Shown piece after piece: positions 1 to 64,000 of a DNA stretch of 64,000 nucleotides; position 1 is the first letter of the stretch; each line of letters opens with the position of its first letter. The notes beneath the pieces are model-generated. The model made no database searches. It saw only the letters and a program-made list of their open reading frames with translations, and was not told the DNA's origin. This stretch comes from Chloroflexota bacterium (GTDB lineage: Bacteria > Chloroflexota > Chloroflexia > Chloroflexales > Herpetosiphonaceae). The stretch is taken from the NCBI GenBank assembly GCA_020161265.1, contig JAIUOC010000002.1, forward strand, positions 496,001-560,000, read 5' to 3'. Both the position numbers and the translations under genes were made by a program.

Positions 1-372
1 CAACGGCTCAGCGCAACAACCGTTTTGCCAAACAACACTGAATTTGCCAAACAGCCATTTGTGCTTGGGCGAATTGATGATGCGCAACTTGGCCAATATT
101 TGATCGACATTGAAGGTCAATTAGCAGCAGTTGCCCGCTTGGTAAACTTGCCTGAGGGAATTGCGCTGGTGGATTCGGTGGTGACCGCGCCAAGCTTTCG
201 GAGGCGCGGCCTCGCACGTCAGTTGATGCAACACTTATTAAATGATGCGGTAGCCAAGAATTGCCAACACAGCGTTTTGGTGGCAAGTGCCCTTGGCGCA
301 CCGCTGTATCGTCAACTTGGTTACCGCGATCGGGCTGAAGTGTTGATTTTTGGGCGAGAGCAAACCAGCTAA
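1..372 (+). CDS. GNAT-family N-acetyltransferase, 5'-truncated by window edge
   Basis: The reading frame is open from base 1 with no convincing start (only a TTG at 25 without a ribosome site), so this is the C-terminal part of a longer gene. It carries the acetyl-CoA-binding signature of the GNAT fold: a hydrophobic strand (VDSVVTAP) followed by the pyrophosphate loop RRRGLARQLM, and a C-terminal ALGAPLYRQLGYR segment typical of the last strand and helix. GNAT enzymes move an acetyl group from acetyl-CoA to an amine; the substrate cannot be told from this fragment. It converges on the AAA ATPase gene with one base between the two stop codons. Confidence 0.8.
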   Translation, partial: QRLSATTVLPNNTEFAKQPFVLGRIDDAQLGQYLIDIEGQLAAVARLVNLPEGIALVDSVVTAPSFRRRGLARQLMQHLLNDAVAKNCQHSVLVASALGAPLYRQLGYRDRAEVLIFGREQTS

Positions 373-373
373 C

Positions 374-1624
374 CTATTCTTCGTCGTCTTCAGTTTCCTC
401 TTCGGCTGCTTCGGGGTCTTCAGTCACCATTTGTTCGCGCAAGAATGTGGCTTGCTCCAAAATCACGGTATCCATATCAGTTTGGTCTTTGATATCGATC
501 CAGCGCATCAAAGCTGAAACAAACAATTCTTTCAAGTAGGCAAATGAGAAGTCTTCGGTTACTTCGGCGGCCTGCTGAATGCCAGCTTCAGTTAATTGCG
601 TTGAGCTATGCAGCGCCGTATTCCATTGTTCAATATAGGCCAAACGCTCGGCCAGTTCGGGCAAGCTAAAGTAATATTTGCGGTCAAAACGGCTGGGCCG
701 GTTCATAATCGCAGGGTCAATATTCTCAGGGTGGTTGGTAGTCGCCAGCAACACAACCCCTTGATTTGCGTTGAAACCATCAACTTCATTCAAAAAGAAG
801 GCTCGGTTGGTATCGTTGATCAACGAATCTAAATCTTCCAGCACCACGATACAGGGAGCGCTGCGGCGTGCCCGATCAAACACCGCCCGAATATTGGCGT
901 TATTGGTCGAATATTGAGCATCGAAGCTTTTGACATACAAACATGGGTAATCTAAGGCATTCAGCAAACCTTTGATCATGTGGGTTTTGCCATTGCCAGG
1001 CGGGCCAACCAGAATAATCCCGCGTTTCCAGGCAATATTATAGTGTTCGTAGGTGGCTTTGCTTTCAAAAAAGCGCTGCAAATCGCGAAAAATATCCTGT
1101 TTAAGCGTCCCAGGCAAAATCAAATTATCAAGCGAGGCATTTTGAATCGCATAGTATAATTCTTGGCTTTTCTCCCAACTGCCTTCATCGAACACCATAA
1201 TTTCATCGCGAATTTGGGTGTTCCAATCGCAGACTGCGCTGAAAAATGCTTCGATAGCTGTTTGTGAAGCCCCAATCAACCATTGCATACTATAGGAGCT
1301 ACCATAGGCCATCCACGAAAGCAGCAATAAATCAAAGCTCTGGTCTTGCCAAGTGATCGTTTGCCAAGCATTTTCGAGCGAACGAGCAATCTCACCACCT
1401 TCCTCGCCCCGTAGCCATGAATAGTTAATTTGCGGATAGGGCTGTTGATGAACCTGGACCTGACACAAGCCAGCTTGAGCATAGCTGCGCACATCAAAAT
1501 CGCAATCTCCGGTTTGGAGAATGCCTTGTTCAGGGTAATGCGCGGCTAATTGCTGGCTCACCATATAGGTAAACGATTGGCTGGGCAATTGCAAGGCATC
1601 ATGTAAATATGTTTCTTTGTTCAA
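374..1624 (-). CDS. AAA-type ATPase with acidic C-terminal tail
   Basis: 416-residue cytoplasmic ATPase. The first ~195 residues have no recognisable domain. The AAA module follows: Walker A GPPGNGKT (207-214), Walker B IVVLEDLD (259-266), sensor-1 ATTN (294-297) and an arginine-finger-like NRPSRFDR stretch (308-315). The FDRKYYFSLP style resembles the BCS1/CDC48-like branch, which remodels or unfolds protein partners in ATP-driven rings. The last ~14 residues are almost all Glu/Asp. The start appears to be TTG at 1624: AGGAG lies 9 nt upstream, whereas the nearby ATG is out of frame and soon hits a stop. It is divergent from the MglA-like gene across a 144-bp gap. The client is unknown. Confidence 0.85.
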   Translation of the reverse strand: MNKETYLHDALQLPSQSFTYMVSQQLAAHYPEQGILQTGDCDFDVRSYAQAGLCQVQVHQQPYPQINYSWLRGEEGGEIARSLENAWQTITWQDQSFDLLLLSWMAYGSSYSMQWLIGASQTAIEAFFSAVCDWNTQIRDEIMVFDEGSWEKSQELYYAIQNASLDNLILPGTLKQDIFRDLQRFFESKATYEHYNIAWKRGIILVGPPGNGKTHMIKGLLNALDYPCLYVKSFDAQYSTNNANIRAVFDRARRSAPCIVVLEDLDSLINDTNRAFFLNEVDGFNANQGVVLLATTNHPENIDPAIMNRPSRFDRKYYFSLPELAERLAYIEQWNTALHSSTQLTEAGIQQAAEVTEDFSFAYLKELFVSALMRWIDIKDQTDMDTVILEQATFLREQMVTEDPEAAEEETEDDEE

Positions 1625-1768
1625 GGGAACATTCTCCTATAACGCAAAGTGCTCGTTTGATGGCTAGAGTATAAACAACCCCGATGACAATGGTTGTCAC
1701 AATGGCTAAATGTGTCAGTTTAATGCTGTACCTGATTTACAATAAGATCAACATTATTGGAGCAGTGT

Positions 1769-2398
1769 ATGGCTTTTTTCGATGCAATCAACCAAATTAT
1801 TCATTGCAATGTGCTGTATTGTGGCCCAGCAATGGGTGGTAAAACAACTTCGATTCGGCAGATTGCCCGTTATCATGCGCAACAGCAATTGCTTATTTCC
1901 CCTTTACAGCGTTATGCAACCGAAATGTTCCGTTTTATTGGTTGTAGTGTGCTTGGGCAACAGCAGCTTGGTGATTGGCAGCTATATCTACACTGTCTTG
2001 GGCAAGAAGGCGTAGCCATGGATACTAGTTTCATCAATGAGTGGATTAGTATTGCTGATGCCGTGGTTTTCGTAGTTGATTCACAGCGCAATAAATTACA
2101 GTCAAATATTATTGCCCTCAAAAACGTTGCCAAAATGCAGCAGCAAAATCAACGCATGTTCCGAAAATTACCGTTTGTCTTGCAATATAACAAACGCGAT
2201 ATGTCATACATCATTCCAATCGAAACGCTCCAACGCTTTCTTAACCCGCTGGATTGGGATTGGGTAGAAACGAATGCCTATCAAGGAGCAGCTGAACCAA
2301 TTGTAGCAGCCCTGAATATGTTAGAAACGCGACTTATAGCGTATTTAAAACAGGATGTGGTTCCGTCGCTAGCCCGATTTATCAAATTAACTGAATGA
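1769..2398 (+). CDS. MglA-like small Ras-superfamily GTPase
   Basis: 209-residue cytoplasmic GTPase. G1/P-loop is GPAMGGKTT (19-27), switch II has LGQE where MglA has PGQ, then VVFVVDSQ, and G4 is QYNKRD. The order and the FVLQYNKRDM context match bacterial MglA, the GTPase switch that sets polarity and drives gliding in Myxococcus and relatives; a gliding filament would have use for it. GGAG 6 nt before ATG 1769 decides the start over a TTG at 1757. The next gene begins within a few bases, so the two are probably one transcript. The Pro-to-Leu change in the G3 motif is a deviation from MglA. Sure of GTPase, less so of a motility role. Confidence 0.85.
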   Translation: MAFFDAINQIIHCNVLYCGPAMGGKTTSIRQIARYHAQQQLLISPLQRYATEMFRFIGCSVLGQQQLGDWQLYLHCLGQEGVAMDTSFINEWISIADAVVFVVDSQRNKLQSNIIALKNVAKMQQQNQRMFRKLPFVLQYNKRDMSYIIPIETLQRFLNPLDWDWVETNAYQGAAEPIVAALNMLETRLIAYLKQDVVPSLARFIKLTE

Positions 2399-2406
2399 GG
2401 TTTAGA

Positions 2407-3006
2407 ATGTTAAGCCAGCATATCGAGGCTGATTTGCGCGAAGATGCTTGGCATTTTGGCTTTTATCTTGGCAATAGCACACTGTTAGCCTTTTACCACG
2501 ATGCCGATATTTTCGATGAAGATTATGCTGAATTTTTGCTGGCGAATCGTCACGTTTTTGCCGCTAGCTTTGCCGTTTTCAGCAACAATTGCTTAACCCC
2601 ACATGGTTCAGGCCAATCGGCTTTAAATCGGGCGGCAACTTGGGTGGCTCAAAGCATGCTCCCAACGATTGCCTGTGCTCATCCAATCGAGCTATGGGAA
2701 TTAGCCCCAGCCAGCCAAGATCGTACATTTAACGCTGCCTTCCAGCATTTCGGTGAGGCACTGGCCTTGGGTACACTTCCCACTCAAATCATCCAAAATC
2801 ATGATTATTTTCCACACGTATTCAATGGTGGCAGCTTTTTAGAGCAGGTGATCATGGTTTTCGTCAATAATTTACTCGTTGATGCTGATGGGCTAGTGAT
2901 GAATGAACAAGCCGCCTTGGAACGAGCAACATGGTGTTTGCTACGCTGGATCGATCGTAGCGTTGTGCTCGATCCACCGATCGCGCCATGGGAAATTAAT
3001 TGCTAA
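2407..3006 (+). CDS. Conserved-looking protein coupled to the MglA-like GTPase, function unknown
   Basis: About 199 residues, no signal peptide or membrane helix, no domain I recognise. Aromatic and acidic rich at the N-terminus (WHFGFYLGNSTLL, YHDADIFDEDY) with a helical C-terminal part ending near WCLLRWIDRSVVLDPP. ATG 2395 overlaps the GTPase stop (ATGA), but ATG 2407 has GAGG 6 nt upstream and is preferred. The tight linkage suggests a regulator, effector or scaffold for the GTPase (as MglB, RomR or Roadblock proteins are for MglA), but the sequence is not visibly Roadblock/LC7; this is inference from position only. Confidence 0.7.
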   Translation: MLSQHIEADLREDAWHFGFYLGNSTLLAFYHDADIFDEDYAEFLLANRHVFAASFAVFSNNCLTPHGSGQSALNRAATWVAQSMLPTIACAHPIELWELAPASQDRTFNAAFQHFGEALALGTLPTQIIQNHDYFPHVFNGGSFLEQVIMVFVNNLLVDADGLVMNEQAALERATWCLLRWIDRSVVLDPPIAPWEINC

Positions 3007-3104
3007 ATCGCTGGAAGATTAGGCAATAATCGCCGAGCATCAGGCAACGCCATTAAAGGAAAATTGACTATACTGGCAATGATTGGTTTAGCTATGAGGT
3101 TAGT

Positions 3105-3509
3105 ATGGAGATTAAACGTAGTGGTTCGCAGCCTTCGGAAGTTGGCTCGGCAGCCTATTTTAGCGGCACAGTTCGCATCGATCCACTCTTTCAAGCGCCA
3201 GAACCAGCACGAGTGCGCGGCGCAAGTGTCACATTCGAGCCAGGCGCACGCACCGCCTGGCATACCCACCCACTGGGTCAGACCTTGATTGTCACGGCGG
3301 GGTGTGGCTTGGCTCAACGGTGGGATGGCCCAATCGAGATCATTCGGCCAGGCGATGTGATTTGGTTTGCCCCAGGCGAAAAACATTGGCATGGCGCTGG
3401 CCTCACCACGGCCATGACCCATATCGCGATTCAAGAGCAACTAAATGGTGCAGTCGTTGAATGGCTGGAGCATGTTAGCGACGAGCAATATCAGGCTGAA
3501 CTTGGCTAA
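3105..3509 (+). CDS. Cupin-domain protein
   Basis: 134-residue single-domain cupin. Cupin motif 1 reads [16 protein letters not shown] (metal-ligand His-x-His then Gln) and motif 2 reads [17 protein letters not shown] with the second conserved His. Such small cupins bind a divalent metal and are often found with oxidoreductases, or as enzymes such as dioxygenases or isomerases. GAGG 5 nt before the ATG supports the start. It converges with the AraC regulator, the two stop codons overlapping by four bases. Substrate unknown. Confidence 0.85.
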
Positions 3510-4444
3510 GCACTTGAACGCCGCAAACGAGCCAAATCCTCGGTTGGCGAGCAACCAAAGTAGCGCCGATATTCGCGGCTAAATTGTGAGAGGCTGGCAT
3601 AGCCAACTTGCTGGCTAATTGCCCCAATCTCCAATGCTGTCGCGACCAATAAACGCCGCGCTTCGTGCAAACGCAAAGTTTTTTGAAACTGAATTGGACT
3701 AAGCGCGGTAACCGCCTTGAAGTGTAGATGAAAAGCCGAAACACTCATATTCGCCAGCGTAGCAAGCTCCTCAACCCGCAAAGGTTGGGCAAAATGGCGG
3801 CGCAACCAGCTAATCGCCTGCGCTACCGGGGTAACTCGCGAAGTGGTTTGGCCAATTTGAGCCAGCCGACCACCAAATGGGCTACACAACAAGCGAATAA
3901 TCATTTCGTCGATCACCAACGGAGCCAGCAATTCGACCTCATCAGGCTGACTGAGCAAATCAAGCAAGCGGCTCGCAGCTTGTACCAACTGACGATTGGT
4001 GCGTTCAATCGAAATTGCTCGCAGTTGCGTTGGCGCAGGAATACCCTGCGGATAGACTTTAAGCGCCAATTCGGCCACGCGCTGCGGATCAAACTCCAGC
4101 TTGAAGCACAAATATGGCTCGGCAGCACTGGCTTGGGTAATTTGGGCGGCAACTGGCAAATCGACAGCCACAATCAACACATGTTCAGCATCATAATTGT
4201 AGGTCTGATCGCCCAAAACCAACTGTTTAGATCCTTGGGCCACAAGGCAAATGCTGGGCTGATAGAGCGCAGGGATCGAACGTTGATGCGGTTTCGATTC
4301 ACGGATGGCATAGATTCGAGGAAAAGCCAAATCAAACCGCCCATCATGTGGGGCATACTGAGCCAATAATTGAGCCAAATAACGGCGTTCTGGCCCTAAC
4401 AAGGGTTCAGTTTCAGGGGCGGGAGCAAGCTCCAACAGCGTCAT
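3506..4444 (-). CDS. AraC-family transcriptional regulator
   Basis: 312 residues in two parts: an N-terminal cupin-like sensor of the AraC_N type ([30 protein letters not shown]) and a C-terminal pair of helix-turn-helix motifs ([20 protein letters not shown], then [20 protein letters not shown], ending with the family [10 protein letters not shown] block). It should bind DNA and respond to a small ligand. ATG 4444 with GAGGAT upstream is preferred over a start ten codons earlier. It converges on the cupin gene, but that gene is read from its own upstream region, so control of it is not shown. AraC_N regulators often control a nearby oxidoreductase; none is adjacent here. Confidence 0.9.
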
Positions 4445-4567
4445 GGTAGGTATCCTCGTCGCAATAAGCTGCAACTACTATACCAAAAAGCGCTGCTTGT
4501 TGGATCGAAGAAATCAAACAATCGCGCTGGTCAGCGAGTTTAGCCAACCAGCGCGAAAATCGACATT

Positions 4568-4990
4568 TTACTCTAGGCGTAAATTACCATCACGATTGGC
4601 AATATCGTTGGCCTTAGCAGCCTGATCGGCGGTGTAATTCAGGGGTTGCGAGGGAACCCATTGCCCATCAATTTTTTGGCAAACTGCATTTAAGGTAACG
4701 CTAACTTGCCGGCTGGTACGTTGATACGAGCCTGCTGGCACGAATGGCCCCAAATTATCTGAGACATTATGGTTCGCTGGATTATCGGTGAACAAGGTTA
4801 AAACCCCATCCATATTGGCCAAATCGGTGATTGAGCCAGCTTGGTTAGCCGAATAGCTCAACGGTGGCGATTGCACCCAGCTGCCATCATTTTTTTGACA
4901 AAGCGCGGTAAGCGTTACATTAATGTTTTGGCTAGTACGTTGGTAGGAACCCGCTGGAACATATTCTTTCGCTTGTTCTTGCACTGACAT
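4568..4990 (-). CDS. Cyanovirin-N homology (CVNH) domain protein
   Basis: 140-residue protein made of two tandem halves with the same layout: PAGSYQRTSQNINVTLTALC (12-31) to DLANMDGVLTLF, and PAGSYQRTSRQVSVTLNAVC (85-104) to DIANRDGNLRLE. The SYQRTS, LCQK..DGSW and I-AN-DG-L signatures are those of the cyanovirin-N fold, whose members bind mannose-type glycans. Cyanovirin-N has two disulfides (one per half); here each half keeps only one Cys (31 and 104), the first Cys position being Thr/Ser, so those disulfides cannot form. No signal peptide is seen, so it is cytosolic or exported another way. AAGGAG 9 nt before ATG 4990 decides the start. It is divergent from the Cas6-like gene. Confidence 0.85.
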   Translation of the reverse strand: MSVQEQAKEYVPAGSYQRTSQNINVTLTALCQKNDGSWVQSPPLSYSANQAGSITDLANMDGVLTLFTDNPANHNVSDNLGPFVPAGSYQRTSRQVSVTLNAVCQKIDGQWVPSQPLNYTADQAAKANDIANRDGNLRLE

Positions 4991-5119
4991 AGGTATTCGC
5001 TCCTTGTACCAAAAGCCGTTTGCCATAGCTTGCTTATCTATTGACTCCTGCTTGATCGGCTAGCCTTGAAGCCTCGCTAGCGAACCACACAAAGCAATCC
5101 TTGCAAGCCATTTGAAATG

Positions 5120-5155
5120 TATAGATATCTATAATTGAGCGCTCGTTAATTAAAC
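5120..5155. promoter_or_regulatory. Cluster of palindromes between the lectin and Cas6-like genes
   Basis: Three palindromic or nearly palindromic blocks lie side by side in the 293-bp divergent gap: TATAGATATCTATA (5120-5133, perfect), GAGCGCTC (5137-5144, perfect) and GTTAATTAAAC (5145-5155, near-perfect). No T-run follows, so they look more like protein-binding sites than terminators. The rest of the gap has no recognised feature. Assignment as operators is inference. Confidence 0.35.
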
Positions 5156-5283
5156 GTTGCTCGCGACCAAATCATGAATTATTTCACTCAACATACCTAA
5201 AAGATTACCGTAGACATCCATCAACACCACGTGTATGCTATGCTGGGTGTAAGTAGCAGTCAATGTATGTAGAGGAAGATTGC

Positions 5284-6219
5284 ATGGAACTTTTGCCAGA
5301 TTTGCCACTGGTTCATTTACGCTTCGCCTATCGCTTTATGGCTGAAACCCGCTTGCCACGTTGGAAGGGCGCACTTTTGCGCGGCGGCTGGGGTCGCGCA
5401 CTCAGCAAGGTTTTTTGCATCCCAACCTGTGAGAATGTGAGTGATTGCCAAGTTGCCTGCCCTTATCGCAACCTTTTTGCCCCTGAAGCACCACAAAATC
5501 AATTAGTTGGAGTTCGTGAAGCACCACGGCCATTTATTGTGCGCCCGCCACTTGATGAACAAACCCAGTTTAGCATTGGCGATCGATTAAGTTTCGATTT
5601 GATTTTGATTGGCTCAGCTGAACGCCATGTCATTCCGATTATTGCGGCCTTTGAGCATTTGGGTCGCTTAGGTTTAGGCGAAGATCGGGCGATGGCTGAG
5701 TTGAGCCAAGTTGATAGTTTTTCCAGCCAGCGCCAGCAATTCATTCCATTATTAAAGGATGGCCAGTGGTTTGGCATGGCGGCGCAGCTGCAACCACAAT
5801 TTTTTCTTGATCACGCTCAGCGTTTTGAGAGCCGCTGGCAATTACAATTTGTCACGCCAACCCGCCTCAAACAGCAAGGTCAGTTGGCACGGCAATTCGA
5901 TTTGCCGCTGATTGTGGGGGCTGCCCTGCGGCGGATACAACAAATGAATAGTTTATACGGCACAAAACCTTGGAATTGCGATCTTGATCGATTATTCAAC
6001 CAAGCACGGGCGGCACAATTTGAGGCCGCTCATACTCGTTGGGTTGAATGGGGTCGCACTTCGGCGGCAACTGGTCAAAATATGCAGTTTGGCGGAGTCG
6101 TTGGCACAATTGATTTTTCACGGATTACGCCCGAATTAACCGCCTTGTTGCTGATGGCCTCGGCGCTGCATATTGGCAAAGCTGCGGTTTTTGGCAATGG
6201 CTGGTTTCGGTTACGCTGA
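5284..6219 (+). CDS. Cas6-like CRISPR RNA endonuclease family protein (orphan)
   Basis: 311 residues. The C-terminus has the Cas6/RAMP pattern: GGVVGTIDFSRITPELTALL, then ALHIGKAAVFGNGWFRL, i.e. a conserved helix followed by the Gly-rich loop that contacts crRNA. The N-terminal half has RWKGALLRGGWGRAL and four cysteines (45, 49, 55, 59) before PYRNLF, a layout common in the Cas6 C-terminal-domain family PF10040 and possibly metal-binding. Cas6 enzymes cut pre-crRNA at the repeat stem. No repeat array, Cas1/Cas2 or effector gene is near, so it acts in trans on an array elsewhere or has another RNA target. AGAGGA 7 nt before ATG 5284 sets the start. Confidence 0.75.
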   Translation: MELLPDLPLVHLRFAYRFMAETRLPRWKGALLRGGWGRALSKVFCIPTCENVSDCQVACPYRNLFAPEAPQNQLVGVREAPRPFIVRPPLDEQTQFSIGDRLSFDLILIGSAERHVIPIIAAFEHLGRLGLGEDRAMAELSQVDSFSSQRQQFIPLLKDGQWFGMAAQLQPQFFLDHAQRFESRWQLQFVTPTRLKQQGQLARQFDLPLIVGAALRRIQQMNSLYGTKPWNCDLDRLFNQARAAQFEAAHTRWVEWGRTSAATGQNMQFGGVVGTIDFSRITPELTALLLMASALHIGKAAVFGNGWFRLR

Positions 6220-6225
6220 GGAAGC

Positions 6226-6340
6226 AGGGTCAGGGTTTAGAGGCCAAGGGTCAAAATACTGAAGAATAAAGATAGAAGTCAAAAATCAAAAAATATAAGG
6301 GCCAAGGATTTTAACCCAGAGGCTCTAGGCTATCGGCATA
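6226..6340. repeat. Degenerate 7-nt-period array after the Cas6-like gene
   Basis: Reads as consecutive degenerate heptamers: GGGTCAG GGTTTAG, AGGCCAA GGGTCAA, AAGATAG AAGTCAA AAATCAA. It continues as AAGGGCCAAGG and then a GGCTCTAGGCTATCGG block similar to those at 9769 and 51219. No coding sequence. It fills most of the 243-bp gap before the next stop codon. See the findings on heptamer arrays. Confidence 0.6.
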
Positions 6341-6462
6341 ATTTTGGATATTACTACATAACCAACGCTAGCCAAAAGCCCATAACCTAACGATGCTTCA
6401 TGTCCTAAGCGGGTCACAAAAGTTCAGGCCCATACTTGCCGATCGCAATCTAATAACTCGCG

Positions 6463-7800
6463 CTAACGGTGCTCTTCACTGCAATAATCGTCACGTCGGC
6501 TGATAATTTGCGCCAATTGGGACAATAACTGCCCAGCGTAAATTGGGCGCTCGCTTTCGTGATAATAGCGATGATACAAATGTGGTTCAAGTTCATTCAG
6601 GGTTTGCATTGCCCTTTCTTCACAAGCAATTTTGCTAGCGTTGATTAGGCCATAATTCATAGCAGCAGCGGCAATTTCCATCTGCCCAGCTTCAAGCAAA
6701 CGAATCACGACGGCGATTGACCCATGCATTTGCGGTTGATCGCTGGCTTGGATAAAACCCGCTCGCACGAGTTGGCGCAAGAGCCGATTGAGCATGGGCT
6801 GACTGAATCCAGTTGCCAAGTTTAGGGCATTCAATGGAATCGGCAGATTTGGCGCACAACAGGCCAACAAACTTAGCAAACGTCGCAGTTTAAGCAAATC
6901 GCCGCCAGTCTTGGCTTTAACCAACAAATCATAGTTAATCCGCACGGTAGCTGCGATGCTCGCTTGATGATTGATCGTCGAAGGCTGTTCGGTTTCAGCT
7001 AAATCTTGGGCATTCAGTTCTCGTTCATCGAGCAAGGCCTGACGGAACCGCTCAAGATACTGACTGGGTGCAAGGGTTGGCTTAATTTTACCCAAGGTGT
7101 GGCCAACCAGAGAAAGCGCCAAGGGCACATAACCAATAGCCTCAGCCAATTGGGTTGCCTCAGTTGGCTTCAGCCGTGGAGTCAAACGCTGGAGTAAATC
7201 ACAACTTTCGCTTGGCTCCAACACATCAAGGGTTAATTGGCGAAGCTTGTTCGCCGACCATGTGCGGTTGCGACTCGTCACCAAAATTCGACAGCCACTC
7301 CCAGACGCAGGCCGATACAGTTCAAGCAATGCCTCGTTTTCACAGTTATCGAAGATTAATAAACGTGGGATGGGGCGATTAAAAAAAGCCTGAACCTCGA
7401 CCAAGCTGAACGTCCGTGTGGGGTAAATTTTGCGCCAAATTGTATCGATACTGGGCAACACCATATATTGAGCTGAATTGGTATCATCGGCGTTAATCCA
7501 AAAAACGCCGCCTGCAAAGTAATACCCATAGCGATAGGCAAATTCAAGGGCTAGGCTGGTCTTACCAATCCCACCCGTTCCAGTAATCACCACGACAGGA
7601 GTACTTGCGGTTGCATCGGTGCTTGCCATCGCCTGAGCCAACTGTTGCAAATAACGTTTACGCCCAATGAACCTAGGATCTGGATGCAAAGGCAACCACG
7701 ATTCAGGCGCAGGTTGCTGGCGCTTGGGAATCCGCTTGAGTGGCAATTTGGCTAATTGAGTATGTGCTTGTTGCAAAATTTCAATCTCTGGCAGGTTCAT
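6463..7800 (-). CDS. NB-ARC / STAND-class NTPase, short form
   Basis: 445 residues. A short basic, proline-containing N-terminus leads to FIGRKRYLQQLA and the NB-ARC core: P-loop GTGGIGKT (74-81), Walker B RLLIFDNCEN, sensor-like GCRILVTSRNR and the GYVPLALSLVG (GxPLAL) motif, then a winged-helix-like region. STAND proteins are ATP-driven switches in signalling and phage defence, usually with an N-terminal effector and C-terminal repeats. Here there is no effector domain and only a short helical C-terminus (possibly one or two TPR-like units), so it is either a minimal STAND regulator or a truncated one. GAGGAAG 6 nt before ATG 7800 supports the start. It stands alone with no defence neighbours apart from the Cas6-like gene ~240 bp away. 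Confidence 0.8.
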   Translation of the reverse strand: MNLPEIEILQQAHTQLAKLPLKRIPKRQQPAPESWLPLHPDPRFIGRKRYLQQLAQAMASTDATASTPVVVITGTGGIGKTSLALEFAYRYGYYFAGGVFWINADDTNSAQYMVLPSIDTIWRKIYPTRTFSLVEVQAFFNRPIPRLLIFDNCENEALLELYRPASGSGCRILVTSRNRTWSANKLRQLTLDVLEPSESCDLLQRLTPRLKPTEATQLAEAIGYVPLALSLVGHTLGKIKPTLAPSQYLERFRQALLDERELNAQDLAETEQPSTINHQASIAATVRINYDLLVKAKTGGDLLKLRRLLSLLACCAPNLPIPLNALNLATGFSQPMLNRLLRQLVRAGFIQASDQPQMHGSIAVVIRLLEAGQMEIAAAAMNYGLINASKIACEERAMQTLNELEPHLYHRYYHESERPIYAGQLLSQLAQIISRRDDYCSEEHR

Positions 7801-7936
7801 AACAAGCTTCCTCATCAATTGACGCACCTATGATAACCGAAGAAGGCCTGAATAGGTCAGAACCACCTAGAACAGAGCCTCGGGTTTCGTGGTTTCAACT
7901 GCTGCTAGCTCTGCACTCCAACCCCGAACTACCAAT

Positions 7937-7965
7937 TTGACAAAAGATCTGAGGCTGTGTATACT
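7937..7965 (+). promoter_or_regulatory. Sigma-70-type promoter of tRNA-Lys
   Basis: TTGACA at 7937-7942 and TATACT at 7960-7965 with a 17-nt spacer, a near-perfect housekeeping promoter. Transcription would start about 7972, a few bases before the tRNA. Confidence 0.8.
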
Positions 7966-7979
7966 TATAGACGCTGTTT

Positions 7980-8054
7980 GGGCCGGTAGCTCAATGGTCG
8001 AGCATCTGACTCTTAATCAGCTGGTTGTGGGTTCGAGTCCCACCCGGCTCACCA
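7980..8054 (+). tRNA. tRNA-Lys (anticodon CUU), CCA encoded
   Basis: All arms fold: acceptor GGGCCGG/CCGGCTC with one G-U pair, D stem GCTC/GAGC, anticodon loop CTCTTAA giving CUU (reads AAG), T stem GTGGG/CCCAC with loop TTCGAGT, discriminator A and encoded CCA. The outermost anticodon-stem pair (27-43) is T-C, a mismatch; many tRNA-Lys have G-C there. Own promoter upstream and terminator downstream, so it is a single-gene transcript. Confidence 0.95.
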
Positions 8055-8059
8055 AACGC

Positions 8060-8096
8060 AAAAGGGACGTAGCAAATTTGCTACGTCCCTTTTTTA
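8060..8096. terminator. Bidirectional intrinsic terminator (tRNA-Lys / carboxypeptidase)
   Basis: Long perfect palindrome centred on GTAGCAAATTTGCTAC inside GGGACG...CGTCCC, flanked by an A-run on the left and six Ts on the right, so it can end transcription of the tRNA (+) and of the converging carboxypeptidase gene (-). Confidence 0.85.
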
Positions 8097-8117
8097 TGGG
8101 TTCCAAACAGCTAGTGT

Positions 8118-9611
8118 TTAATACAACTCAGCAAATTTGGTTTGTAAATATTTGACATACGGTGCGGCATCCATTGGGCGGCCTGTGGCGCGTTTAATCA
8201 ACTCATTGGGCAAGAATTTGCTGCCATGTTGATGGATATTTTCCCGCATCCAGCCTAGCAATGTGCCAAATTCACCCCGCCGCATTTCATCCCAAATTTC
8301 AGGATGTTTGGCGATCGCCGTATCGAACAATTGTACCGAAAGCACATTGCCGATGGTGTAGGTTGGGAAGTAGCCAAACATCATGCCCGACCAGTGAATA
8401 TCTTGCAAGACACCTTCGGCATCGTTGGGTGGCGTGATACCAAGGTAAGCTTGCATTTTGGCATTCCAAGCTTCTGGCAAATCGGCAACCTTGAGCGTGC
8501 CTTCAACCAGGGCAATTTCCAATTCCATGCGCAACAGAATATGCAAATTGTAGGTCAGTTCGTCAGCTTCAACCCGAATCAACGAGGGCTTAACCGCATT
8601 AACCGCGCGATAGAAGCTTTCCAGTTCGACCTTGGCTAATGGTTCAGGGAAGGTCGCCTGCAAATCGCTGTAGAAAAATTCCCAGAATGGCCGCGAACGC
8701 CCAACGATGTTTTCCCACATGCGCGATTGCGATTCGTGTACGCCCAACGATGTGCCCCGCCCAAGTGGCGTGCGATCAAGCTCAGGCTTGATATTTTGTT
8801 CATAGAGCGCATGGCCAGTTTCGTGCAGCGTGCCGAATAAGGCTGGTGAGAGCCAATTAGGATTAAAGCGCGTGGTAATCCGCACGTCGTTGCGGCCAAA
8901 GTTGCTGCAAAATGGATGGGTGCTGCGATCTTGGCGACCACGATTCCAATCGTAGCCATAGCGCACAGTCACCTTTTTGCCAAACGCTTCTTGCAAGGCT
9001 TCAGGATAATTACCATGCAACGGGGCATCGCGGCCATCGTCGCCCATGGCGGCAATTTTCAGCACCAACGGCACAGTGCCAGCTTTCAACTCTTCGAATA
9101 GGCCAATGGCTTGATTGGTGGTTAAACCACGTTCATAGCTGTTGAGCAAGGAATCGTATGGATGTTCCTCGTAGCCCAAAAATTCAGTTTGTTCGCGCAC
9201 CATCTCAACAATCGTTTCAAGATGGGGTTGAAATTGGCCAAAATCGGAGTTGGCGCGAGCATCTTCCCAAACTTTGCCCGCCAAAGCGCGTACCCGCGAT
9301 TGTTTGGCCACAAATTCGGCAGGCAATTTGCTCGAACGCTCGTAGTTGTAGCGCGTATGGCTGATCAAACGAGCATCATCAGAGTCGGGCGGCAAATCGG
9401 CAACATTGACTGCATCGAGCAATTTAAGCGTTTTTTCGCTAGTAAATAGCTCGTGCGAGATGCGGCTAATCGTGGCCAATTGTTCGGCACGAGTGCTGGC
9501 TCCGCCGCGTGGCATTTGGGTACGTTGATCCCATGACAATAGTCCAGCAGTATGGTTGAGATCGCGAATTGTCGCCAGATGGTCACGAAGTTGCTCAAGG
9601 GCTTGGCTCAT
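8118..9611 (-). CDS. M32-family metallocarboxypeptidase (carboxypeptidase Taq type)
   Basis: 497 residues, the usual length of M32 enzymes (~500). It should remove C-terminal residues from peptides, in the cytoplasm (no signal peptide). Motifs of the family in order: HPF (232-234), DVRITT (242-247), the zinc site HETGH (263-267), HESQSR (292-297, Glu293 being the third metal ligand) and IRVEADELTY near 352. Helical N-terminus with the family LSWDQRTQMP block. An AAGGA box lies ~12 nt upstream of ATG 9611, rather far. Single gene, sharing a terminator with tRNA-Lys. Confidence 0.95.
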   Translation of the reverse strand: MSQALEQLRDHLATIRDLNHTAGLLSWDQRTQMPRGGASTRAEQLATISRISHELFTSEKTLKLLDAVNVADLPPDSDDARLISHTRYNYERSSKLPAEFVAKQSRVRALAGKVWEDARANSDFGQFQPHLETIVEMVREQTEFLGYEEHPYDSLLNSYERGLTTNQAIGLFEELKAGTVPLVLKIAAMGDDGRDAPLHGNYPEALQEAFGKKVTVRYGYDWNRGRQDRSTHPFCSNFGRNDVRITTRFNPNWLSPALFGTLHETGHALYEQNIKPELDRTPLGRGTSLGVHESQSRMWENIVGRSRPFWEFFYSDLQATFPEPLAKVELESFYRAVNAVKPSLIRVEADELTYNLHILLRMELEIALVEGTLKVADLPEAWNAKMQAYLGITPPNDAEGVLQDIHWSGMMFGYFPTYTIGNVLSVQLFDTAIAKHPEIWDEMRRGEFGTLLGWMRENIHQHGSKFLPNELIKRATGRPMDAAPYVKYLQTKFAELY

Positions 9612-9737
9612 GGGTGCTTAATCCTTTTTAATTGAAGCAGCACAACCAAACTGATCATGCTGCTGACTACTCCTACTCCATTTTAGCATATGTTGATATG
9701 ATCATACGAGTTTCTTTTCAAAATCAAGCGGCCAGAT

Positions 9738-9904
9738 AGGTTTTGATCCACGAAGGGCACGAAATAAGGCTATGGGCTTTCGGCTTTTGATATCCCAACC
9801 TACTCCCGATAGCCCATAGCCTATACGCAGCTGCGTTAGAGCCTTGTGCCTGAAACCGACCACTCCTATGCTCTATGTTCTATGTTCTTTGCTCTATGTT
9901 CTAT
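9738..9904. repeat. Intergenic short-period repeat block
   Basis: Contains a CACGAAGGGCACGAAAT unit (9-nt period), a GGCTATG GGCTTTC GGCTTTT heptamer run (from about 9768) and a clear heptamer array CTATGTT CTATGTT CTTTGCT CTATGTT (9872-9899) that runs up to the stop codon of the lipoprotein gene. Nothing else is seen in the 292 bp between the two minus-strand genes. Confidence 0.65.
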
Positions 9905-11808
9905 TACTCGCGAATGCCCCAAAACTGCAACTGCCCACGATCAACCGAAACGATCAAGCGTTGATCGGGCGCAATAGTGGCATTTTTGGCACTGAACAAG
10001 GCTTGTCCATCATTAACACGATAGATAATTAGATTTGGTTCAGTTAGGTTATTGTCAAGTGCAGCAGATTGTAGCAGCAACAATTGGCTATCGGGGCTAA
10101 ATTGAATCGCTGGATACCAAGAGCGCGAATCAAACGCTTGACTGCTACTGTGGCACTGAATTGATTGGGTTACTTGTAGGCTTGCGCGATCAAGCACAAC
10201 TGCACAGATATTGCTTGACTCAGAGGGTTGGGTGGCGACGGCCAAGCTTTGACCATCAGCGCTAACGGCCAACGCCAAAGCTGCTTGATTGAGATCGATT
10301 GTTTGCAAAGTTGTGCCTGTGCTCAGCTCAAGCAAACTGACCTGACCTTGCTCAGTAACAAGTGCTAATTGATTTTGATTGGGTACAATCACCAAATCGA
10401 CCAAATAGACTGGATCAAGTTGGCGGGTATAGAGTGCTTGGCCAGCCTGCGAAACATGCAATTCAACCTGATTGCGATTGACCGATTCGACCACAATCTG
10501 TTGGTCGGCATCACCGATAATAAAATTGTAGCCAACATCATCGATGCCATAGAGTTGTTGCTGCCAAAGTTCACTCATTTCACTTAAATTCCACTGGCCT
10601 ACGCCAAGGTTAATCTGGTTGCTATCGCTGCTGAAGTCGGGTTTCGGATTCAAGCGATAGAAGATTGGGCGTGGTATTTCGTAGGCCAAGCTGGTTGGCT
10701 CAAGCTTGAGAATTTGCTGGCCACTGGCAATCGCCAATAATTGGCTATTAGGGCTAAACGTAGGTTGATAATAAACCGGAAACTTGAAGCTTTGGCTATG
10801 CCCATCGGAAAGCGTGACAACCGTCAGCGCTTGATCATCAAATAACAAAGCTTGACTGCTATCGGCGCTAAATCGCAAGTGCTTACTGCTATTGCCTGCA
10901 TAAATAACTTGTTGATCAGCCAATCGAATCAGGCTAACTTTACTGTCGTTTGGTACACCTTCAGGAATCGCAAAACGCGCCTCGATTTGACCATCAGGGC
11001 TGATAATCCGTGGGTTCGGCTGATCGTAATTGGTTGGTTGGGTATTCCAAGTGTAGTCAGTATCGTCAGTTGCTAGGCGTTCAATAAACTCGCCCGTTGT
11101 GGCGTTATAGCGCTCGATCGACCAGATACCTGCCAAGGCTGGATCGCTGCTTACTTCAATTAACGCTTCGATGATTGTATTGTCAGGGCTAACCCGAATC
11201 GCTTTGATCGCACTAGCGCTGCGCACAAAATAGGTTTGTTTTAGCAAGGGTAAGCTATAAACCCCAAAACCCAAGCTAGTTGCCACCACCACAAATTCGT
11301 TATTGGGGGCAAAATCACCGCTTTGTAGCGTGCCTAGGCCGATTGTTTGTAATAGCTCAATTTGTGGCAGCGATGCTTCGTTAATCGGTTGGCTACTACG
11401 GGCTGGCAAACTTGCTGGGAAGGCCAATAAGCCATGAGAATTAGGGTTGATTTGTTGAATCGGGATTGACGGCATTTGCATTAATTGCGGCAAGGGGTTA
11501 TTGGTTTGAACCGAGCTAGCAACTTCAGTTGCAACAAGGGTTGGTTCACTAGTGGCCGTTGCAATTAGCTCTTGGGTTGGGCTTGGCAAAGCCTGAGTTG
11601 GCGCAGTTGTCGCGCTTGGTTGGGCTTGGGTAGGGGCAAGCGTCGCCGAAGCTTGGGCTACTAAGCCTTGAACACTGCTACTGGCCGTAATGTTGGTCGC
11701 GGTTGGTGGCAGGCTTGGGGTTGGTTGGGCTGCTGGCGTGTTTTGGCAAGCACTGATGATCATGATTAAAAGACCAAAACTGAGCCGTTGGGCTGGTTGC
11801 TTGAACAT
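9904..11808 (-). CDS. Secreted lipoprotein with WD40/beta-propeller-like repeats, paralogue 1
   Basis: 634 residues. Lipoprotein signal ending LIMIISAC (lipid Cys 21), then ~100 residues rich in Pro, Thr, Ala and Ser (an extracellular linker), then repeated ~40-residue blades of the kind 'SPDGQ...I.LWD', e.g. ISPDGQIEARF, FSPNSQLLAIA, VSADGQSLAVA, FSPDSQLLLLQ and a closing GQLQFWGIRE. Beta-propellers of this type bind proteins or ligands; no catalytic residues are seen. It is a tandem paralogue of the next gene (same Cys position, same leader, same ending). AAAGGAGGAG lies just before ATG 11808. The ligand is unknown; location is the outer face of the membrane. Confidence 0.85.
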   Translation of the reverse strand: MFKQPAQRLSFGLLIMIISACQNTPAAQPTPSLPPTATNITASSSVQGLVAQASATLAPTQAQPSATTAPTQALPSPTQELIATATSEPTLVATEVASSVQTNNPLPQLMQMPSIPIQQINPNSHGLLAFPASLPARSSQPINEASLPQIELLQTIGLGTLQSGDFAPNNEFVVVATSLGFGVYSLPLLKQTYFVRSASAIKAIRVSPDNTIIEALIEVSSDPALAGIWSIERYNATTGEFIERLATDDTDYTWNTQPTNYDQPNPRIISPDGQIEARFAIPEGVPNDSKVSLIRLADQQVIYAGNSSKHLRFSADSSQALLFDDQALTVVTLSDGHSQSFKFPVYYQPTFSPNSQLLAIASGQQILKLEPTSLAYEIPRPIFYRLNPKPDFSSDSNQINLGVGQWNLSEMSELWQQQLYGIDDVGYNFIIGDADQQIVVESVNRNQVELHVSQAGQALYTRQLDPVYLVDLVIVPNQNQLALVTEQGQVSLLELSTGTTLQTIDLNQAALALAVSADGQSLAVATQPSESSNICAVVLDRASLQVTQSIQCHSSSQAFDSRSWYPAIQFSPDSQLLLLQSAALDNNLTEPNLIIYRVNDGQALFSAKNATIAPDQRLIVSVDRGQLQFWGIRE

Positions 11809-11851
11809 AACTCCTCCTTTGCTGAATGGATCTATCATCTAAGAAGGAGCT
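11809..11851 (-). promoter_or_regulatory. Leader hairpin over the ribosome site, lipoprotein paralogue 1
   Basis: The + strand segments 11809-11825 and 11835-11851 are an imperfect inverted repeat (about 13 of 17 positions). In the mRNA, GCTCCTTCTTAGATGA can pair with the AAAGGAGGAGTT ribosome-binding site, hiding it. A candidate -10 (TACTAT on the minus strand, 11862-11867) would start the RNA just before the hairpin. The better-matched copy is upstream of paralogue 2. Confidence 0.5.
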
Positions 11852-11901
11852 ATGTCAGACCATAGTACGAATCTGATAGAATACTTATGCCTAACTGAAA
11901 T

Positions 11902-13827
11902 CTACGGTTTCAGACCCCATAATTGTAATTGACCACCCTCGATTGATAGATAAAGCTGATTATCGGGTGCGAGCATGCCTTGTTTAATTGCATATTTTGG
12001 CATACCATCGCTCATTTGATACACAATCGCAGTATTTGTTCTTGAATCAATCGGGATGATCATTAAATCAGCAGTATCGATGACTTGAATAGCTACTTTC
12101 TTTCTATATGCCTTATAGTCTAAATTATTGTAAGTAAGCGCAAATTGCTGATCAATCGCCCCAAATGTCCGAATAATACTTAAATCATTGCGATTGAGCA
12201 ATGCTGCAATAATCTCCTGAGGATTTTCTTCGAAACTTACAACAATTTGATCGCCATTACTGCCAAAGGATAATTCTTGAAGTGCATATGGAAATATTTT
12301 GGATTGAACAAATGATTTCCTTGCTAGATCATAGAAATGTAATTCATTATTATTGAGAATAAAACCAATTTGCTCACCATCAGGACTAAAATAGGCATCA
12401 TTCAAGGTGTCGGTAACTGTAAAGCTATTATAGAGCTGCTCGGCTTTAAAAAGCTTTAGCTCAATTGGTTCATTATTTCTAGCAAATCTTTTTTCGCTGG
12501 TTAATAGCCACTCGCTATCACCATGAACGATCGCCATCCCCAAAGCTGCATCCCCGAAAAATGGTAGCCGCTGTTGGCGAATCAAGGCTGGCTCTTGGTT
12601 TACCGACCAAATATTTTCGCCATTGCTGAGCATTTGGCCATCAGGGCTGAAGGTTGGGCGCGTATAGGTACGATACATCGTATCAATTGGTTTATTTGGA
12701 AAGGTTTTGAAAAGTCGGGATTGATTTAAATCGAGCAATTGAAATCCATCACTGGTGGCGTATAGGCTGCTGTCGGGGCTGAAATTGCCATAGCTGTAGG
12801 CTGGAATCACTAGCTGTTGCACGGAGCCTGAATTCAAATCGAGTAATTGAATCGATTGCTCAAAAAATACCGCAGCATAGGCACTATCGGGGCTAAATCG
12901 CAGATATAACGATTGTTCATCAGTATAAATCGTGGTCTGATCGATCACGCGCTCGATTGCAACCCCTAAACCAAGCGCTAGGCCTGGTGGTGGCTCAAGA
13001 TGGGCAAAAAACGCTTGATTCGGGCTGTAAGCACCATAGCCGCCACGCTGCGTTGGAATTGATTGGTTTCCAATGAATGGCTCGCTTGAGTCCCATTGGT
13101 TCAGATCAACCATTTGCTCAGTTTGATCGATAAAAGCCCCAGTTTGGCTTGCGTAACGCCGAATTGTGGCCTTAACTGGCGATGGATTGATTAAATCGGG
13201 ATTGACTAATAGATTAATCGTTGCACTATCATCACTAATGCTAAGGTTATAGATTGTGGCTGGCACTTGCGCAACATAGCGTTGCTGCAAACTTGGCAAA
13301 TCATACACAACTAAATTAATCGGCGTTGCAACCGCCATAAATTGATTATTCGGAGCAATCGCGAGATCAATCACCTCGCCCAGCCCAATTTTTTGCAAAA
13401 GGCTTAGGCTAGGCAAGGTTTGCAAATTGATCGTTCCTGCGCTGCGTTCGGGCAATAATGCGGGATTAGCATAGGTCGTTTGATCATTCAAACTAAAGTT
13501 TAGTGGCGGATCAAGCGTCGTTTGCATAAATTCTGGCAGTGGTTCGCTGATCAAAATTGGATCGGGTAATGGTTCAATGCTAGGTTCAAATGGCGTTGGG
13601 TTTGGTGCGATGGTTGGCTCAGTCGTTGGCGTTACCAAAACTTGAGCAGCTTCGGTTGGCATTTCTGGCTCGTTGGTTGGAACCAGCGATGGCGTTGCTG
13701 AATTCTGAGCAAACTGGGTTGGGCTTGTTTGGGCTGTAGCTGTTGGTTGATTTTGGCTTGGTTGACATGCGCTCAATCCAAGCACGAATGTGCCACAAAG
13801 CGCTAATCGAACAAGGTTTTTAAACAT
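11902..13827 (-). CDS. Secreted lipoprotein with WD40/beta-propeller-like repeats, paralogue 2
   Basis: 641 residues, paralogue of the preceding lipoprotein: signal ending VLGLSAC (Cys 21), a ~90-residue Pro/Thr/Glu-rich linker, then blades such as YSPNQAFFAHL, FSPDSAYAAVF, FSPDGQMLSNG, FSPDGEQIGFI, ending GQLQLWGLKP. Both share SLLQKIGLGE/ELLQTIGLGT and APNNQFMAVAT/APNNEFVVVAT at the start of the propeller, so a tandem duplication is likely. The coding sequence is more AT-rich in places than its neighbour. Function unknown; surface-exposed propeller. Confidence 0.85.
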   Translation of the reverse strand: MFKNLVRLALCGTFVLGLSACQPSQNQPTATAQTSPTQFAQNSATPSLVPTNEPEMPTEAAQVLVTPTTEPTIAPNPTPFEPSIEPLPDPILISEPLPEFMQTTLDPPLNFSLNDQTTYANPALLPERSAGTINLQTLPSLSLLQKIGLGEVIDLAIAPNNQFMAVATPINLVVYDLPSLQQRYVAQVPATIYNLSISDDSATINLLVNPDLINPSPVKATIRRYASQTGAFIDQTEQMVDLNQWDSSEPFIGNQSIPTQRGGYGAYSPNQAFFAHLEPPPGLALGLGVAIERVIDQTTIYTDEQSLYLRFSPDSAYAAVFFEQSIQLLDLNSGSVQQLVIPAYSYGNFSPDSSLYATSDGFQLLDLNQSRLFKTFPNKPIDTMYRTYTRPTFSPDGQMLSNGENIWSVNQEPALIRQQRLPFFGDAALGMAIVHGDSEWLLTSEKRFARNNEPIELKLFKAEQLYNSFTVTDTLNDAYFSPDGEQIGFILNNNELHFYDLARKSFVQSKIFPYALQELSFGSNGDQIVVSFEENPQEIIAALLNRNDLSIIRTFGAIDQQFALTYNNLDYKAYRKKVAIQVIDTADLMIIPIDSRTNTAIVYQMSDGMPKYAIKQGMLAPDNQLYLSIEGGQLQLWGLKP

Positions 13828-13870
13828 AACTCCTCCTTAGATGCGTAGGTTTATCATCTAAGAAGGAGTT
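13828..13870 (-). promoter_or_regulatory. Perfect 16-bp leader hairpin over the ribosome site, lipoprotein paralogue 2
   Basis: + strand 13828-13843 and 13855-13870 form a 16-bp inverted repeat; in RNA all 16 pairs form, one of them G-U, with an 11-nt loop. The 3' arm is the ribosome site itself (AAGGAGGAGTT directly before ATG 13827). A conserved -10 (TATGAT on the minus strand, 13881-13886) would start the RNA about at the foot of the hairpin, so the hairpin is nearly the whole leader. It could be a translational switch. Confidence 0.6.
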
Positions 13871-13920
13871 GTTACAAAACATCATACGAGGCTGATAGTT
13901 GGCTTATAACTGGATGAACG

Positions 13921-15198
13921 TTAATCGGCCTGTTCACTCAATAAACGTACTTCAGCAGGTTTGTTGGCCAGCGCGAACAGCGTATCGCCAGCATAGACCA
14001 CATACACATATTCGTTATTGCGATAGCTCCAACGCCGTTGGCCCGACAATGGTGCGCCAAGATTAGCTTCTAGTGCTTTTTTGATAAATGGCAACTTGGC
14101 ATCGAAGCTCGTATTGATACGGCTATACATGGCTCGATTGATCGTTTCGCGTAGGGCGGCATCGGCGGCTGAGGCATTTTGGGCCGCCACAATTGCACTA
14201 AGTTGTTTGACCACCGACCAATTGGTTGTGCCTGTAGCGGCAATTGGTGTATACAGCGCATCAAGCGAGAAAATTTGGGCCGCATAGGCTGCGCCATCGC
14301 CAGCCTGCAAACGGCTGCTATTGCCCAACGGCACACCCACTAGCTTACGTGGCGGTCGGCTAATAAATTGATAAAAGGCTTGATCCGGTCGATAATCCAC
14401 ACCCAACGCACCATAGGTAAATTGCATCAGGGCATTGTAAACATCCTGATCGGTCAAATCGTTGGCACGCAGCACAATATCCCATTGATTGTAAGGGCTA
14501 ATCACAACATCGCGGCCATAGACTTCGCCGGTGTAGCGCACGCCTTTTACGCTAAAATCCATGCCAACCCGAATCGGCGAGCCAAGTTTGTTTTTCAAGG
14601 CATATTGATGAAACATCCAATCAGGTCGATATTCACCCTTAGCCAGTTTATAAACCTCGTTGCGCAGTTGTGCGCCGAGGGTATTGGGACGTGGGCCAAC
14701 GCTTGGGCTGCTTTCATCAAGCAATTTCAAGGTATATTCAACACTATAGCCCCGTGGATCGTCTTTATAGCCAGGCGCAACCGTGCTATGCGCAAAGAAG
14801 TAGTCACGATTGATTGGAATCGCATAGGTATCACGAAAATAGCGAATTAACTCGACGAGTGATTTGGTTTGAGCCGTAGTGATCGGCGTACCATCATTTG
14901 GCCCCTCAACCTCGACCCCGATCGCATATACATTGATTTCGCCGCCGCTATAGCCACGTGCCCAACTGCGCACCCCGGCATGCCAAGCAATATAGGCTTT
15001 TTCATTAACGTAGTGATAGGTTTTACCATCACGCGCAATCAGATAGTTATAACTTGAGCGAACTTCTGGCCGCAGGTTCCATTCGAGTGAGCCATAGCCC
15101 GCTGTTTCGTGCAAAATCACAAATTCGGGCTTGAAGCTCGTGGTATTACGGGCGGTTTTGTTGGGGGTTTTGTTGAGATACGAGGTATCAAACTGCAT
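13921..15198 (-). CDS. N-acetylmuramoyl-L-alanine amidase (Amidase_2 family)
   Basis: 425 residues. The first ~165 are an Amidase_2/PGRP domain: FVILHETAGYG (zinc His), SYNYLIARDGKTYHYV, AYIAWHAGVRSW, the YAIGVEVEGPN core strand and FFAHSTVAPGYKDDPRG (second zinc His and Asp). It cleaves the bond between N-acetylmuramic acid and L-alanine of peptidoglycan. The remaining ~250 residues contain two similar stretches (YRPDWMFHQYALKNKLGSP and YRPDQAFYQFISRPPRKLVG) and a short C-terminal module (YRNNEYVYVVYAGDTLFAL) that may bind wall. No clear signal peptide from the chosen start (AAGGAG before ATG 15198), odd for a wall enzyme. It may attack prey walls or recycle its own. Confidence 0.85.
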   Translation of the reverse strand: MQFDTSYLNKTPNKTARNTTSFKPEFVILHETAGYGSLEWNLRPEVRSSYNYLIARDGKTYHYVNEKAYIAWHAGVRSWARGYSGGEINVYAIGVEVEGPNDGTPITTAQTKSLVELIRYFRDTYAIPINRDYFFAHSTVAPGYKDDPRGYSVEYTLKLLDESSPSVGPRPNTLGAQLRNEVYKLAKGEYRPDWMFHQYALKNKLGSPIRVGMDFSVKGVRYTGEVYGRDVVISPYNQWDIVLRANDLTDQDVYNALMQFTYGALGVDYRPDQAFYQFISRPPRKLVGVPLGNSSRLQAGDGAAYAAQIFSLDALYTPIAATGTTNWSVVKQLSAIVAAQNASAADAALRETINRAMYSRINTSFDAKLPFIKKALEANLGAPLSGQRRWSYRNNEYVYVVYAGDTLFALANKPAEVRLLSEQAD

Positions 15199-15282
15199 AC
15201 AGGCTCCTTGCATGATGCCAATCATTGCATCATTACTACCGCTCCTAATAATCTCGTTGTTAATGTACTACAAAATGGATAA

Positions 15283-15384
15283 GAACATAGAGCAAAGAAC
15301 ATAGGGGATTGTAATTTTAACCACGAAGAACACGAAGAGCACGAAGCATAATTTTTTATGCTCTATGCTCTATGTTCTATGTTC
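15283..15384. repeat. Composite repeat: facing heptamer arrays around a 9-nt-period array
   Basis: Left arm GAACATA GAGCAAA GAACATA (15283-15303), centre CACGAAGAA CACGAAGAG CACGAAGC (15322-15347), right arm TATGCTC TATGCTC TATGTTC TATGTTC (15357-15384). The arms are inverted copies of one another's unit (GAACATA / TATGTTC). It fills most of the 198-bp gap between the amidase and phosphatase genes. Confidence 0.7.
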
Positions 15385-15396
15385 TCATTCCCCGAT

Positions 15397-16962
15397 CTAC
15401 ACAAACTTCACGGCCAACATGGTAATATCGTCGTGCTGCTCGGTATGGTTGGCAAAGTCTTGCACATCGTTGAGCACAGCATCGAGCAAGGCCTGAGCAT
15501 GAATATCGGCTGGCAATGAGCGCACTAAATCTTCCAAACGCTCGAAGCCATACATCTCGTCGCTGCTATTCATGGCCTCAACAATCCCATCAGTGAAAAA
15601 CAATAGCATATCGCCATGGTTACACTGAATTGGGCTATCTTCATATTGAATTAATGGTGTGATGCCAAGCGGCAACGATTGGCCGCGCCCAGTCAAATAT
15701 TCGGGAAATTCGGGCTGATTGCGGCTGCTATGAATGAGAAATGGATAAACTTGTCCAGCATTGGCCCAAACCAAGGTGCGAGCTAAGGCATCGATGCGGG
15801 CATAACTGACCGCCGCAAACATACTACGAGGAATATTCTGTACCAAACTGGTGTTGGTTTGATCAAGAATCATGGCCGGGGTGGCTTGGGTGCCCGCCAA
15901 GGCGCGAAGGGTACTGTAGGTTGCGACCATCACTAAGGCAGCAGGCACGCTCTTGCCCGAAACATCGCCAATCATCAGATCAACGGTGTTGCTGCCTTGA
16001 GCGATCACGCCATAGAAATCGCCTGAGGTTTCGCGTTGCGGCAAACAAATCGCAGCTACTTCAAGCCCCGCCACGCTTGGCAGGCGTTTCGGCAACAGCG
16101 CTTGTTGTACATTTCGCGCAATTTGCAGTTCGCCCAGCATTCGTTCGCGTTCACTCTGCTCAGTATAAAGCTTGGCAATGCGCTGCGACATGAGATTAAA
16201 GGTGCGGGTCAGGTCGGTTAATTCATCGGTAACTCGTTGATCATCGGGCAGGGTATGACCCAAATGGCCGTCGGCGAGTTGTAACGCACCATGTTTCAAA
16301 CGCTGAAGTGGCCGATTGACCACAAAAACTGTCGCCAGCCAAGCACAAGCAATCGCCACCAAACTGCCACCAATAATCAATGGCAACAGTTGGTTAATCA
16401 ACGATTGCTGGGTCAGATCACGCGCCTCAACCGAAAGCGAAGCCTCAACAATCGCAATCACATAGGGCTGACCTTGGGCATCGTTAACCACAATTGGCGC
16501 AACCAAGCCATAGTACGAGCCAAATTCATCGGCATAGCGCACGGCATGGCGCTGGCCATCCTCAAAGGCGGCCCAGTGCTCAGGCGTATCGTAGAAGAAG
16601 GGATAGTTGATGCCAGTATTATCAACATCGACCCAATAATACAAACGATGGGTTTTGATATCGCGGCGTAAAATGCCAATAAAGCCCACGTTAGCCGCAG
16701 TTTGGGCTTGGGCCAATTGCTTTTGTAGTGTGGTATAGGCTTCGGTATACAAATCAGCTGGTGCATCAATTTGGCTCAACAGGGCTGGATCAAGCTCACG
16801 GGCAATCAATTCAACGACTCGTGCCAAACGTGTATCCATCTCGCGTTGCCAGCGCTGGTTAGTTTCCCGATAAAAACTCAGGCCAGCAAAGACTAGTGTC
16901 GCAATAATGATCACTTGGAGCGGCAACAACACTTTGATAATCAGTGGAATACGCAGTTTCAT
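15397..16962 (-). CDS. Membrane sensor with HAMP and SpoIIE-type PP2C phosphatase domain
   Basis: 521 residues. TM1 at about 8-28, an extracytoplasmic sensor region (30-185), TM2 (about 190-213), HAMP (RPLQRLKHGALQLADGHLGH), then a short coiled segment (SERERMLGELQIARNVQQAL) and the phosphatase: QRETSGDFYG, IGDVSGKSVPAAL, FFTDGIVEAMN, HDDITMLAVKF with the metal-binding Asps. SpoIIE/RsbU enzymes dephosphorylate STAS anti-sigma antagonists; an RsbR-like STAS gene is at 20.1 kb. The ATG overlaps the stop of the NHL lipoprotein gene by four bases, so it is last in the malQ operon. Confidence 0.9.
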   Translation of the reverse strand: MKLRIPLIIKVLLPLQVIIIATLVFAGLSFYRETNQRWQREMDTRLARVVELIARELDPALLSQIDAPADLYTEAYTTLQKQLAQAQTAANVGFIGILRRDIKTHRLYYWVDVDNTGINYPFFYDTPEHWAAFEDGQRHAVRYADEFGSYYGLVAPIVVNDAQGQPYVIAIVEASLSVEARDLTQQSLINQLLPLIIGGSLVAIACAWLATVFVVNRPLQRLKHGALQLADGHLGHTLPDDQRVTDELTDLTRTFNLMSQRIAKLYTEQSERERMLGELQIARNVQQALLPKRLPSVAGLEVAAICLPQRETSGDFYGVIAQGSNTVDLMIGDVSGKSVPAALVMVATYSTLRALAGTQATPAMILDQTNTSLVQNIPRSMFAAVSYARIDALARTLVWANAGQVYPFLIHSSRNQPEFPEYLTGRGQSLPLGITPLIQYEDSPIQCNHGDMLLFFTDGIVEAMNSSDEMYGFERLEDLVRSLPADIHAQALLDAVLNDVQDFANHTEQHDDITMLAVKFV

Positions 16963-17906
16963 TGCTCGCTCCCCAAGCGTTGTGGATTACTACCATCGGC
17001 ATTGAAGCGCCAAATAGTGTTGTTATAGGCATCGGCAGCATAAACATGATTGTTATGAAACGCCAAACCAAAAACTTGCCAACGCGCCAGATCCGGGGCA
17101 AAGGCCGCGATTGGCTGACCATCGTGGGTTAGGCGTTGAATCCGCTGATTGCCCATATCGCCAACATAAATATCGCCGGTCGCTTGATCAAGCGCAATAT
17201 TGAGTGGGTAGGAAAATTCGCCAAGGTTGCTGCCATAGCGACCAATCACCCGCAAAAATTGCAGTGAAATCATATCGCCAGCTTCGTGCAACGAAAATTC
17301 TTGAATGCGGCCATTGAATGAATCGACCACATACACATGGCGACGCTCGCGATCAACGACTAAATCACTGATGCCGCTAAATTGTTCATTGCCATTACCA
17401 AACTCGCCAAAAAATTCGGCCAATTGCTGGCCATCACGATGATAGACCACCACCCGATTGGCCTTGTAATTGGCCACCCAAATTCGGTCGGCACTATCAA
17501 CAGTTACGCCATAGGGTTCATTGGTTGGCTCATCCATGGCTGGATCATAATCGTTGCCACCAAACTCGCGTACAAACGAACCATCAGGCTCGAAGCTGCG
17601 CACCCCATCGTGCACCAGCGTCGCTTCATCATTATAAATAAAATTGCCGATATACAAACGGCCAAAACTATCGCGCCCAAGATCCCAGCCAGAGTGAATA
17701 TTGCTTGGGCCAACCCCAAAAACCCCAATACTGGCGGCAATTTGGCCAGTGGAGTCGAGCTGAGCGATGCGATAATTACCGCGATCAGAGACATAAATTT
17801 GTTGATCGCTGGCAACGGCAACGCCATTTGGTCGCAGCAAGTGTTGAGGTTGCTGGCTACAGCCAGCCAACAACCCCACAAGCAAGAATGAAAGACAGCG
17901 GCGCAT
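16959..17906 (-). CDS. NHL-repeat lipoprotein
   Basis: 315 residues. Signal with lipobox LLAGC (Cys 16), then an NHL beta-propeller: repeats of the form 'GVAVASDQQIYVSDRGNYRIAQ', 'GVTVDSADRIWVANYKANRV', 'LVVDRERRHVYVVDSFNGRI', 'NIALDQATGDIYVGDMGNQR'. NHL propellers bind proteins or polysaccharide; no enzyme site is seen. GGAG 5 nt before ATG 17906 decides against a longer start. It lies between a small membrane protein and a SpoIIE-type phosphatase, and may be an outside-facing partner of that sensor (inference from operon position). Confidence 0.85.
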   Translation of the reverse strand: MRRCLSFLLVGLLAGCSQQPQHLLRPNGVAVASDQQIYVSDRGNYRIAQLDSTGQIAASIGVFGVGPSNIHSGWDLGRDSFGRLYIGNFIYNDEATLVHDGVRSFEPDGSFVREFGGNDYDPAMDEPTNEPYGVTVDSADRIWVANYKANRVVVYHRDGQQLAEFFGEFGNGNEQFSGISDLVVDRERRHVYVVDSFNGRIQEFSLHEAGDMISLQFLRVIGRYGSNLGEFSYPLNIALDQATGDIYVGDMGNQRIQRLTHDGQPIAAFAPDLARWQVFGLAFHNNHVYAADAYNNTIWRFNADGSNPQRLGSEQ

Positions 17907-17925
17907 GCATGCTCCAAAGTGCGTT

Positions 17926-18285
17926 TTAGAATCCAAAACGGCCAAGATTCAATAACGTGCCAATAATGCCCGTTAATCCAGCAAGGCCATACAGCGCAAT
18001 GAGCGCGATTGTCCGTGGCTCAAGCTTGAGACTCTTTTTATAGCTCTGAGTTGGTTTCATTTCAATTCGCTGGCCGCGCCAGTATTGAACTTGCGGGCTG
18101 CTGCTAAAGAGCCTTGAGCCTTGGCGATTCTGCCAGATTTGCCAAGCAATCCAGAGCAGAAAGCCGCAGCCAACCAACATAATTGCCACTCGTGCCAAGT
18201 TTGGCATCGCCAACACTTGGGTGCGCAGCATAAACAAACCCAGAATTGCAATGATCGCGGGCATCCATGAACGGTCAAATCTCAT
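17926..18285 (-). CDS. Small membrane protein, function unknown
   Basis: 119 residues with three hydrophobic stretches (about 8-26, 29-50, 90-112) and a polar central segment. No family recognised. Its ATG overlaps the malQ stop by four bases (ATGA), and the next gene's preferred start is 19 nt downstream, so it is co-transcribed. Confidence 0.75.
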   Translation of the reverse strand: MRFDRSWMPAIIAILGLFMLRTQVLAMPNLARVAIMLVGCGFLLWIAWQIWQNRQGSRLFSSSPQVQYWRGQRIEMKPTQSYKKSLKLEPRTIALIALYGLAGLTGIIGTLLNLGRFGF

Positions 18286-19841
18286 AGTTCGCTGGTTTCT
18301 TGTAGGTCAAAATAGGGCGGAGCATTGGGATCAAGCTCATTGCTGATCGCTGGCTGAGCCAAGCGCCCATACACTTCGGCCAGTCCATAAAGCGAACGGG
18401 CTAAATCGTAGGATAGTTGGTCGGGCTTGATGCGCCATGCCCAATTACCACCAGTGTAGCCAGGCCGATTCATACGGGCTTCGCTGCCCAGATCAAGCGC
18501 ATCTTGCATGGGGATAATCACCGTATCAGCAACTGAGGCATACAAGGTGCGAATCATCGTCCAAACAATCGCATCCTCGCCACAATACAAATAGGTGCGG
18601 GCACGATGCTGTTCTTCTGGCCCAGCACTCGTGTACCAGCCGCGCGAGGTATCGTTATCGTGCGAGCCAGTATAGGCAACCGTATTTTGCACATAGGTAT
18701 GTGGCAAGAAGTTCGATTGGAAAGCTCCTGAGGTGAAGGCAAATTGCAAAATCCGCATGCCGGGCAAGGCAAATTGGTCGCGCAATTGATACACATCAGG
18801 CGTGATCATGCCTAAATCTTCGGCAATCAACGGCAAGCTACCAAAAGCATGGCTAATTGCTTGGAAGAAATCTGCGCCTGGGCCACGTCGCCATTCGCCG
18901 TTAACTGCAGTTTCTTCGCTTGCTGGCACAGCCCAATAGCCCGCAAAGCCACGGAAGTGATCAACCCGCACGATATCGACGGTGCGCAAACTGGCGCTAA
19001 TTCGGTGTTGCCACCATTGATAGCCATCTTGGGCCATAACATCCCAACGATAGAGTGGGTTGCCCCAGCGCTGGCCTGTCGCCGAAAAATAATCTGGTGG
19101 CACGCCCGCAATATCAACCGGATTGCCATCGGGATGCAGCAAAAACAGGCTGCGATTCGCCCAAACATCAGCGCTATCGTGAGCTACAAAAATTGGAATA
19201 TCGCCAACAATTTTGATATCGCGCTCGTTGGCATACTGCTTCAAGGCATCCCATTGGCTGAAAAAGGCCCACTGCAAAAACTTATGGAATTGCACATCAT
19301 CAGCTAATTTGTTGCCCCATTCGCTAATTGCTGCTGGCTCATGCAAGGCAATTGCCTGATCCCATGTCGTCCAAGAAGCGCCGCCATGAGCTGCTTTACA
19401 AGCCATAAATAGAGCATAATCGTCGAGCCAGGCTTGTTCGGCAACACAAAACGCGCTAAAACCACGATCATCGGCCTGAGCCTTGAAGTTTTCAAAGGCG
19501 GTGTGCAACAGCTGCAATTTGGCTGGAATCACCGCACCAAAATCAACAGCTTCGGCAGGTAAATGGGTGAGTTGCGCCAAATCCCATTCGGCTAGCAAAT
19601 TAATCCGAGCCAAATAATCGGGGCTAATCAGCATATGGTTGCCAGCAAACGCCGAAAAACATTGATAGGGCGAATCGCCATAACCAGTTGGGCCGAGCGG
19701 CAAAATTTGCCATAGCCGTGCCCCAGCCGCTTGTAGCCAATCCACAAATTGATAAGCCTCGCTGCCAAGATCACCAATTCCATAGCGACCATGCAACGAC
19801 GTGGGGTGCAGAAGAATCCCCGCAGCACGTTCGAAGGTCAT
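18282..19841 (-). CDS. malQ: 4-alpha-glucanotransferase (amylomaltase)
   Basis: 519 residues, GH77 family. It transfers alpha-1,4-glucan segments between maltodextrins or glycogen. Visible are RAAGILLHPTSLHGRYGIGD at the N-terminus, ILPLGPTGYGDSPYQ, DIVRVDHFRGFAGYW (nucleophile Asp), PLIAEDLGMITPDV (acid/base Glu) and YTGSHDNDTSRGW (third Asp). GGAGG before ATG 19841 sets the start; the longer frame upstream only translates heptamer repeats. First gene of a four-gene operon with three overlapping junctions or near-overlaps; the metabolic link to the other three is not apparent. Confidence 0.95.
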   Translation of the reverse strand: MTFERAAGILLHPTSLHGRYGIGDLGSEAYQFVDWLQAAGARLWQILPLGPTGYGDSPYQCFSAFAGNHMLISPDYLARINLLAEWDLAQLTHLPAEAVDFGAVIPAKLQLLHTAFENFKAQADDRGFSAFCVAEQAWLDDYALFMACKAAHGGASWTTWDQAIALHEPAAISEWGNKLADDVQFHKFLQWAFFSQWDALKQYANERDIKIVGDIPIFVAHDSADVWANRSLFLLHPDGNPVDIAGVPPDYFSATGQRWGNPLYRWDVMAQDGYQWWQHRISASLRTVDIVRVDHFRGFAGYWAVPASEETAVNGEWRRGPGADFFQAISHAFGSLPLIAEDLGMITPDVYQLRDQFALPGMRILQFAFTSGAFQSNFLPHTYVQNTVAYTGSHDNDTSRGWYTSAGPEEQHRARTYLYCGEDAIVWTMIRTLYASVADTVIIPMQDALDLGSEARMNRPGYTGGNWAWRIKPDQLSYDLARSLYGLAEVYGRLAQPAISNELDPNAPPYFDLQETSEL

Positions 19842-19916
19842 CGAACTACCTCCAACTATCGGTGAGAATCTCGTACAATTTAACGTATGTACTTGGTATG
19901 ATAGCATAGACAAGCA

Positions 19917-19953
19917 GGAAGGATGAGGGATGAGGGATGAAGGATGAAAGAGG
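19917..19953. repeat. GGATGAR heptamer array upstream of malQ
   Basis: GGATGAG GGATGAG GGATGAA GGATGAA in perfect 7-nt phase. The same unit occurs at 49709 and 50110. The rest of the 275-bp gap between malQ and the STAS gene shows no feature I can support. Confidence 0.75.
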
Positions 19954-20116
19954 AAATTAAGCAACAAGCAATTTGTTTGCAATAGCATCATCTAGATTGT
20001 ACCGAGATGGGGATTGCACACTAGCCCAAGGTTGTATGGTATCATCGAATGCCACATCCTACTAAAACACTACGCTCATTGCCACCAGCGATCATGTGGG
20101 TTAGGAGCACGCAACT

Positions 20117-20932
20117 ATGTCCTTCGGAAGTGTTTTTATTGCCATGGAAGAATCCATGAGCGATCAATTGATTGATCAAGCTTTGGTGGAAATTCCAGGT
20201 TACCGCAAATTGCCCCTGACCAAGCAACAATTGGCTCAACGGGTGCTGATTACCGTTCATGCCTTCGGAATGGATTTGGATGAGGAAGAACCCCATTTTT
20301 ACCGTACCCACCTCGAAGAAGGGGCTTACCAACGCGCCATGCAAGGCCTACCAATCGATGATTTTGAGCAATTGGTGTTGCTCTGGCATCGCCGTGGCAT
20401 CGAAATGCTCATGGCCAAATTCGCGCAACCAGCTGAGCATGTCGCCCTTTTACGCCAAACCTTAAAAGTTATTCAATCGGGGCTAGCTGGGTTATATCGC
20501 GGCTATGATCGGGCACGAATCGGCCAACTCGACCGCCAACAGGCAATTTTGAGCGAATTGGCACTCCCGATTATTCCAGTCTATAAGCATATTTTGGCAG
20601 TTCCGCTGATTGGGGTTATCGATAGCAGCCGTGCTCAGCAAATGATCGAGCGCCTGCTCGATGAAATTACCAATCTTAAGGCTCAAATGGTCATCCTCGA
20701 TCTCACCGGTGTACCATTAATTGATACTGGCGTGGCCCACCATTTGCTTAAAACCGTGCATTCGGCTCGTTTGCTCGGTGCACGGGTGATTATCGTGGGG
20801 ATTCGCGGCGAAATTGCCCAAACTATGGTGCATTTAGGCATCGACCTCAGCGAAATTACGACCCGCGCCAATCTCCAAGCAGGCGTAGAATATGCCCTCG
20901 CTTGTACTGGCTTTGCAATTCGCCCATTGTAG
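20117..20932 (+). CDS. RsbR-like STAS-domain protein
   Basis: 271 residues. An N-terminal all-helical domain (to ~140), then a STAS domain with VPLIGVIDSSRAQQMIERLL, VILDLTGVPLIDTGVAHHLL and GARVIIVGIRGEIAQTMVHL. The IDTGVA threonine sits where RsbR-type proteins are phosphorylated by RsbT-like kinases. RsbR paralogues build stressosomes that control partner-switching sigma cascades. SpoIIE-type phosphatases at 15.4 and 33.3 kb could act on such proteins, but no RsbT or RsbW kinase is in the window. AGGAG 9 nt before ATG 20117 supports the start. Confidence 0.9.
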   Translation: MSFGSVFIAMEESMSDQLIDQALVEIPGYRKLPLTKQQLAQRVLITVHAFGMDLDEEEPHFYRTHLEEGAYQRAMQGLPIDDFEQLVLLWHRRGIEMLMAKFAQPAEHVALLRQTLKVIQSGLAGLYRGYDRARIGQLDRQQAILSELALPIIPVYKHILAVPLIGVIDSSRAQQMIERLLDEITNLKAQMVILDLTGVPLIDTGVAHHLLKTVHSARLLGARVIIVGIRGEIAQTMVHLGIDLSEITTRANLQAGVEYALACTGFAIRPL

Positions 20933-20953
20933 TATGGGCAGGGATTTTGGATT

Positions 20954-21490
20954 ATGGCTAACCAAACGCCGCAGCACGATCATTCACATCAATTAAGTGC
21001 TTTAGCCACCCGCGAACGCGAATTGATCAAACATTTAATCGAGCACCCCACAATTAGCAAAAATACCAATCATCAATTTGAGGCCGACCAAACCTTTGGT
21101 GAGCGTTTGGCCGATCGAGTAGCGGCGTTTGGTGGTTCTTGGCCCTTCTTGATCGGCTTTTCCAGCGCTTTGCTCGGTTGGATGCTACTGAATGGGCTAT
21201 TCTTGGTCAAACCGTTCGATCCCTATCCCTTTATTTTGTTAAATTTGGTGCTATCGAGCGTTGCAGCTTTGCAAGCGCCAATTATCATGATGTCGCAAAG
21301 TCGGCAGGCCGCCAAAGATCGGCTTGATGCCAGCCACGATTATGAGATTAATCTCAAGGCCGAGCTGGAAATTCAGCGGCTACATAATAAAATTGACGAG
21401 CTACGCGAAGCTCAATGGCACGAGCTAGTACAGCTGCAACAAGAGCAAATTCGCTTGCTCAACCAAATTTTAAGCCAACGCCCCGAATAA
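20954..21490 (+). CDS. DUF1003 membrane protein
   Basis: 178 residues. Matches the DUF1003 layout: a soluble start (LADRVAAFGGSWPFLIGF), two transmembrane helices with SSALLGWMLLNGLFL and ILLNLVLSSVAALQAPIIMM, then SQSRQAAKDRLDASHDYEIN and a long charged C-terminal coiled coil (ELEIQRLHNKIDELREAQW). Family function is unknown; some members have been called cyclic-nucleotide-binding by transfer only. It starts 21 bp after the STAS gene and is probably in its operon. Confidence 0.9.
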   Translation: MANQTPQHDHSHQLSALATRERELIKHLIEHPTISKNTNHQFEADQTFGERLADRVAAFGGSWPFLIGFSSALLGWMLLNGLFLVKPFDPYPFILLNLVLSSVAALQAPIIMMSQSRQAAKDRLDASHDYEINLKAELEIQRLHNKIDELREAQWHELVQLQQEQIRLLNQILSQRPE

Positions 21491-21578
21491 GCACCCAACT
21501 CGTTAACTTTCCGGTTATGTTGCCTTGTCATACTGCTACTATCAATCCCAAAAGGCTTTCAATCCTAGGAGCAAGCAG

Positions 21579-21764
21579 ATGGATGTAGCACTCAGAAAAT
21601 CACAACGCCATGGCAACCTGTTGTTGGTTGGTTTGTGTCTGCTTTTATTATTGGTTGGCATGCATTTGGGCTATCAGTTAGCACATTCCACTCAGCAACA
21701 GTTTCATGTCACCAACCCAGTGATTAAATGCCATTATCTCTGCAAAATGAGCATCAGCGAGTAA
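21579..21764 (+). CDS. Small single-span membrane protein
   Basis: 61 residues: a basic start (RKSQRHGN), one strong hydrophobic helix (LLLVGLCLLLLLVGMHLGYQLA) and a short outside tail with two cysteines (IKCHYLCK). AGGAG 7 nt before ATG 21579 chooses this start. No family recognised. It could be a leader, a small regulator of a membrane partner, or a product of the STAS/DUF1003 transcript. Confidence 0.55.
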   Translation: MDVALRKSQRHGNLLLVGLCLLLLLVGMHLGYQLAHSTQQQFHVTNPVIKCHYLCKMSISE

Positions 21765-22178
21765 AAACTATTTTTTGGCGCAGGGTATACATTAATTAAC
21801 GTCTCAATTTCAAGTTCAATTTAACTGTATTCATGGGTGTTTAAACTAAAAATTATTCATTTTAAGCTTCTCTTTCAAACTTCTTGCAGATTTATTCAGT
21901 ACTTCTAACCTAATACCACATTAACCATCCGGTACGTCCTAGAAAATGACTAGGCCAAAGGAGCGGCTATTTTAGTTTGTGCTGCTACAAAAGTACTTGA
22001 CTAGAAGTACTAACGCTTATTCCACAGAAGTACGGTAAATAGTTAACGCTTTGGTTGCTTGTGTAAATCGCTTTTTTAATAAAAAATAAAGATCTAAATT
22101 ATTGATTTGGTTCAGTGAGCATCAGCATTACAATCAAGCACCACACTCGCGAGCCTTCAGCCATTGCGAGAGGTTTGT
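21765..22178. other. 414-bp AT-rich non-coding region before the polyprenyl-synthase-like gene
   Basis: No frame with a ribosome site. The only structure seen is a set of AAGTAC repeats (listed separately) and A/T tracts. It presumably holds the promoter of the downstream gene, but no clear -35/-10 pair was found. Confidence 0.5.
21898..22034. promoter_or_regulatory. Repeated AGAAGTACT motif, possible operator set
   Basis: Copies at 21898-21906 (inverted, AGTACTTCT), 21991-21997 (AAGTACT), 22003-22011 (AGAAGTACT) and 22026-22034 (AGAAGTACG), all within the AT-rich leader of the polyprenyl-synthase-like gene. The core AGTACT is itself palindromic. Could be sites of a dimeric regulator; inference. 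Confidence 0.4.
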
Positions 22179-23201
22179 ATGTCAGGTAGCACGATTCAGT
22201 TTCCACAAAAATTTCAAGGTATTTTCAAGCGTTCTCAAGCCAGCTTCGCCCCCCATCTCCAAGTCGCCCGCCAGTTACTCAATAGTCTGAACATCCCAGC
22301 GCCGTTGCAACATGTCTGGGATTATGTGGTCGTGGACAATCCACAGCCATCGTTCATTCTATTGCCATTGCTCTATTTGAGTTTGGCTGAGCAATTGGGC
22401 GGGATTACACCAGCCCATCAACGGGCGCTGCCAGTAATTATGTTAACCATGGAAGCGGTTGCAGTGATGGATGATACGGTTGATATTGCCAGCCAACGCT
22501 CGGAGCGAGCAACCGTGCCTGCCCGCTTCGGCGTAACCCAAGCCACGCCAATCGCCACCAGTCTCACCGCAACCATCGCCGAATTGGCGGTCGAAATTGA
22601 CCCACGTTTGGTTCAGCCAACCATGAATTTTCTGCGCGAATTAGGCGCGTTGCAAATTTGGGAAGTCGAACATAGTTATCCTGAGCAGGCTGAATGGGAC
22701 GAATGGATGCAGCAACGCTATCGCCAAGGCCAAATTGCCACCGAATTTGCCCTCAATTTGGCCCTGATGTACCACCGCCAAGCGCCATTTCCGGCCACGC
22801 CTGCCTATTTCTTTGCCCAAATAATGCAAGATGTTGATGATGTGGTGGGCCTTTTAGAGCAACGAGTGCAATTCGGCGAGGGCTGTGATCTTCAGCGCGG
22901 TCGGGTTATTGCCCCGCTCGCTGATGCGTGTGATAATAATATTCAGCTAGCTAGCTTAATCAGCCAGCTTTGGCGTAAAAAACAAGCCTTGTTGGCCGAA
23001 TCCAATCAAACAACCTTCCAACAACTCAACCAACATGTGCTCGAAGCCGGATTAGCCACAACCCTTGATCGCTTGACCCAGATTGCCATAGCCTGCGAAG
23101 AACAAACGCCTCCAGAACTCCAAGCTTGGATGCACGATGTGATTTGCACTTTTATGGCTCGCCTCAGCGGCGTTGGCCTAGCGCAAGCCCAAACAGCCTA
23201 G
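22179..23201 (+). CDS. Polyprenyl-synthetase-like protein (possibly ComQ-like)
   Basis: 340 residues with the isoprenoid-synthase fold signature: first Asp-rich motif MDDTVD (DDxxD) followed by an Arg and a TVPARFG block, then YRQGQIATEFALNLAL and the second Asp motif IMQDVDDVVGL. Family members join prenyl diphosphates; ComQ members prenylate a peptide pheromone. The weak KxxL-type and Arg-Arg substrate contacts suggest a divergent member, not the main farnesyl or geranylgeranyl synthase. GAGAGG 6 nt before ATG 22179. A membrane histidine kinase starts 62 bp downstream, which recalls comQXP order, but no ComX-like peptide gene was found. Confidence 0.7.
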   Translation: MSGSTIQFPQKFQGIFKRSQASFAPHLQVARQLLNSLNIPAPLQHVWDYVVVDNPQPSFILLPLLYLSLAEQLGGITPAHQRALPVIMLTMEAVAVMDDTVDIASQRSERATVPARFGVTQATPIATSLTATIAELAVEIDPRLVQPTMNFLRELGALQIWEVEHSYPEQAEWDEWMQQRYRQGQIATEFALNLALMYHRQAPFPATPAYFFAQIMQDVDDVVGLLEQRVQFGEGCDLQRGRVIAPLADACDNNIQLASLISQLWRKKQALLAESNQTTFQQLNQHVLEAGLATTLDRLTQIAIACEEQTPPELQAWMHDVICTFMARLSGVGLAQAQTA

Positions 23202-23263
23202 TGCCATGGTGCGCCCACTGATGGCTTACAATCGTGATAGTCGCGGCTATCAGTGGAGCAATC

Positions 23264-24535
23264 ATGAAGGATGGATGGGGTAATTTAGCGCAATCATGGT
23301 TCAACGCCTATCAACGCATCGGCCAACAACTCGATCCATTGCCGTGGATCACATGGCTGATTGCCTGCTTTAGTGTTGGAGTCGGCACATTAGGCTTGGC
23401 TGGCCTTGATCAAGCTGCACCCAAACTGTTAATTTGGATTGATTTTGGCCTAGCGTTATATCTATTTTGGCTGGGCTGGGTGGTCTATCGCCGCCCAAAC
23501 TTGGGTTGGCCACGCTGGTTAATTGTGCTCAGCATGACTGCAACCTGTTTGATCGCCCTCAGCATTGTCGAGCTTGAAAGCGCGGCGGTGGTTTTAGTAA
23601 CCGTGCCAATTCTGCTGACCATTATCGCCACTGGTCGCTTATGGCCGATCGTTAGTTATCCAGCGTTTATGCTGGTTGCGGCGCTGGTTCACCCCGCGGG
23701 CTGGAGTTTGTTTAACCCAGCGGTAATTGTGTTTAATTTGTTGTTGTTTTTGACGATGTGGCAATTGCGCAGCTCGGCCAGTCGCGCCACCCAAATTCAG
23801 GTGCTGGCCAAAGCCCAGCTTGAGCAAGAACAACAAGCGCGTCAATTTATTCGCTTTTTTCAGCACGAATTACGCGGCTATAGCAGTGGCTTAGAAGGGC
23901 TAGTGCCAATTTTTGAGCGTTTTTTGGCCAACGTACCACAACAAAATGCTGGTATTAGCAGCGCCGAAGCGTTGAATGCGCTAGCGACTACAACCCAACA
24001 TCTTAAGCAATTAACCACTCAATTATTAATTTTGACCCGCGATGGAGTGCTGCAAGTCCAACAATTACAAACTCTCAATTTAGCCGAGTTATTACAACAA
24101 ATTGTCAATGAGGTGCGCACCTCACATCAGCTTGATCCTGAGCACCTGCGTTTGAGTTTATGCAAACAGCAACCAGTCTTAATTAAAGGCAATGATCTGT
24201 TTCTTACTTTAGCCTTACGCACAATTATTCAAAATTCAATCGAGGCCAACCCAAGCTCGATCGCTGGGCAACAGATTAGCCTTGAGTGCTGTACCAACAA
24301 CGAAATGGCCGTGATTAGCATTAGTGATCAAGGCATGGGCTACCCCAAAGAATTGCTGCAACGCCTCGCCACCAATCAGATTCCGGCGGTGCTAGGCTGG
24401 AGCGGCAAGCTTGGCGGTAATGGGCTAGGCTTGGCATTAATTATGCAGGTTGCTCGGTTGCATCAAGGCTCGGTTCGTTTTGAAAATCAGGCTCAAGGCG
24501 GCGCACGCACCAGTTTGGCCTTACCGCGCATTTAG
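23264..24535 (+). CDS. Membrane histidine kinase
   Basis: 423 residues. About six transmembrane helices in the first 175 residues with little extracytoplasmic sequence, so a signal would be sensed within the membrane or by lipid. Then a helical segment with the phosphoacceptor HELRG (His 201) and a HATPase domain: N-box RTIIQNSIEANP, G1 ISDQGMGYP, G2 GKLGGNGLGLAL. GGAG 6 nt before ATG 23264. It probably phosphorylates the receiver encoded convergently next door, whose stop overlaps its own by four bases. Membrane-embedded sensing beside a prenyl-synthase-like gene suggests a hydrophobic signal (inference). Confidence 0.85.
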   Translation: MKDGWGNLAQSWFNAYQRIGQQLDPLPWITWLIACFSVGVGTLGLAGLDQAAPKLLIWIDFGLALYLFWLGWVVYRRPNLGWPRWLIVLSMTATCLIALSIVELESAAVVLVTVPILLTIIATGRLWPIVSYPAFMLVAALVHPAGWSLFNPAVIVFNLLLFLTMWQLRSSASRATQIQVLAKAQLEQEQQARQFIRFFQHELRGYSSGLEGLVPIFERFLANVPQQNAGISSAEALNALATTTQHLKQLTTQLLILTRDGVLQVQQLQTLNLAELLQQIVNEVRTSHQLDPEHLRLSLCKQQPVLIKGNDLFLTLALRTIIQNSIEANPSSIAGQQISLECCTNNEMAVISISDQGMGYPKELLQRLATNQIPAVLGWSGKLGGNGLGLALIMQVARLHQGSVRFENQAQGGARTSLALPRI

Positions 24536-25023
24536 GCAATGAGCTGATTGGTAGCCCAGGGTACAGGCAAGCCCACACATGTCCAGCCTGCGCCATGCAA
24601 GCGCTGCTGATAGATCCATTCGATGGCTTGGGCAACCTCGTTTTGGGCTAAATGTTTGCTAATAAAGCCATCGAAGCCAACCGAACGAAACAAGCTATCA
24701 ACATCTTCATAGGCACTCCAGCCAATGAGCAAGGCCTCGGGATGCAAGGCTGGGTGCAATGTGCGATTGGTACGCAAGCGATAAATAATATGCAGCGGCG
24801 TGCGCCCAACCATCGCATAATCAACCACCATCAAACGAATACTTTGGGCTGGATATAAATCGAGTTGACGTTCGAGATCGCCAACCGAACTAACCCGATC
24901 ACAGCCATAACTTAAATTACGCAACAAACTCAAACGTTGATCGGCGATCGCTGCTTGGAGGCCTAAGGCAGCGGCTGGTTGATCATCAACAATTACCACA
25001 TATGGTTGATTTGTAAGCTGCAT
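24532..25023 (-). CDS. Stand-alone response-regulator receiver protein
   Basis: 163 residues, one receiver domain and no output domain. Acidic pair DD 13-14, phosphoacceptor Asp 68 (MVVDYA), Ser in LIGWSAYED, and Lys 123 in GFDGFISKHLAQ. It should take phosphate from a kinase, most likely the convergent one, and act through protein contacts. The C-terminal half (IGWS...GFDGFISK) closely matches the receiver at 54980-55426, so the two are paralogues. Confidence 0.85.
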   Translation of the reverse strand: MQLTNQPYVVIVDDQPAAALGLQAAIADQRLSLLRNLSYGCDRVSSVGDLERQLDLYPAQSIRLMVVDYAMVGRTPLHIIYRLRTNRTLHPALHPEALLIGWSAYEDVDSLFRSVGFDGFISKHLAQNEVAQAIEWIYQQRLHGAGWTCVGLPVPWATNQLIA

Positions 25024-25142
25024 ACTGCTTTCCTTTCACGCCATTTTTATCAGCTTTGCAAGGTCAAAACAGGCTTTTTTGATTGCGGCTTGTGGCTGTG
25101 CTCTCCCTTGTTCGCTTGATTATACTGTGATTCAATTGCGAA

Positions 25143-25178
25143 AACTACCATCAATAGTCTGAGTAGTTAAAGGTAGTT
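25143..25178. promoter_or_regulatory. Helically phased GTAGTT repeats upstream of the receiver gene
   Basis: GTAGTT at 25163-25168 and 25173-25178 (10-bp step) with an inverted AACTAC at 25143-25148, 20 bp upstream. One-turn spacing is typical of sites for dimeric response regulators. It lies in the 286-bp gap between the receiver and a GNAT gene; the rest of the gap shows nothing clear. Inference. Confidence 0.35.
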
Positions 25179-25309
25179 GAGCATGGCAAATTCTTGCAGC
25201 AAGCTCCTTTTAGGCTGAGCCAAAGTTCAGTCGTAAAACCGATGCCCCGCCCCACGAACGGCCTATAATCAAGCAACAATCACAATCGTAGCCTTGTAGA
25301 AGGGTCGTT

Positions 25310-25906
25310 ATGAGCAGTGAAAATCCAATTTATCCAGTGGTAACGGGCCAGCAAATTTATTTTGCGACCTTACGCCATGAGCATGTTCCGTTGTATGTAC
25401 GTTGGTTTAGCGACCTTGGCATGACCGCTAATCTAGGAGCGATCGGCTTTGCTGCTACGCTTGAAGATGAAGAAGCGTGGTATCAACAAGCGTCACGTCA
25501 AAACGCCGAACGCATCACTTTTGCCATTCATATCAAAGAAACTGACCAGCCGATTGGCAACATTAGTTTGTTTGAAATCAATCATCGTCGCCAAAGTGCG
25601 GCCTTAGGCATTTTGATTGGCGAAGCGAGCCAGCGTAGCAAAGGTTATGGCACCGAAGCTGTGCGCTTGATGGCTGAATACGGCTTTTTCTTCTTGAATT
25701 TGCACAATATCAAGCTTTGGTATTACGGCTACAACGCGCGAGCTGGCCGCGCCTACGAACGCGCAGGCTTTCGCGAGGCTGGGCGAGTGCGCGGCGCAAT
25801 CCCCTTGGGCAATCAGCGCTACGACGAAATTTTGATGGATATTGTGCGCGACGATGTTGATTTGCAAGCTATGAGTATGCTTGTCCCGGGAGCAAACCAT
25901 GACTAA
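25310..25906 (+). CDS. GNAT acetyltransferase, RimJ/RimL-like
   Basis: 198 residues. Features of the RimJ/RimL/SpeG branch: FATLRHEHVPLYVRWFSD at the start, PIGNISLFEINHRRQSAALG, acetyl-CoA loop QRSKGYGTEAVRLMAEYGF, LHNIKLWYYGYNARAGRAYERAGF and EAGRVRG. Acts on an N-terminal or side-chain amine; substrate not known. The next gene overlaps its end by 8 bp, so both are on one transcript. Confidence 0.9.
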   Translation: MSSENPIYPVVTGQQIYFATLRHEHVPLYVRWFSDLGMTANLGAIGFAATLEDEEAWYQQASRQNAERITFAIHIKETDQPIGNISLFEINHRRQSAALGILIGEASQRSKGYGTEAVRLMAEYGFFFLNLHNIKLWYYGYNARAGRAYERAGFREAGRVRGAIPLGNQRYDEILMDIVRDDVDLQAMSMLVPGANHD

Positions 25907-26444
25907 GCTGTGGCAGCCCAATCCTGCACTGCTCTATCATCTCAGCGAAGATGCCACAATTAGTCAATTTGCGCCACGTCCGCATCCACGCAAGCCTGAG
26001 CATCCACCAATCGTTTGGGCAATTCAAGGCAATCTTGTGGCAAATTATCTGTTGCCACGAGATTGCCCACGCATTTGTATACGCTGCGATCAGCAGACCA
26101 GCCCCGACGATCAAGCTCGCTTTTTTGGCTTGAGTAATGCCCAAGCAATTATTGTGGTTGAGCATGCTTGGCTTGATCGAATTCGCTCAACCACGCTGTA
26201 TGCCTATGAATTTGAGCGGGCAACGTTTGAGCTTACGGATGCAGCAGCAGGCTATTGGATTAGCTTTCGCCACGTTGAACCAATCGCCATGCATCCAATT
26301 GATGATCTCTTGGGGCAGATTGTCAGTTTGGGGATTGAATTACAGATCATGCCAAATTTATGGCGTTTGCATGGCGCTGTCGCCCAATCGAGCCTGCAAT
26401 TTTCGATGATTCGCATGCGCAATGCCACGGCACGTAGCGAATAG
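25899..26444 (+). CDS. Uncharacterised cytoplasmic protein
   Basis: 181 residues. Starts LYHLSEDATISQFAPRPHP, then PPIVWAIQGNLVANYLLPRDCPRICI and near the middle IIVVEHAWLDRIRSTTLYAYEF. This layout (a His/Ser start, PRDCPR, VVE-W) recurs in a small family of uncharacterised ~180-residue proteins; I cannot name an activity. GGGAG 6 nt before ATG 25899 puts the start inside the end of the GNAT gene. Confidence 0.75.
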   Translation: MTKLWQPNPALLYHLSEDATISQFAPRPHPRKPEHPPIVWAIQGNLVANYLLPRDCPRICIRCDQQTSPDDQARFFGLSNAQAIIVVEHAWLDRIRSTTLYAYEFERATFELTDAAAGYWISFRHVEPIAMHPIDDLLGQIVSLGIELQIMPNLWRLHGAVAQSSLQFSMIRMRNATARSE

Positions 26445-26489
26445 GTCACCATGGGTAGTGCTTCCTCCCCCCAGCGGTTGCGCACAGCA

Positions 26490-26498
26490 TGCTATAAT
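26490..26498 (+). promoter_or_regulatory. Extended -10 promoter of the aldolase gene
   Basis: TGCTATAAT at 26490-26498 is a perfect extended -10 element; no good -35 is seen. Transcription would start near 26505, about 26 nt before the ATG. Confidence 0.6.
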
Positions 26499-26530
26499 GG
26501 GCGCGTTGTCAGCCATAAGGAGCATTCTCA

Positions 26531-27601
26531 ATGATTGACCGTATTGCAGAATTATTAGGCGATGAAGCATCGTCACTCTTAGAACATCAATCGAAAACGA
26601 TTAGCAAAGATTTGATCCATCAACCAGGTCCAGATTTTGTTGATCGGGTCTGGACTGCCTCAGATCGCAGTATTCCGGTATTGCGCAACTTGCAAAGCCT
26701 CTATGGCACAGGCCGCTTGGCCAACACTGGCTACCTCTCAATTTTGCCAGTTGACCAAGGGATCGAACACTCCGCTGGTGCTTCATTTGCCCCAAATCCT
26801 GCTTATTTCGACCCTGAAAATATTGTAAAACTCGCTATCGAAGGTGGTTGTAACGCCGTTGCTTCAACCTTTGGGGTGCTGGGTTCAGTTGCCCGTAAAT
26901 ATGCGCATAAAATTCCGTTTGTGGTCAAAATCAACCACAACGAATTCTTATCATATCCCAACAAGTTTGACCAAATCTTGTTTGGCACAATTAAAGAAGC
27001 CCACGAAATGGGTGCTGCCGCAGTTGGCGCAACCATCTACTTTGGTTCAGCCGAATCAGGCCGCCAAATTGTTGAAGTTGCCCAAGCCTTCAAGATGGCG
27101 CACGAGTTGGGCATGGCCACAATTTTGTGGTGCTACTTGCGCAACAACGCCTTCAAGAACAGCACTACCGATTTCCATGTTTCAGCCGACTTGACCGGCC
27201 AAGCCAACCACTTGGGCGTAACAATCGAAGCCGACATCATCAAGCAAAAACTGCCTGAAAACAATGGCGGCTACAATGCAGTTACCTCAAAAGACAACCC
27301 ATATGGCAAAACCGACAAGCGCATTTATAGCGAATTGACTAGCGATCATCCAATCGACTTGGTACGCTATCAAGTTGCCAACTGCTACATGGGCCGCGCC
27401 AGCTTGATCAACTCAGGTGGTGCATCGAGCGGCGAAAGCGACACCGCCGAAGCAGTACGCACCGCCGTGATCAACAAACGTGGTGGTGGTGCAGGCTTGA
27501 TTTCAGGCCGCAAAGCCTTCCAACGCCCAATGGCCGAAGGTGCTGCCTTGTTGCAAGCAATCCAAGATGTTTACCTGTGCGAAGACGTTACCATCGCCTA
27601 A
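26531..27601 (+). CDS. fbaB: Fructose-bisphosphate aldolase, class I (FbaB/DhnA type)
   Basis: 356 residues. Splits fructose 1,6-bisphosphate into dihydroxyacetone phosphate and glyceraldehyde 3-phosphate (and the reverse) through a Schiff base on Lys. Family blocks are [51 protein letters not shown], and [19 protein letters not shown] carrying the Schiff-base lysine region; the end has [14 protein letters not shown] (phosphate site). Long for DhnA-like aldolases but normal for FbaB. Codon use is strongly biased, as in highly expressed genes. AAGGAG precedes the ATG. Confidence 0.95.
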
Positions 27602-27672
27602 ACATCGCGCAATCAGCCAAATCAAGCGAGTGCATAGCCTAGCTATGCGCTCGTTTTCAGTGGAGCACAATT

Positions 27673-28227
27673 ATGGCATCCTATGATTATCGCACTCGAC
27701 GCGGGGTTGATCCAATTAGTTGGCAACGCTTCGAGGAACTAACCCGCCAGCTTGCCGTGCAAATTGCCCCGTGGGGACCAGAACTCGTCTTGGGGATCGC
27801 CCGTGGGGGCTTATTTCCAGCTACCTTGCTTTCGTATGCCCTGCGCCGCGAACTCTACCCAATTCGCTTAACTCGCCGTTTTGAAGATCAAGTTGTGCGG
27901 CGTGACCCATCGTGGTTGGTTAAGCCACCCGAAAAAGTGCGCAATCGGCGGGTGCTGATCGTCGATGAGATGGCTGATTCAGGCCAAACCTTGTTGGTCG
28001 CGGCGCTGGTGGTGCGCGATATGGGGGCTGCTGATGTCAAAACTGCTGCGCTCTACGCCCATACGTGGGCTAATCCACGCCCAGATTATGTAGGGTTGTT
28101 ATCAGATCAACTGATTATGAACCCGTGGGATCGCGAAATTTTGCAGGATGGTCATTTTGTCCAACACCCTGAATATACGGCGGCAATTCGCGCTCAGGAT
28201 GACGAACAACCATCGGAACAACCATAA
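27673..28227 (+). CDS. Phosphoribosyltransferase-family protein
   Basis: 184 residues with the type I PRTase fold: LVLGIARGGLFPATLLSYAL at the start and the PRPP-binding loop VLIVDEMADSGQTL. In this subfamily (xanthine/guanine PRTase-like) the enzyme attaches a purine base to PRPP, but the base-specific C-terminus is not distinctive. Ends in a Glu/Gln-rich tail. It follows fbaB by 71 bp with its own GGAG (ATG 27673). Confidence 0.85.
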   Translation: MASYDYRTRRGVDPISWQRFEELTRQLAVQIAPWGPELVLGIARGGLFPATLLSYALRRELYPIRLTRRFEDQVVRRDPSWLVKPPEKVRNRRVLIVDEMADSGQTLLVAALVVRDMGAADVKTAALYAHTWANPRPDYVGLLSDQLIMNPWDREILQDGHFVQHPEYTAAIRAQDDEQPSEQP

Positions 28228-28322
28228 AACTATAGTAAAGTAGGACTGTTGCGCTATAGGCAATAACGACAAAATCTACTACATTGCAGCATAGTCGTTA
28301 ACTTTTTTAAGGATACGCACAT

Positions 28323-28613
28323 ATGCGGGCATTGGTTGTTAGCAGTTTAAGCATTTGCTTTACCATGCTCTTAGTGGTTGCCCTCTTAACCGCGCAATCA
28401 TTAGCTGGGGTAGAGCAAGCCCAAGCACAGACTATCGGGGCGCAACAAGCCGCACAAACATTTCAGCATCACATCCAACAAACGGCGGTTAATCTGGCCT
28501 TCTATCGCCTAATTGATTATGGGGCTAGTAGCATTCAATCCGCCGCCTCAATCAAGCCAATTTATATTCCAGAGCATATTTTAGGGCGCTATCAGCTGAC
28601 AATGCAACGCTAA
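28323..28613 (+). CDS. Small exported or membrane-anchored protein
   Basis: 96 residues. An N-terminal hydrophobic segment (about 7-28) ending in Ala-rich sequence is a signal peptide or anchor; the rest is Gln/Ala-rich and probably helical (AQTIGAQQAAQTFQHHIQQT). No family recognised. AAGGA lies 8-9 nt before ATG 28323. A strong terminator follows. Confidence 0.6.
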   Translation: MRALVVSSLSICFTMLLVVALLTAQSLAGVEQAQAQTIGAQQAAQTFQHHIQQTAVNLAFYRLIDYGASSIQSAASIKPIYIPEHILGRYQLTMQR

Positions 28614-28640
28614 CCAGCTTGCATTCAGCGCCCATTCCGT

Positions 28641-28671
28641 CGCCTGCTCCCGCAATGGATGGGAGCAGGCG
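28641..28671. terminator. 11-bp GC-rich hairpin between convergent genes
   Basis: CGCCTGCTCCC / GGGAGCAGGCG with a 9-nt loop, just before a short T-rich stretch (TCATTTTC). It separates the small exported protein (+) from the NUDIX gene (-). Confidence 0.7.
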
Positions 28672-28678
28672 GTCATTT

Positions 28679-29170
28679 TCAGTCGTGCAAACGCTCAAAA
28701 TAGGCTTGCATCGCTTCGTTATGCAAGGGAAACGCCAACACTTGCGGAGCATCGATCACCACTAAGGCTTCGGTTTCGCTGCGATCAAAGTCGCTTGGCA
28801 CATCAGCACGACGAATTGGCTGAGCCAAGCCAAAAATCAAAATCATGCCATCGGGCGTGCTACGCGTCCACCAATCGCGAATACTGTGCGGATCGAGCTG
28901 AATATTCGTTTCCTCGAACACTTCACGCACTCCAGCTGCCTGCCAACTTTCATCGAAATTAACAAAGCCGCCAGGCAAGGCCAATTGACCTTTGCGCGGC
29001 TCGATTGCCCGCCGCACGGTTAATAATCCACCATCAACTGGCAATAAAATCACGCTGACCGGAATTGGATTACGATAGGTTGAATTTCCACATGCGCTGC
29101 AAACTCGCGGAAATCCTTGTACCGCGCCAAAGGCCGCCCCACACCAATGACAATGCTGAAACGCTGGCAT
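28679..29170 (-). CDS. NUDIX hydrolase with N-terminal zinc ribbon
   Basis: 163 residues. A CxxC...CxxC zinc ribbon (HCHWCGAAF, VCSACGN, residues 7-28) precedes a NUDIX fold with the box GGFVNFDESWQAAGVREVFE-ET (G5xE7xREUxEE). It hydrolyses a nucleoside diphosphate linked to another group; the zinc ribbon recalls NADH pyrophosphatase NudC, but the NudC-specific SQPWPFPxS motif is absent, so the substrate is open. Confidence 0.9.
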   Translation of the reverse strand: MPAFQHCHWCGAAFGAVQGFPRVCSACGNSTYRNPIPVSVILLPVDGGLLTVRRAIEPRKGQLALPGGFVNFDESWQAAGVREVFEETNIQLDPHSIRDWWTRSTPDGMILIFGLAQPIRRADVPSDFDRSETEALVVIDAPQVLAFPLHNEAMQAYFERLHD

Positions 29171-29223
29171 GCAATCTACCTCATCAAATGCAGAATCTAA
29201 GGTTTAGCTTAACCGAGCCATGC

Positions 29224-29258
29224 TAAAAAAACAACAGCGTATCGCCACTGATACGCTG
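29224..29258 (-). terminator. Intrinsic terminator of the 81-residue gene
   Basis: CAGCGTATC / GATACGCTG hairpin (6-nt loop) followed on the minus strand by TTGTTTTTTTAG. Confidence 0.8.
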
Positions 29259-29287
29259 CTACAATCACCCATCATGGCCTATCTTCA

Positions 29288-29533
29288 TTACAATAAGGCT
29301 GCTCCATGGTCAACCAAAATCGACTGAATGCGCCCACGGGCGGTAGCAGGATCGTGAAGTTGGGCAACAGGCACTTCTAACCGGAAATGACAGCCATCAC
29401 GCACTCGTTCATCGGGATGCCAATAGATCTTGGTAATATTCAGGCTGGTACGAATTGTGCGCATTGCACGCCATAAAATCGGGACGGTCGCTTCCACTGG
29501 TACTACAATAAATGCACTCGAATCAACGGCCAT
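29288..29533 (-). CDS. Small protein of unknown function
   Basis: 81 residues, cytoplasmic, alternating strands and helices (FIVVPVEATVPILWRAMRTI, KIYWHPDERVRDGCHFRLEV). No family recognised. AAAGGAGG 7 nt before ATG 29533 gives a strong start and a clear terminator follows, so it is a real single-gene unit. Confidence 0.65.
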   Translation of the reverse strand: MAVDSSAFIVVPVEATVPILWRAMRTIRTSLNITKIYWHPDERVRDGCHFRLEVPVAQLHDPATARGRIQSILVDHGAALL

Positions 29534-29648
29534 GCCGAACCTCCTTTGGGTAGAATCACCCGTGTGGTATAGGACAGATGTGTTGGCGATTGTAACGACG
29601 CAGTGTAGCAAGCTTTGACCAAGATTTCAAGCCCCTTGATCACGCATT

Positions 29649-29680
29649 TGGGTGATTAACGGGTGGTACTTAATCACCCA
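29649..29680. promoter_or_regulatory. 11-bp inverted repeat upstream of the 81-residue gene
   Basis: TGGGTGATTAA (29649-29659) and TTAATCACCCA (29670-29680) are a perfect inverted repeat 10 bp apart. Further ATCACCC copies lie at about 29263 and 29556. No T-run follows, so an operator is more likely than a terminator. Confidence 0.45.
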
Positions 29681-29736
29681 TAAACAGTATATCTATCTAC
29701 CCATATTAATCAAGATTAATTTTTACAATTTTAGAC

Positions 29737-30279
29737 TTATTCGCGCTGACTGCTCAGACAAACGCTCATGGGTTCGGCATAATCTGCCAGTTGTTGGCCT
29801 TGATCGAGGCTCAAACGCCAAATTTCTTGCACACACTGCCATCCTTGGGCTTGATAGAAGCGTTTGGCGCGATGATTACTAGCGGTTACATACAACTGTA
29901 TCCGTTGATAGCTATGTTGGCTGGCCCATGCTTGGGCTAAGTTAAGCAAGCTTTGCGCCACGCCCTGCCCCCGAGCTTCTTGCACAACATACAATGCCAG
30001 TAACTCAGCCCAATTGCGATGCTTAAATAATGCTGCATCTTGCTGACCTGCCATGATCAATAAACCAATTGGGGTTGAGCCATGCCATGCCAGCATGGTT
30101 ATACCACGTTGATTCAGCGCTTGATCGATCAAAAATGTATGTAAGGCCTCGCGCCAATCTGGCGACAAGCTAAAGTAGTGATCAAGCGATGTGTTATAGT
30201 GGTGTAATCCTTCAAACAGTTGTGCAACCGCCCATTCCTCATGAGCGTGCGCTGGGCGAATTTCAAAAGCAATCGTCAT
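29737..30279 (-). CDS. GNAT acetyltransferase
   Basis: 180 residues. TPIGLLIMAGQQ strand, ELLALYVVQEARGQGVAQSLL (acetyl-CoA loop RGQGVA) and TASNHRAKRFYQAQGW, the classic last motif. Substrate unknown. Single gene. Confidence 0.9.
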   Translation of the reverse strand: MTIAFEIRPAHAHEEWAVAQLFEGLHHYNTSLDHYFSLSPDWREALHTFLIDQALNQRGITMLAWHGSTPIGLLIMAGQQDAALFKHRNWAELLALYVVQEARGQGVAQSLLNLAQAWASQHSYQRIQLYVTASNHRAKRFYQAQGWQCVQEIWRLSLDQGQQLADYAEPMSVCLSSQRE

Positions 30280-30366
30280 AGCGTTTTGGGTATCCTTATG
30301 CCTGCAAACAATTCTTGTTGGTTCTACTGATTATGCGTTGTTTTTGGATGCTTGCCTGCATGCAGC

Positions 30367-30399
30367 AAAAAGTAGGCCATTCCAGTTTGGAATGGCCTA
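30367..30399 (-). terminator. Intrinsic terminator after the second GNAT gene
   Basis: 12-bp perfect stem TAGGCCATTCCA / TGGAATGGCCTA with a 3-nt loop, followed on the minus strand by TTTTT. Confidence 0.85.
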
Positions 30400-30422
30400 G
30401 AATAATACCAGTGATCGCTATG

Positions 30423-30890
30423 TTAATGGGTTACAAAACTCCAAATCGTACCATCCCAACCATAGGCCGCGCCATCCAAGGCAGGGCAAGCATGGCCCAA
30501 GTAGCGATCAAGCGTGCTTTGCCAAAAGCTTAGCCCCACTCGATTACTCGCTAAACAGCGGATTTCCCACGTCGCTGGAAAGCGATCAAACAACAGCCAA
30601 GCAGTTTGGCGTGCCAAGCCTTGACCACGCGCATGCGGCTCGACGTAAAATTCAGCAATCGCCAGCGTCGTTTTCGGCAACAAGGCATAGCGATTCAGCA
30701 ACACAAAGCCGATGCGCTGCTCAGCTCGCTCGATCCACAATGGCACGCGCTCGGCATCTTCCCAATAGCTGCGCAAATAAGGATACTCGCCGCCTGCCGT
30801 CGGATCAAGCTCAGCTAGATAATCAGCGATTAGCGTGGCTAATTGGGCTTGTTGCTCGACCAAAATTGGCCGTAGTTGGATTGACTGCAT
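30423..30890 (-). CDS. GNAT acetyltransferase
   Basis: 155 residues. RIGFVLLNRYALLP, IAEFYVEPHARGQGLARQ (acetyl-CoA loop) and ASNRVGLSFWQSTLDRYL. Begins 4 nt after the stop of the YcaQ-like gene, so both form one operon ending at the hairpin near 30383. Confidence 0.9.
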   Translation of the reverse strand: MQSIQLRPILVEQQAQLATLIADYLAELDPTAGGEYPYLRSYWEDAERVPLWIERAEQRIGFVLLNRYALLPKTTLAIAEFYVEPHARGQGLARQTAWLLFDRFPATWEIRCLASNRVGLSFWQSTLDRYLGHACPALDGAAYGWDGTIWSFVTH

Positions 30891-30894
30891 AATC

Positions 30895-32100
30895 CTAGCC
30901 CACGCGAGCTTGCACTTCGCCAGCCACCTGCGGCGGATCGCTCATGGTAATGCTGATGGTTGGCGTGCGATGCCAGTTGGCACAATCGCGCAGCATCACG
31001 GCCAAATCGTCGTACAAAGCTTCGCTTAGCTCGATGTTTGGTTCCAAATGCAGGGCATGCACCCGAAAAATCCCGGCACTGCGTTCAGCCTTGACATCAA
31101 TCCGCCCAATTACCCGATCTTTCCAGAGAATTGGCAAGGTGAAATAGCCATAGCGCCGCTTGGGAGCTGGGGTATAGCATTCAAGCCGATAGTCAAACTG
31201 CCAAAAATCCAGCGTTCGCTGACGATCCCAAATTAAATTGTCGAAAGGTGAAAGCATCGTCGTCAGGCTAGGCATGGGTGTTTGCTCCAACAAATGGCGC
31301 TGTTCATGATGAATATAGGCTGGAGTTTTCCAACCTTCCACCTGCACCTCGATCGCCTTGCCTTCAGCCGCCCAGGTTTGCAAGCGTTCTTTAATGCCTG
31401 GTCGGCGTTGGCGAAAATAATCGGGCAAATGCCGCTCGGTAGCAATCCCCATCGCCCGCAAGCCACGCTCACTCAATTGCTCGGCGGCTGCCTCAAAACT
31501 AAGCACAGCGCGATCATCCCAATTGGGCATAACCCGCTCAGTTAATTCGTAGACCCGTTGAAATTTCTCGCGGCGCACAATCATCAATTCACCCATGCCC
31601 CAGAGGATATCAAGCGCCGATTTGGCTGGTTTCCAATTCCACCAGCCACCGCCAGCATGATCGGCAGGTGCTTCAAAATCGGCTGAACGCAACGGGCCAC
31701 GTTCGCGAATCATGGCCAGCACGCCATCAGCCACCGCCTTATGTTCCTCTAGCCAACGCCGCGATCTGTGCCAGTCGTGGATATAACGCAACATCGCCGG
31801 ACGCAACAAGGGAAATAATTCGATCGGCAAGAACGAGGCTGCGTGTGCCCAATATTCAAATAATTGGCCAGCCGGAAACTGCAATTGATCAAACCAAACA
31901 GGATCGTAATCGCCCAAACGACTCCAGAGCACGAAGTAGGGCGCACGCGCCACCACATTGATCGTATCGATCTGGACAATTTGCATGCGCTGGATGGTTT
32001 GTTGCAATGTGGTTTGATCAACAGCGTTGGGACGGCGATCTAAGCCTTGGGCAGCAATCGCAATCGCCCGCGCGTGATCAAGCGAGATAGTCAGAGTCAT
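30895..32100 (-). CDS. YcaQ/AlkX-type DNA glycosylase (HTH_42 family)
   Basis: 401 residues. Winged-helix HTH_42 fold seen in ARAIAIAAQGL...LQQTIQRMQIVQIDTINVV, with conserved FEYWAHAASFLP, LSPFDNLIWDR and RYGYFTLPILWKDRVIGR blocks. In this family AlkZ (QxQ motif) opens azinomycin-type crosslinks and YcaQ/AlkX (QxD motif) removes alkylated bases and nitrogen-mustard crosslinks; here the motif is Gln43-Ile-Asp45, the AlkX form. Followed in an operon by an acetyltransferase. Acts on DNA in the cytoplasm. Confidence 0.85.
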   Translation of the reverse strand: MTLTISLDHARAIAIAAQGLDRRPNAVDQTTLQQTIQRMQIVQIDTINVVARAPYFVLWSRLGDYDPVWFDQLQFPAGQLFEYWAHAASFLPIELFPLLRPAMLRYIHDWHRSRRWLEEHKAVADGVLAMIRERGPLRSADFEAPADHAGGGWWNWKPAKSALDILWGMGELMIVRREKFQRVYELTERVMPNWDDRAVLSFEAAAEQLSERGLRAMGIATERHLPDYFRQRRPGIKERLQTWAAEGKAIEVQVEGWKTPAYIHHEQRHLLEQTPMPSLTTMLSPFDNLIWDRQRTLDFWQFDYRLECYTPAPKRRYGYFTLPILWKDRVIGRIDVKAERSAGIFRVHALHLEPNIELSEALYDDLAVMLRDCANWHRTPTISITMSDPPQVAGEVQARVG

Positions 32101-32167
32101 ACATCATCCTTAAATCCAAACTCAACCGACGCAGCTATAGCCCCGTTGGTTGAGCATCCATAGCACA

Positions 32168-33217
32168 TTAATTGGCTTGCAGGCTGGCAAGATCGATCAC
32201 AAAACGATATTTGACATCACTTTTGAGCATCCGTTCGTAGGCTTGGTCGATTTGGTTTACTCCAATTAATTCGATATCCGCCAAAACATTATGTTCAGCA
32301 CAGAAATCCAACATTGCTTGAGTTTCGGCGATGCCGCCAATCAACGAGCCAGTTAATTGTCGTCGCCGAAAGATCAAATCGGGGTAGCTTGGGGTTGGAT
32401 GAGGATTTTCCGGCACGCCAACGAGACAGAGCGTACCATCACGTTTCAACAAGCTTAAATAAGCATCAAGATTATGCGCGGCAGAAACCGTATTGAGGAT
32501 AAAATCGAAGCTGTTGCGTTGGCTGCGCATGGCCTCGGCATCTTTGGAGATCACCACCGAAGCACCCAAACGCTCGGCATCAGCGGCTTTATGTGGCGAT
32601 GTGGTGAATAAAACTACTTCAGCACCCATGGCTTTGGCAATTTTCACCCCAATATGCCCCAGCCCGCCCAAGCCGACCACACCAACTTTTTGGCCTGGCT
32701 GGACATTCCAATGGCGCAATGGCGAGTAGGTGGTGATGCCAGCACAGAGCAATGGCGCAACCCGTGCTAAATCCAAATGCTCGGCAATCCGCAACACAAA
32801 ATGCTGATCAACCACAATTTGGCTAGAATAGCCGCCATAAGTTACGCCGCCCGTGTGCGCATCAGGGCTATTGTAGGTATAGGTGGTTTTCGGGCAGAAT
32901 TGTTCTTGGCCATCGCGGCAATCAAAACATTCGCCACATGAATCGACCATACAGCCAACCCCAACAGCATCGCCAACATTAAATTTGTGCACGTCAGCAC
33001 CAACAGCCACAACCCGCCCAACAATTTCGTGGCCAGGCACAATCGGGTAGACCGTGCCATCCCACTCGCTGCGGGCTTGATGTAAATCGGAATGGCAAAT
33101 GCCACAATATAAAATTTCAATTTGTACATCGTTGGCAGTTAAATCGCGGCGCTCAAATTGGAAGGGGGCAAACGGAGCATCGGCGCTAAAAGCAGCAAAT
33201 CCTTTGGTCGTTAGCAT
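32168..33217 (-). CDS. Zinc-dependent alcohol/aldehyde dehydrogenase, YahK-like
   Basis: 349 residues, MDR family, cinnamyl-alcohol-dehydrogenase branch. Catalytic zinc: ILYCGICHSDLHQARSEW and PGHEIVGRV; structural zinc: CMVDSCGECFDCRDGQEQFC; NADP(H) fold GLGGLGHIGVKIAK. Very close in order of blocks to E. coli YahK, which reduces a wide range of aldehydes with NADPH. AGGAGGAAG before ATG 33217 sets the start. Single gene. Confidence 0.95.
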   Translation of the reverse strand: MLTTKGFAAFSADAPFAPFQFERRDLTANDVQIEILYCGICHSDLHQARSEWDGTVYPIVPGHEIVGRVVAVGADVHKFNVGDAVGVGCMVDSCGECFDCRDGQEQFCPKTTYTYNSPDAHTGGVTYGGYSSQIVVDQHFVLRIAEHLDLARVAPLLCAGITTYSPLRHWNVQPGQKVGVVGLGGLGHIGVKIAKAMGAEVVLFTTSPHKAADAERLGASVVISKDAEAMRSQRNSFDFILNTVSAAHNLDAYLSLLKRDGTLCLVGVPENPHPTPSYPDLIFRRRQLTGSLIGGIAETQAMLDFCAEHNVLADIELIGVNQIDQAYERMLKSDVKYRFVIDLASLQAN

Positions 33218-33288
33218 GGGCTTCCTCCTACAACAAAACATATGTGCAGTTTACCCAAAAAATGCTAACCATGCATATGACCTAAGGC

Positions 33289-35220
33289 TTATTTTTGCAG
33301 CCAGACAATCGTTAGATCATCGACGGGGCTGCGATCTTGCATAAAATTGCTCAGTTGTTTGAATAAATACTCGTGATACGGCTCGATCGCTGGCCATTGG
33401 CGATAGCCTGCCAGAATCGTTTCAAGCAACTCGAAGCCGAGCATTTGGTTAGCCGGATTACGCGCTTCAACCACGCCATCACTGACAAACACCACATGAT
33501 CATCAGGTTTAAGTTGAATCATCCGTTCTTGATAGTGAATATCGGGGCGCGAACCAATCGGCAAGCCAACAACATCAATTTCTTCAAGCGTGCCAGCCCG
33601 CAGCAAATAGGGCATTACCATTCCGGCATTAGCAAGATGCAAGGTTTCAGTCGCGTGATCATAAATTGCATACAGAATTGCCGCGTTCATATGATTGGCT
33701 TTGAGCCGATCGATCAATAAGCTGTTGAGCGTTTGCAATAAGACTGCTGGCTGACTGCCTTCACGCGCTCGTTCTTCCAAAGTGCTTGAAACCAGTGCCA
33801 TCATCAAGGCTGCGCCAACACCCTTGCCCGAAATATCGCCAATTGCCACTCCAACCCGGCCATTACCCAAATCAACAAAACTATAGAAATCGCCGCCAAC
33901 CTCCGCCGAAGGCAATGAATGGGCATTCGCCCGCAGCAGATCAGGCTCCCATGGCGGGCGCTGCGAGAGCAAACCAAGCTGAATATCGTGAGCCAAAGTG
34001 AGGCCTTGTTGCAGATAATCGTTTTTCTCTTGCAGTTGATCGGTTACTTGGACCAATTGCTGATAGGCCAAGCGTAACTCGTTGGTACGCAGGGCAACTT
34101 GATCTTCGAGTTGCTCGCGGTTAGTGCGCAGTTGCGCGGTCATACGGGTAAAACTACGAATTAACAAGCCCAATTCATCATCACGCGAGGGTAAATCGGC
34201 AGTTTGCAAATTGCCTTCAGCCACATGGGCCGCTGCCTCGGTTAATTGAGCTATCGGCAAGACCACTCGCCGCATCAAACTCAAAACCGCCAAGACCGCC
34301 AAACCCTCTAAAACCAAGCCAATCGCCATAATAATGATGCTTAGTTCGCGGGCGGGAGCAAAAGCCTCGGTTTGGCTGACCTCGCTGAGCAAAATCAGAT
34401 CGCGACCTTCGAGCCAGCGATAAACCCCAACTACATCGTCGCCAGCATAATTTTGATATTTAGCGTTGCCATTTTGCTTAGCGAGGGCTTGCTGAATGCC
34501 ATATGAATCAACCACGATTGGCATACCTGGCCGACCAAAACGTTTACTTGAAACAAAACGCTGCTTACTATCGACCAAATAGGTTTCACTGCTACGGCCT
34601 AAGCCAACTCGTTGAACCAAAATATCATCAAGCCGCGCTAGATTAACGTGAGCAGCCAAAACTGCATAGACATTATTATTTTGGTCAAACAACGGGCTAG
34701 CAATCGTCATGGTGGGAATATCTAAATCATTGGGGTAGATATTCTCGATATACAAACCAAATTGGCCAACATTAACATACTCAAGGCCACTAACAATACT
34801 GCCCTCACGCAGCGGATCGGTTGAGAAAATGACCCGCCCAACTTGATTAAGCACAAAAATTTCATCAAATTTAGTTTGATTTTTGACGACTGAACGTAAA
34901 TAAGTTGCGAGGGTATCGTAGGCACTATTGGCTTCGGGGCTCACTAATTTGGAGTTGGCCAGCATATTGGCATTTGTACGTACCAAAGGCAAGCCAGCTA
35001 ATAATTGGACTTCCTTGCGCTGATCGTCGATCCAGCGTTCAATTTCTTGCTCTTTGAGCGAGGTTGCAATGCTTAGGCGTTCGACGACCGATTGCTCAAT
35101 CGCGCCTTGCCCAAGCCAATAGGCTGTGAAGCCCAAAAGACTTACAGCCAAGGTGGCAACCAAACAAAACATTGCCACTAAGCGGGCAACCAAGCTGCGT
35201 TTAATTAAGCGCAGCACCAT
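33289..35220 (-). CDS. Membrane sensor with HAMP and SpoIIE-type PP2C phosphatase domain
   Basis: 643 residues. TM1 (about 10-32), a large Cache-like extracytoplasmic sensor (35-275: LKEQEIERWIDDQRKEVQ, FSTDPLREGSIVSG, YLVDSKQRFVSSKRFG), TM2 (about 290-312), HAMP (LTEAAAHVAEGNLQTADL), coiled coil and PP2C domain with EVGGDFYSFVDL, IGDISGKGVGAALM, FVSDGVVEARN and PVDDLTIVWL. It likely dephosphorylates a STAS anti-sigma antagonist in response to an extracellular ligand. Single gene; upstream is a repeat-rich gap. Confidence 0.9.
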   Translation of the reverse strand: MVLRLIKRSLVARLVAMFCLVATLAVSLLGFTAYWLGQGAIEQSVVERLSIATSLKEQEIERWIDDQRKEVQLLAGLPLVRTNANMLANSKLVSPEANSAYDTLATYLRSVVKNQTKFDEIFVLNQVGRVIFSTDPLREGSIVSGLEYVNVGQFGLYIENIYPNDLDIPTMTIASPLFDQNNNVYAVLAAHVNLARLDDILVQRVGLGRSSETYLVDSKQRFVSSKRFGRPGMPIVVDSYGIQQALAKQNGNAKYQNYAGDDVVGVYRWLEGRDLILLSEVSQTEAFAPARELSIIIMAIGLVLEGLAVLAVLSLMRRVVLPIAQLTEAAAHVAEGNLQTADLPSRDDELGLLIRSFTRMTAQLRTNREQLEDQVALRTNELRLAYQQLVQVTDQLQEKNDYLQQGLTLAHDIQLGLLSQRPPWEPDLLRANAHSLPSAEVGGDFYSFVDLGNGRVGVAIGDISGKGVGAALMMALVSSTLEERAREGSQPAVLLQTLNSLLIDRLKANHMNAAILYAIYDHATETLHLANAGMVMPYLLRAGTLEEIDVVGLPIGSRPDIHYQERMIQLKPDDHVVFVSDGVVEARNPANQMLGFELLETILAGYRQWPAIEPYHEYLFKQLSNFMQDRSPVDDLTIVWLQK

Positions 35221-35277
35221 AAACCTCGCGCAACATAGCTAGATTGTTCATCGGCCCCATTGTACCAGCAATTTGAT

Positions 35278-35493
35278 CCACGAAGGACACAAAGCGCACA
35301 AAGAATGAAACCGCGAAGAACCCGAAGCTATTGAGCCACAAATTTTACTAAAGGCAGTTTTAGCCACAGATTATGCTGCTTATGCTGCTGTTCCCTCTGT
35401 ACTTACTAGATTCTCGCTGCTCATCCTGACCCCTAATCCCTGAATCCTGACCCCTTGTGTTCTTTTTGCCTTCTGTATTTTGCCTTTTGACTT
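35278..35493. repeat. Repeat-rich intergenic block before rseP
   Basis: In a 377-bp gene-free stretch: a 9-nt-period CACGAAGGACACAAAGCGCA tract (from 35278), a GC-poor spacer, heptamers CCTGACC CCTAATC CCTGAAT CCTGACC (35425-35452) and CTTTTTG CCTTCTG TATTTTG CCTTTTG (35462-35489). All runs keep a strict 7-nt frame. No gene is present. Confidence 0.7.
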
Positions 35494-35519
35494 GTTAACA
35501 ACTTGCTCATCAAAAGCGG

Positions 35520-35548
35520 TTGACGCTACTAGGTAACTCAAGTAAGAT
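35520..35548 (+). promoter_or_regulatory. Promoter of the rseP operon
   Basis: TTGACG (35520-35525), 17-nt spacer, TAAGAT (35543-35548). The start point would be near 35555, 43 nt before the ATG with its GGGAG. Confidence 0.6.
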
Positions 35549-35597
35549 TCATTCGCGGCTGGCATAGGCCGTACACCACTATCCACGGGAGATCTTT

Positions 35598-36695
35598 ATG
35601 GATTTTAGCAGTTTGGCGTGGCTCGCGGTTATTCCCGCTTTAGGCTTTTTAGTTGTTGTTCATGAATTGGGCCACTATTGGGTTGGCCGCAAAATGGGCA
35701 TTAAGATCGAAGAATTTGGCATTGGGTTACCGCCACGCGCCAAAGTGTTGTTCGTGCGCAAAGGTATTCCGTTTACGCTGAATTGGCTGCCCCTCGGCGG
35801 CTTTGTGCGCTTTGCGGGTGAAGAAGGTGGTTTCGACGACCCCGATAGCCTCGCTTCGGCCTCGCCACGTCGCCGGATTCCGGTAATGGCAGCGGGTGTA
35901 ATCGCCAATGTGATTACTGCGATCATTATGTTTGCGATCATTTTTGCCATTTGGGGCTACCCCAACCTTGATAAGGTCATGGTTGCTTCAACCGATGAAT
36001 TTGCCTCAAACGCTGGGTTTCAGGTTGAAGATGTGTTTGTCTCGATCAATGGTTCGCCGATTAGCGCTGATGAACAGGTACGGCGTTTGGTTGAAACCAG
36101 TGGTGGTGAGCCATTAACCGTAATTGTGCAACGGGCTGGCGCTGAACAAAGCTTGAGGGTAACCCCCCAATACAGCGAAGAAGCACAACGCTATCGTTTT
36201 GGGGTTGGCTTAGGCAATCCACGCGAATCAGTTAATATTTTCCAAGCGATCATCAACGGGTTTACCTATAGTTTTCGGCTATTAGGTGAAATGTTTATGG
36301 GCTTTGCGATGTTGATCGGCGGTTTGCTAGGCACGAATGCAGCGCCGGAAGGTGGCTTAGCTGGCCCAGTTGGCATCGCTCGCTTGACAGGGCAAGTTGC
36401 TCGCTCGGGCTTGCGCGATTATCTTAATTTTACTGCCTTGCTCAGCCTGAATTTGGCCTTGATCAACATTTTGCCAATTCCTGCGCTCGATGGCAGCCGC
36501 ATTATTTTCGCCTTGATCGAAGCGATTCGCCGCAAGAAGATTCCACCGGAACGCGAAGCAGTTGTGCATGCGGTTGGGATGATGATGTTGCTTGGGTTGA
36601 TGCTGTTGATTACCGTTTCCGACGTGCGCAATATCATTAGTGGTGAGCCAGCGATTACCATGCCGCCAACCCCAACGCCAATCGTTAGACCATAA
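35598..36695 (+). CDS. rseP: RseP-type site-2 intramembrane metalloprotease (M50)
   Basis: 365 residues. TM1 carries the zinc motif HELGH (VVVHELGHYWVGRKMG), a GGFVRF-like MRE beta-hairpin follows (PLGGFVRFAGEEGG), one PDZ domain (ASNAGFQVEDVFVSINGSPI), and the third zinc ligand is in ILPIPALDGSRIIF (LDG motif). Cuts membrane-embedded regulators such as anti-sigma factors. Only one PDZ domain (E. coli RseP has two), as in many Gram-positive and Chloroflexota forms. First gene of a seven-gene unit. Confidence 0.95.
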   Translation: MDFSSLAWLAVIPALGFLVVVHELGHYWVGRKMGIKIEEFGIGLPPRAKVLFVRKGIPFTLNWLPLGGFVRFAGEEGGFDDPDSLASASPRRRIPVMAAGVIANVITAIIMFAIIFAIWGYPNLDKVMVASTDEFASNAGFQVEDVFVSINGSPISADEQVRRLVETSGGEPLTVIVQRAGAEQSLRVTPQYSEEAQRYRFGVGLGNPRESVNIFQAIINGFTYSFRLLGEMFMGFAMLIGGLLGTNAAPEGGLAGPVGIARLTGQVARSGLRDYLNFTALLSLNLALINILPIPALDGSRIIFALIEAIRRKKIPPEREAVVHAVGMMMLLGLMLLITVSDVRNIISGEPAITMPPTPTPIVRP

Positions 36696-36699
36696 AAGT

Positions 36700-36933
36700 A
36701 TGGCCGAGCGTAAGCCAATTATCCGCGCCAGTGAACTGGGCGAATATGATTTTTGTGCCCGAGCTTGGTGGCTACGCCGTGAGTGTGGCTGGGAAGGGCG
36801 TTTTCCTGAACGTTTAGCCCAAGGCGAAGCGGCCCATCAACGCCATGGCCAAGATTTGCAGCAAAGCCAGTGGTTACGCACCGTAGCCATTGGCTTGTTG
36901 CTGCTAGCCGCCTTGGCTTTGGTGTTGGCATGA
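36700..36933 (+). CDS. Split Cas4-like nuclease, N-terminal half with C-terminal membrane helix
   Basis: 77 residues. Opens with IRASELGEYDFCARAWWLRR, the Cas4/RecB N-terminal block whose Cys (here 19) supplies one ligand of the Fe-S cluster, then RLAQGEAAHQRHGQDL (the GxxxH-like nuclease motif). It ends with one membrane helix (VAIGLLLLAALALVLA). The stop overlaps the start of the next gene (ATGA). Starts 4 nt after rseP with only a weak ribosome site. The other half of the nuclease is in the next gene; a frameshift is unlikely because each half has its own helix, and the ATGA overlap is a normal coupling signal. Confidence 0.75.
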   Translation: MAERKPIIRASELGEYDFCARAWWLRRECGWEGRFPERLAQGEAAHQRHGQDLQQSQWLRTVAIGLLLLAALALVLA

Positions 36934-37445
36934 TTTGGCTAGCCCTTGGCTTGGGCTTGCTGGCGCTTTGGCTCTGGCGACGGAGCAACCAACTGCGAAC
37001 GAGTACGGGCCTGCCTTGGCGCACAGTGGTTTATCACGATACTGCCCATCGTGAATTAACCAAAGCCTTATTTTCAGCCCGTTATCAATTAACAGGCAAG
37101 CCCGATTATGTCTTGGCCGATGGCAAGGCTTTGATTCCGGTTGAGGTCAAGCCGCAGCGCCAAGCAACTAGCCCACGCCAAGGCGATATTTTGCAATTGG
37201 CAGCCTATTGTTTGTTGCTGGAAGAAGCGACTGGCATTGCTCCACGTTATGGTTTGTTGCGCTACGCTCAGCATACCTTCCAAGTCGATTGGACGGATCA
37301 ACTGTATCAGGCCTTGCTGGAAGCGCTCGACGCGATGCGCGACGACCTTGAGTTAAATGATGTTGAACGTTCGCATGAACAACCATGGCGTTGTCGCGCC
37401 TGTGGATTTGGCGACCGCTGCACAGATGCGCTAGAATATGACTAG
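36930..37445 (+). CDS. Split Cas4-like nuclease, C-terminal half with N-terminal membrane helix
   Basis: 171 residues. One N-terminal helix (MIWLALGLGLLALWLW), then a PD-(D/E)XK domain: GKPDYVLADG (Asp 59), LIPVEVKPQR (Glu 72, Lys 74), DILQLAAYCLLLEEA (Gln 89, Tyr 93), and the C-terminal CRACGFGDRC with Cys 155, 158 and 164. Those three plus Cys 19 of the upstream half make the four ligands of a Cas4-type Fe-S cluster. Cas4 nucleases trim ends of CRISPR prespacers; relatives act in recombination. With both halves membrane-anchored and no cas1/cas2 nearby, the role is open. Confidence 0.8.
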   Translation: MIWLALGLGLLALWLWRRSNQLRTSTGLPWRTVVYHDTAHRELTKALFSARYQLTGKPDYVLADGKALIPVEVKPQRQATSPRQGDILQLAAYCLLLEEATGIAPRYGLLRYAQHTFQVDWTDQLYQALLEALDAMRDDLELNDVERSHEQPWRCRACGFGDRCTDALEYD

Positions 37446-37496
37446 CACATCCCAAGCTTTTGATAATGACGTTGCTAGCAAGCGTTGTGACAAACT

Positions 37497-37820
37497 ATGA
37501 AATTTAAAATTCGCCAACATCCACGCATGAAAGATATTTGTGTCGGTGATGAGGTCGTGTGGAATCCCCAATTGCTCTACGCCAATGTCGAGGAAATTTT
37601 TCCGGCAGCGGTCTGTGTTAAGCTGGCGATTTTGCAGACTGAACCAATACCCAAATTGGAGCTACGCTCACAGCTTTGGCGGGCTGACGATATTGAAAAT
37701 CTCAGTGTTTGTCGCTGCTGTGGCTCGCGTGAAAATCTGGTTACGCCCTGTCATACAGGCGTGCCTTTTCGGTTGTGCCAACATTGTTACACCTGCCACA
37801 TTGAGGAGTCTCTGGCATGA
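37497..37820 (+). CDS. Small protein with a putative zinc-binding Cys cluster
   Basis: 107 residues. N-terminal beta-rich part (KFKIRQHPRMKDICVGDEVV) and a C-terminal cluster VCRCCGSRENL ... CQHCYTC that fits a zinc-binding knuckle. No family recognised. Its last codons overlap the queD start by four bases, so it is translated with it. Upstream gap is 51 bp with no good ribosome site (weak). Confidence 0.65.
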   Translation: MKFKIRQHPRMKDICVGDEVVWNPQLLYANVEEIFPAAVCVKLAILQTEPIPKLELRSQLWRADDIENLSVCRCCGSRENLVTPCHTGVPFRLCQHCYTCHIEESLA

Positions 37821-38314
37821 GCCAACGTATTTACCGCTTGCAAGTAACTAAGGATCAGCTTGGTTTTGCGGCGGCGCATTTTATTACCATGCGCGGCAAA
37901 TGTGAGCGGCTGCATGGCCATAATTATCGCGTAACGGTCGAAGTAGAAGGCTTTTTATGCGAAGATCAATATGTGGTAGATTTTGGGGTGTTGAAAAAAC
38001 ACGCCGCTGAGATTGCCCGCACACTTGATCATCGGGTCTTGTTGGCCGCCGAGAATCCTAAAATCGATTATAGCCAAAACGAGCAGCATTTAACAGTACG
38101 CTACGAAGATAAATATTATGTCTTCCCAATCGCCGAAGTGATTATGCTGCCAATTCAAAATACCACGGCTGAATTGTTGGCAACCTATTTTTGTGCCGAA
38201 TTGTGCGAACGCCTGCGCCAAGATGGCGTTGATACGCTCAAAATGGTCGGGGTTTGGGTTTCCGAAGGCCCAGGCCAGCAAGCCTTCGCCAGCCGCGAAT
38301 GGGTGCAAAGCTAA
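37817..38314 (+). CDS. 6-pyruvoyl-tetrahydropterin synthase / QueD-family enzyme
   Basis: 165 residues. PTPS fold: LGFAAAHFITMRGKCERLHGHNY gives zinc ligands His 21, His 33 and His 35 and the catalytic-position Cys 29; TLDHRVLL and VGVWVSEGPGQQA carry the conserved Asp-His and Glu. QueD makes 6-carboxytetrahydropterin for queuosine; animal-type PTPS makes pyruvoyl-tetrahydropterin. The C(x3)HGH layout favours QueD-like, but no queC, queE or queF is in the window, so the symbol is withheld. Confidence 0.85.
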   Translation: MSQRIYRLQVTKDQLGFAAAHFITMRGKCERLHGHNYRVTVEVEGFLCEDQYVVDFGVLKKHAAEIARTLDHRVLLAAENPKIDYSQNEQHLTVRYEDKYYVFPIAEVIMLPIQNTTAELLATYFCAELCERLRQDGVDTLKMVGVWVSEGPGQQAFASREWVQS

Positions 38315-38330
38315 TGCTGAGGAATACGCT

Positions 38331-38654
38331 ATGGATGGAATGAGCGCTTTGGTCGTGATTATCGGGGCAGTTGGGTTAATTACCCTCTTGATCATGCGCA
38401 CCAAAACCTATCGCGAACGCTTGCGCTTTCAGGCGCGGGCGATGGATCGCCATATGCGAACCACCAATATTCGCGATGATGTGCGCCAAGACATTTTGGA
38501 TCTGTTGATTCGTGGCGATCGTTTGGCTGCCATCCAATATGCCCATGAACAAACCCACCTCGATTTGTTAGAAGCGCGAACCTTAGTTGATGATATTGAA
38601 AAAGCGCTGAAAAAACACGACCAAACCCAAGGAGCCAGCAGCGATGGCCATTGA
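38331..38654 (+). CDS. Membrane-anchored protein with L7/L12 C-terminal-like domain
   Basis: 107 residues. One N-terminal helix (ALVVIIGAVGLITLLIM), a charged linker, then RQDILDLLIRGDRLAAIQYAHEQTHLDLLEARTLVDDIE, whose spacing of AI-Y--E-T--DL-EA--LVD matches the C-terminal domain of ribosomal protein L7/L12 (AIK-VRE-TGLGLKEAK-LV-). Membrane-anchored proteins of this kind are uncharacterised. GAGGA 7 nt before ATG 38331. Confidence 0.7.
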   Translation: MDGMSALVVIIGAVGLITLLIMRTKTYRERLRFQARAMDRHMRTTNIRDDVRQDILDLLIRGDRLAAIQYAHEQTHLDLLEARTLVDDIEKALKKHDQTQGASSDGH

Positions 38655-39387
38655 TCTTGCCCCACACAACCCCTATGGTCTAACCGTGCGCAGCGCCGTG
38701 CTTGGGCGCTGTGGCGGTTTTGGGGCGGGCACTGATCGCTTGGCGAATCTCAGCAATCTTGGAGCTATCATCACCGATCCGTTGGGCACACGTGATCAAG
38801 CTATTCAATTAATTCCAACGACAGGCGGGTTGTTGTATCGCTCATCAACCCGTACCTGGCGACGCGCCCAACGTGACGCAGCCCATTGGCAAACCCTCGA
38901 TCTGCCAGTGTTGCTCTGCCTACAACCGCGGAGCATGCAAGATCTCCAAGAATTATTGCGTAATTTGCATGAGGGTGAATGGGCGGCGGTAGTGCTTGAT
39001 CTTGAGCAAAGCAGCGAATTAAACCATATGGCGCGTTGGTGCGATTTGGTGCGCAATCAATGGGAAGCTCCACTGTTAATTCAAGTTGCCACCGATCAAA
39101 TTAGCCAACTCAATGCTATTCCTCAGGCAGTTGATAGTTTGTTGCTTGGTTCGGGGCCACGAGCAAAACATGAGTCGCACTATGGGCGCTTGGTTGGCCC
39201 AGCCATTGAGCCACTACTAGGCTGGGGGCTTGAGCGTTTGCGCGAACTCACTGAAAAACCACTGATTTGCAGTGCACCCAGCCTCGCCAGTATCACCGCA
39301 TTGCCTGAAATTGGGGCACAAGCAATTGTATTAGATAGCCTGTTGTGGACAACTACCCCACAACATATCCCGCAAATTAACCTCTAA
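38644..39387 (+). CDS. Divergent dihydroorotate-dehydrogenase-like TIM-barrel protein
   Basis: 247 residues. Resembles DHODH (class 1) from start to end: YGLTVRSAVLGRCGGFGAG, SNLGAIITDPLGTRDQ, and the end GPAIEPLLGWGLERLRELTEKPLICSAPSLASITALPEIGAQAIVLDSLLW, which lines up with the FMN phosphate-binding end of DHODH. But the catalytic Ser/Cys and the usual N-x-S-x-P-N-T motifs are not visible, so it may not bind FMN or oxidise dihydroorotate. It overlaps the preceding gene by 11 bp and ends the operon. Confidence 0.6.
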   Translation: MAIDLAPHNPYGLTVRSAVLGRCGGFGAGTDRLANLSNLGAIITDPLGTRDQAIQLIPTTGGLLYRSSTRTWRRAQRDAAHWQTLDLPVLLCLQPRSMQDLQELLRNLHEGEWAAVVLDLEQSSELNHMARWCDLVRNQWEAPLLIQVATDQISQLNAIPQAVDSLLLGSGPRAKHESHYGRLVGPAIEPLLGWGLERLRELTEKPLICSAPSLASITALPEIGAQAIVLDSLLWTTTPQHIPQINL

Positions 39388-39609
39388 TCCTCACAATTCG
39401 CATAGCTCAAGTGATTAACCATCGCAAGACCTAGGCCAATTGTCCCCCCTACTACTATTACTTTGCCTACACCAAAAACAACACTATTGCCCCTCATTTC
39501 AGCCTATGGCTTAGGGGTAGACTATCTGTATTGAAGTTGGGCTAGCTGAAAAGCACTCGGCAAAGGTTACTTTTAGGAGTGGAAGCAACCTTGGCAAAGG
39601 AAGAATTGT

Positions 39610-40002
39610 ATGGCAAACATTTTAGCAATCGATGACAGTGGCTTGATGCAGGCATTTTGGGTGCGAATTTTGTCGCGTTCGCAGCATAATGTGATTACCG
39701 TGAGCAGCGGCGACGAGATGCGCAGCGTTTTAGCAACCATGAATCCTCAATTAATCTTCTTGGATCTCTCGTTTCCTGGCGAGAATGGTTTTGAGCTGTT
39801 GCAGCACATTCGCAACTATCAGCATTGCCTTGAAATTCCGGTGATCGCGGTTAGTGGTTATGCTGGCGAAGATACGCGGCAGGCGTGTCGTGAAGCAGGC
39901 TTTACCGATTTTTTGGCAAAGCCATTTTCTTTAGCCGAATTGCGGGGCATGCTCGCGCGTTACCTCGAACATGCCACCAATCCACGGGCTTTGGCTCGCT
40001 AA
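39610..40002 (+). CDS. Single-domain response regulator (CheY-like)
   Basis: 130 residues. Acidic pair DD (8-9), phosphoacceptor Asp in LIFLDLSFPGENGFELL, Thr/Ser in VIAVSGYAG and Lys in DFLAKPFSLAEL. No output domain; acts by binding a target. No kinase next to it. Its end overlaps the metal ABC permease stop by four bases (convergent). Confidence 0.9.
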   Translation: MANILAIDDSGLMQAFWVRILSRSQHNVITVSSGDEMRSVLATMNPQLIFLDLSFPGENGFELLQHIRNYQHCLEIPVIAVSGYAGEDTRQACREAGFTDFLAKPFSLAELRGMLARYLEHATNPRALAR

Positions 40003-40844
40003 ACGTGGGTGTGAATCATGCGATTGCGCAGTTGTTTGCGCAATGCTGCAATACCCAAGGCCAGCACAAAGCAACTGGTTTGGGTCAAAACAATCGTCGC
40101 ACCTGAGGCCAAATCGAAAAAATAGCTCAAATACATGCCGATGCACCCAGTTAAGCCGCCAATCAACGTCGATAGCCCAAGCATCCGATGAAAACTATCG
40201 GTCAGCAAACGGGCAGTAATTGGTGGAATAACCAAGGCAGCAGCGATTAATGTCACGCCTAAAATTTTCATTGAAACGATTAATGTGGCGGCGAGCATCA
40301 ATGAAAACAGCGTATCCAGCCAGTTGGTGCGCACTCCATAAACTTGAGCTACATCATTATTAAAGGTCATAAACAGCAATTGCTTATAACTGAAGAACAC
40401 CACCAGCCCAACCATCAGCCAAACACCGCCGATCGCCCAAAGATCGTCGCTGGTTACACCGAGAATATTGCCAAATAATGCGGCATCAAACGAGCGGGTG
40501 AAATTGCGGTAGCGACTAATGAGGGCGACTCCAACCGCAAAACTCGCGGTGGTAATCACCCCAATCGCCGCATCAGCATTGATTTTGGTGCGCCGAGCAG
40601 TTTGGTTGATTAACACGGCAGCAGCAAAGCCCCATAAGCCTGCGCCCAGATAGAAATTCCAGGCGAGTACAAACGAAACGACTGCGCCGCCAAAAATTGC
40701 GTGCGATAATCCATGGCCGATATAGCTCATGCCACGCAACACAATATACACGCCCAATAAGCCACACAAACTGCCAATCAATAAGGCAGCCAAGATGCCA
40801 TAGCGAAAAAAGCTAAAGCTCAGCGGTTCTAAAAGCTGGTTCAA
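39999..40844 (-). CDS. Metal-ion ABC transporter, permease (ZnuB/MntB family)
   Basis: 281 residues with about eight membrane helices. Family blocks: VYIVLRGMSYIGHGLSHAIFGG, GVITTASFAVGVAL, SLMLAATLIVSMKILGVTLIAAALVIPP, and the end. It forms the membrane pore of a zinc or manganese importer with the ATPase and binding protein just upstream. Its start overlaps the ATPase gene by 32 bp. Confidence 0.9.
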   Translation of the reverse strand: MNQLLEPLSFSFFRYGILAALLIGSLCGLLGVYIVLRGMSYIGHGLSHAIFGGAVVSFVLAWNFYLGAGLWGFAAAVLINQTARRTKINADAAIGVITTASFAVGVALISRYRNFTRSFDAALFGNILGVTSDDLWAIGGVWLMVGLVVFFSYKQLLFMTFNNDVAQVYGVRTNWLDTLFSLMLAATLIVSMKILGVTLIAAALVIPPITARLLTDSFHRMLGLSTLIGGLTGCIGMYLSYFFDLASGATIVLTQTSCFVLALGIAALRKQLRNRMIHTHV

Positions 40845-41679
40845 TCGGGTTCTCCATGGCTGGGTTCAGCACTTCGCCAATTACTGGGTTGGGAATTAAA
40901 TCGCGATAGCTATGGCCATGCGGGCGTTGTTGAATTAAGAGCATGCCTTCATGGTGCACTACCACCATCTCGCTATGGTAGGTTTGCTCCAAAACGATCG
41001 GGTTAAAGACTGTTTCCGGCGTGCCTTGGGCAATAATCGTTTGGTTCAGGCAAATAATCCAAGGCACATGATTGGCTGCTGAATTCAAATCGTGAGTTGT
41101 CATCAAAATCGTCATGCCTTGCTGATTCAAATCGGCCAGCAAATGCAAAATTGTTTCAGCTACCCGTGGATCAATCCCAGTTGTCGGCTCATCGAGCACC
41201 AACATGGCAGGTTTGGCAACCAAAGCCCGTGCCAAAAAGACCCGCTGTTGCTGGCCACCCGAAAGATTGCGAATATGCTGCTGGGCCAAATGTTCAATTT
41301 CAAGCTGAGCCAGCACGGCCTGCACTGCTTGACGTTCATGGTTGCGTAACCATGGCCATGGATTGCCCTGACGCACTAAACCCATGGCCACAACCTGCTC
41401 AACCGTCACCGGAAAATTCCAATCGACAGTTTCAAGTTGTGGCACATAGGCAATCGTTGGAATTTGGTTATCAACTGGATGCTTGCCATGGGTCAGAATC
41501 TGGCCATGGCTGGGAGCGTGCAAGCCCAAAATCAAGCGTAACAGACTGGTTTTGCCAGCACCGCTTGGCCCGACCAGCGCCGCAAACTGGCCATGGTGCA
41601 GATGAATATTAATGTTATCAAGCACCAAACGGTCGGCATAGCGCAACCCAACATCGCGCAACTCAATAATTGGCTGCAT
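40813..41679 (-). CDS. Metal-ion ABC transporter, ATPase
   Basis: 288 residues. Walker A GPSGAGKTS, Q-loop YVPQLETVDW, ABC signature [16 protein letters not shown], Walker B MLVLDEPTTGID and H-loop TTHDLNSA. The C-terminus extends ~40 residues past the usual end (HHEGMLLIQQRPHG onward). Powers the ZnuB/MntB-type permease; 12 nt from the binding-protein gene. Confidence 0.95.
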   Translation of the reverse strand: MQPIIELRDVGLRYADRLVLDNINIHLHHGQFAALVGPSGAGKTSLLRLILGLHAPSHGQILTHGKHPVDNQIPTIAYVPQLETVDWNFPVTVEQVVAMGLVRQGNPWPWLRNHERQAVQAVLAQLEIEHLAQQHIRNLSGGQQQRVFLARALVAKPAMLVLDEPTTGIDPRVAETILHLLADLNQQGMTILMTTHDLNSAANHVPWIICLNQTIIAQGTPETVFNPIVLEQTYHSEMVVVHHEGMLLIQQRPHGHSYRDLIPNPVIGEVLNPAMENPIEPAFRTAEL

Positions 41680-41691
41680 CCAAGCTACTCC

Positions 41692-42699
41692 CTATTGTTG
41701 TTGAACGACGCTGCTATCGCTGCCAGGAATATTGCTGGTATCGAAATTGGCAATCAAGCTGGGGTCACCACCCAAATTTTCGGCCATAATCCGCAAATCT
41801 TCGGTCAGCAAGCCCAAATATGAGTGATTAGCAGCCCCAACCTCGCCTGGTAGATCATCATCGCGCAGGCTATCAATATATTTTACGCCAGTTTCGCGGC
41901 CAATTTGCTCTAACACTGGCGATGGAAAGACTTCCGAACCGAAAATTGCTGGCACCTTTTGCTCACGAATCTGCGTGATCAAATCGGCAACATCTTTAGC
42001 CGATGGCTCGGCAAAGTCGGCAGGCTGAATCGCCCCAATCACGGTCATGCCATAGTGCGGGGCGAAATAAGCCCAAGAATCGTGGTAGGTCAGCAATTTG
42101 CGATTTTCAGCCGGAATACTCTCGATCGTTTTTTTGACCGCAAGATCAAACGCTTCAATGCGGGTTTTGAAGCTGGCATAATTGGCGTTGTAATACTCGG
42201 CATTGCTGGGGTCGCGGCGCACCAAGGCATCACGCACAATTTCGGCGTAGCGCAAGCCATGCAGCGGGTGCGTCCAGAGGTGTGGGTTGGGGCTACCAGC
42301 CTCTTTAGGAAATGAGAAATCATAAACATATTGCTCAGGTGTGATTGTTTGCTCGCCGAGCAAGATAATTTCGGCACTTGGTTGTTTGTTGGCTTCGGCC
42401 AATTTGTGGGTTGGCTCCTCTAAATTAAGGCCATTGATAAAAATTAGGTCGGCCTCGGCCAAGGTTTTGGCATCTGAAGGCACTGGCTCGAAGGTGTGTG
42501 AATTCACGCCCTCAGGCACAATTCCGGTTAAGCTAATTTTATCGCCAGCAATGTTGTAGATAATATTGGTAATTGGCGAAACCGTACTGACGACGTTAAG
42601 TTTGGCGGTTTGGCCTTGGGTGGTTGGGGCGGTTTGTTCAGCACCACAACTTGCCAAGATAAACAGCGAAAGAAAGCTAATAATCCACCAGCGCCGCAT
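41692..42699 (-). CDS. Metal-ion ABC transporter, substrate-binding lipoprotein
   Basis: 335 residues. Lipobox FILASC (Cys 18). ZnuA/MntA-fold ligands: NSHTFEPVPSDAK, SPNPHLWTHPLH, LLTYHDSWAYFAPHYG and FGSEVFPSP. There is no His-rich loop, which zinc-specific ZnuA usually has, so manganese or iron is possible; the metal is not decided. ATG 42699 has GGA 8 nt upstream; a start four codons earlier would sit directly on the GAGG. Confidence 0.9.
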   Translation of the reverse strand: MRRWWIISFLSLFILASCGAEQTAPTTQGQTAKLNVVSTVSPITNIIYNIAGDKISLTGIVPEGVNSHTFEPVPSDAKTLAEADLIFINGLNLEEPTHKLAEANKQPSAEIILLGEQTITPEQYVYDFSFPKEAGSPNPHLWTHPLHGLRYAEIVRDALVRRDPSNAEYYNANYASFKTRIEAFDLAVKKTIESIPAENRKLLTYHDSWAYFAPHYGMTVIGAIQPADFAEPSAKDVADLITQIREQKVPAIFGSEVFPSPVLEQIGRETGVKYIDSLRDDDLPGEVGAANHSYLGLLTEDLRIMAENLGGDPSLIANFDTSNIPGSDSSVVQQQ

Positions 42700-42857
42700 A
42701 GCGTTATCCATCCTCGACTACATGAATCCAACGAGTATTCTACCATCGATCGTTTGGGCTAGGCTATCTCGGATATACTACTATTCTCTGCCAAAGCGCT
42801 GCTTCTGAGCGAGCGCTGAAGGTTGTATGATCAGTACGTTTTACAAGGAGTATTAGG

Positions 42858-44042
42858 ATGGATATTAAACGGGTAACGGTAATTGTTTTAGATGGTGTGG
42901 GAATTGGCGAAGCACCTGATGCCGCTGAATATGGCGATGTAGGCAGCCACTCGTTGGCCAACACAGCCACAGCTATCAATGGGCTTGATCTACCCAATAT
43001 GGCAGCGCTAGGGCTTGGCTGTATTAGTGAAATGCAGGGTGTCGCCTGCCCTGAATCTTTTAGTGGCAGCTATGGCAAAATGCAACCGCTATCGAAAGGC
43101 AAAGATACGGTTTCAGGCCACTGGGAGATGATGGGAATCGTCTTGCCAACGCCATTTCCGGTGTATCCCGATGGCTTTCCAGCCGAGGTGATCGAGCCAT
43201 TTAAGCAAAAAATTGGCCGTGGCGTGCTAGGCAACAAATCAGCCTCAGGCACTGATATTCTTGAAGAATTAGGCATGGAACACATTCGCACGGGTAATCC
43301 AATTGTCTATACCTCAGCTGATAGTGTTTTTCAAATTGCGGCCCATGAAGACGTGATTACTCCCAAAGAGTTGTATGCAATGTGCGAAATCGCGCGTGAG
43401 ATCTTGGTTGGCGAGCATGCAGTTGGGCGGGTGATTGCGCGGCCATTTATTGGCGATAGCCCCGAAACCTTTAAGCGCACCATTCGCCGCCACGATTATG
43501 CCCTGACTCCAGAAACCCCCACCATTTTAGATAAAGTGGTGGCGGCGGGCAAACAAGTTTATTCGGTCGGCAAAATCGACGATATTTTTGGCAATCGCGG
43601 CATCAGCGTTTCCAACCATACCGTTGATAATGCGGCCAGTTTAGAGGCAGTGCTTGAATTTCTAGAGGTCGATTTTGAAGGGCTGTTGTTTGCCAACTTC
43701 ATCGAGTTTGATATGATCTATGGGCATCGCAATGATCCGGTTGGTTATGCCAACGCCTTGAAGGCGGTTGATCAGCGTTTGCCTGAGTTGCAAGCCAAAT
43801 TGCGGGCTGGCGATCTGGTAGTAATTACCGCCGATCATGGCGTTGACCCAACCACCCCTGGCTCGAACCACAGCCGCGAATATGTTCCGCTATTGGTTTT
43901 TGGCCCCGAAGTTCCTAGCGGAGTCAATTTGGGCACTCGTCAGACCTTGAGCGACCTAGCGGCGACGATTGCCGAGATTTTTGGGCTAGAGCAACCACTG
44001 TATGGCACAAGTTTCCTAAGCGAACTACAAACAAAAGCTTAA
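42858..44042 (+). CDS. deoB: Phosphopentomutase
   Basis: 394 residues, alkaline-phosphatase superfamily. Interconverts ribose 1-phosphate and ribose 5-phosphate (or the deoxy forms), linking nucleoside breakdown to the pentose phosphate pathway. Metal and catalytic motifs: VLDGVGIGEAPDAAEYGD at the start, GKDTVSGHWEMMG (catalytic Thr), FANFIEFDMIYGHRNDPVGY, and ITADHGVDPTTPGSNHSREYVP. AAGGAG precedes ATG 42858. Alone in its orientation. Confidence 0.97.
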   Translation: MDIKRVTVIVLDGVGIGEAPDAAEYGDVGSHSLANTATAINGLDLPNMAALGLGCISEMQGVACPESFSGSYGKMQPLSKGKDTVSGHWEMMGIVLPTPFPVYPDGFPAEVIEPFKQKIGRGVLGNKSASGTDILEELGMEHIRTGNPIVYTSADSVFQIAAHEDVITPKELYAMCEIAREILVGEHAVGRVIARPFIGDSPETFKRTIRRHDYALTPETPTILDKVVAAGKQVYSVGKIDDIFGNRGISVSNHTVDNAASLEAVLEFLEVDFEGLLFANFIEFDMIYGHRNDPVGYANALKAVDQRLPELQAKLRAGDLVVITADHGVDPTTPGSNHSREYVPLLVFGPEVPSGVNLGTRQTLSDLAATIAEIFGLEQPLYGTSFLSELQTKA

Positions 44043-44261
44043 TCAGTGTAGGGCTTGCCAATATCCTAGCTAGCCAAATAACGCCAACGCACTCTGCGCG
44101 AAGTTTGGCGGCTAGGCACTATTTGCATAAGTGTAGAGTTCAGTGCATAATGCTAGCCATCTGCATTTTAGCGCCGCCTACCTCAATGAACCAACCACAA
44201 GCAATTCCACTAACACCCACAATCATTTGGTAGGGTTTGGCATAGCGCTCAAGGAGGACTG

Positions 44262-47200
44262 GTGAATCGTTTCCTACCACGTTGGGCTGTGTTATTGAGC
44301 TTACTCACCTTGGTGATTAGCTTATTCGCGCAGCCATTAGCCACGACAGCTCAAAAAGCTCCACTAACAACTGATTATGCCCCTGCGACCAGCGACAGTG
44401 TTGCCCCAACCGCAACGCCTTCGCATCGCTTGATTATCGAGTTGCAATCGCCAGCCTTGGCTGCATGGAGCAAAAGCACCAATAAAGCTCGCAACGCCAA
44501 CCAACGTTTGGATCTGAAGGCAGCTGATGCCCAAACCTACCTGGCCCAACTCGAAGCTGAACAAAACCGCTTCGTGACTGATATGCGCCAAGCCTTGCCT
44601 GGAGCCAGCGTCGAAAGCTTTGTCAATGAATTTGGCGACCTCGACGAACTGCGCTATAGCGTGGTGTTTAACGGCATGACCGTCAATGTTGGCAACACCA
44701 AACGTGATGACGCTCGCAAAATTCTGGAAGCCTTGCCCAATGTCAAGGGGGTTTACCTCGACTTAGCGCAACACGCTGATTTGCATGTGAGCAACACCTT
44801 AATTGGTTCGCCAGCCTTGTGGGATAGCGCGGGAATTGGTGGCCGCCAAAATGCAGGAGCAGGCATCAAAATTGCCTCGATGGACGGTGGCGTGCACAAA
44901 GATGGAGCCATGTTTAGTGGCGCAGGCTACAGCTACCCTGCTGGCTATCCGGCAAATGGGTTGGGCTTGACCCAAAACAATAACGGCAAAATTATTGCTT
45001 CACGCACCTACTTCCGCACGTGGGATGGCCCCGCTGATGGCGACCAAAACCCATGGCCAGGCACGAATGGCACACCGCACGGGGTTCACACCGCTGGGAT
45101 TGCCGCTGGCGATGTCGTAACCGCAACCTTTAGTGGCCTAGACTTGCCATTCACTAGCGGGGTTGCGCCTAAAGCATGGGTTATGAGCTATCGTGTGTTC
45201 TATGCCAGCGTCAATGGCATTGGCTCATTCTACAATGCTGAAGGGATTGCTGCGCTCGAAGATATCGTAGCTGACGAAGCTGATGTCGTTAATAATTCAT
45301 GGGGCGGTGGCCCTGGCAGCATTGGCGGCGAATTCGATGCCCTTGATACGGCCTTGATTAACGCCTCAAATGCTGGGATTTTTGTTTCAATGTCGGCAGG
45401 CAATGCTGGCCCCAACAAAGGCACCAGTGATCATCCTTCTGATGAATATATTGTGGTAGCAGCCAGCACGACCCAAGCAACCTTTGCTGCTGGCCAGTTG
45501 AATGTAACCCAACCTACCCCAATTTCGCCAACCCTGCAAACAATTCCAATTGCTGCTGCTAGCTTTGGCGGGCCAATTAATGCCCTTGTCAGCAACAATT
45601 ACCTACCTGCAAGCGTTATCTCGCCAACCAATGCGCTTGGCTGTAGCCCATTCGGTCCAACCAGCTTTACCGGCAAGATTGCCTTGATTCAACGTGGTAC
45701 GTGTGAATTCGGGGTTAAGGCGTTGAATGCTCAAAATGCTGGTGCAAGCTTTGTCATTATTTACAACAATGCCGCCAATGGCAACACCTTGATCAACATG
45801 GGTGCTGGTGCAGTTGGTGCGCAAGTCACCATTCCAGCAATTATGATTGGCTTTAACCAAGGGACTGGTTTGGTCAATTGGTATGCTCAACATGGCGCTG
45901 CTTCAGTTGCCGAAATCAACCCATCGACCTATCTTGCCCCAAGCACTGCTGACGTAATTGCAGGCTTTAGCAGCCGCGGCCCAGGCGTTGGCGATGTGTT
46001 GAAGCCTGACGTTACCGCACCAGGGGTTAATATTCTTTCGCATGGCTATACGCCTGGGGCAAGCGGCGAAGCCCGCCACCTTGGCTATGGCACGGCATCG
46101 GGTACGTCGATGGCTGCGCCACACGTTGCTGGTGCGGCAGCCCTGTTGCGCCAAGCTCACCCAAGCTGGACCAACGACCAAATCAAATCGGCTTTGATGA
46201 GCACCTCGAAGTATATTGGGGTAACGGTTGCTGATGGTTCGCCAGCCCAACCCTTGGATATGGGCGCTGGTCGGATCGATTTGAGCAAAGCTAGTGATCC
46301 AGGTGTTTTCTTAAGCCCACCAAGTTTGAGCTTTGGCCAAGTATTGACTGGCACCACCAAGTCGATTCAGGTAACTGTCAGCAACGCCACCAGTGTTGCC
46401 GAAACCTACAACCTGAGCACTCAATACACTGGTGGCGGGTTTAGCAATATCACCGCAATGGCAGGGGTAACCCTTTCAACCAATTCGATCACCGTTCCAG
46501 CCAATGGTAGTACCCAATTTACCGTCACCTTCAACAGTCTGGCCGGGCGGGGCTATGGTGATAATCAAGGCTTTATTGTGCTTGATGGCACAACCCACGA
46601 TGCACACATGCCTGCTTGGGCACGCGTAACCAAGCCTGTTTCAAACATCGATGTATTGGTGATTGATAACGATGGTAGCTCATCACTTGGTGGTGCCTAC
46701 ATCGATGTTACCCGCTACTACACCGAAACGCTTGAAGCAATGGATTTGAGCTATCAGGTCTTAGATGTTGATGATTTAGCTGGCAGCGTAACCACCTTCT
46801 TGCCACCAGCCGAACAACTCTATCCATACAAGGCAATTATCTACTTCACTGGCAACTACAACCGCCGCAATGGTGAGCTTTCAGTTGCCACGCCATTAAC
46901 CGCCTTGGACATGGATCGTTTGACCGAGTATGCCAACAATGGTGGGACGATCATCGCCATGGGGCAGAATTTGGCCCATGTGCTCAACTCAACCAGCTCC
47001 AACACAGAATCATTCTTCTATAGTAGCGTGTTGAGTGGCGAATATGTTCGAGCTAATATCAACTCATCGAATGCGATGACCGTTACCTCGCTCATCACTG
47101 CCACAGCCCAAGCGCCTCAAGTGTTCCAAACCATGGAGATTGATATTGATGCCAGCGAAACCGCTGGTGGTGGTGCTCGTAACCAAACCAGCGTTGATGC

Positions 47201-47744
47201 ACTTGAATCGCTGTATGGCACCGACTTCGATCCCAACCGCGATCCATTAATTCGCTCGTTGTTCTCAATCGAAGGCGAAGAAGACGTGGCCGCTGGACGG
47301 CTGCATCGCGCCCAACCAAGCTTAGAAAGCCCTGGCATCAGCTATTTGGGCCGCACGATCTACACGACCTTCGGCTTGGAAGGGGTCAACAACTTGGGCG
47401 ATACAACCACGCGTCAACAGTTGATTCAAACCTTCTTCCGCGTCCTTTGGGACGACCCAACCAGCGACATTATTGTGATGCCTCGTGCTTCACAAGTTTG
47501 GTTTGATGTCGATCTGAACTCAGAATACGAAGCAGTACCAGTCGAATATCGCTGGGACTTCGGCGATGGTTCGGCCTTTGTCACTGCACCAGCAGGCACT
47601 CCGGTTGCTCATACCTATGCAACCCCTGGCCAAGTGCATACCGTCCGCGTGGAAGTAACCGACAGCTATGGTAACAAGTCGATTGCAACCCGCCAAGTAA
47701 CCGCTCCATGGGGTGTCTACTTACCAATGGTTACCAAAAACTAA
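44262..47744 (+). CDS. Secreted subtilisin-family (S8) serine protease with PA and PKD domains
   Basis: 1160 residues, GTG start with AAGGAGG upstream. Signal peptide (about 1-30), an inhibitor-like propeptide, then the S8 catalytic domain: Asp 208 (ASMDGGVH), His 273 (GTPHGVHTAG), Ser 616 (GTSMAAPHVAG). A PA domain (TGKIALIQRGTCEFGVKALN) is inserted between His and Ser. Then an Fn3-like region, a large uncharacterised part, a PKD domain (YRWDFGDGSAFVTAPAG) and the tail WGVYLPMVTKN. Degrades extracellular protein, probably prey or polymer. Ends in a very strong terminator. Confidence 0.95.
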   Translation: MNRFLPRWAVLLSLLTLVISLFAQPLATTAQKAPLTTDYAPATSDSVAPTATPSHRLIIELQSPALAAWSKSTNKARNANQRLDLKAADAQTYLAQLEAEQNRFVTDMRQALPGASVESFVNEFGDLDELRYSVVFNGMTVNVGNTKRDDARKILEALPNVKGVYLDLAQHADLHVSNTLIGSPALWDSAGIGGRQNAGAGIKIASMDGGVHKDGAMFSGAGYSYPAGYPANGLGLTQNNNGKIIASRTYFRTWDGPADGDQNPWPGTNGTPHGVHTAGIAAGDVVTATFSGLDLPFTSGVAPKAWVMSYRVFYASVNGIGSFYNAEGIAALEDIVADEADVVNNSWGGGPGSIGGEFDALDTALINASNAGIFVSMSAGNAGPNKGTSDHPSDEYIVVAASTTQATFAAGQLNVTQPTPISPTLQTIPIAAASFGGPINALVSNNYLPASVISPTNALGCSPFGPTSFTGKIALIQRGTCEFGVKALNAQNAGASFVIIYNNAANGNTLINMGAGAVGAQVTIPAIMIGFNQGTGLVNWYAQHGAASVAEINPSTYLAPSTADVIAGFSSRGPGVGDVLKPDVTAPGVNILSHGYTPGASGEARHLGYGTASGTSMAAPHVAGAAALLRQAHPSWTNDQIKSALMSTSKYIGVTVADGSPAQPLDMGAGRIDLSKASDPGVFLSPPSLSFGQVLTGTTKSIQVTVSNATSVAETYNLSTQYTGGGFSNITAMAGVTLSTNSITVPANGSTQFTVTFNSLAGRGYGDNQGFIVLDGTTHDAHMPAWARVTKPVSNIDVLVIDNDGSSSLGGAYIDVTRYYTETLEAMDLSYQVLDVDDLAGSVTTFLPPAEQLYPYKAIIYFTGNYNRRNGELSVATPLTALDMDRLTEYANNGGTIIAMGQNLAHVLNSTSSNTESFFYSSVLSGEYVRANINSSNAMTVTSLITATAQAPQVFQTMEIDIDASETAGGGARNQTSVDALESLYGTDFDPNRDPLIRSLFSIEGEEDVAAGRLHRAQPSLESPGISYLGRTIYTTFGLEGVNNLGDTTTRQQLIQTFFRVLWDDPTSDIIVMPRASQVWFDVDLNSEYEAVPVEYRWDFGDGSAFVTAPAGTPVAHTYATPGQVHTVRVEVTDSYGNKSIATRQVTAPWGVYLPMVTKN

Positions 47745-47769
47745 CCATTGATCGTTGGTTGATCCCTCT

Positions 47770-47812
47770 GCGACAGGCGTTTGGTACTGCACCAAACGCC
47801 TGTCGCTTTTTT
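47770..47812 (+). terminator. Intrinsic terminator of the subtilase gene
   Basis: 16-bp perfect stem GCGACAGGCGTTTGGT / ACCAAACGCCTGTCGC with a 5-nt loop, followed by TTTTTT. Confidence 0.95.
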
Positions 47813-47824
47813 AGTGCATTAAAT

Positions 47825-47867
47825 AAAAAAGCCCACGATCAATGGCTGAGCACTGATCGCAGGGCTT
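47825..47867 (-). terminator. Intrinsic terminator of the thrS operon
   Basis: On the minus strand AAGCCC...CGATCA... / ...TGATCG...GGGCTT style hairpin with internal bulges, then TTTTTT. It sits next to the subtilase terminator and is independent of it. Confidence 0.7.
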
Positions 47868-47874
47868 CGCTTAA

Positions 47875-49689
47875 TTATTGGTAATTGGCTACTTCGTCCC
47901 TAATCCGCGCGATGAACTCATCGACGCTGATTGAGCCGAGGTCGCCGCCAGAGCGTTGGCGCACTGCCACAGCGCCGGCTTCCTCTTCTTTGTCGCCCAC
48001 CACCAACATATACGGAATCTTCAGCTTTTGGGCATCGCGAATCTTGGCGTTCATCCGGTTGTTGCTGGCATCAACTTCAACTCGCAAGCCTTGAGCATTC
48101 AATTTGGCCGCCACCGACTCGGCATACGCCACATGACGATCGGTAATTGGCACTAACGTTACTTGAACTGGTGCCAACCAGACCGGAAACGCCCCTGCAT
48201 ATTGTTCGATCAACGTGCCTACGAAGCGCTCGATTGAGCCAAATGGCGCACGGTGAATCATAATTGGCCGATGCTTTTGGCCATCTTCGCCCGTGTACTC
48301 AATTTCAAAACGCTCAGGCAAGTTGTAATCGACCTGCACCGTACCAAGCTGCCACTGGCGACCAAGCACGTCGCGGAAAATGAAGTCGAGTTTTGGCCCG
48401 TAGAATGCTGCCTCGCCTTCGACCACAACATAATTGAGGCCTTTCTTTTCGGCAGCATTGATGATCGCATTTTGGGCTTTTTCCCAGACCTCATCCGAAC
48501 CGATGTACTTGGGATTGCCCACCTCGCGTAAGCCGACCCGCGCTTGGAAATCTTTCAAGCCCATCGTGCCAAAGACGAAGAGAATCAAGTCAACAACTTT
48601 CAAAAATTCTGCTTCGAGCTGATCGGGCGTGACGAACAGATGCGAATCATCGACCGTGAACGAGCGTACCCGCAGCAAACCCGTTAATTCGCCACTATGT
48701 TCGTAGCGATACACCGTACCAAATTCGGCCAAGCGCAGGGGCAAATCACGATACGAGCGCGGTTCGCTAGCATAAATTTCAATATGATGTGGGCAGTTCA
48801 TCGGCTTGAGCAGATAAATTTCGCCCTCTGGGTTTTCCGTGTCATCATTTTCGATTTCGCGCATCGGCGGGAAAATGCCATCGCGATAGGTATACCAGTG
48901 ACCGCTCGTTTTGTAGAGATCTATCTTGCCCATATGCGGCGTGACGACTGGCAAGTAGCCGCGTTCAATTTGCGCTTGGCGCAAAAATCGCTCCAAAACG
49001 TCGCGCAGAATTGCGCCTTTGGGCAACCACAACGCCAAGCCCGCCCCAACTTTTTGCGAGAAGGTGAACAAGCCTAATTCGCGGCCAAGCTTGCGGTGAT
49101 CACGCTTTTTGGCTTCTTCTTGCTGCCACAAGTAATGATCAAGCTCTTCTTTCGATGGCCAGACCGTCCCATAAATCCGTTGCAACATTGGGCGTTTTTC
49201 ATCGCCACGCCAGTATGCACCCGAAACACGCAGCAACTTAAAGCCATTCGGCGGAATATCGCCCAAACTTTCGACGTGTGGGCCTTTGCACAAATCTTCA
49301 AACGAATCATGTTTGTAGGTTGAGATGATCGTATCGCTGGCAGCGGCTTTCTCGCCATATTCATCCTCGCCCTTCGCCAAACCAGCGATCAACTCAAGTT
49401 TGTAGGGCTGATTCTTAAACAATTCGCGGGCTTCATCTGCTGAAACTTCGCGATAAGCAAAGCGATGTTTGGCCTTGATAATTTTGCGCATTTTGGCCTC
49501 GATATCTTTGAGATCATCGGGCGTTAATGGCCGTGGCAAATCAAAATCGTAGTAAAAACCATTTTCAACTGGCGGGCCAATCGCAATCTTGCCATCGGGG
49601 AAAATTTCGAGCACAGCTTGGGCCAACACGTGCGCCGTTGAGTGACGCAAGCGATACAGTGGATCATTATCTGGATTGACTGGTGGCAT
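47875..49689 (-). CDS. thrS: Threonyl-tRNA synthetase lacking the TGS domain
   Basis: 604 residues, class II synthetase that joins threonine to tRNA-Thr. It begins straight at the editing domain (LRHSTAHVLAQAVLEIFPDG, with the HxxxH site), so the N-terminal TGS domain of ~60 residues is missing compared with E. coli ThrS. Then the catalytic core with motif 1-3 and the zinc ligands (YLLKPMNCPHHIEIY carries the Cys) and a C-terminal anticodon domain (VTLVPITDRHVAYAE to end). GAGGAG 7 nt before ATG 49689; longer frames upstream only translate repeats. Third gene after a Thr-type T-box leader. Confidence 0.97.
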   Translation of the reverse strand: MPPVNPDNDPLYRLRHSTAHVLAQAVLEIFPDGKIAIGPPVENGFYYDFDLPRPLTPDDLKDIEAKMRKIIKAKHRFAYREVSADEARELFKNQPYKLELIAGLAKGEDEYGEKAAASDTIISTYKHDSFEDLCKGPHVESLGDIPPNGFKLLRVSGAYWRGDEKRPMLQRIYGTVWPSKEELDHYLWQQEEAKKRDHRKLGRELGLFTFSQKVGAGLALWLPKGAILRDVLERFLRQAQIERGYLPVVTPHMGKIDLYKTSGHWYTYRDGIFPPMREIENDDTENPEGEIYLLKPMNCPHHIEIYASEPRSYRDLPLRLAEFGTVYRYEHSGELTGLLRVRSFTVDDSHLFVTPDQLEAEFLKVVDLILFVFGTMGLKDFQARVGLREVGNPKYIGSDEVWEKAQNAIINAAEKKGLNYVVVEGEAAFYGPKLDFIFRDVLGRQWQLGTVQVDYNLPERFEIEYTGEDGQKHRPIMIHRAPFGSIERFVGTLIEQYAGAFPVWLAPVQVTLVPITDRHVAYAESVAAKLNAQGLRVEVDASNNRMNAKIRDAQKLKIPYMLVVGDKEEEAGAVAVRQRSGGDLGSISVDEFIARIRDEVANYQ

Positions 49690-49708
49690 AAGAAAACTCC
49701 TCAATACA

Positions 49709-49788
49709 GGGATGAAGGATGAAGGATGAGGGATGAAATAGTCAGGTCTTAGCAAACTTCATAATTCATAATTCATCCTTCATCCTTT
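49709..49788. repeat. Facing heptamer arrays just upstream of thrS
   Basis: GGATGAA GGATGAA GGATGAG GGATGAA (49710-49737) and ATAATTC ATAATTC ATCCTTC ATCCTTT (49760-49787). The two arms are inverted (GGATGAA / TTCATCC), so the RNA or single-stranded DNA could fold. The block makes up most of the gap between thrS and the 74-residue gene. Confidence 0.75.
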
Positions 49789-49793
49789 AAAAG

Positions 49794-50018
49794 TTACCAA
49801 CATGGCATGAGATGGCGTGGGGCTTCAGGTTGGTGGGCCAAATCGCGCTGATAGACCAATTTGAGCATGGCGGCGCGATACTCAGCACTTTCGATCAGTT
49901 GCCAACCTTCGGCGAGTAATTGCGACTCCATCGCGGCGCGGTCGGGCCATTCGCGAGCCTCGGCAGCACAGGGAGCATCGCCCTGAACTGGGGCATAGGC
50001 AATTAAATATTCCAACAT
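49794..50018 (-). CDS. Small protein of unknown function in the thrS operon
   Basis: 74 residues, soluble, acidic and Trp-containing (REWPDRAAMESQLLAEGWQL, EYRAAMLKLVYQR). No family recognised. AAAGGAG 8 nt before ATG 50018. Both sides are repeat blocks, but the gene itself is not repetitive. Confidence 0.6.
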   Translation of the reverse strand: MLEYLIAYAPVQGDAPCAAEAREWPDRAAMESQLLAEGWQLIESAEYRAAMLKLVYQRDLAHQPEAPRHLMPCW

Positions 50019-50085
50019 TGTTCTGCTCCTTTAAGTGATTAATTGGGTCAGTATCACTTTCGTCCAGAACGATCACCCCCTTCTG

Positions 50086-50193
50086 AAATTATGAATTATG
50101 AAGGACGAAGGATGAAGCATCCAATCATTGATAGATTCAAGAATCGATGGAGATCAAACATTTTCATCCCTCATCCCTCATAATTCATCCTTG
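50086..50193. repeat. Facing heptamer arrays in the thrS operon
   Basis: AATTATG AATTATG AAGGACG AAGGATG AAGCATC (about 50087-50121) and TTCATCC CTCATCC CTCATAA TTCATCC (50163-50190), mutually inverted. They lie between two co-oriented genes, so the operon transcript would carry the repeat. Confidence 0.75.
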
Positions 50194-50799
50194 TTATTGG
50201 GCTTCGACGGTGGCGGTGAGCACGCCTTCGCCGACTTCGATTGCGGTAATCCGTTGGCCATTGGTAGTTAATTGGCTGTTGAGCTTGGTTTCAAGCGTTT
50301 GCGCCAATTGCTCAGCATCAAGGAAAAAGCCGAGAGCGCCATCAATTTGCGCATCAACCACATCAATTCGGCCATCGGCGGTTACCTGAACCCCAGCACT
50401 GGCGCTACCAGTCATACCATAGGCGCCAACGGTCGCGCCCAAACGACCTGGCGTAAAACGCACCGTCGCACTATCCAAGGGGCTAATTTCATTGGGATTA
50501 GCCTGAATATACTGGTTGATTTCAGTATCGGTCACTTGAACTACGCCTTGAAAACCAGCAGGAATTTCGCTATTTGGGCCGCCAAGTTGCTCATCAAGCT
50601 TGCGATCAATTTGCTGTTCGAGTTGACCGCCCAAGGTATTGCCTGCTTGTTCGCTGAGCATTGGCCGCAAATAGAAATAGACTCCCAACAGGCCACCCAA
50701 GGCCAAAAATACAAATACTGTCAGGGTGGTCAAACAACCAAACAGACAACCGCGGCGGCGTGGTGGCGGTGGTGGTGCATAGCCATAGCCGTAACCCAT
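50194..50799 (-). CDS. Membrane-anchored protein of unknown function, first after the T-box
   Basis: 201 residues. A Gly/Tyr/Pro-rich start (YGYGYAPPPPPRRRG), one membrane helix (about 19-46, LTTLTVFVFLALGGLLGVYF) and an extracytoplasmic domain of beta-strands ending in VLTATVEAQ. It contains TVRFTPGRLGATVGAYGMTG and DGRIDVVDAQIDGALGFFLD, of the kind seen in lipid- or protein-binding BPI/DUF-type domains, but I cannot name a family. AGGAGG precedes ATG 50799. No link to threonine is visible, though the T-box leader would control it. Confidence 0.7.
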   Translation of the reverse strand: MGYGYGYAPPPPPRRRGCLFGCLTTLTVFVFLALGGLLGVYFYLRPMLSEQAGNTLGGQLEQQIDRKLDEQLGGPNSEIPAGFQGVVQVTDTEINQYIQANPNEISPLDSATVRFTPGRLGATVGAYGMTGSASAGVQVTADGRIDVVDAQIDGALGFFLDAEQLAQTLETKLNSQLTTNGQRITAIEVGEGVLTATVEAQ

Positions 50800-50826
50800 A
50801 CAAAACCTCCTGTGGTGCTGTTAAAC

Positions 50827-51074
50827 AAAAAAGCCCCGTCCATCACACATAGGACGAAGGCAAACATAAACCTCGTGGTTCCACCTAATTTCCAAATTAG
50901 CAAGCACTAATTTGCTTAAGTTGTCCGTTAGCGGGGACAAAGCGCATCGGTCTACTAGCCATATGGCGTTGGGCGATGAACTCAGAGGGGGTATTGTTTG
51001 CATCCGTGCCAGCAACGCTCCCAATCTATGGCGCTGCTTCCCTGATGGTGTGATTCAAACAACATGGCCTCATC
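50827..51074 (-). promoter_or_regulatory. T-box riboswitch, specifier ACC (threonine)
   Basis: Minus strand, leader of the operon ending in thrS. The T-box itself is GGTGGAACCACG (50874-50885). Stem I is recognisable: GATGA/TCATC at the base, helix TTGTTTG/CAAACAA above, and in the 3' side of the internal loop AATACCCCC with the likely specifier ACC (50990-50992), a threonine codon. It is followed by a terminator (GTCC...GGAC stem, then TTTTTT at 50827-50832). Uncharged tRNA-Thr should stabilise the antiterminator and raise expression. Confidence 0.85.
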
Positions 51075-51100
51075 ACAGTTGGGCTATTGAATTGTGCTAG

Positions 51101-51130
51101 ATGCTACCATACCTTGGCTTGCTTCGTCAA
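51101..51130 (-). promoter_or_regulatory. Promoter of the T-box leader
   Basis: On the minus strand TTGACG (51130-51125), 18-nt spacer, TAGCAT (51106-51101). The start near 51094 would place stem I of the T-box about 20 nt into the RNA, where it is expected. Confidence 0.5.
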
Positions 51131-51198
51131 TCCGCCGTTTGAATGAGGTTTAATGCTGAGCGATTCTTGGCTGTATTACACAATTGTAAGCCGTATTT

Positions 51199-51248
51199 AA
51201 CGCAGAGACGCAGAGAACGGATGGCTATAGGTTTTGGGCTATCGGAAG
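51199..51248. repeat. Short-period repeat block upstream of the AlkD-like gene
   Basis: AACGCAGAG ACGCAGAG (8-nt period, 51199-51214) then GGCTATA GGTTTTG GGCTATC GGAAG (7-nt period, 51223-51248). The unit CGCAGAG recurs at 62576-62627 and the GGCTATR unit near 9768. Confidence 0.6.
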
Positions 51249-51365
51249 ATCTAATCCACTAAACAGTGATCATTGGAAACAACCAAACTAATAAAGATTT
51301 GCCGATTAGTGTTAGCTCAAGTATCATACAAACGAACATTTGAGCGATTATTCAAAGGATTCACA

Positions 51366-52139
51366 ATGGCTGAATCACGCAAGGGCGCAACCAAACTGGC
51401 CAATATTCCGCCTGACATTTTACAGCAACTCAATACTGGCCAACTCGCTACTGCTAATTTAATGGAAGGTTTGGCGATTGATTTTCAACAATTAGTGCAA
51501 CATTGTTTTGCCGAATTGCCTGCCACTGCTTTGGCGAGCTATGAGCCAACCGCAGGAGTCGTCAAACGTATGCAAACAATGGGGCAGATGCTCAATCAAC
51601 ATTTAGGTTTTGGCGCGTTCAGTCGCGTAGCAACTCATCACGCTGATACGGTACGTGGTTGGGCCGCCTTTATGTTGGCCGATCAGGCTGATTTGAGCAT
51701 TGTTGAGCGATTAACGTTGGTGCAATCCTTGGCTGATGATGCTCATTTTGGCGTGCGCGAATGGGCTTGGCTAGCATTGCGACCACAACTTGCCGCCGAT
51801 TTAGCCACGAGCCTGAGTGAATTACAGGCTTGGGTTAGGCATAGTTCGGAGAATATTCGGCGGTTTGCAATTGAGTCGTTGCGTCCACGCGGCGTTTGGT
51901 GCAGCCATATCAATCAATTAAAACAAAACCCAAGCTTGGCGCTTGAGCTTTTAACTCCAGTGCGCTCCGATTCCAGCCGCTATGTCCAGCTTTCAGTCGC
52001 CAATTGGCTCAACGATGCCAGCAAAACCCAGCCAAGTTGGGTTGAGCAATTAACCGCGCAATGGCTGGCTGAATCGCCAAGCGCTGAAACCCGCTGGATC
52101 GTGAACCATGCTACTCGGAGTTTACGTAAAACTAAATAA
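51366..52139 (+). CDS. DNA alkylation repair (AlkD-like HEAT repeat) protein
   Basis: 257 residues, an all-helical HEAT-like superhelix. Diagnostic stretches: ATHHADTVRGWAAFMLAD, DDAHFGVREWAWLALRP, SSENIRRFAIESLRPRG and SDSSRYVQLSVANWLNDASK, typical of the AlkD/AlkC family, which removes N3- and N7-alkylated purines without flipping them. The catalytic-position Asp/Trp can be seen in FGVREWAWLALR but was not verified. AAAGGA 7 nt before ATG 51366. Single gene. Confidence 0.8.
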   Translation: MAESRKGATKLANIPPDILQQLNTGQLATANLMEGLAIDFQQLVQHCFAELPATALASYEPTAGVVKRMQTMGQMLNQHLGFGAFSRVATHHADTVRGWAAFMLADQADLSIVERLTLVQSLADDAHFGVREWAWLALRPQLAADLATSLSELQAWVRHSSENIRRFAIESLRPRGVWCSHINQLKQNPSLALELLTPVRSDSSRYVQLSVANWLNDASKTQPSWVEQLTAQWLAESPSAETRWIVNHATRSLRKTK

Positions 52140-52166
52140 GCGCAGCACCAATGATCGATGCTGCGC
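52140..52166. terminator. Hairpin between the convergent AlkD-like and repeat-protein genes
   Basis: GCGCAGCA / TGCTGCGC, 8 bp with an 11-nt loop. T-rich sequence lies on the minus-strand side. Moderately good. Confidence 0.55.
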
Positions 52167-52185
52167 AAGGCTCAATTAGGTTATT

Positions 52186-52992
52186 TTAGGGTAGGGATTT
52201 TGCCGTTGGCACTGAAGTATTGGTTGGTCGCGGCCTGGGAGTTGCGCTCGGCACAACTGGCATAGGCTCCTCGGTTGGGGTGAGGGTTGGCGTAATTGGA
52301 TATACGGTAGGCATCGGCGTTGGGCTTGAGCCAGGCACTGTCGATTGACGAACCTCTTTGCCCAATAAGCCAAGCAACACTTTATATTGATCAACATTAT
52401 TAGGATGCCACTCGAAACGAGCACGTTCAAACCATTGGGTAACGACCGTATCGCCGTTAGCGTTAGTTTCAACTTGGGCTTCGGTCAATGGCAAGCCAAA
52501 TAACTGCAACGAGCGTTCGTAGGCACTCAACCCGTTGATCTTGAGGCCATGGCTTTGCCAATAGTTTTTAAAGCCTAAACCTTGGCTTTGATCGCAAACA
52601 TTATGTCCAGTTTCTTTAAACCAAAGACAACCATCTTTGGCTTCGACCGCTGGCCCGATGTCACGCCCAAGTTGAGCTAAACGATCTTTCCCCAACAGCC
52701 CTAGGAGAATTTCGTAGGGTGTACCTGCATTTTCGGGGTGAACTTCAAAGCGATTGCGTTCAAGCCATTGGGTCGAGTAAATATTGCCAGTATCGCTGTT
52801 ACGCTCATCAGCAGCGGCAGCAAGCGGATAACCAAAGACTGCCAAGCCACCATTATCATCCCAATAATCGCTAAACGGTTCTTCTAGACAAAAGCCTGTT
52901 TCTTTGAAACAAAGATTGTGGGCAAAACTTGCTTGCGGCCAAGCGGCAAGTGTAATGATGCCAATAGCCAATAATCCAACCAGACGACGCAT
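52186..52992 (-). CDS. Secreted two-repeat protein of the FGYPL/TQWLERNRFE type
   Basis: 268 residues. Signal peptide (about 1-25), then two ~90-residue repeats, each with CFKETG-C, F-YW---GGL-VFGYPL, TQW-ER-RFE-HP and LLGLLGK, and a Pro/Thr/Ser-rich C-terminal tail (~45 residues). This repeat layout is frequent in secreted Chloroflexota proteins, often joined to hydrolases; here it stands alone. No catalytic residue pattern. GGAGG 6 nt before ATG 52992; the longer TTG start upstream has the ribosome site inside the frame. Confidence 0.8.
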   Translation of the reverse strand: MRRLVGLLAIGIITLAAWPQASFAHNLCFKETGFCLEEPFSDYWDDNGGLAVFGYPLAAAADERNSDTGNIYSTQWLERNRFEVHPENAGTPYEILLGLLGKDRLAQLGRDIGPAVEAKDGCLWFKETGHNVCDQSQGLGFKNYWQSHGLKINGLSAYERSLQLFGLPLTEAQVETNANGDTVVTQWFERARFEWHPNNVDQYKVLLGLLGKEVRQSTVPGSSPTPMPTVYPITPTLTPTEEPMPVVPSATPRPRPTNTSVPTAKSLP

Positions 52993-53151
52993 TTTTTCCT
53001 CCAAACAGCAAACGAATCGGTAGATAGACCGATCTCACGTTGAGCAATTTCGGTTAAGCTATGCTGTAGCTCGGATGTTTGTATGACATGGGATCAATGG
53101 TGGCGAGATTGACTGCCAAGCGCCATCGTGTGCTAAATGTGGGAGTACCTA

Positions 53152-54939
53152 ATGGCCAAACGTGAATTTTCGGTTGAACATGAATATAACTACCCGCGAA
53201 GTAGCTCAATTCGCTGGATTATAGCGCATGTTTGGCGCTATTGGTTTTTAGCTTGTGTAGTGTTACTGTGTTTTCTTGGGTCGTGGGTGACCTACTCGCA
53301 AGCACGGGTTGTGATCGGCGCTGTGGCGGCCATGCTAGAAGTGCCCTTCGATGCTGCCGAGTTGCTGCGGCTTTCGCTGATTATCCTAGCCTTGTTGGTT
53401 GGCGATGGTTTTTGTTTGTGGTTTGGCAGTTTGGCAGGCGAAACAATTGCCGCCCGTTTCGAGGCCGATGCCCGCGAAGAGCTGTATATCAGTTTGCTCG
53501 GCAAAAGCCAAGCCTACCACGACCGTCAACGGGTCGGCGATTTGATGGCCCGCGCCACCGATGATACTAGCCAACTTGCCAGCATGATTGTGCCTGGCAG
53601 TACCATGATTTTTGAAAGTATTTTGGGGATTGTGGTTCCGCTGGCCTATATTGGTTTTATTAAACTTGAGTTATTGTTAGTCCCATTGGGATTTGTGGCC
53701 TGTTATATCATCGCGGTACGGCGCTATGTGCGACGCTTGAATCCAGTGGTAGCTGAGCAGCGCGAACAGTTTGGCAAGCTCAATGCTGGCCTCGAAGAAA
53801 CCATCTCAGGGATTGAAGTGGTTAAGGCCAGTGCCCGCGAAGGCTTTGAACGCCTCAAATATCGCCGTCATGCGCGAGGCTTTCGCGATTTGTTTGTCCA
53901 GCAAGGCCGAATCGAAGCCCGTTATATTCCACTTTTGCTGTTTGGCATCACCTTTGGCCTGACCTTTTTGCACACGATGATCTTATTCGATCAAAACCGG
54001 ATCAGCATTGCCGATATTATTGCCGTGATGAGCTTAATTGGCTTGTTGCGCTTCCCAACCTTTATCTCATTATTTGCCTTTACCTTGGTGCAAACCGGAA
54101 TCGCCAGCGCAGGCCGGATTTTGGGTGTAATTAAAGAGGAAACTGAGCTAGACGAAAATACCCAAGGCCATCAAGCAGCGATTAAAGGCGAATTGCGCTT
54201 TGAAAATGTGCAATTTGGCTATGAAGCTCAACCGATTTTGCATGATGTTTCGTTCAGCGTCAAACCTGGCCAAACCGTGGCGATCGTTGGCCAAACTGGC
54301 TCAGGCAAAAGTGCCCTAACCCAGTTAGTCAACCGCACTTACGATGTGCAATCTGGTCGGGTATTAATTGATGGCATTGATGTGCGCGAGTGGAATTTAG
54401 ATACATTACGCTCACAAATCTCGAAAATTGAGCAAGATGTGTTCTTGTTTTCGCGCACAATTGGCGAGAATATTGCGTTTGGTGCGCCCAGCGCCAGCCG
54501 TGAACAAATTATCGAAGCAGCCAAAGCGGCTCAAGCCCACGATTTTATCAGTTCATTCGTCAATGGCTACGATACCGAGATTGGTGAGCGTGGCGTGACG
54601 CTCTCTGGTGGGCAACGCCAGCGCATCGCCCTGGCACGGGCCTTTTTGAGCAACCCGCGCATCCTCATTTTGGACGATTCGACGAGTGCGATCGATAGCG
54701 CGACCGAAGATCAAATTCAGCGGGCGATTCGTGAGGCACAGCGTGGCCGCACCACCTTGCTGATTACCCACCGCCTTTCGCAAATTCGCTGGGCCGATGT
54801 GATTTTGGTGCTCGATGGTGGGCGAATTGTGGCAGCAGGTAGCCATGAACAACTGCTACGCAGCTCAAGCCACTACCGTCGGATCTTTGCCCGTTATGAA
54901 AGCTCGCTGCCGCCGATTGAAGCCGCCGTATTGGCCTAA
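53152..54939 (+). CDS. Half-size ABC exporter (MsbA/LmrA type) with degenerate Walker B
   Basis: 595 residues. Six-helix exporter domain (about 25-320) and a C-terminal ATPase: Walker A VGQTGSGKSALTQ, Q-loop KIEQDVFLFSRTIGENIAF, signature TLSGGQRQRIALARAFL, Walker B ILILDDSTSAID and H-loop LLITHRLSQI. In Walker B the catalytic Glu is replaced by Asp (DDSTSA for DEPTSA), which marks the degenerate half in heterodimeric exporters. No partner half is adjacent. Exports an unknown hydrophobic compound or lipid. GGGAG 6 nt before ATG 53152. Confidence 0.9.
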   Translation: MAKREFSVEHEYNYPRSSSIRWIIAHVWRYWFLACVVLLCFLGSWVTYSQARVVIGAVAAMLEVPFDAAELLRLSLIILALLVGDGFCLWFGSLAGETIAARFEADAREELYISLLGKSQAYHDRQRVGDLMARATDDTSQLASMIVPGSTMIFESILGIVVPLAYIGFIKLELLLVPLGFVACYIIAVRRYVRRLNPVVAEQREQFGKLNAGLEETISGIEVVKASAREGFERLKYRRHARGFRDLFVQQGRIEARYIPLLLFGITFGLTFLHTMILFDQNRISIADIIAVMSLIGLLRFPTFISLFAFTLVQTGIASAGRILGVIKEETELDENTQGHQAAIKGELRFENVQFGYEAQPILHDVSFSVKPGQTVAIVGQTGSGKSALTQLVNRTYDVQSGRVLIDGIDVREWNLDTLRSQISKIEQDVFLFSRTIGENIAFGAPSASREQIIEAAKAAQAHDFISSFVNGYDTEIGERGVTLSGGQRQRIALARAFLSNPRILILDDSTSAIDSATEDQIQRAIREAQRGRTTLLITHRLSQIRWADVILVLDGGRIVAAGSHEQLLRSSSHYRRIFARYESSLPPIEAAVLA

Positions 54940-54945
54940 AATACA

Positions 54946-54981
54946 ATGCGCCACTAGCGATTGCTGGTGGCGCATCCTTTT
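54946..54981. terminator. Bidirectional terminator between ABC exporter and receiver
   Basis: 13-bp stem ATGCGCCACTAGC / GCTGGTGGCGCAT (one G-T), 4-nt loop, then TTTT. It overlaps the stop of the convergent receiver gene. Confidence 0.8.
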
Positions 54982-55426
54982 AATTAAGCTGCAACCATGG
55001 ATGCTCAGCTTGATTGGTAAACACGGTCACAATATCCCGAATCAATTGGTGCGATTGACGATTTTTTGAGATAAAGCCATCCAAGCCAGCGCGATAGAAG
55101 ACTTCTTGGGCTTGGTCGTCACGGCTCCAGCCAATAATTTTGGCATCATCGGCCAAGGCACGATGTTTAAAATGCTCAGAACGAATTTGCGGCATTAATT
55201 CAGCGATGCTCAGCCCATCGGCCAAACGTTGATCAACCAAAATCAAACGGGCATACTGCTGTGGTTGATATTCAAGCCATTGCAAAAGCTGAAAACTGGT
55301 GCTACAAATCGCAATTGTCGTCGATAAATTGAACTGGGTCAGTAATTGTTCAGCGCCGCGAAACTGAGTCTTTGCCATAATTTGCAAAACACGGGTACTC
55401 TCCACCAGACACACATTGGCCAGCAT
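54980..55426 (-). CDS. Stand-alone receiver with altered acidic pocket
   Basis: 148 residues. Receiver fold with phosphoacceptor Asp 65 (LILVDQRLAD) and Lys 121 (GLDGFISKNRQS), but the acidic pair that binds Mg (DD) is Glu-Ser here (CLVES, 9-10), which would weaken phosphorylation. The C-terminal half (IIGWSRDDQ...GLDGFISK) matches the receiver at 24532-25023, so they are paralogues. AAGGAG 6 nt before ATG 55426; the longer frame upstream lacks a ribosome site. No kinase adjacent. Confidence 0.8.
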   Translation of the reverse strand: MLANVCLVESTRVLQIMAKTQFRGAEQLLTQFNLSTTIAICSTSFQLLQWLEYQPQQYARLILVDQRLADGLSIAELMPQIRSEHFKHRALADDAKIIGWSRDDQAQEVFYRAGLDGFISKNRQSHQLIRDIVTVFTNQAEHPWLQLN

Positions 55427-56061
55427 GCAAGACTCCTTGCTCCATGCCAAGAAATATTCTATACCTAGAATATTGATATAGCTCATTGGCTCAAATTAGG
55501 CCTTTGAGTGTAGTAGTCAGCGATAAAACGCTTGTTTGATTAATTATGTGATTGATGTTTGAATTGTAGAAGTTGCTGGTTAGTAGCGACGATGCTCTCG
55601 TTGCATTTGATTATAGCATAGCCTGATTGGTATGAATGTGACTTTTGATGCTTAATTTGGCGTAAAAATGCTGCAACAATCATGATTACTTAGTTGATTA
55701 GCAACTTTTGGTCGTATAATCGTTATTTGCGCATGCTTCAATCTAATTTTGATATTTATTAATCTATTTAATGACTATTAAATGAATATATCTGCATATT
55801 ACACTTATAGAATATTGATTAATTGGGACTGGCCTAACTATGCTCCATAGCTGCCAATATGAGGTTGTTCACTGATAACCCGTGCCCCAAACCAAAACAT
55901 CAATTTGCTTAAATTCTGTTAATTAAACCTCTTGACAAATGTTTAAAAATCGGTTAAAGTCTTTGTAATTCCAATGAAATTAGTTAGTGATTTCTAAGTT
56001 GGCTAGCAGTTTGGAACGTTCGCGTCGGATGATCTCTAGTAACCACGAAGGAGTGACGATT
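55427..56061. other. 635-bp AT-rich non-coding region upstream of the chitinase gene
   Basis: Apart from the promoter noted separately, the region is AT-rich, has no frame with a ribosome site and no repeat in heptamer phase. It may hold regulator sites for the chitinase or the receiver, but none is clear. Confidence 0.6.
55932..55960 (+). promoter_or_regulatory. Promoter of the chitinase gene
   Basis: TTGACA (55932-55937), 17-nt spacer, TAAAGT (55955-55960). It would give a ~95-nt leader before ATG 56062. Confidence 0.7.
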
Positions 56062-57624
56062 ATGAATTTGATCCATCGTCGGTTTCGGTTTCTAGCCTTT
56101 ATCTTAATTCCCGTTCTTGTTATGTTGATGGCATTGAGCCAACAAAAGGTTCAGGCAGCCGCACCTGCTTGGGATGGTAACTATCATGCCTATGCGATTG
56201 GTGCACGAGTAAGCTATGCTGGCGGCGAATATGAATGTATTCAACCCCATACTTCATTGCCCAATTGGAATCCAGTTGATGTTCCAGCCTTGTGGCGAGC
56301 GGTTTCACCAAGCAATCCAACCGCAACGCCACGCCCAGCAACAGCAACGCCACGCCCAGCAACAGCAACGCCGCTGCCACCAACGGCAACGCCACGACCT
56401 GGCACGGCTACGCCAACGCCAAATAACCCAACCGCAACGCCACGCCCAGCAACTGCAACCCCAGTCTTGCCAACCGCAACCCCTGGGATTGGTGGCAAGC
56501 GCATCATCGGCTACTTTGCTGAATGGGGTGTCTACGGTCGCAACTATCACGTTCGCAATATCAAAACCAGTGGCTCAGCTGCTAAGTTGACCCACATCAA
56601 CTATGCCTTTGGCAATGTTGTCAACAGCCGCTGCCAATTGGGCGATACCTACGCCGATTATGATCGCGCTTATAGCGCTGCTGAAAGCGTCGATGGCGTA
56701 GCTGATACTTGGGACACTGGCGTATTGCGCGGTAGCTTTGGCCAATTGCGCAAACTCAAAGCCGAATTCCCACACTTGAAAGTAATGATTTCATTGGGTG
56801 GTTGGACATGGTCGGCAGGCTTCTCGGATGCTGCCTTGCCAGCTAACCGCGCTGCCTTCGTCAAATCATGTGTTGACCTGTTCATCAAAGACCCACGCTG
56901 GGCTGGCGTATTCGATGGCATCGATATCGACTGGGAATACCCCGCAGCTTGTGGTAACACTTGTAACTTCCGCCCTGAAGATACCCAAAATTTCACCGCC
57001 TTGTTGAGCGAGTTCCGCAGCCAATTGAATGCAGTTCGCCCAGGCTTGTTGTTGACGATTGCTGCCCCAGCCGACCCAGCCAAGATCGCCAAGATTCAGG
57101 TTGGTCAAATTCACCAATACCTTGATTTCATCAACATCATGACCTACGACTTGCACGGCGCTTGGGAAGCCAACACCAACTTCCAATCAAACTTGTATTC
57201 AATCGCTGGCGATCCAGGCCCAGTCTACTCGGTTGATATTGCTGTCAACGCTTGGTTGAATGGTGGAACTCCAGCCGATAAAGTTGTGGTTGGTGTGCCA
57301 TTCTATGGTCGCGGCTGGAAAGATGTCCCAAGCACCAACAATGGCTTGTTCCAACCTGGCTCAGCTGCGCCAGCCACCTACGAAGCTGGGATCGAAGATT
57401 ACAAAGTTTTGAAAACTAAAGGCTTGACCCGCTACTCAAATAGCGCTGCTGGCGCTGCTTGGCTCTACGGCAACGGCCAATTCTGGACCTACGATGACCC
57501 AGCCATTATGAAAGTCAAGACTGACTATGTAAAAGCCAAAGGTCTTGGCGGCACGATGTTCTGGGAATTAAGCGGCGACACCACGAATGGCGAATTGATC
57601 AACGCCCTCTACCAAGGTCGCTAG
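56062..57624 (+). CDS. Secreted chitinase, GH18 with chitin-binding domain
   Basis: 520 residues. Signal peptide (about 1-32), a CBM5/12-type chitin-binding domain (about 35-80: YAIGARVSYAGGEYECIQPH, with the aromatic LWRA end), a linker of TATPRPA-type repeats (about 85-145) and a GH18 catalytic domain with DGIDIDWEYP (Asp 285, 288, 290 and proton donor Glu 292). It cuts beta-1,4 bonds of chitin with retention. The linker DNA is itself repetitive (15-bp-like repeats). AAGGAG 8 nt before ATG 56062. Probably for feeding on fungal or insect chitin. Confidence 0.97.
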   Translation: MNLIHRRFRFLAFILIPVLVMLMALSQQKVQAAAPAWDGNYHAYAIGARVSYAGGEYECIQPHTSLPNWNPVDVPALWRAVSPSNPTATPRPATATPRPATATPLPPTATPRPGTATPTPNNPTATPRPATATPVLPTATPGIGGKRIIGYFAEWGVYGRNYHVRNIKTSGSAAKLTHINYAFGNVVNSRCQLGDTYADYDRAYSAAESVDGVADTWDTGVLRGSFGQLRKLKAEFPHLKVMISLGGWTWSAGFSDAALPANRAAFVKSCVDLFIKDPRWAGVFDGIDIDWEYPAACGNTCNFRPEDTQNFTALLSEFRSQLNAVRPGLLLTIAAPADPAKIAKIQVGQIHQYLDFINIMTYDLHGAWEANTNFQSNLYSIAGDPGPVYSVDIAVNAWLNGGTPADKVVVGVPFYGRGWKDVPSTNNGLFQPGSAAPATYEAGIEDYKVLKTKGLTRYSNSAAGAAWLYGNGQFWTYDDPAIMKVKTDYVKAKGLGGTMFWELSGDTTNGELINALYQGR

Positions 57625-57648
57625 ATTCAAACTCATATCGGTGAGGCT

Positions 57649-57688
57649 AAATGGCGCGAGCAGTGGTGCTCGCGTCATTTGGTTTTTT
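57649..57688 (+). terminator. Intrinsic terminator of the chitinase gene
   Basis: 14-bp stem AAATGGCGCGAGCA / TGCTCGCGTCATTT (one G-T pair), 4-nt loop, then GGTTTTTT. Confidence 0.9.
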
Positions 57689-57947
57689 AGCACAATACAT
57701 TGAATCAAGAGAACTTACATATTCATACTACAACTCTGATTTTGAATATACCATTATATTATGGGTCTCCCCAAATTGACCTTTAGGGGGTGCAGGGGGA
57801 TGAAAACACCCTGCGTTTCCCTCCAGCGGAGGGACGGAAGGGAGGAGATCTATAAAATCAATAAACTCTCCATAAATTATCCACATTGATCAACGCCTTG
57901 AGCGAGAGTGCTATACTGAGCATATTCTATTTGGTGGAGGTTGTAGC
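57689..57947. other. Non-coding gap between chitinase terminator and M24 gene
   Basis: AT-rich except for the two GC-rich hairpins listed next. No frame with a ribosome site. Confidence 0.5.
57792..57833. repeat. Two GC-rich palindromes, REP-like
   Basis: GCAGGG/CCCTGC (57792-57797, 57809-57814) with an 11-nt loop and CCCTCC/GGAGGG (57819-57824, 57828-57833) with a 3-nt loop, in an AT-rich gap. No T-run directly follows, so a terminator is unlikely. They may be a dispersed REP-like element; no second copy is in this window. Confidence 0.4.
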
Positions 57948-59048
57948 ATGAGTGGCGTGCGAATTCGACGTTTGGCTAGCGCTGCCCGCCCGCAAGGGAT
58001 GGATTATGTGGTGTTGATGCCTGGGGCTAATTTACAATATTTTACGGGCTTGACCTTGCATTTAAGTGAGCGTTTGGCCTTGGCGTTGATCGCTGCTGAT
58101 GGTCAGAGCATCAATATTGTGCTGCCGGCCTTGGAGCAACCGCGTGCTTTAGCCGAATATAGCGGCGAAGTGGCGGTACGTTGGTTTCCATGGAGCGATG
58201 ATGAAGGCCCGATGAATGCCTTGCGCAATGCAGCTGCGGGCCTGATTGGCCGCACCGTTGGCGTAGAATATACGACGATGCGGGTGCTAGAATTACGCGC
58301 TTTAGAAGAAGTCGCGGGCGTGCATAGCATCGATGCCAGTGCAGCGATCGCAAGCTTGCGCATGCAAAAAGGCAATGATGAAATTGCCCTGATGCGTGAA
58401 GCTGTGCGAATTGTTGAGGCAGGGCTTAAAACCGCAATTGAGGCGATTCATCCAGGCCGAACCGAGCGCGAAATTGCCCGGATTTGGGAAGAAGCGATGC
58501 AACTTGAGGGTGGCGAAGGCCCATCATTTGCCACGATTGTGGCGAGTGGCCCAAATAGTGCTAATCCACACCATACGACTGGCGAGCGCCAAATCCAAAC
58601 TGGCGATTTGGTAATTTTGGATGGTGGGGCGTTGTATCGCGGCTATTGCTCGGATATTACCCGCACTGTTTGCGTTGGCGAGCCAAGCGAGCAACAACGG
58701 ATGCTGTATGAAACCGTTTTGGCGGCCAATCGCGCTGCCTGTGTTGGAGCCAAACCAGGCATGAGCGGCGCACAGGTTGATCGGCTGGCGCGGCAAGTGG
58801 TTGAGGATGCCGAATTAGGCCGTTATTTCATCCATCGCACAGGCCATGGCTTGGGTATGGAAATTCACGAGCCGCCCTATATCGCTAGCACCAACACCGT
58901 TGCCCTGCCAATTGGTACGGTCTTTACGGTTGAGCCAGGCACGTATGTAGCCGGAATTGGTGGCGTGCGGATTGAAGATGATGTGCTGTTGACCCCCACT
59001 GGCGCTGAATGTTTGACCAACTTTCCACGGGAGTTGATTATCAAATGA
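57948..59048 (+). CDS. M24-family peptidase (Xaa-Pro aminopeptidase type)
   Basis: 366 residues. N-terminal creatinase-like domain, then the pita-bread fold with metal ligands: ILDGGALYRG (Asp), YCSDITRTV (Asp), HRTGHGLGMEIHEPPY (His), FTVEPGTYV (Glu) and GGVRIEDDVLL (Glu). It releases N-terminal residues next to proline; PepQ (prolidase) is the close alternative. GGAGG before ATG 57948. First gene of a four-gene stretch with small membrane proteins. Confidence 0.92.
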   Translation: MSGVRIRRLASAARPQGMDYVVLMPGANLQYFTGLTLHLSERLALALIAADGQSINIVLPALEQPRALAEYSGEVAVRWFPWSDDEGPMNALRNAAAGLIGRTVGVEYTTMRVLELRALEEVAGVHSIDASAAIASLRMQKGNDEIALMREAVRIVEAGLKTAIEAIHPGRTEREIARIWEEAMQLEGGEGPSFATIVASGPNSANPHHTTGERQIQTGDLVILDGGALYRGYCSDITRTVCVGEPSEQQRMLYETVLAANRAACVGAKPGMSGAQVDRLARQVVEDAELGRYFIHRTGHGLGMEIHEPPYIASTNTVALPIGTVFTVEPGTYVAGIGGVRIEDDVLLTPTGAECLTNFPRELIIK

Positions 59049-59176
59049 TCGTGCTGGCCCAAACAATCGCCCAAGATCCACCGTTGTGGGCGATGATTCT
59101 CGCGCTTGGCGTGGGCAATATTGTTGGAATTATTGGCATTTGGTGGTGGCGGCGACGCTCTGCTACCAGAAAGTAG
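59045..59176 (+). CDS. 43-residue membrane peptide
   Basis: Overlaps the end of the M24 gene (ATGA) and runs 43 codons to TAG. One long hydrophobic helix (LWAMILALGVGNIVGIIGIW) followed by a basic end (WWWRRRSATRK), the inside-positive pattern of a single-span protein. The four-base overlap and the next gene's start five bases downstream argue that it is real. Function unknown. Confidence 0.55.
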   Translation: MIVLAQTIAQDPPLWAMILALGVGNIVGIIGIWWWRRRSATRK

Positions 59177-59180
59177 GCTT

Positions 59181-59687
59181 ATGCAACAACGTCGTGCTTC
59201 ATTTTGGACATTAAGTTTGTTGGTGATTGGGTCGTTGGCGCTCCATGGCTGGACAATCAGCACGCTGTTTCAGGTGCGTTCGACCGCCAACCAACAACTT
59301 AGCCAATTGCAAACGGCGCTCGATGAAGCACGGCGTGAACCCTTAGTCTATCAAGTGCCAATTAACCAAACCGTGCCGATCAAGCTCGATGTGCCAATCA
59401 ATCAATCCCTGAACATTCCAATCAATACCTCGGTGCAGATCAAAGATACCTTGCAATTGCCCGTCGATACTGGTTTTGGCTCGTTGACCATTCCTGTTCC
59501 GATTGATGTCACGATTCCGGTTTCGACCAATGTGCCGATTAATTTCAACCAAACTGTGGCAATTTCCACCAGCGTGGCAGTCGATTTGAATGTGCCAATT
59601 ACGCTTGATTTGAACCAACCACCCTTCAATGGCTACCTTGATCGCTTGCAAAAAGCGCTAGCCGATGTAGCCGAGCAACTGAATTAA
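59181..59687 (+). CDS. Membrane-anchored protein with VPIN-type repeats
   Basis: 168 residues. One N-terminal helix (SLLVIGSLALHGW), a coiled segment (TANQQLSQLQTALDEARREP) and then ~95 residues of a short repeat: VPINQTVPI, LDVPINQSLNIPINTSVQI, VPIDVTIPVSTNVPINFNQT, LNVPITLDLNQP. Period about 8-9 residues, alternating hydrophobic and polar, so a beta-solenoid or fibre-like extension is likely. A coiled end (YLDRLQKALADVAEQLN). ATG 59181 is taken over an earlier in-frame start inside the preceding gene. Its stop overlaps the next start by one base (TAATG). Confidence 0.75.
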   Translation: MQQRRASFWTLSLLVIGSLALHGWTISTLFQVRSTANQQLSQLQTALDEARREPLVYQVPINQTVPIKLDVPINQSLNIPINTSVQIKDTLQLPVDTGFGSLTIPVPIDVTIPVSTNVPINFNQTVAISTSVAVDLNVPITLDLNQPPFNGYLDRLQKALADVAEQLN

Positions 59688-59992
59688 TGCTGTATCTGGC
59701 GTGTGTGGTCTATTGTGCAACCTTGGCGCTGGGCGCAAGTGTCCAATATTTGCACCTGCGTTTGGGGCGTTGGCGTTGGTTGCATCATGCGCTTTTTTTC
59801 GCAACATGGCTTAGCACAGGTGTAGCCTTAGTTTGGCGTTGGTGGAATGGCGTTGAGCAGTGGTGGTTGGTCAGCTTAATCATCCCAATTTTGGCGCTCT
59901 TTCCCTTGCAGCGAGCTAGCACCCGTCGGCATCGTTGGCTGGGTGTTAGCGGCTTGGTGGTTTGGGCGTTAATTTTAGCCTTGAGCGCTTAA
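59687..59992 (+). CDS. Four-helix membrane protein
   Basis: 101 residues, about four membrane helices (4-24, 32-50, 58-75, 83-100) and several Trp residues at their ends. Unknown family. It joins the previous gene through a TAATG overlap and converges with the amino-acid ABC ATPase (stops overlap by four bases). Confidence 0.7.
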
Positions 59993-60747
59993 TGCAAAAT
60001 CCGCGATAAAAATAATTTGGTGCGTTCATGTTGGGGTGCACCAAACACTTGGTCGGGCGTGCCTTGCTCGACAATCGTGCCGCCATCCATAAAGACCACT
60101 TGATGCGCCGCTTTGCGGGCAAAGCCCATTTCGTGCGAAACCACAACCATGGTCATACCTTCGCTGGCCAGCGTCAACATTACGTCAAGCACCTCGTTGA
60201 TCATCTCAGGATCAAGCGCCGAGGTTGGCTCATCGAATAGAATCACTTTGGGTTGCATTGCCAATGAGCGGGCGATCGCGACGCGCTGTTGTTGACCACC
60301 CGAAAGTTTGGGTGGATATTTATTGGCCTGCTCAGGGATACCAACTTTTTCAAGCAAACTACGGGCGATTTTTTCGCTGTCGCTGCGTGAACTTTTGCGC
60401 ACTTTTTGCTGCGCCAAGCAAATATTTTCGAGCACCGTCAGATGGGGAAATAGCTCGAAACGCTGAAAAACCATGCCAACTTCAGCGCGAATTGCATTTA
60501 ATTCGCGTTCTTTGGGCGTAACATGCTTCCCATCGATCATAATTTCGCCTGCATCGGGCACTTCGAGATGGTTGATACAGCGCAACAAGGTTGATTTGCC
60601 AGAGCCAGAAGGCCCGACAATCATCAACACTTCGCCGCGATCAACCGTGAGACTGACCTCATCTAAGGCGCGAAAATCGCCAAAAAACTTGCTGACCTTG
60701 TTAATGCTAATCATTGGTTGATTGGAATTGGCAAGTTTAGTGGACAT
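59989..60747 (-). CDS. Polar amino-acid ABC transporter, ATPase (GlnQ family)
   Basis: 252 residues. Walker [11 protein letters not shown]-loop [13 protein letters not shown], signature [16 protein letters not shown], Walker [16 protein letters not shown] and H-loop [13 protein letters not shown]. Classic GlnQ/HisP type. Its start overlaps the permease end by 11 bp. Confidence 0.97.
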
Positions 60748-61546
60748 TGCTGCTCATCTTTCGTTGCAACCATTGCAGCAGCAATGACAGCACTAAAGTC
60801 ATGGTCAAATAGAAGGCGGTCAGAATAAAATAGGTTTCTTCATATTTAAACGACGAGCTAACCGAAAGCCGTGATACTTGGGTAATTTCGCGCACCCCCA
60901 ATACCGATACCAACGATGAATCTTTGAGAATCGCGATCAGATCGTTGCCTAGGGCTGGCATCACATTACGAAATGCTTGCGGCAAAATCACATAGCGCAT
61001 CGCTTGAGCATGGGTCATACCCAACGAACGAGCGGCTTCCATCTGGCCACGGCTGATCGATTCAATCCCAGCGCGGAAAATTTCGGCAATATAGGCCGCG
61101 TAAATTAACACCAGCGCAATAATCGCCCGAGCAGTTAGCGGAACAGTCAGTTTCTGGCCGTTTATCGTGATCCAATCGGATAACGCTGGCACAATCGCAA
61201 ATGAGATGGTAAAAATCAGCACCAAAATTGGCACACCGCGAATAAACTCAATATAGCCAATCGAGAGATTGCGCAAGATTAAATTGCGTGAAACGCGCCC
61301 CAACCCCAGCACCAAACCCAAGATCAATGCACAAATAAATGAAATACCTGTGACCATCAAGGTTGTGCCAAGTCCGGTCAGAATCGTCTCGAAAATGCGG
61401 GTATATTCAGGGTCGCTGATAATCCGAAAGCCCATAAAGGCGATGATCAGGCCAATTGCGACCAGCCACCATGGGATTGTGCGCCAATCAAGGCGTTTGT
61501 TGGTTGGGGGTTGCAGCGAGGTTGAAGGCGGAAGGTCGACAGCCAT
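60737..61546 (-). CDS. Polar amino-acid ABC transporter, permease (HisM/GlnP family)
   Basis: 269 residues, about five membrane helices and the EAA loop [22 protein letters not shown] that docks with the ATPase. It also has [12 protein letters not shown], the family's entrance motif. AAGGAG before ATG 61546. Middle gene of the three-gene operon. Confidence 0.95.
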
Positions 61547-61632
61547 GGGAACTCCTTGTGATGCCTAAGGAGAGGATGGAATAAACCCAGTGGTGTCGTG
61601 CATCAACGCACCACACCACTGAATTGGTGAGC

Positions 61633-62466
61633 TTATTCGGGCAATTTGAAATCAGGGCCGAAATATTTCTTTTCAAGCTCAGCTAGCTTGCCATTTTCGC
61701 GCAGCGCCTTGAGTGCGGCATTCACTGGCTCAACCAAATCGCTGTTCTTGGGGAAAATAAAGCCCAATTGATCGCTCTTGATTGGGTCACCAACCAGCTT
61801 CAATTGGTCGCTGTTGTTGCCAACATAGCCTTGGCCAGCGGTTTCGTCCATGATGACCGCATCAACGTCGCCGTTGATCAAGGCGGCTACCGCAAATGGG
61901 AAGGTTTCAAAACCTTGGATGCGGGCTTCATCGAGCAAACCTTTGGCGGTTTCGTAGTTGCTGGTGCCTGTTTGCGTGCCTAAGCGGAATTCAGTTTTGG
62001 CGAATTCGTCCATGCTGGCGAAACGAGTTTCGTCGTTGCGCACCAACAGGCGTTGGCTAATTTGAATATAGCCATCGGAGAAAGCCACTTGTTCAGCTCG
62101 CTCAGGCGTGATCGTGATCCCATCGGCGGCAGCGTCGAATTGACCATTGCCAACTGCTTGGATCATGCCTTCCCATGAGGTTTCTTTGAAGACTGGTTTA
62201 CAGTTCAACTCAGCACAGATCGCAGTCCAAGCATCGTAATCCCAGCCTTCACCTTTGCCCGTTTGGGGGTTGATGTAGTTGAATGGTGGGTACAAGTTTT
62301 CGACGGCGATGCTGACTTCACGGCCAGCAAGATCAATCTTGCCAGCGACGGGAGCGGTGGTCGAAGCGGTTGTTGGAGCAGTCGTTGGAGTTGCTGATTC
62401 TGCGCCACATGCGCCCAGCACAACCAACAGTAAGCTCAACAGAGCCACAACATTGAGGCGTTTCAT
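61633..62466 (-). CDS. Polar amino-acid ABC transporter, binding lipoprotein
   Basis: 277 residues. Lipobox VLGAC (Cys 20), a Thr/Ala/Pro-rich linker, then a periplasmic-binding-protein type II domain (PF00497 family): YPPFNYINPQTGKGEGWDYD, GQFDAAADGITITPERAEQV, LGTQTGTSNYETAKGLL and VDAVIMDETAGQGYV. AGGAGG 8 nt before ATG 62466 sets the start. It delivers an amino acid such as glutamine, histidine or arginine to the transporter. Confidence 0.95.
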   Translation of the reverse strand: MKRLNVVALLSLLLVVLGACGAESATPTTAPTTASTTAPVAGKIDLAGREVSIAVENLYPPFNYINPQTGKGEGWDYDAWTAICAELNCKPVFKETSWEGMIQAVGNGQFDAAADGITITPERAEQVAFSDGYIQISQRLLVRNDETRFASMDEFAKTEFRLGTQTGTSNYETAKGLLDEARIQGFETFPFAVAALINGDVDAVIMDETAGQGYVGNNSDQLKLVGDPIKSDQLGFIFPKNSDLVEPVNAALKALRENGKLAELEKKYFGPDFKLPE

Positions 62467-62575
62467 CTGCAGTTCCTCCTGATATAGAGTTGGTATTATA
62501 CCGTCAATCGCACGGTTGTTTTGCAAAATCTTGGTCTAAAATCAAAAATTGCTAGGGCTTATTGCGATCAATGCA

Positions 62576-62627
62576 ATTAACGCAGTAGCGCAGAGTAAAT
62601 CAACATACTCTGCGCTGCTGCGTTAAT
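62576..62627. repeat. 22-bp inverted repeat downstream of the MFS gene
   Basis: ATTAACGCAG... (62576-62597) and ...CTGCGTTAAT (62606-62627) pair at 21 of 22 positions around an 8-nt loop. The sequence contains the CGCAGAG unit seen at 51199. It may end the MFS transcript (no clear T-run) and could also be a repeat family member. Confidence 0.6.
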
Positions 62628-62646
62628 GACGGCTAGTGTTACCGCA

Positions 62647-64000
62647 CTAATGGCTGGCAGCAGCCGCCGCTCCGGCAGTTCCGCCGCGACCAGCCCACTT
62701 GAGTGGCCAACCAGGCAGGAATAAGCCAAGGAAGAGTGCCACCATTGCTACATAAAAGGTGAAGTGATAGGTTTTTTCAAAGCCAGCAACTTGTTCAGTA
62801 CAAGCCAGTTGAATGCTGCTACGAACCTGATCCTGCATCGCAGCTGGTGCTTGCTCCATGCCAGCAGGCAAATTCTTGGCTGGGTCAACACCTGGGGTTT
62901 CGCACAGGCCAAATGCAGCAGTTGCAACTCCAGCCTGGGCGTTTTCAGCAGCACGAGCCTGCGATTGCTCTTGAAATTCTTTGGTTGCCACCGAGGTTGT
63001 GCTTGCGAGAATCGTCGCCAACACGGCCACACCAATCGATTGAATCACTTGGCGTGTGGCATTGATCAAAGCCGAGCCACGCGGCACTTTGGGCAAATCA
63101 ACATCTGATAGTGCTGTGACGAAGGTGGTTTGCACGGTCATGCCCAGCGCCAAGCCGCGCAAGGCCAGCAAGAACATAATCCAGCCAATTGAGGTATCGG
63201 CTTGCAATTTCGAGAGTTGCCACGTGTTGAGAATCAAAATCGCATAGCCAGTTACGATCAACGGGCGCGGGCCGATTTTATCGTATAAACGCCCAGCTGT
63301 TGGCGTGGCAAAGCCAGCGGCAATCGCCAAGGGCAGCAAGATGAAGCCAGTTTCTAAAGCGGTGCGCCCACGCAGCACTTGTAAATATAAGGGTAACAAA
63401 AATTCGGCCCCAAACAAGGCCAAAACGCTGACCCAGCCCACCAAATTGGCCATAGTAAAGGTTGGTTTTTTGAATAAGCGCAAATCGAGCAAGGGTTCTT
63501 TGGCTACGAATAATTCAATCAAGCCAAAGAGCACCAAGCTAATGCCGCCGATGATAAACCACATCGTGACGCTGCCTGATTCCCAGCCCTGTTCGGCGGC
63601 AATCGTGGCAGCATACAGCACCGAGCCAAATCCAACCGTGGAGGTGATCAAGCCCAGCACATCAAGTTTGGGTTTGCCAGTTGGTGGGGTTGGCTTGAGC
63701 CAGCGAATCGCTAAACTTACCCCAAGTATGCCAATTGGCACATTGATGAAGAAAATCCAGCGCCAAAGATCGTTATCGACCAACAAGCCACCAAGAATTG
63801 GCCCCAAGGCTGGCCCAAGTACCATGGCGATCCCAAACACCCCAAGCGCTTTGCCACGTTCGTTGGGCGGGAATGCGCCATAGATGAAGGCTGTACCAAG
63901 TGGGGTCGATAAACCGCCGCCAAGCCCTTGAATTGCCCGCGCCACGACCAATAATTCAACTGTTGGTGCGACCCCACACAAAAACGAGCCAAGCACAAAG
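62647..64000 (-). CDS. MFS drug exporter, DHA2/EmrB type, 5'-truncated by window edge
   Basis: Open to the window end, so the start and about the first 75-85 residues (first two to three helices) are missing. It has ARAIQGLGGGLSTPLGTAFI (motif C-like region), GKALGVFGIAMVLGPALGPILGG (DHA2 motif), many further helices consistent with a 14-helix exporter and a Gly/Ala-rich end. Pumps out drugs or toxic compounds with protons. A large Ala/Gln-rich loop (EFQEQSQARAAENAQAG) lies before the last helix. Confidence 0.92.
   Translation of the reverse strand, partial: FVLGSFLCGVAPTVELLVVARAIQGLGGGLSTPLGTAFIYGAFPPNERGKALGVFGIAMVLGPALGPILGGLLVDNDLWRWIFFINVPIGILGVSLAIRWLKPTPPTGKPKLDVLGLITSTVGFGSVLYAATIAAEQGWESGSVTMWFIIGGISLVLFGLIELFVAKEPLLDLRLFKKPTFTMANLVGWVSVLALFGAEFLLPLYLQVLRGRTALETGFILLPLAIAAGFATPTAGRLYDKIGPRPLIVTGYAILILNTWQLSKLQADTSIGWIMFLLALRGLALGMTVQTTFVTALSDVDLPKVPRGSALINATRQVIQSIGVAVLATILASTTSVATKEFQEQSQARAAENAQAGVATAAFGLCETPGVDPAKNLPAGMEQAPAAMQDQVRSSIQLACTEQVAGFEKTYHFTFYVAMVALFLGLFLPGWPLKWAGRGGTAGAAAAASH

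Follow-up and report, generated by a model that had tools for sequence, protein, structure and literature searches.

A predicted hairpin over the ribosome site, conserved in the leaders of Herpetosiphon lipoprotein genes

Ribosome-site hairpins and the lipoprotein locus

Leader hairpins that cover a ribosome site are well known, mostly from enteric bacteria, Firmicutes and phages. Among them, RNA thermometers, such as the ROSE and fourU families, are typically weak, imperfect stems around the ribosome site. In T4, a local stem whose 5′ arm lies just upstream covers the ribosome site and/or start codon of gene e (lysozyme) and likewise of soc, 49 and I-TevI. PMC3014915 reports that long gene e transcripts are silent, that short ones without the 5′ arm are translated, and that repression is about 100-fold. 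In the mgtQ-mgtB leader of Salmonella, the ribosome site is sequestered and a very short open reading frame (ORF) lies nearby (PMC8092293). The ribosome site of type I toxin mRNAs, aapA3 among them, pairs with an anti-Shine-Dalgarno segment upstream (PMC6733600).

We analyzed a 64,000-nt stretch of Herpetosiphon DNA, hereafter referred to as the window, in which a lipoprotein gene (gene A) and its paralogue (gene B) lie on the same strand as an amidase gene:

13921-15225, minus strand: N-acetylmuramoyl-L-alanine amidase gene
11902-13827, minus strand: gene A, a lipoprotein of 641 aa with predicted beta-propeller repeats
9904-11808, minus strand: gene B, a paralogous lipoprotein of 634 aa

The gaps between the amidase gene and A and between A and B are exactly 93 nt each. 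The translations of A and B contain LSAC and ISAC, respectively, near their N-termini, which we take to be lipobox-type signals. Matches of both proteins to Pfam beta-propeller families all fall far below the curated cut-offs, and an AlphaFold model was poor (mean pLDDT 51.7, pTM 0.34). Among the matches listed, Foldseek returned largely propeller (WD-repeat) proteins at TM about 0.2-0.3, values that suggest the type of fold alone. On these sub-threshold matches, the data suggest a beta-propeller fold for A and B.

The leader hairpin of these genes is a genus-restricted case of the known kind, the ribosome-site-sequestering leader hairpin. It is unusually long, it is kept between paralogues whose proteins share 29% identity, and it occurs in a Chloroflexota genus. 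With moderate confidence, we propose that the leader acts as a 5′-terminal RNA hairpin that closes the lipoprotein ribosome site, leaving the message translationally off or strongly damped. Our literature searches on the Herpetosiphon transcriptome, on lipoproteins or propellers, and on conserved hairpins in Chloroflexi found nothing on this leader among the papers listed, nor did we find a Herpetosiphon paper mentioning an RNA thermometer.

Structure and conservation of the leaders

The arms and loop of the two leaders are as follows:

13855-13870, minus strand: 5′ arm of the gene A leader, AACUCCUUCUUAGAUG, at −43 to −28 relative to the start codon; 16/16 pairs with 13828-13843
13844-13854, minus strand: 11-nt loop of the gene A leader, whose first bases, AUARA, extend the conserved block
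13828-13843, minus strand: 3′ arm of the gene A leader, CAUCUAAGGAGGAGUU, holding the whole ribosome site AAGGAGG (−11 to −5)
11836-11851, minus strand: 5′ arm of the gene B leader, AGCUCCUUCUUAGAUG
11809-11824, minus strand: 3′ arm of the gene B leader, which includes the ribosome site; 14/16 pairs, two of the upper ones having been lost

The initial annotation described a 16-bp stem with one G-U pair before gene A, its 3′ arm being the whole ribosome site, and our analysis confirms this. The 3′ arm is flush with the ATG at 13827 (minus strand), the whole AAGGAGGAG ribosome site is buried, and all 16 positions pair, 15 as Watson-Crick pairs and one as U-G. The 43-nt hairpin has a predicted folding energy of −22.0 kcal/mol and the 87-nt leader one of −28.2 kcal/mol (z −5.5), with none of 200 shuffles as good. 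The same annotation was right in assigning a weaker version to the paralogue at 11808, where the 43-nt hairpin folds at −15.3 kcal/mol and the 88-nt leader has a z of −3.8. In the B leaders of both genomes that have one, three extra pairs are possible, in which CAU pairs with the AUG itself.

To place these stems in context, we sampled 464 kb of the same genome, in which 119 genes, A and B included, have a Shine-Dalgarno motif. The 16 bp of gene A is the longest stem covering a Shine-Dalgarno motif in this sample, and the 11 bp of gene B is the third longest. When random upstream sequences were set before the 3′ arm of gene A, 16 bp was reached in one of 20,000. The predicted mean pair probability of the hairpin is 0.93-1.0 in the six A-type leaders, and the lower ten pairs of the B leaders are predicted at 0.99-1.00. 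The same fold is predicted for a transcript beginning at −46 and for longer ones, such as read-through of the amidase gene, modeled from −300. In these models, the gene A leader is a ribosome-site-sequestering hairpin, its upstream segment pairing with the Shine-Dalgarno sequence that serves gene A. It is predicted as one dominant hairpin on a lipoprotein message, whereas those of the aapA3 toxin mRNA form transiently, as folding intermediates (PMC6733600).

We note an ATG in frame with gene B, 30 nt before its start and inside the 5′ arm (MIDPFSKGGV before MFK; 11808-11838, minus strand); automatic gene callers may therefore misplace the start of this gene.

A protein search of 31 genomes, among them that of the window (G000), found full-length relatives in 6/6 Herpetosiphon genomes and weak partial matches in three others. 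G000 and G003 carry both genes and G001 carries A only, while G002, G004 and G005 each carry a single gene encoding a B-like protein (67-69% to B of the window, 31% to A). The leader of these single genes is A-like; that of G002 agrees with A at 23/27 upstream positions and with B at 18/27. In these three genomes (L024-L026, L029-L031), gene A is missing and the B-like gene lies directly behind the A-type leader, an arrangement suggesting that A was lost by deletion between the two leader repeats.

The hairpin is found in all eight leaders of the six Herpetosiphon genomes, with 16/16 pairs in six leaders and 14/16 in two, and a search of these genomes found hairpin leaders confined to the lipoprotein gene family. 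Covariance model R1 matched 6/31 genomes, all Herpetosiphon and solely at the lipoprotein locus, its matches on the other strand being the same palindromes. No match was obtained in the other 25 genomes, of which 3 belong to the same family and 22 to the same order, in a search whose first pass scored 150 of 191-765 candidates per genome, so that weak cousins may be missed.

Across the eight leaders, the invariant columns number 14/16 in the 5′ arm, 13/16 in the 3′ arm (15/16 among the six A-type leaders), 6/11 in the loop, 21/47 in the upstream region and 14/45 in the first 45 coding bases. Columns of the 5′ arm are more often invariant than those of loop and upstream region together (14/16 vs. 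27/58, Fisher p 0.003). Within the genome of the window, A and B agree at 27/79 fourfold-degenerate sites, i.e., they are unrelated at synonymous sites, yet their 5′ arms agree at 15/16 positions and their 3′ arms at 14/16. This likeness despite protein and synonymous divergence points to selection and not to chance or recent copying; together with the column conservation, it makes it most likely that the leader is under selection. The A and B intergenic regions form a 99-nt repeat that is 73% identical over its whole length. Gene conversion as the sole cause of the leader likeness is disfavored, because even conversion confined to the leaders would have to halt at the gene boundaries, where the likeness ends.

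Pair changes were counted on six leaders. None of the 16 pairs changed on both sides: 12 never vary, two change to G-U, and neither B leader can form the remaining two. Each of the two substitutions seen in A-type stems preserves its pair by wobble, which lends weak support to pairing, and with no compensatory changes the pairing is conserved, short of proof. As no such change separates RNA from DNA, the inverted repeat could also be read as a DNA operator for a dimeric transcription regulator, in which case it would overlap the ribosome site only incidentally. The near-perfect DNA palindrome adjoins the candidate promoter described below, as an operator might. However, the repeat stops exactly at the start codon, the ribosome site itself makes up one of its arms, gene B has lost the upper half-site on one side, and no further copy of the 5′-arm word above control level was found in the genome of the window. 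We consider an operator quite unlikely.

Predicted cost of opening the ribosome site

With the 5′ arm present, freeing AAGGAGG at 37 °C is predicted to cost 14.0-19.1 kcal/mol across the eight leaders, compared to 2.8-6.2 kcal/mol without it (transcript start at −46). Applying the repression slope of 0.45 mol/kcal published in PMC3936740, we estimate that the 5′ arm would repress gene A about 300-fold and gene B about 150-fold.

Heat was one trigger proposed in the initial annotation, and the stem does cover the ribosome site, the feature that it has in common with RNA thermometers. However, opening the eight leaders is predicted to cost 12.7-17.2 kcal/mol at 45 °C and, even at 70 °C, 6.7-10.7 kcal/mol. 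Warming from 30 to 45 °C lowers the predicted cost for gene A by little, from 20.6 to 17.0 kcal/mol, a 5-fold change that leaves the site shut. At the gathering score, a search of the 64-kb window with Rfam returned only a tRNA; at E up to 5, it returned four chance-level matches, none of them a thermometer. The Herpetosiphon hairpin thus differs from thermometers in being predicted closed to 70 °C and in matching no Rfam family. Given the high opening cost at 45 °C, a stem opened by heat is extremely unlikely, and a heat trigger is disfavored.

The 5′ arm had also been described as mimicking the anti-Shine-Dalgarno end of 16S rRNA. We used the 16S rRNA of H. aurantiacus, which has five such genes, because none was found in the assembly of the window (rated 99.98% complete), probably reflecting an assembly gap or a missing stretch. 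The longest word common to the 5′ arm and the H. aurantiacus 16S 3′ end is the 6-base CTCCTT. This likeness arises because the 5′ arm pairs with the ribosome site, and we see nothing in it beyond that complementarity. Mimicry as a separate feature was rejected, as CTCCTT is all that the two share.

Candidate transcript start and possible reading of the 5′ arm

Three further elements of the gene A leader bear on where the transcript starts and how the hairpin might be opened:

13892-13898, minus strand: CTATCAG, an upstream word invariant in the alignment of the eight leaders
13881-13886, minus strand: candidate −10 TATGAT, with the best mean sigma70-like score; predicted start about −47 to −45, just before the 5′ arm
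13837-13857, minus strand: possible 6-codon upstream ORF MINLRI, in frame with gene A; its stop UAA abuts the ribosome site

We scanned the eight leaders for promoters with standard sigma70 weights. The best mean site, at −59 (score 5.3), reads TATGAT in the six A-type and TACTAT in the two B leaders, and it lies outside the four best sites when the two B leaders are taken alone. The runner-up, at −31 (mean 3.2), is an invariant GATGAT that falls within the 5′ arm. This genome does contain promoters of the sigma70 type: TTGACA-15-19-TANNNT is found 7 times vs. 0.8 expected. The candidate −10 of the initial annotation, which would leave a leader made up almost entirely of hairpin, is present as TATGAT and scores best, but its −35 is poor and the word shows no enrichment in intergenic DNA (13 seen, 14.9 expected). 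These two points and the TACTAT of the B leaders make the promoter a candidate only. Between the conserved promoter-like block and the hairpin lie 10 variable nt, which would suit a transcript start at that place, and CTATCAG is probably promoter or regulator DNA. Transcription would then begin about 45-47 nt before the gene, giving a leader that is almost all hairpin, while a start directed by the −31 site would omit the 5′ arm.

In gene B, the 5′ segment UUAGAUGAUAGA (UUAGAUGAUARA) is kept, with one A to G in G003, though the segment it pairs with has changed. Such one-sided retention hints that the sequence of the 5′ arm may itself be read as well, whether by RNA polymerase, an RNA or a protein.

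Reading by RNA polymerase would resemble the situation at T4 gene e. Long transcripts from the amidase gene would be silent, and a promoter inside the 5′ arm would yield short, translatable messages. This explanation is attractive because it accounts both for the sequence constraint on the 5′ arm, including its retention where the B pairing is lost, and for the nearby upstream gene, which lies 92-93 nt away on the same strand in 6/6 genomes; GATGAT at −31 is, moreover, invariant and second in the scan. We nevertheless regard it as unlikely. The −35 region for GATGAT would lie where the leader is least conserved, with no conserved −35, the site scores 3.2 vs. 5.3 for the one upstream, and intergenic DNA shows no enrichment of the word (12 seen, 12.4 expected). 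The T4 gene escapes through a late promoter whose transcripts lack the 5′ arm (PMC3014915), whereas the best candidate promoter in Herpetosiphon lies upstream of the arm.

The hairpin might also be opened by ribosomes translating the 6-codon ORF at −30 and reinitiating at the gene, a principle published for mgtQ (PMC8092293). The codons AUG AUA RAN CUA NNN AUC UAA are present in 6/6 A-type leaders, with AAC, GAC or GAG as the third codon and M-I-N/D/E-L-x-I-stop as the resulting peptide. However, the start and stop are part of the stem, which would preserve them in any case, and the variable codons change amino acids freely. No ribosome site precedes the AUG, only the pyrimidine-rich arm, and 2/2 B leaders have no stop, leaving the frame open into the gene. 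Lacking its own ribosome site and not being kept in the B leaders, the Herpetosiphon ORF is unlike that of mgtQ-mgtB (PMC8092293), and we consider this route very unlikely.

In our preferred account of a translational brake, the transcript would start just upstream of the 5′ arm, so that the hairpin makes up nearly the entire leader. The hairpin would hold the ribosome site of the lipoprotein message closed, with translation off or strongly damped by default. Less certainly, a factor that reads the 5′ arm (an RNA-binding protein, a helicase or a small RNA) may open the hairpin under some condition; the retention of UUAGAUGAUARA in the gene B leader despite two lost pairs is what suggests such a factor. 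Control by a protein or small RNA is possible. In a search of the same genome for partners, the 17-nt 5′-arm word was found exactly only at the two leaders, and no antisense RNA was seen beyond the palindrome itself. A wider regulon was rejected, as matches to this word with three mismatches number 7 vs. 6 for a reversed-pattern control.

The initial annotation had suggested a translational switch shared by the two paralogues. Its site-hiding leader is indeed common to both and conserved across the genus, but heat as the trigger is not supported and no partner RNA or protein was found. That no trigger or partner was found also suits a static damper or 5′-end stabilizer, which would provide a constant brake or protection from decay without regulation; a start 2-4 nt before the stem, as the promoter scan predicts, would protect the 5′ end. 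This is quite improbable in our view, given that the loop-side bases and the 5′ arm are kept where the B pairing is lost, beyond what a plain stem needs. As far as the brake itself is concerned, a static form and a factor-opened switch both fit, and constant damping explains the pairing as well as a switch does.

An extension of the switch, which we find doubtful, is a genus-specific, default-off device. A dedicated factor would read CUCCUUCUUAGAUGAUARA, open the otherwise unmeltable 16-bp stem and free the lipoproteins of one locus, with the arm possibly doubling as an internal promoter for arm-less, translatable messages. If the leader is a switch, it would be a clean case of opening a stem too stable for heat or ribosomes; if it is a constant brake, it would be an ordinary tuning device.

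In the surrounding DNA, the intergenic stretches at 9767-9904 and 15279-15390 consist of short repeated words (TATGCTCTATGTTCTATG; CCACGAAGAACACGAAG), and TTCGTG is strongly over-represented in sampled intergenic DNA (41 seen, 5.25 expected).

What the first reader, a model, noticed from the sequence alone, without database searches (positions are those of the whole stretch)
49709..50193. Heptamer (7-nt period) repeat arrays in intergenic DNA, often in facing inverted pairs
Units such as GGATGAR, TTCATCC and AATTATG repeat in strict 7-nt phase in the thrS operon gaps, and other heptamer families occur at 6226, 9768, 9872, 15283, 15357, 19917, 35425 and 51223. Several blocks face each other in inverted order. 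This is the style of the short tandem repeats (STRR) in filamentous heterocystous cyanobacteria but in a distant phylum. They are absent from genes and are transcribed inside at least one operon.
Basis: partly seen in the sequence, partly recalled or inferred. Interest (0 to 1): 0.62.

Follow-up and report, generated by a model that had tools for sequence, protein, structure and literature searches.

The report
Polar heptamer modules at gene borders
Between its genes this filamentous bacterium (a Herpetosiphon) carries hundreds of about 30-letter DNA signs, each built mostly from four 7-letter words and nearly always pointing out of the neighbouring gene; related species often swap the wording at the same spot but keep the sign, which rules out the usual explanations and leaves the purpose open.

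Summary
In 447 kb of this Herpetosiphon genome period 7 is the only tandem period in clear excess (35 runs; 0-2 at periods 5, 8, 10, 11, 13). The thrS-operon gaps hold four arms of exactly 4 x 7 bp. They are not ordinary slippage arrays. In five Herpetosiphon genomes (1.59 Mb) I find 621 phrase hits of nine families (22 in reversed-sequence controls). This polarity creates the 'facing pairs'. The two halves of a gap pair no better than halves of unrelated gaps (p = 0.22). Orthologous gaps keep a module (27 shared, 6 discordant) while its family may be replaced, at two gaps on both arms at once (A/A to B/B). Period and facing order recur in other phyla. Closest known: Xanthomonas/Nostoc GGGNATC heptamers (Rehm 2015), explained there by G-quadruplexes; here families without G-runs obey the same rules. 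Function is not shown; a direction-sensitive gene-boundary element is my best guess.

The parts
49710..49737 (+). family A module, 4 units, left arm of facing pair in the gap between thrS and the 74-aa ORF
49758..49785 (-). family A module, 4 units, right arm of the same pair
   Evidence: RNA fold z -6.6
50089..50116 (+). family A module, 4 units, left arm in the gap between the 74-aa and the 201-aa ORF
50163..50190 (-). family A module, 4 units, right arm of the same pair
   Evidence: RNA fold z -6.1
9741..9763 (+). family F phrase (TTGATC leader plus CACGAAG 9-mers)
9768..9788 (+). family D module (GGCTATG GGCTTTC GGCTTTT)
9809..9826 (-). family D counterpart (GATAGCCCATAGCCTATA) facing 9768
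9867..9901 (-). family C module, 5 units (AGAACAT/AGAGCAA on the minus strand)
15282..15302 (+). family C module, 3 units, left arm
   Evidence: RNA fold of 15279-15390 z -6.1
15315..15346 (+). family F phrase, leader TTTTAAC plus three CACGAAG 9-mers, inside the loop
15358..15385 (-). family C module, 4 units, right arm
19921..19948 (+). family A module, 4 units, single arm
35412..35446 (-). family E words (CCTGACC/CCTAATC)
35461..35490 (-). family B words (TTTTGCC/TTTTGAC)
51197..51216 (+). family G phrase TTTAACGCAGAGACGCAGAG
51224..51246 (+). family D words (GGCTATAGGTTTTGGGCTATCGG)

Best explanation
SHOWN: the repeats are copies of a polar intergenic module of about 30 bp. It has several interchangeable sequence families: A GGATGAR/TTATGAA, B AGTCAAA/AGGCAAA, C AGAACAT, D GGCTATA and E GGGRTCA, mostly about four heptamers each; F, three CACGAAG 9-mers with a TT[GA]A[TA]C leader; G, H and I, shorter. 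Modules sit beside genes with the purine-rich strand reading out of the gene into the gap, whether the gene end is a start or a stop. Occupied gaps stay occupied between species while the family may be replaced. INFERRED: a rule that ignores the heptamer's sequence, treats starts and stops alike and does not need pairing points to a direction-sensitive gene-boundary element. Any polymerase leaving a gene, at either end, would transcribe purine-rich RNA from the module; one entering a gene would transcribe pyrimidine-rich RNA. I propose that modules hinder transcription running out of genes (read-through at stops, antisense at starts) while letting it in, and that selection keeps length and polarity. 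Words and whole families would be exchanged by copying between dispersed modules.
For: Period-7 specificity. 621 phrase hits against 22 in reversed sequence. Unit caps: A has four units in 68 of 120 arms and five or more in 14; C four in 46 of 91; B four in 21 of 49; F three units 114, four units 3, leader in 86 of 114. Polarity 315:60, starts 156:19, stops 159:41, each family alone in the same direction. First/last sign of multi-phrase gaps (+,-) 118 and (-,+) 1. Convergent gaps, which have no start codons, also 26:7. Phrase-free gaps show no such skew. Pairing not above permuted partners. Occupancy conserved: 27 both, 128 neither, 6 discordant, no shared family in 7 of 27. A/A to B/B swaps at the gap at 49708 and at C2:322045. 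At 49708 and 50085 the gene between the two gaps follows the species relationships while both gaps do not. Other phyla: facing order 48:3, and 18:2 without family A.
Against: No expression data could be used. Modules also lie inside the T-box-thrS operon, where a strong block would be costly. Family match between the two arms is somewhat above chance (34 observed, 24 expected; outermost heptamer pairs 31 against 19), which a purely directional element does not need. Large clusters have internal order violations (26 '-+' against 143 '+-'). Family D has no clear four-unit mode. Arrays with far more than four units exist in G014.
Confidence: 0.33

Rival explanations
1. Polymerase slippage: 7 nt suits the polymerase footprint, so heptamers multiply as neutral simple sequence repeats (the proposal of Mrazek et al. 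2007 as quoted in PMC4679880 and PMC4692102).
For: Period 7 is singled out here and in loci of other phyla (102 runs against 22 at period 8 and 18 at period 9). Long runs exist in G014 and G028.
Against: Unit number is capped with a mode of four instead of falling off from two. Slippage predicts no polarity relative to gene borders, no family swaps at fixed gaps, and no 9-mer family with a fixed leader and three units.
Confidence: 0.15
2. Hairpin mobile elements: the arms are terminal inverted repeats of REP- or MITE-like elements that insert into gaps and into each other.
For: Facing pairs with the same family (A/A 16, D/D 7). Strong hairpins at thrS. Dispersed composite copies.
Against: Loops of A/A pairs at different sites share no interior. 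Single arms are common and keep polarity. Left and right halves pair no better than permuted halves. No clean insertion with target duplication among the discordant orthologous gaps inspected. Next to no '-+' side-by-side order in this genome.
Confidence: 0.2
3. G-quadruplex elements, as proposed for GGGNATC repeats: four units because four G-tracts are needed.
For: Families A, D and E start with GG; the four-unit mode is as in Xanthomonas (PMC4692102).
Against: Families B (17 of 21 four-unit arms have no GG word) and C (46 of 46) keep the four-unit mode and the polarity; in A only 18 of 68 four-unit arms have four GG words.
Confidence: 0.03
4. Repeat addition at broken DNA ends by a telomerase-like reverse transcriptase or similar: both 3' ends at a break in the gap are extended with the purine phrase and rejoined, giving [+][-] order. 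Bacterial DRT10 shows that such repeat-adding RTs exist (PMC12632851).
For: Predicts the polarity, the unmatched families on the two sides, and a fixed 5' leader with a ragged 3' end.
Against: Ku is absent from all 41 genomes of the order. G018, G029 and G037 have heptamer-word hits but no RVT_1 hit. The conserved 800-aa RT gene of Herpetosiphon is also in G007 and G016, where 55-60 kb samples hold no arrays. No template RNA identified.
Confidence: 0.08
5. Binding sites of a post-transcriptional or nucleoid protein with repeated 7-nt contacts, as suggested for TAACTGA repeats.
For: Fixed number of units; the inner word of four-unit A arms is almost always GGATGAA (56 of 68).
Against: Start and stop ends are occupied with mirror polarity, unlike TAACTGA, which sits just upstream of starts (PMC4679880). 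Families with no common core replace each other at one site.
Confidence: 0.12

Closest known systems
G-rich heptameric repeats GGGNATC of Xanthomonas and GGGGA(T/C)T of Nostoc (Rehm et al. 2015, PMC4692102)
   Same: 7-nt units with a mode of four, intergenic, frequent convergent pairs (in Xanthomonas), position close to the neighbouring ORF with the G-rich strand reading away from it whatever the ORF orientation, most sites conserved between species, function unknown.
   Different: Here at least five heptamer families and several 8-10-mer families coexist; two heptamer families have no G-tracts; families replace each other at orthologous gaps; stem pairing was tested against permuted partners and is not the rule.
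STRR heptanucleotide repeats of heterocystous cyanobacteria (reported for Calothrix PCC 7601; cited in PMC4692102)
   Same: Several tandem heptanucleotide families in one genome.
   Different: Different phylum; unit cap and polarity are not described there as far as I could read.
TAACTGA repeats of Beggiatoaceae, Cyanobacteria and Bacteroidetes (MacGregor 2015, PMC4679880)
   Same: Abundant intergenic heptamers shared by distant phyla, in Microcystis mixed with other heptamers.
   Different: TAACTGA sits mostly just upstream of starts in one orientation in the Beggiatoaceae; the modules here mark both gene ends with mirror polarity.
Four-heptanucleotide elements and paired opposite-strand repeat sites of Geobacter metallireducens (PMC2700814)
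   Same: Four tandem heptamers; other sites with four octamers or five heptamers in pairs on opposite strands at variable distance.
   Different: The GGACCGG elements also lie inside genes; interpreted as regulator sites; polarity relative to genes not analysed.
DRT10 / telomerase repeat-adding reverse transcriptases (PMC12632851)
   Same: Make short tandem repeats (9 nt) from an RNA template.
   Different: No reverse transcriptase tracks the arrays here.

Membership tests
Rehm-type heptameric gene-border repeats | mode of four heptamer units | tested here: met
   A 68/120, C 46/91, B 21/49, E 17/36; D weak, 21/100
Rehm-type heptameric gene-border repeats | G-rich strand reads away from the nearest ORF whatever its orientation | tested here: met
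   315:60, all families
Rehm-type heptameric gene-border repeats | convergent inverted pairs, sites conserved between related species | tested here: met
Rehm-type heptameric gene-border repeats | GGGNATC-like word with G-tracts able to form G-quadruplexes | tested here: not met
   families B and C lack GG words
STRR | tandem heptanucleotides dispersed between genes | tested here: met
STRR | heterocystous cyanobacterial host | tested here: not met
   host is a Herpetosiphon: same-genus relative G001 has the contig length of CP000875, H. aurantiacus DSM 785
STRR | the published STRR words | not tested
   the published words were not available to me
MITE/REP mobile element | shared interior, defined ends, target duplication at empty sites | tested here: not met
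   interiors differ; no clean empty site found among the gaps inspected
Classical simple sequence repeat made by slippage | open-ended, falling unit-number distribution | tested here: not met
Telomerase/DRT10-type repeat addition | dedicated reverse transcriptase present wherever arrays are | tested here: not met
   G018, G029, G037 have array-word hits and no RVT_1
RNA hairpin element (terminator or processing site) | arms of one gap pair better than arms of different gaps | tested here: inconclusive
   overall not (27.0 against 26.1 +/- 1.2, p 0.22), but individual pairs such as thrS fold strongly

The most novel reading that the evidence does not exclude
Many bacterial phyla use a sequence-independent punctuation mark at gene borders: polar modules of about 30 bp whose period, unit number and purine polarity matter while the heptamer word does not, acting as one-way barriers to transcription leaving genes, with word families replaced in place by an unknown copying process.
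Probability: 0.2. Interest if true: 0.85.

Novelty: new variant of a known kind. Interest (0 to 1): 0.56.

Why it matters
Over-representation of heptamers in bacterial genomes has been noted since 2007 without an agreed cause; the proposals were polymerase footprint, G-quadruplexes and regulator binding. Herpetosiphon offers a natural experiment: several unrelated word families obey the same length and polarity rules and replace each other at the same gaps. What is conserved is therefore separated from what is not. That excludes G-quadruplexes as the general cause, demotes hairpins and plain slippage, and gives a directly testable question about direction-dependent transcription at gene borders.

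Tried and rejected
RT/telomerase-like generator: RVT_1 does not track arrays. End-joining by Ku: Ku absent from the order. G-quadruplex: see families B and C. RNA hairpin as the general rule: halves of a gap pair no better than permuted halves (in the smaller sets G003 alone was somewhat above, G000 not). Copying of one arm from the other word by word: in the genus the word order of the two arms is not more alike than permuted (p 0.31 outer, 0.99 inner), whereas arms in other phyla are. Translation-only selection (avoiding AAGGATG-like starts upstream of genes): does not explain convergent gaps or the stop side. General base skew of gaps: absent from phrase-free gaps. Clean insertion sites or target duplications: none seen in discordant gaps. 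Published papers containing the phrase sequences: none in the held library.

Full report
What is there. The window lies in G000, a 6.04 Mb Herpetosiphon-like genome at C2:496001-560000. One same-genus relative, G001, has the contig length of the H. aurantiacus DSM 785 chromosome CP000875. The two thrS-operon gaps carry four arms of exactly 28 bp: 49710-49737 facing 49758-49785, and 50089-50116 facing 50163-50190. The operon reads T-box leader (50847-51085 minus; RF00230 at 53.3 bits, below the gathering score of 93), 201-aa ORF, 74-aa ORF, thrS.

More than chance. Tandem runs at period 7 stand alone: 7 runs in the window; 35 in 447 kb of contig C2 against 0-2 at periods 5, 8, 10, 11 and 13; the 13 at period 9 and those at 18 and 21 I put down to coding repeats and multiples. 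The pattern GGATGAAGGATGAAGGATGA with up to two mismatches occurs 334 times in the genome and its reversed control never. All five same-genus genomes have it; in the rest of the order it is patchy. Some order members instead have arrays of other heptamers, for example AGGAGAT in G028, and the reversed control word itself hits in G028, G029, G034 and G037.

Vocabulary. Reading the gaps gave nine phrase families. On the purine-rich strand these are A GGATGAR/TTATGAA, B AGTCAAA/AGGCAAA/AGGCAGA, C AGAACAT/AGAGCAT/AGAGCAA, D GGCTATA/GGCTTTT, E GGGGTCA/GGGATCA, F CACGAAGNN (9-mer), G CGCAGAGN (8-mer), H CACAGATN2-3 and I CGCGAAGNN. In 1.59 Mb from five Herpetosiphon genomes they give 621 phrase hits, against 22 in reversed sequence; 34 lie in predicted genes. 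A further family, J (CCCTCACCCC), has the opposite base polarity and is kept apart.

Not open-ended arrays. Family A arms have 2, 3, 4, 5, and 6 or more units in 16, 22, 68, 7 and 7 cases; C in 18, 14, 46, 7 and 6; B and E also peak at four, D does not. Arms in gaps of one sign only also peak at four, though less sharply. F has three 9-mer units in 114 cases and four in 3, with a fixed 5' leader T[GA]A[TA]C or similar in 86 of the 114 and no conserved 3' flank. Both kinds come to about 30 bp. Arms of families without G-runs (C: 46 of 46; B: 17 of 21) keep the four-unit mode, so the G-quadruplex reason given for the Xanthomonas/Nostoc repeats (PMC4692102) does not hold here.

Polarity. Relative to the nearest predicted gene end, the purine-rich strand reads into the gap in 315 cases and towards the gene in 60. 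It holds at starts (156:19) and stops (159:41), and for each family: A 103:16, B 42:7, C 81:9, D 58:24, E 31:4. In gaps with several phrases the first and last signs are (+,-) in 118 and (-,+) in 1. In this genome alone every multi-phrase cluster listed runs plus then minus, leaving family J aside (a slightly different motif scan, finds one '-+' neighbour pair against 16 '+-'). Convergent gaps behave alike, 26:7, so avoidance of spurious ribosome sites upstream of genes cannot be the whole reason. Gaps without phrases show no such skew. Caveats: gene calls are my own dicodon calls, the families were read from these same gaps, and orthologous gaps of several species are counted more than once in pooled numbers; the single-genome numbers and the family-free scan of other phyla point the same way.

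Facing pairs and hairpins. The thrS pairs fold strongly (z -6.6, -6.1), as does 15279-15390 (z -6.1); orthologous pairs in relatives fold less strongly (z -2.2 to -3.5). In general, however, the left part of a gap pairs with its own right part no better than with the right part of another gap (27.0 against 26.1, sd 1.2, p 0.22, n 108). Innermost facing families match 34 of 143 times (24 expected, p 0.01); outermost heptamer pairs match 31 of 59 (18.8 expected). Polarity is thus the rule, and hairpins are partly a consequence of it plus the shared vocabulary.

Between species. At the gap 49708-49788, G000, G002 and G005 have A/A while G001, G003 and G004 have B/B at the same point. At 50085-50192 the same split is A/A against B left, C right. 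The 74-aa gene between the two gaps follows the species relationships (about 93-96% to G001 and G003, about 80-83% to the others), so the replacement is confined to the gaps. G000 and G002 share about 26 nt of inner arm and loop, so alleles are old or exchanged. A second A/A to B/B change is at C2:322045 in G004. Over 161 orthologous gaps of G000 and G003, 27 are occupied in both, 128 in neither and 6 in one; 7 of the 27 share no family. No clean empty site with target duplication was found.

Other phyla. Outside the selected spots those loci still show 102 period-7 runs against 22 at period 8 and 18 at period 9, and neighbouring arrays are purine-left/pyrimidine-right 48:3, or 18:2 when neither is family A. 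These loci were fetched through family A, so they say that the rule recurs, not how common it is.

Mechanism. I sought a maker. Ku is missing in all 41 genomes of the order. RVT_1 is absent from G018, G029 and G037, which have heptamer-word hits, and present in G007 and G016, whose samples hold none. That leaves selection or copying. A rule that ignores the word, treats starts and stops as mirror images and does not require pairing fits an element sensed by something moving out of genes. I therefore propose a one-way boundary acting on outgoing transcription, with exchange of words and families by copying between dispersed modules. The structural statements are shown; the function is inferred, with low to moderate confidence.

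Comparison. Rehm et al. described four of these properties (four units, convergent pairs, orientation to the nearest ORF, conserved sites) for one word family per genome and left the function open. The thrS modules are therefore a new variant of a known kind. What is added is the independence from the word, the in-place family replacement, the unit cap in a 9-mer family, the test of pairing, and recurrence of the facing order across phyla.

Noticed in passing
57768-57850: A dispersed repeat of about 80 bp (TTGACCTTTAGGGGGTGCAGGGGG...) with many copies at 85-97% identity in every Herpetosiphon genome searched; MITE-like, unrelated to the heptamers.
   Followed up: no
G000:C2:191964-194363 (minus), L208: An 800-aa protein with a reverse-transcriptase domain (RVT_1, E 1e-13), one per genome in all six Herpetosiphon and in G007 and G016; from memory it may be the cellular 'rvt' gene type.
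   Followed up: partly
G000:C1:1-400000 (L128-L147): Nearly free of period-7 arrays (4 in 400 kb) although other parts of the genome have one every 10-15 kb.
   Followed up: no
50847-51085 (minus): T-box leader of the thrS operon, clear by E-value but well below Rfam's gathering score, so divergent.
   Followed up: partly
G003 L156 near 13800; many gaps of G003: Family J palindromes (CCCTCACCCC...GGGGTGAGGG) inserted inside heptamer arms, flanked by TAATGGTTTAT/ATAAACCATTA; 43 motif hits in G003 against 6 in G000, with opposite purine polarity.
   Followed up: no
L225 5537-5699, L226 11819-12055 (G014): A relative in the same order has family A arrays of about 20 or more units, some at contig starts; the four-unit cap is lost there.
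   Followed up: no
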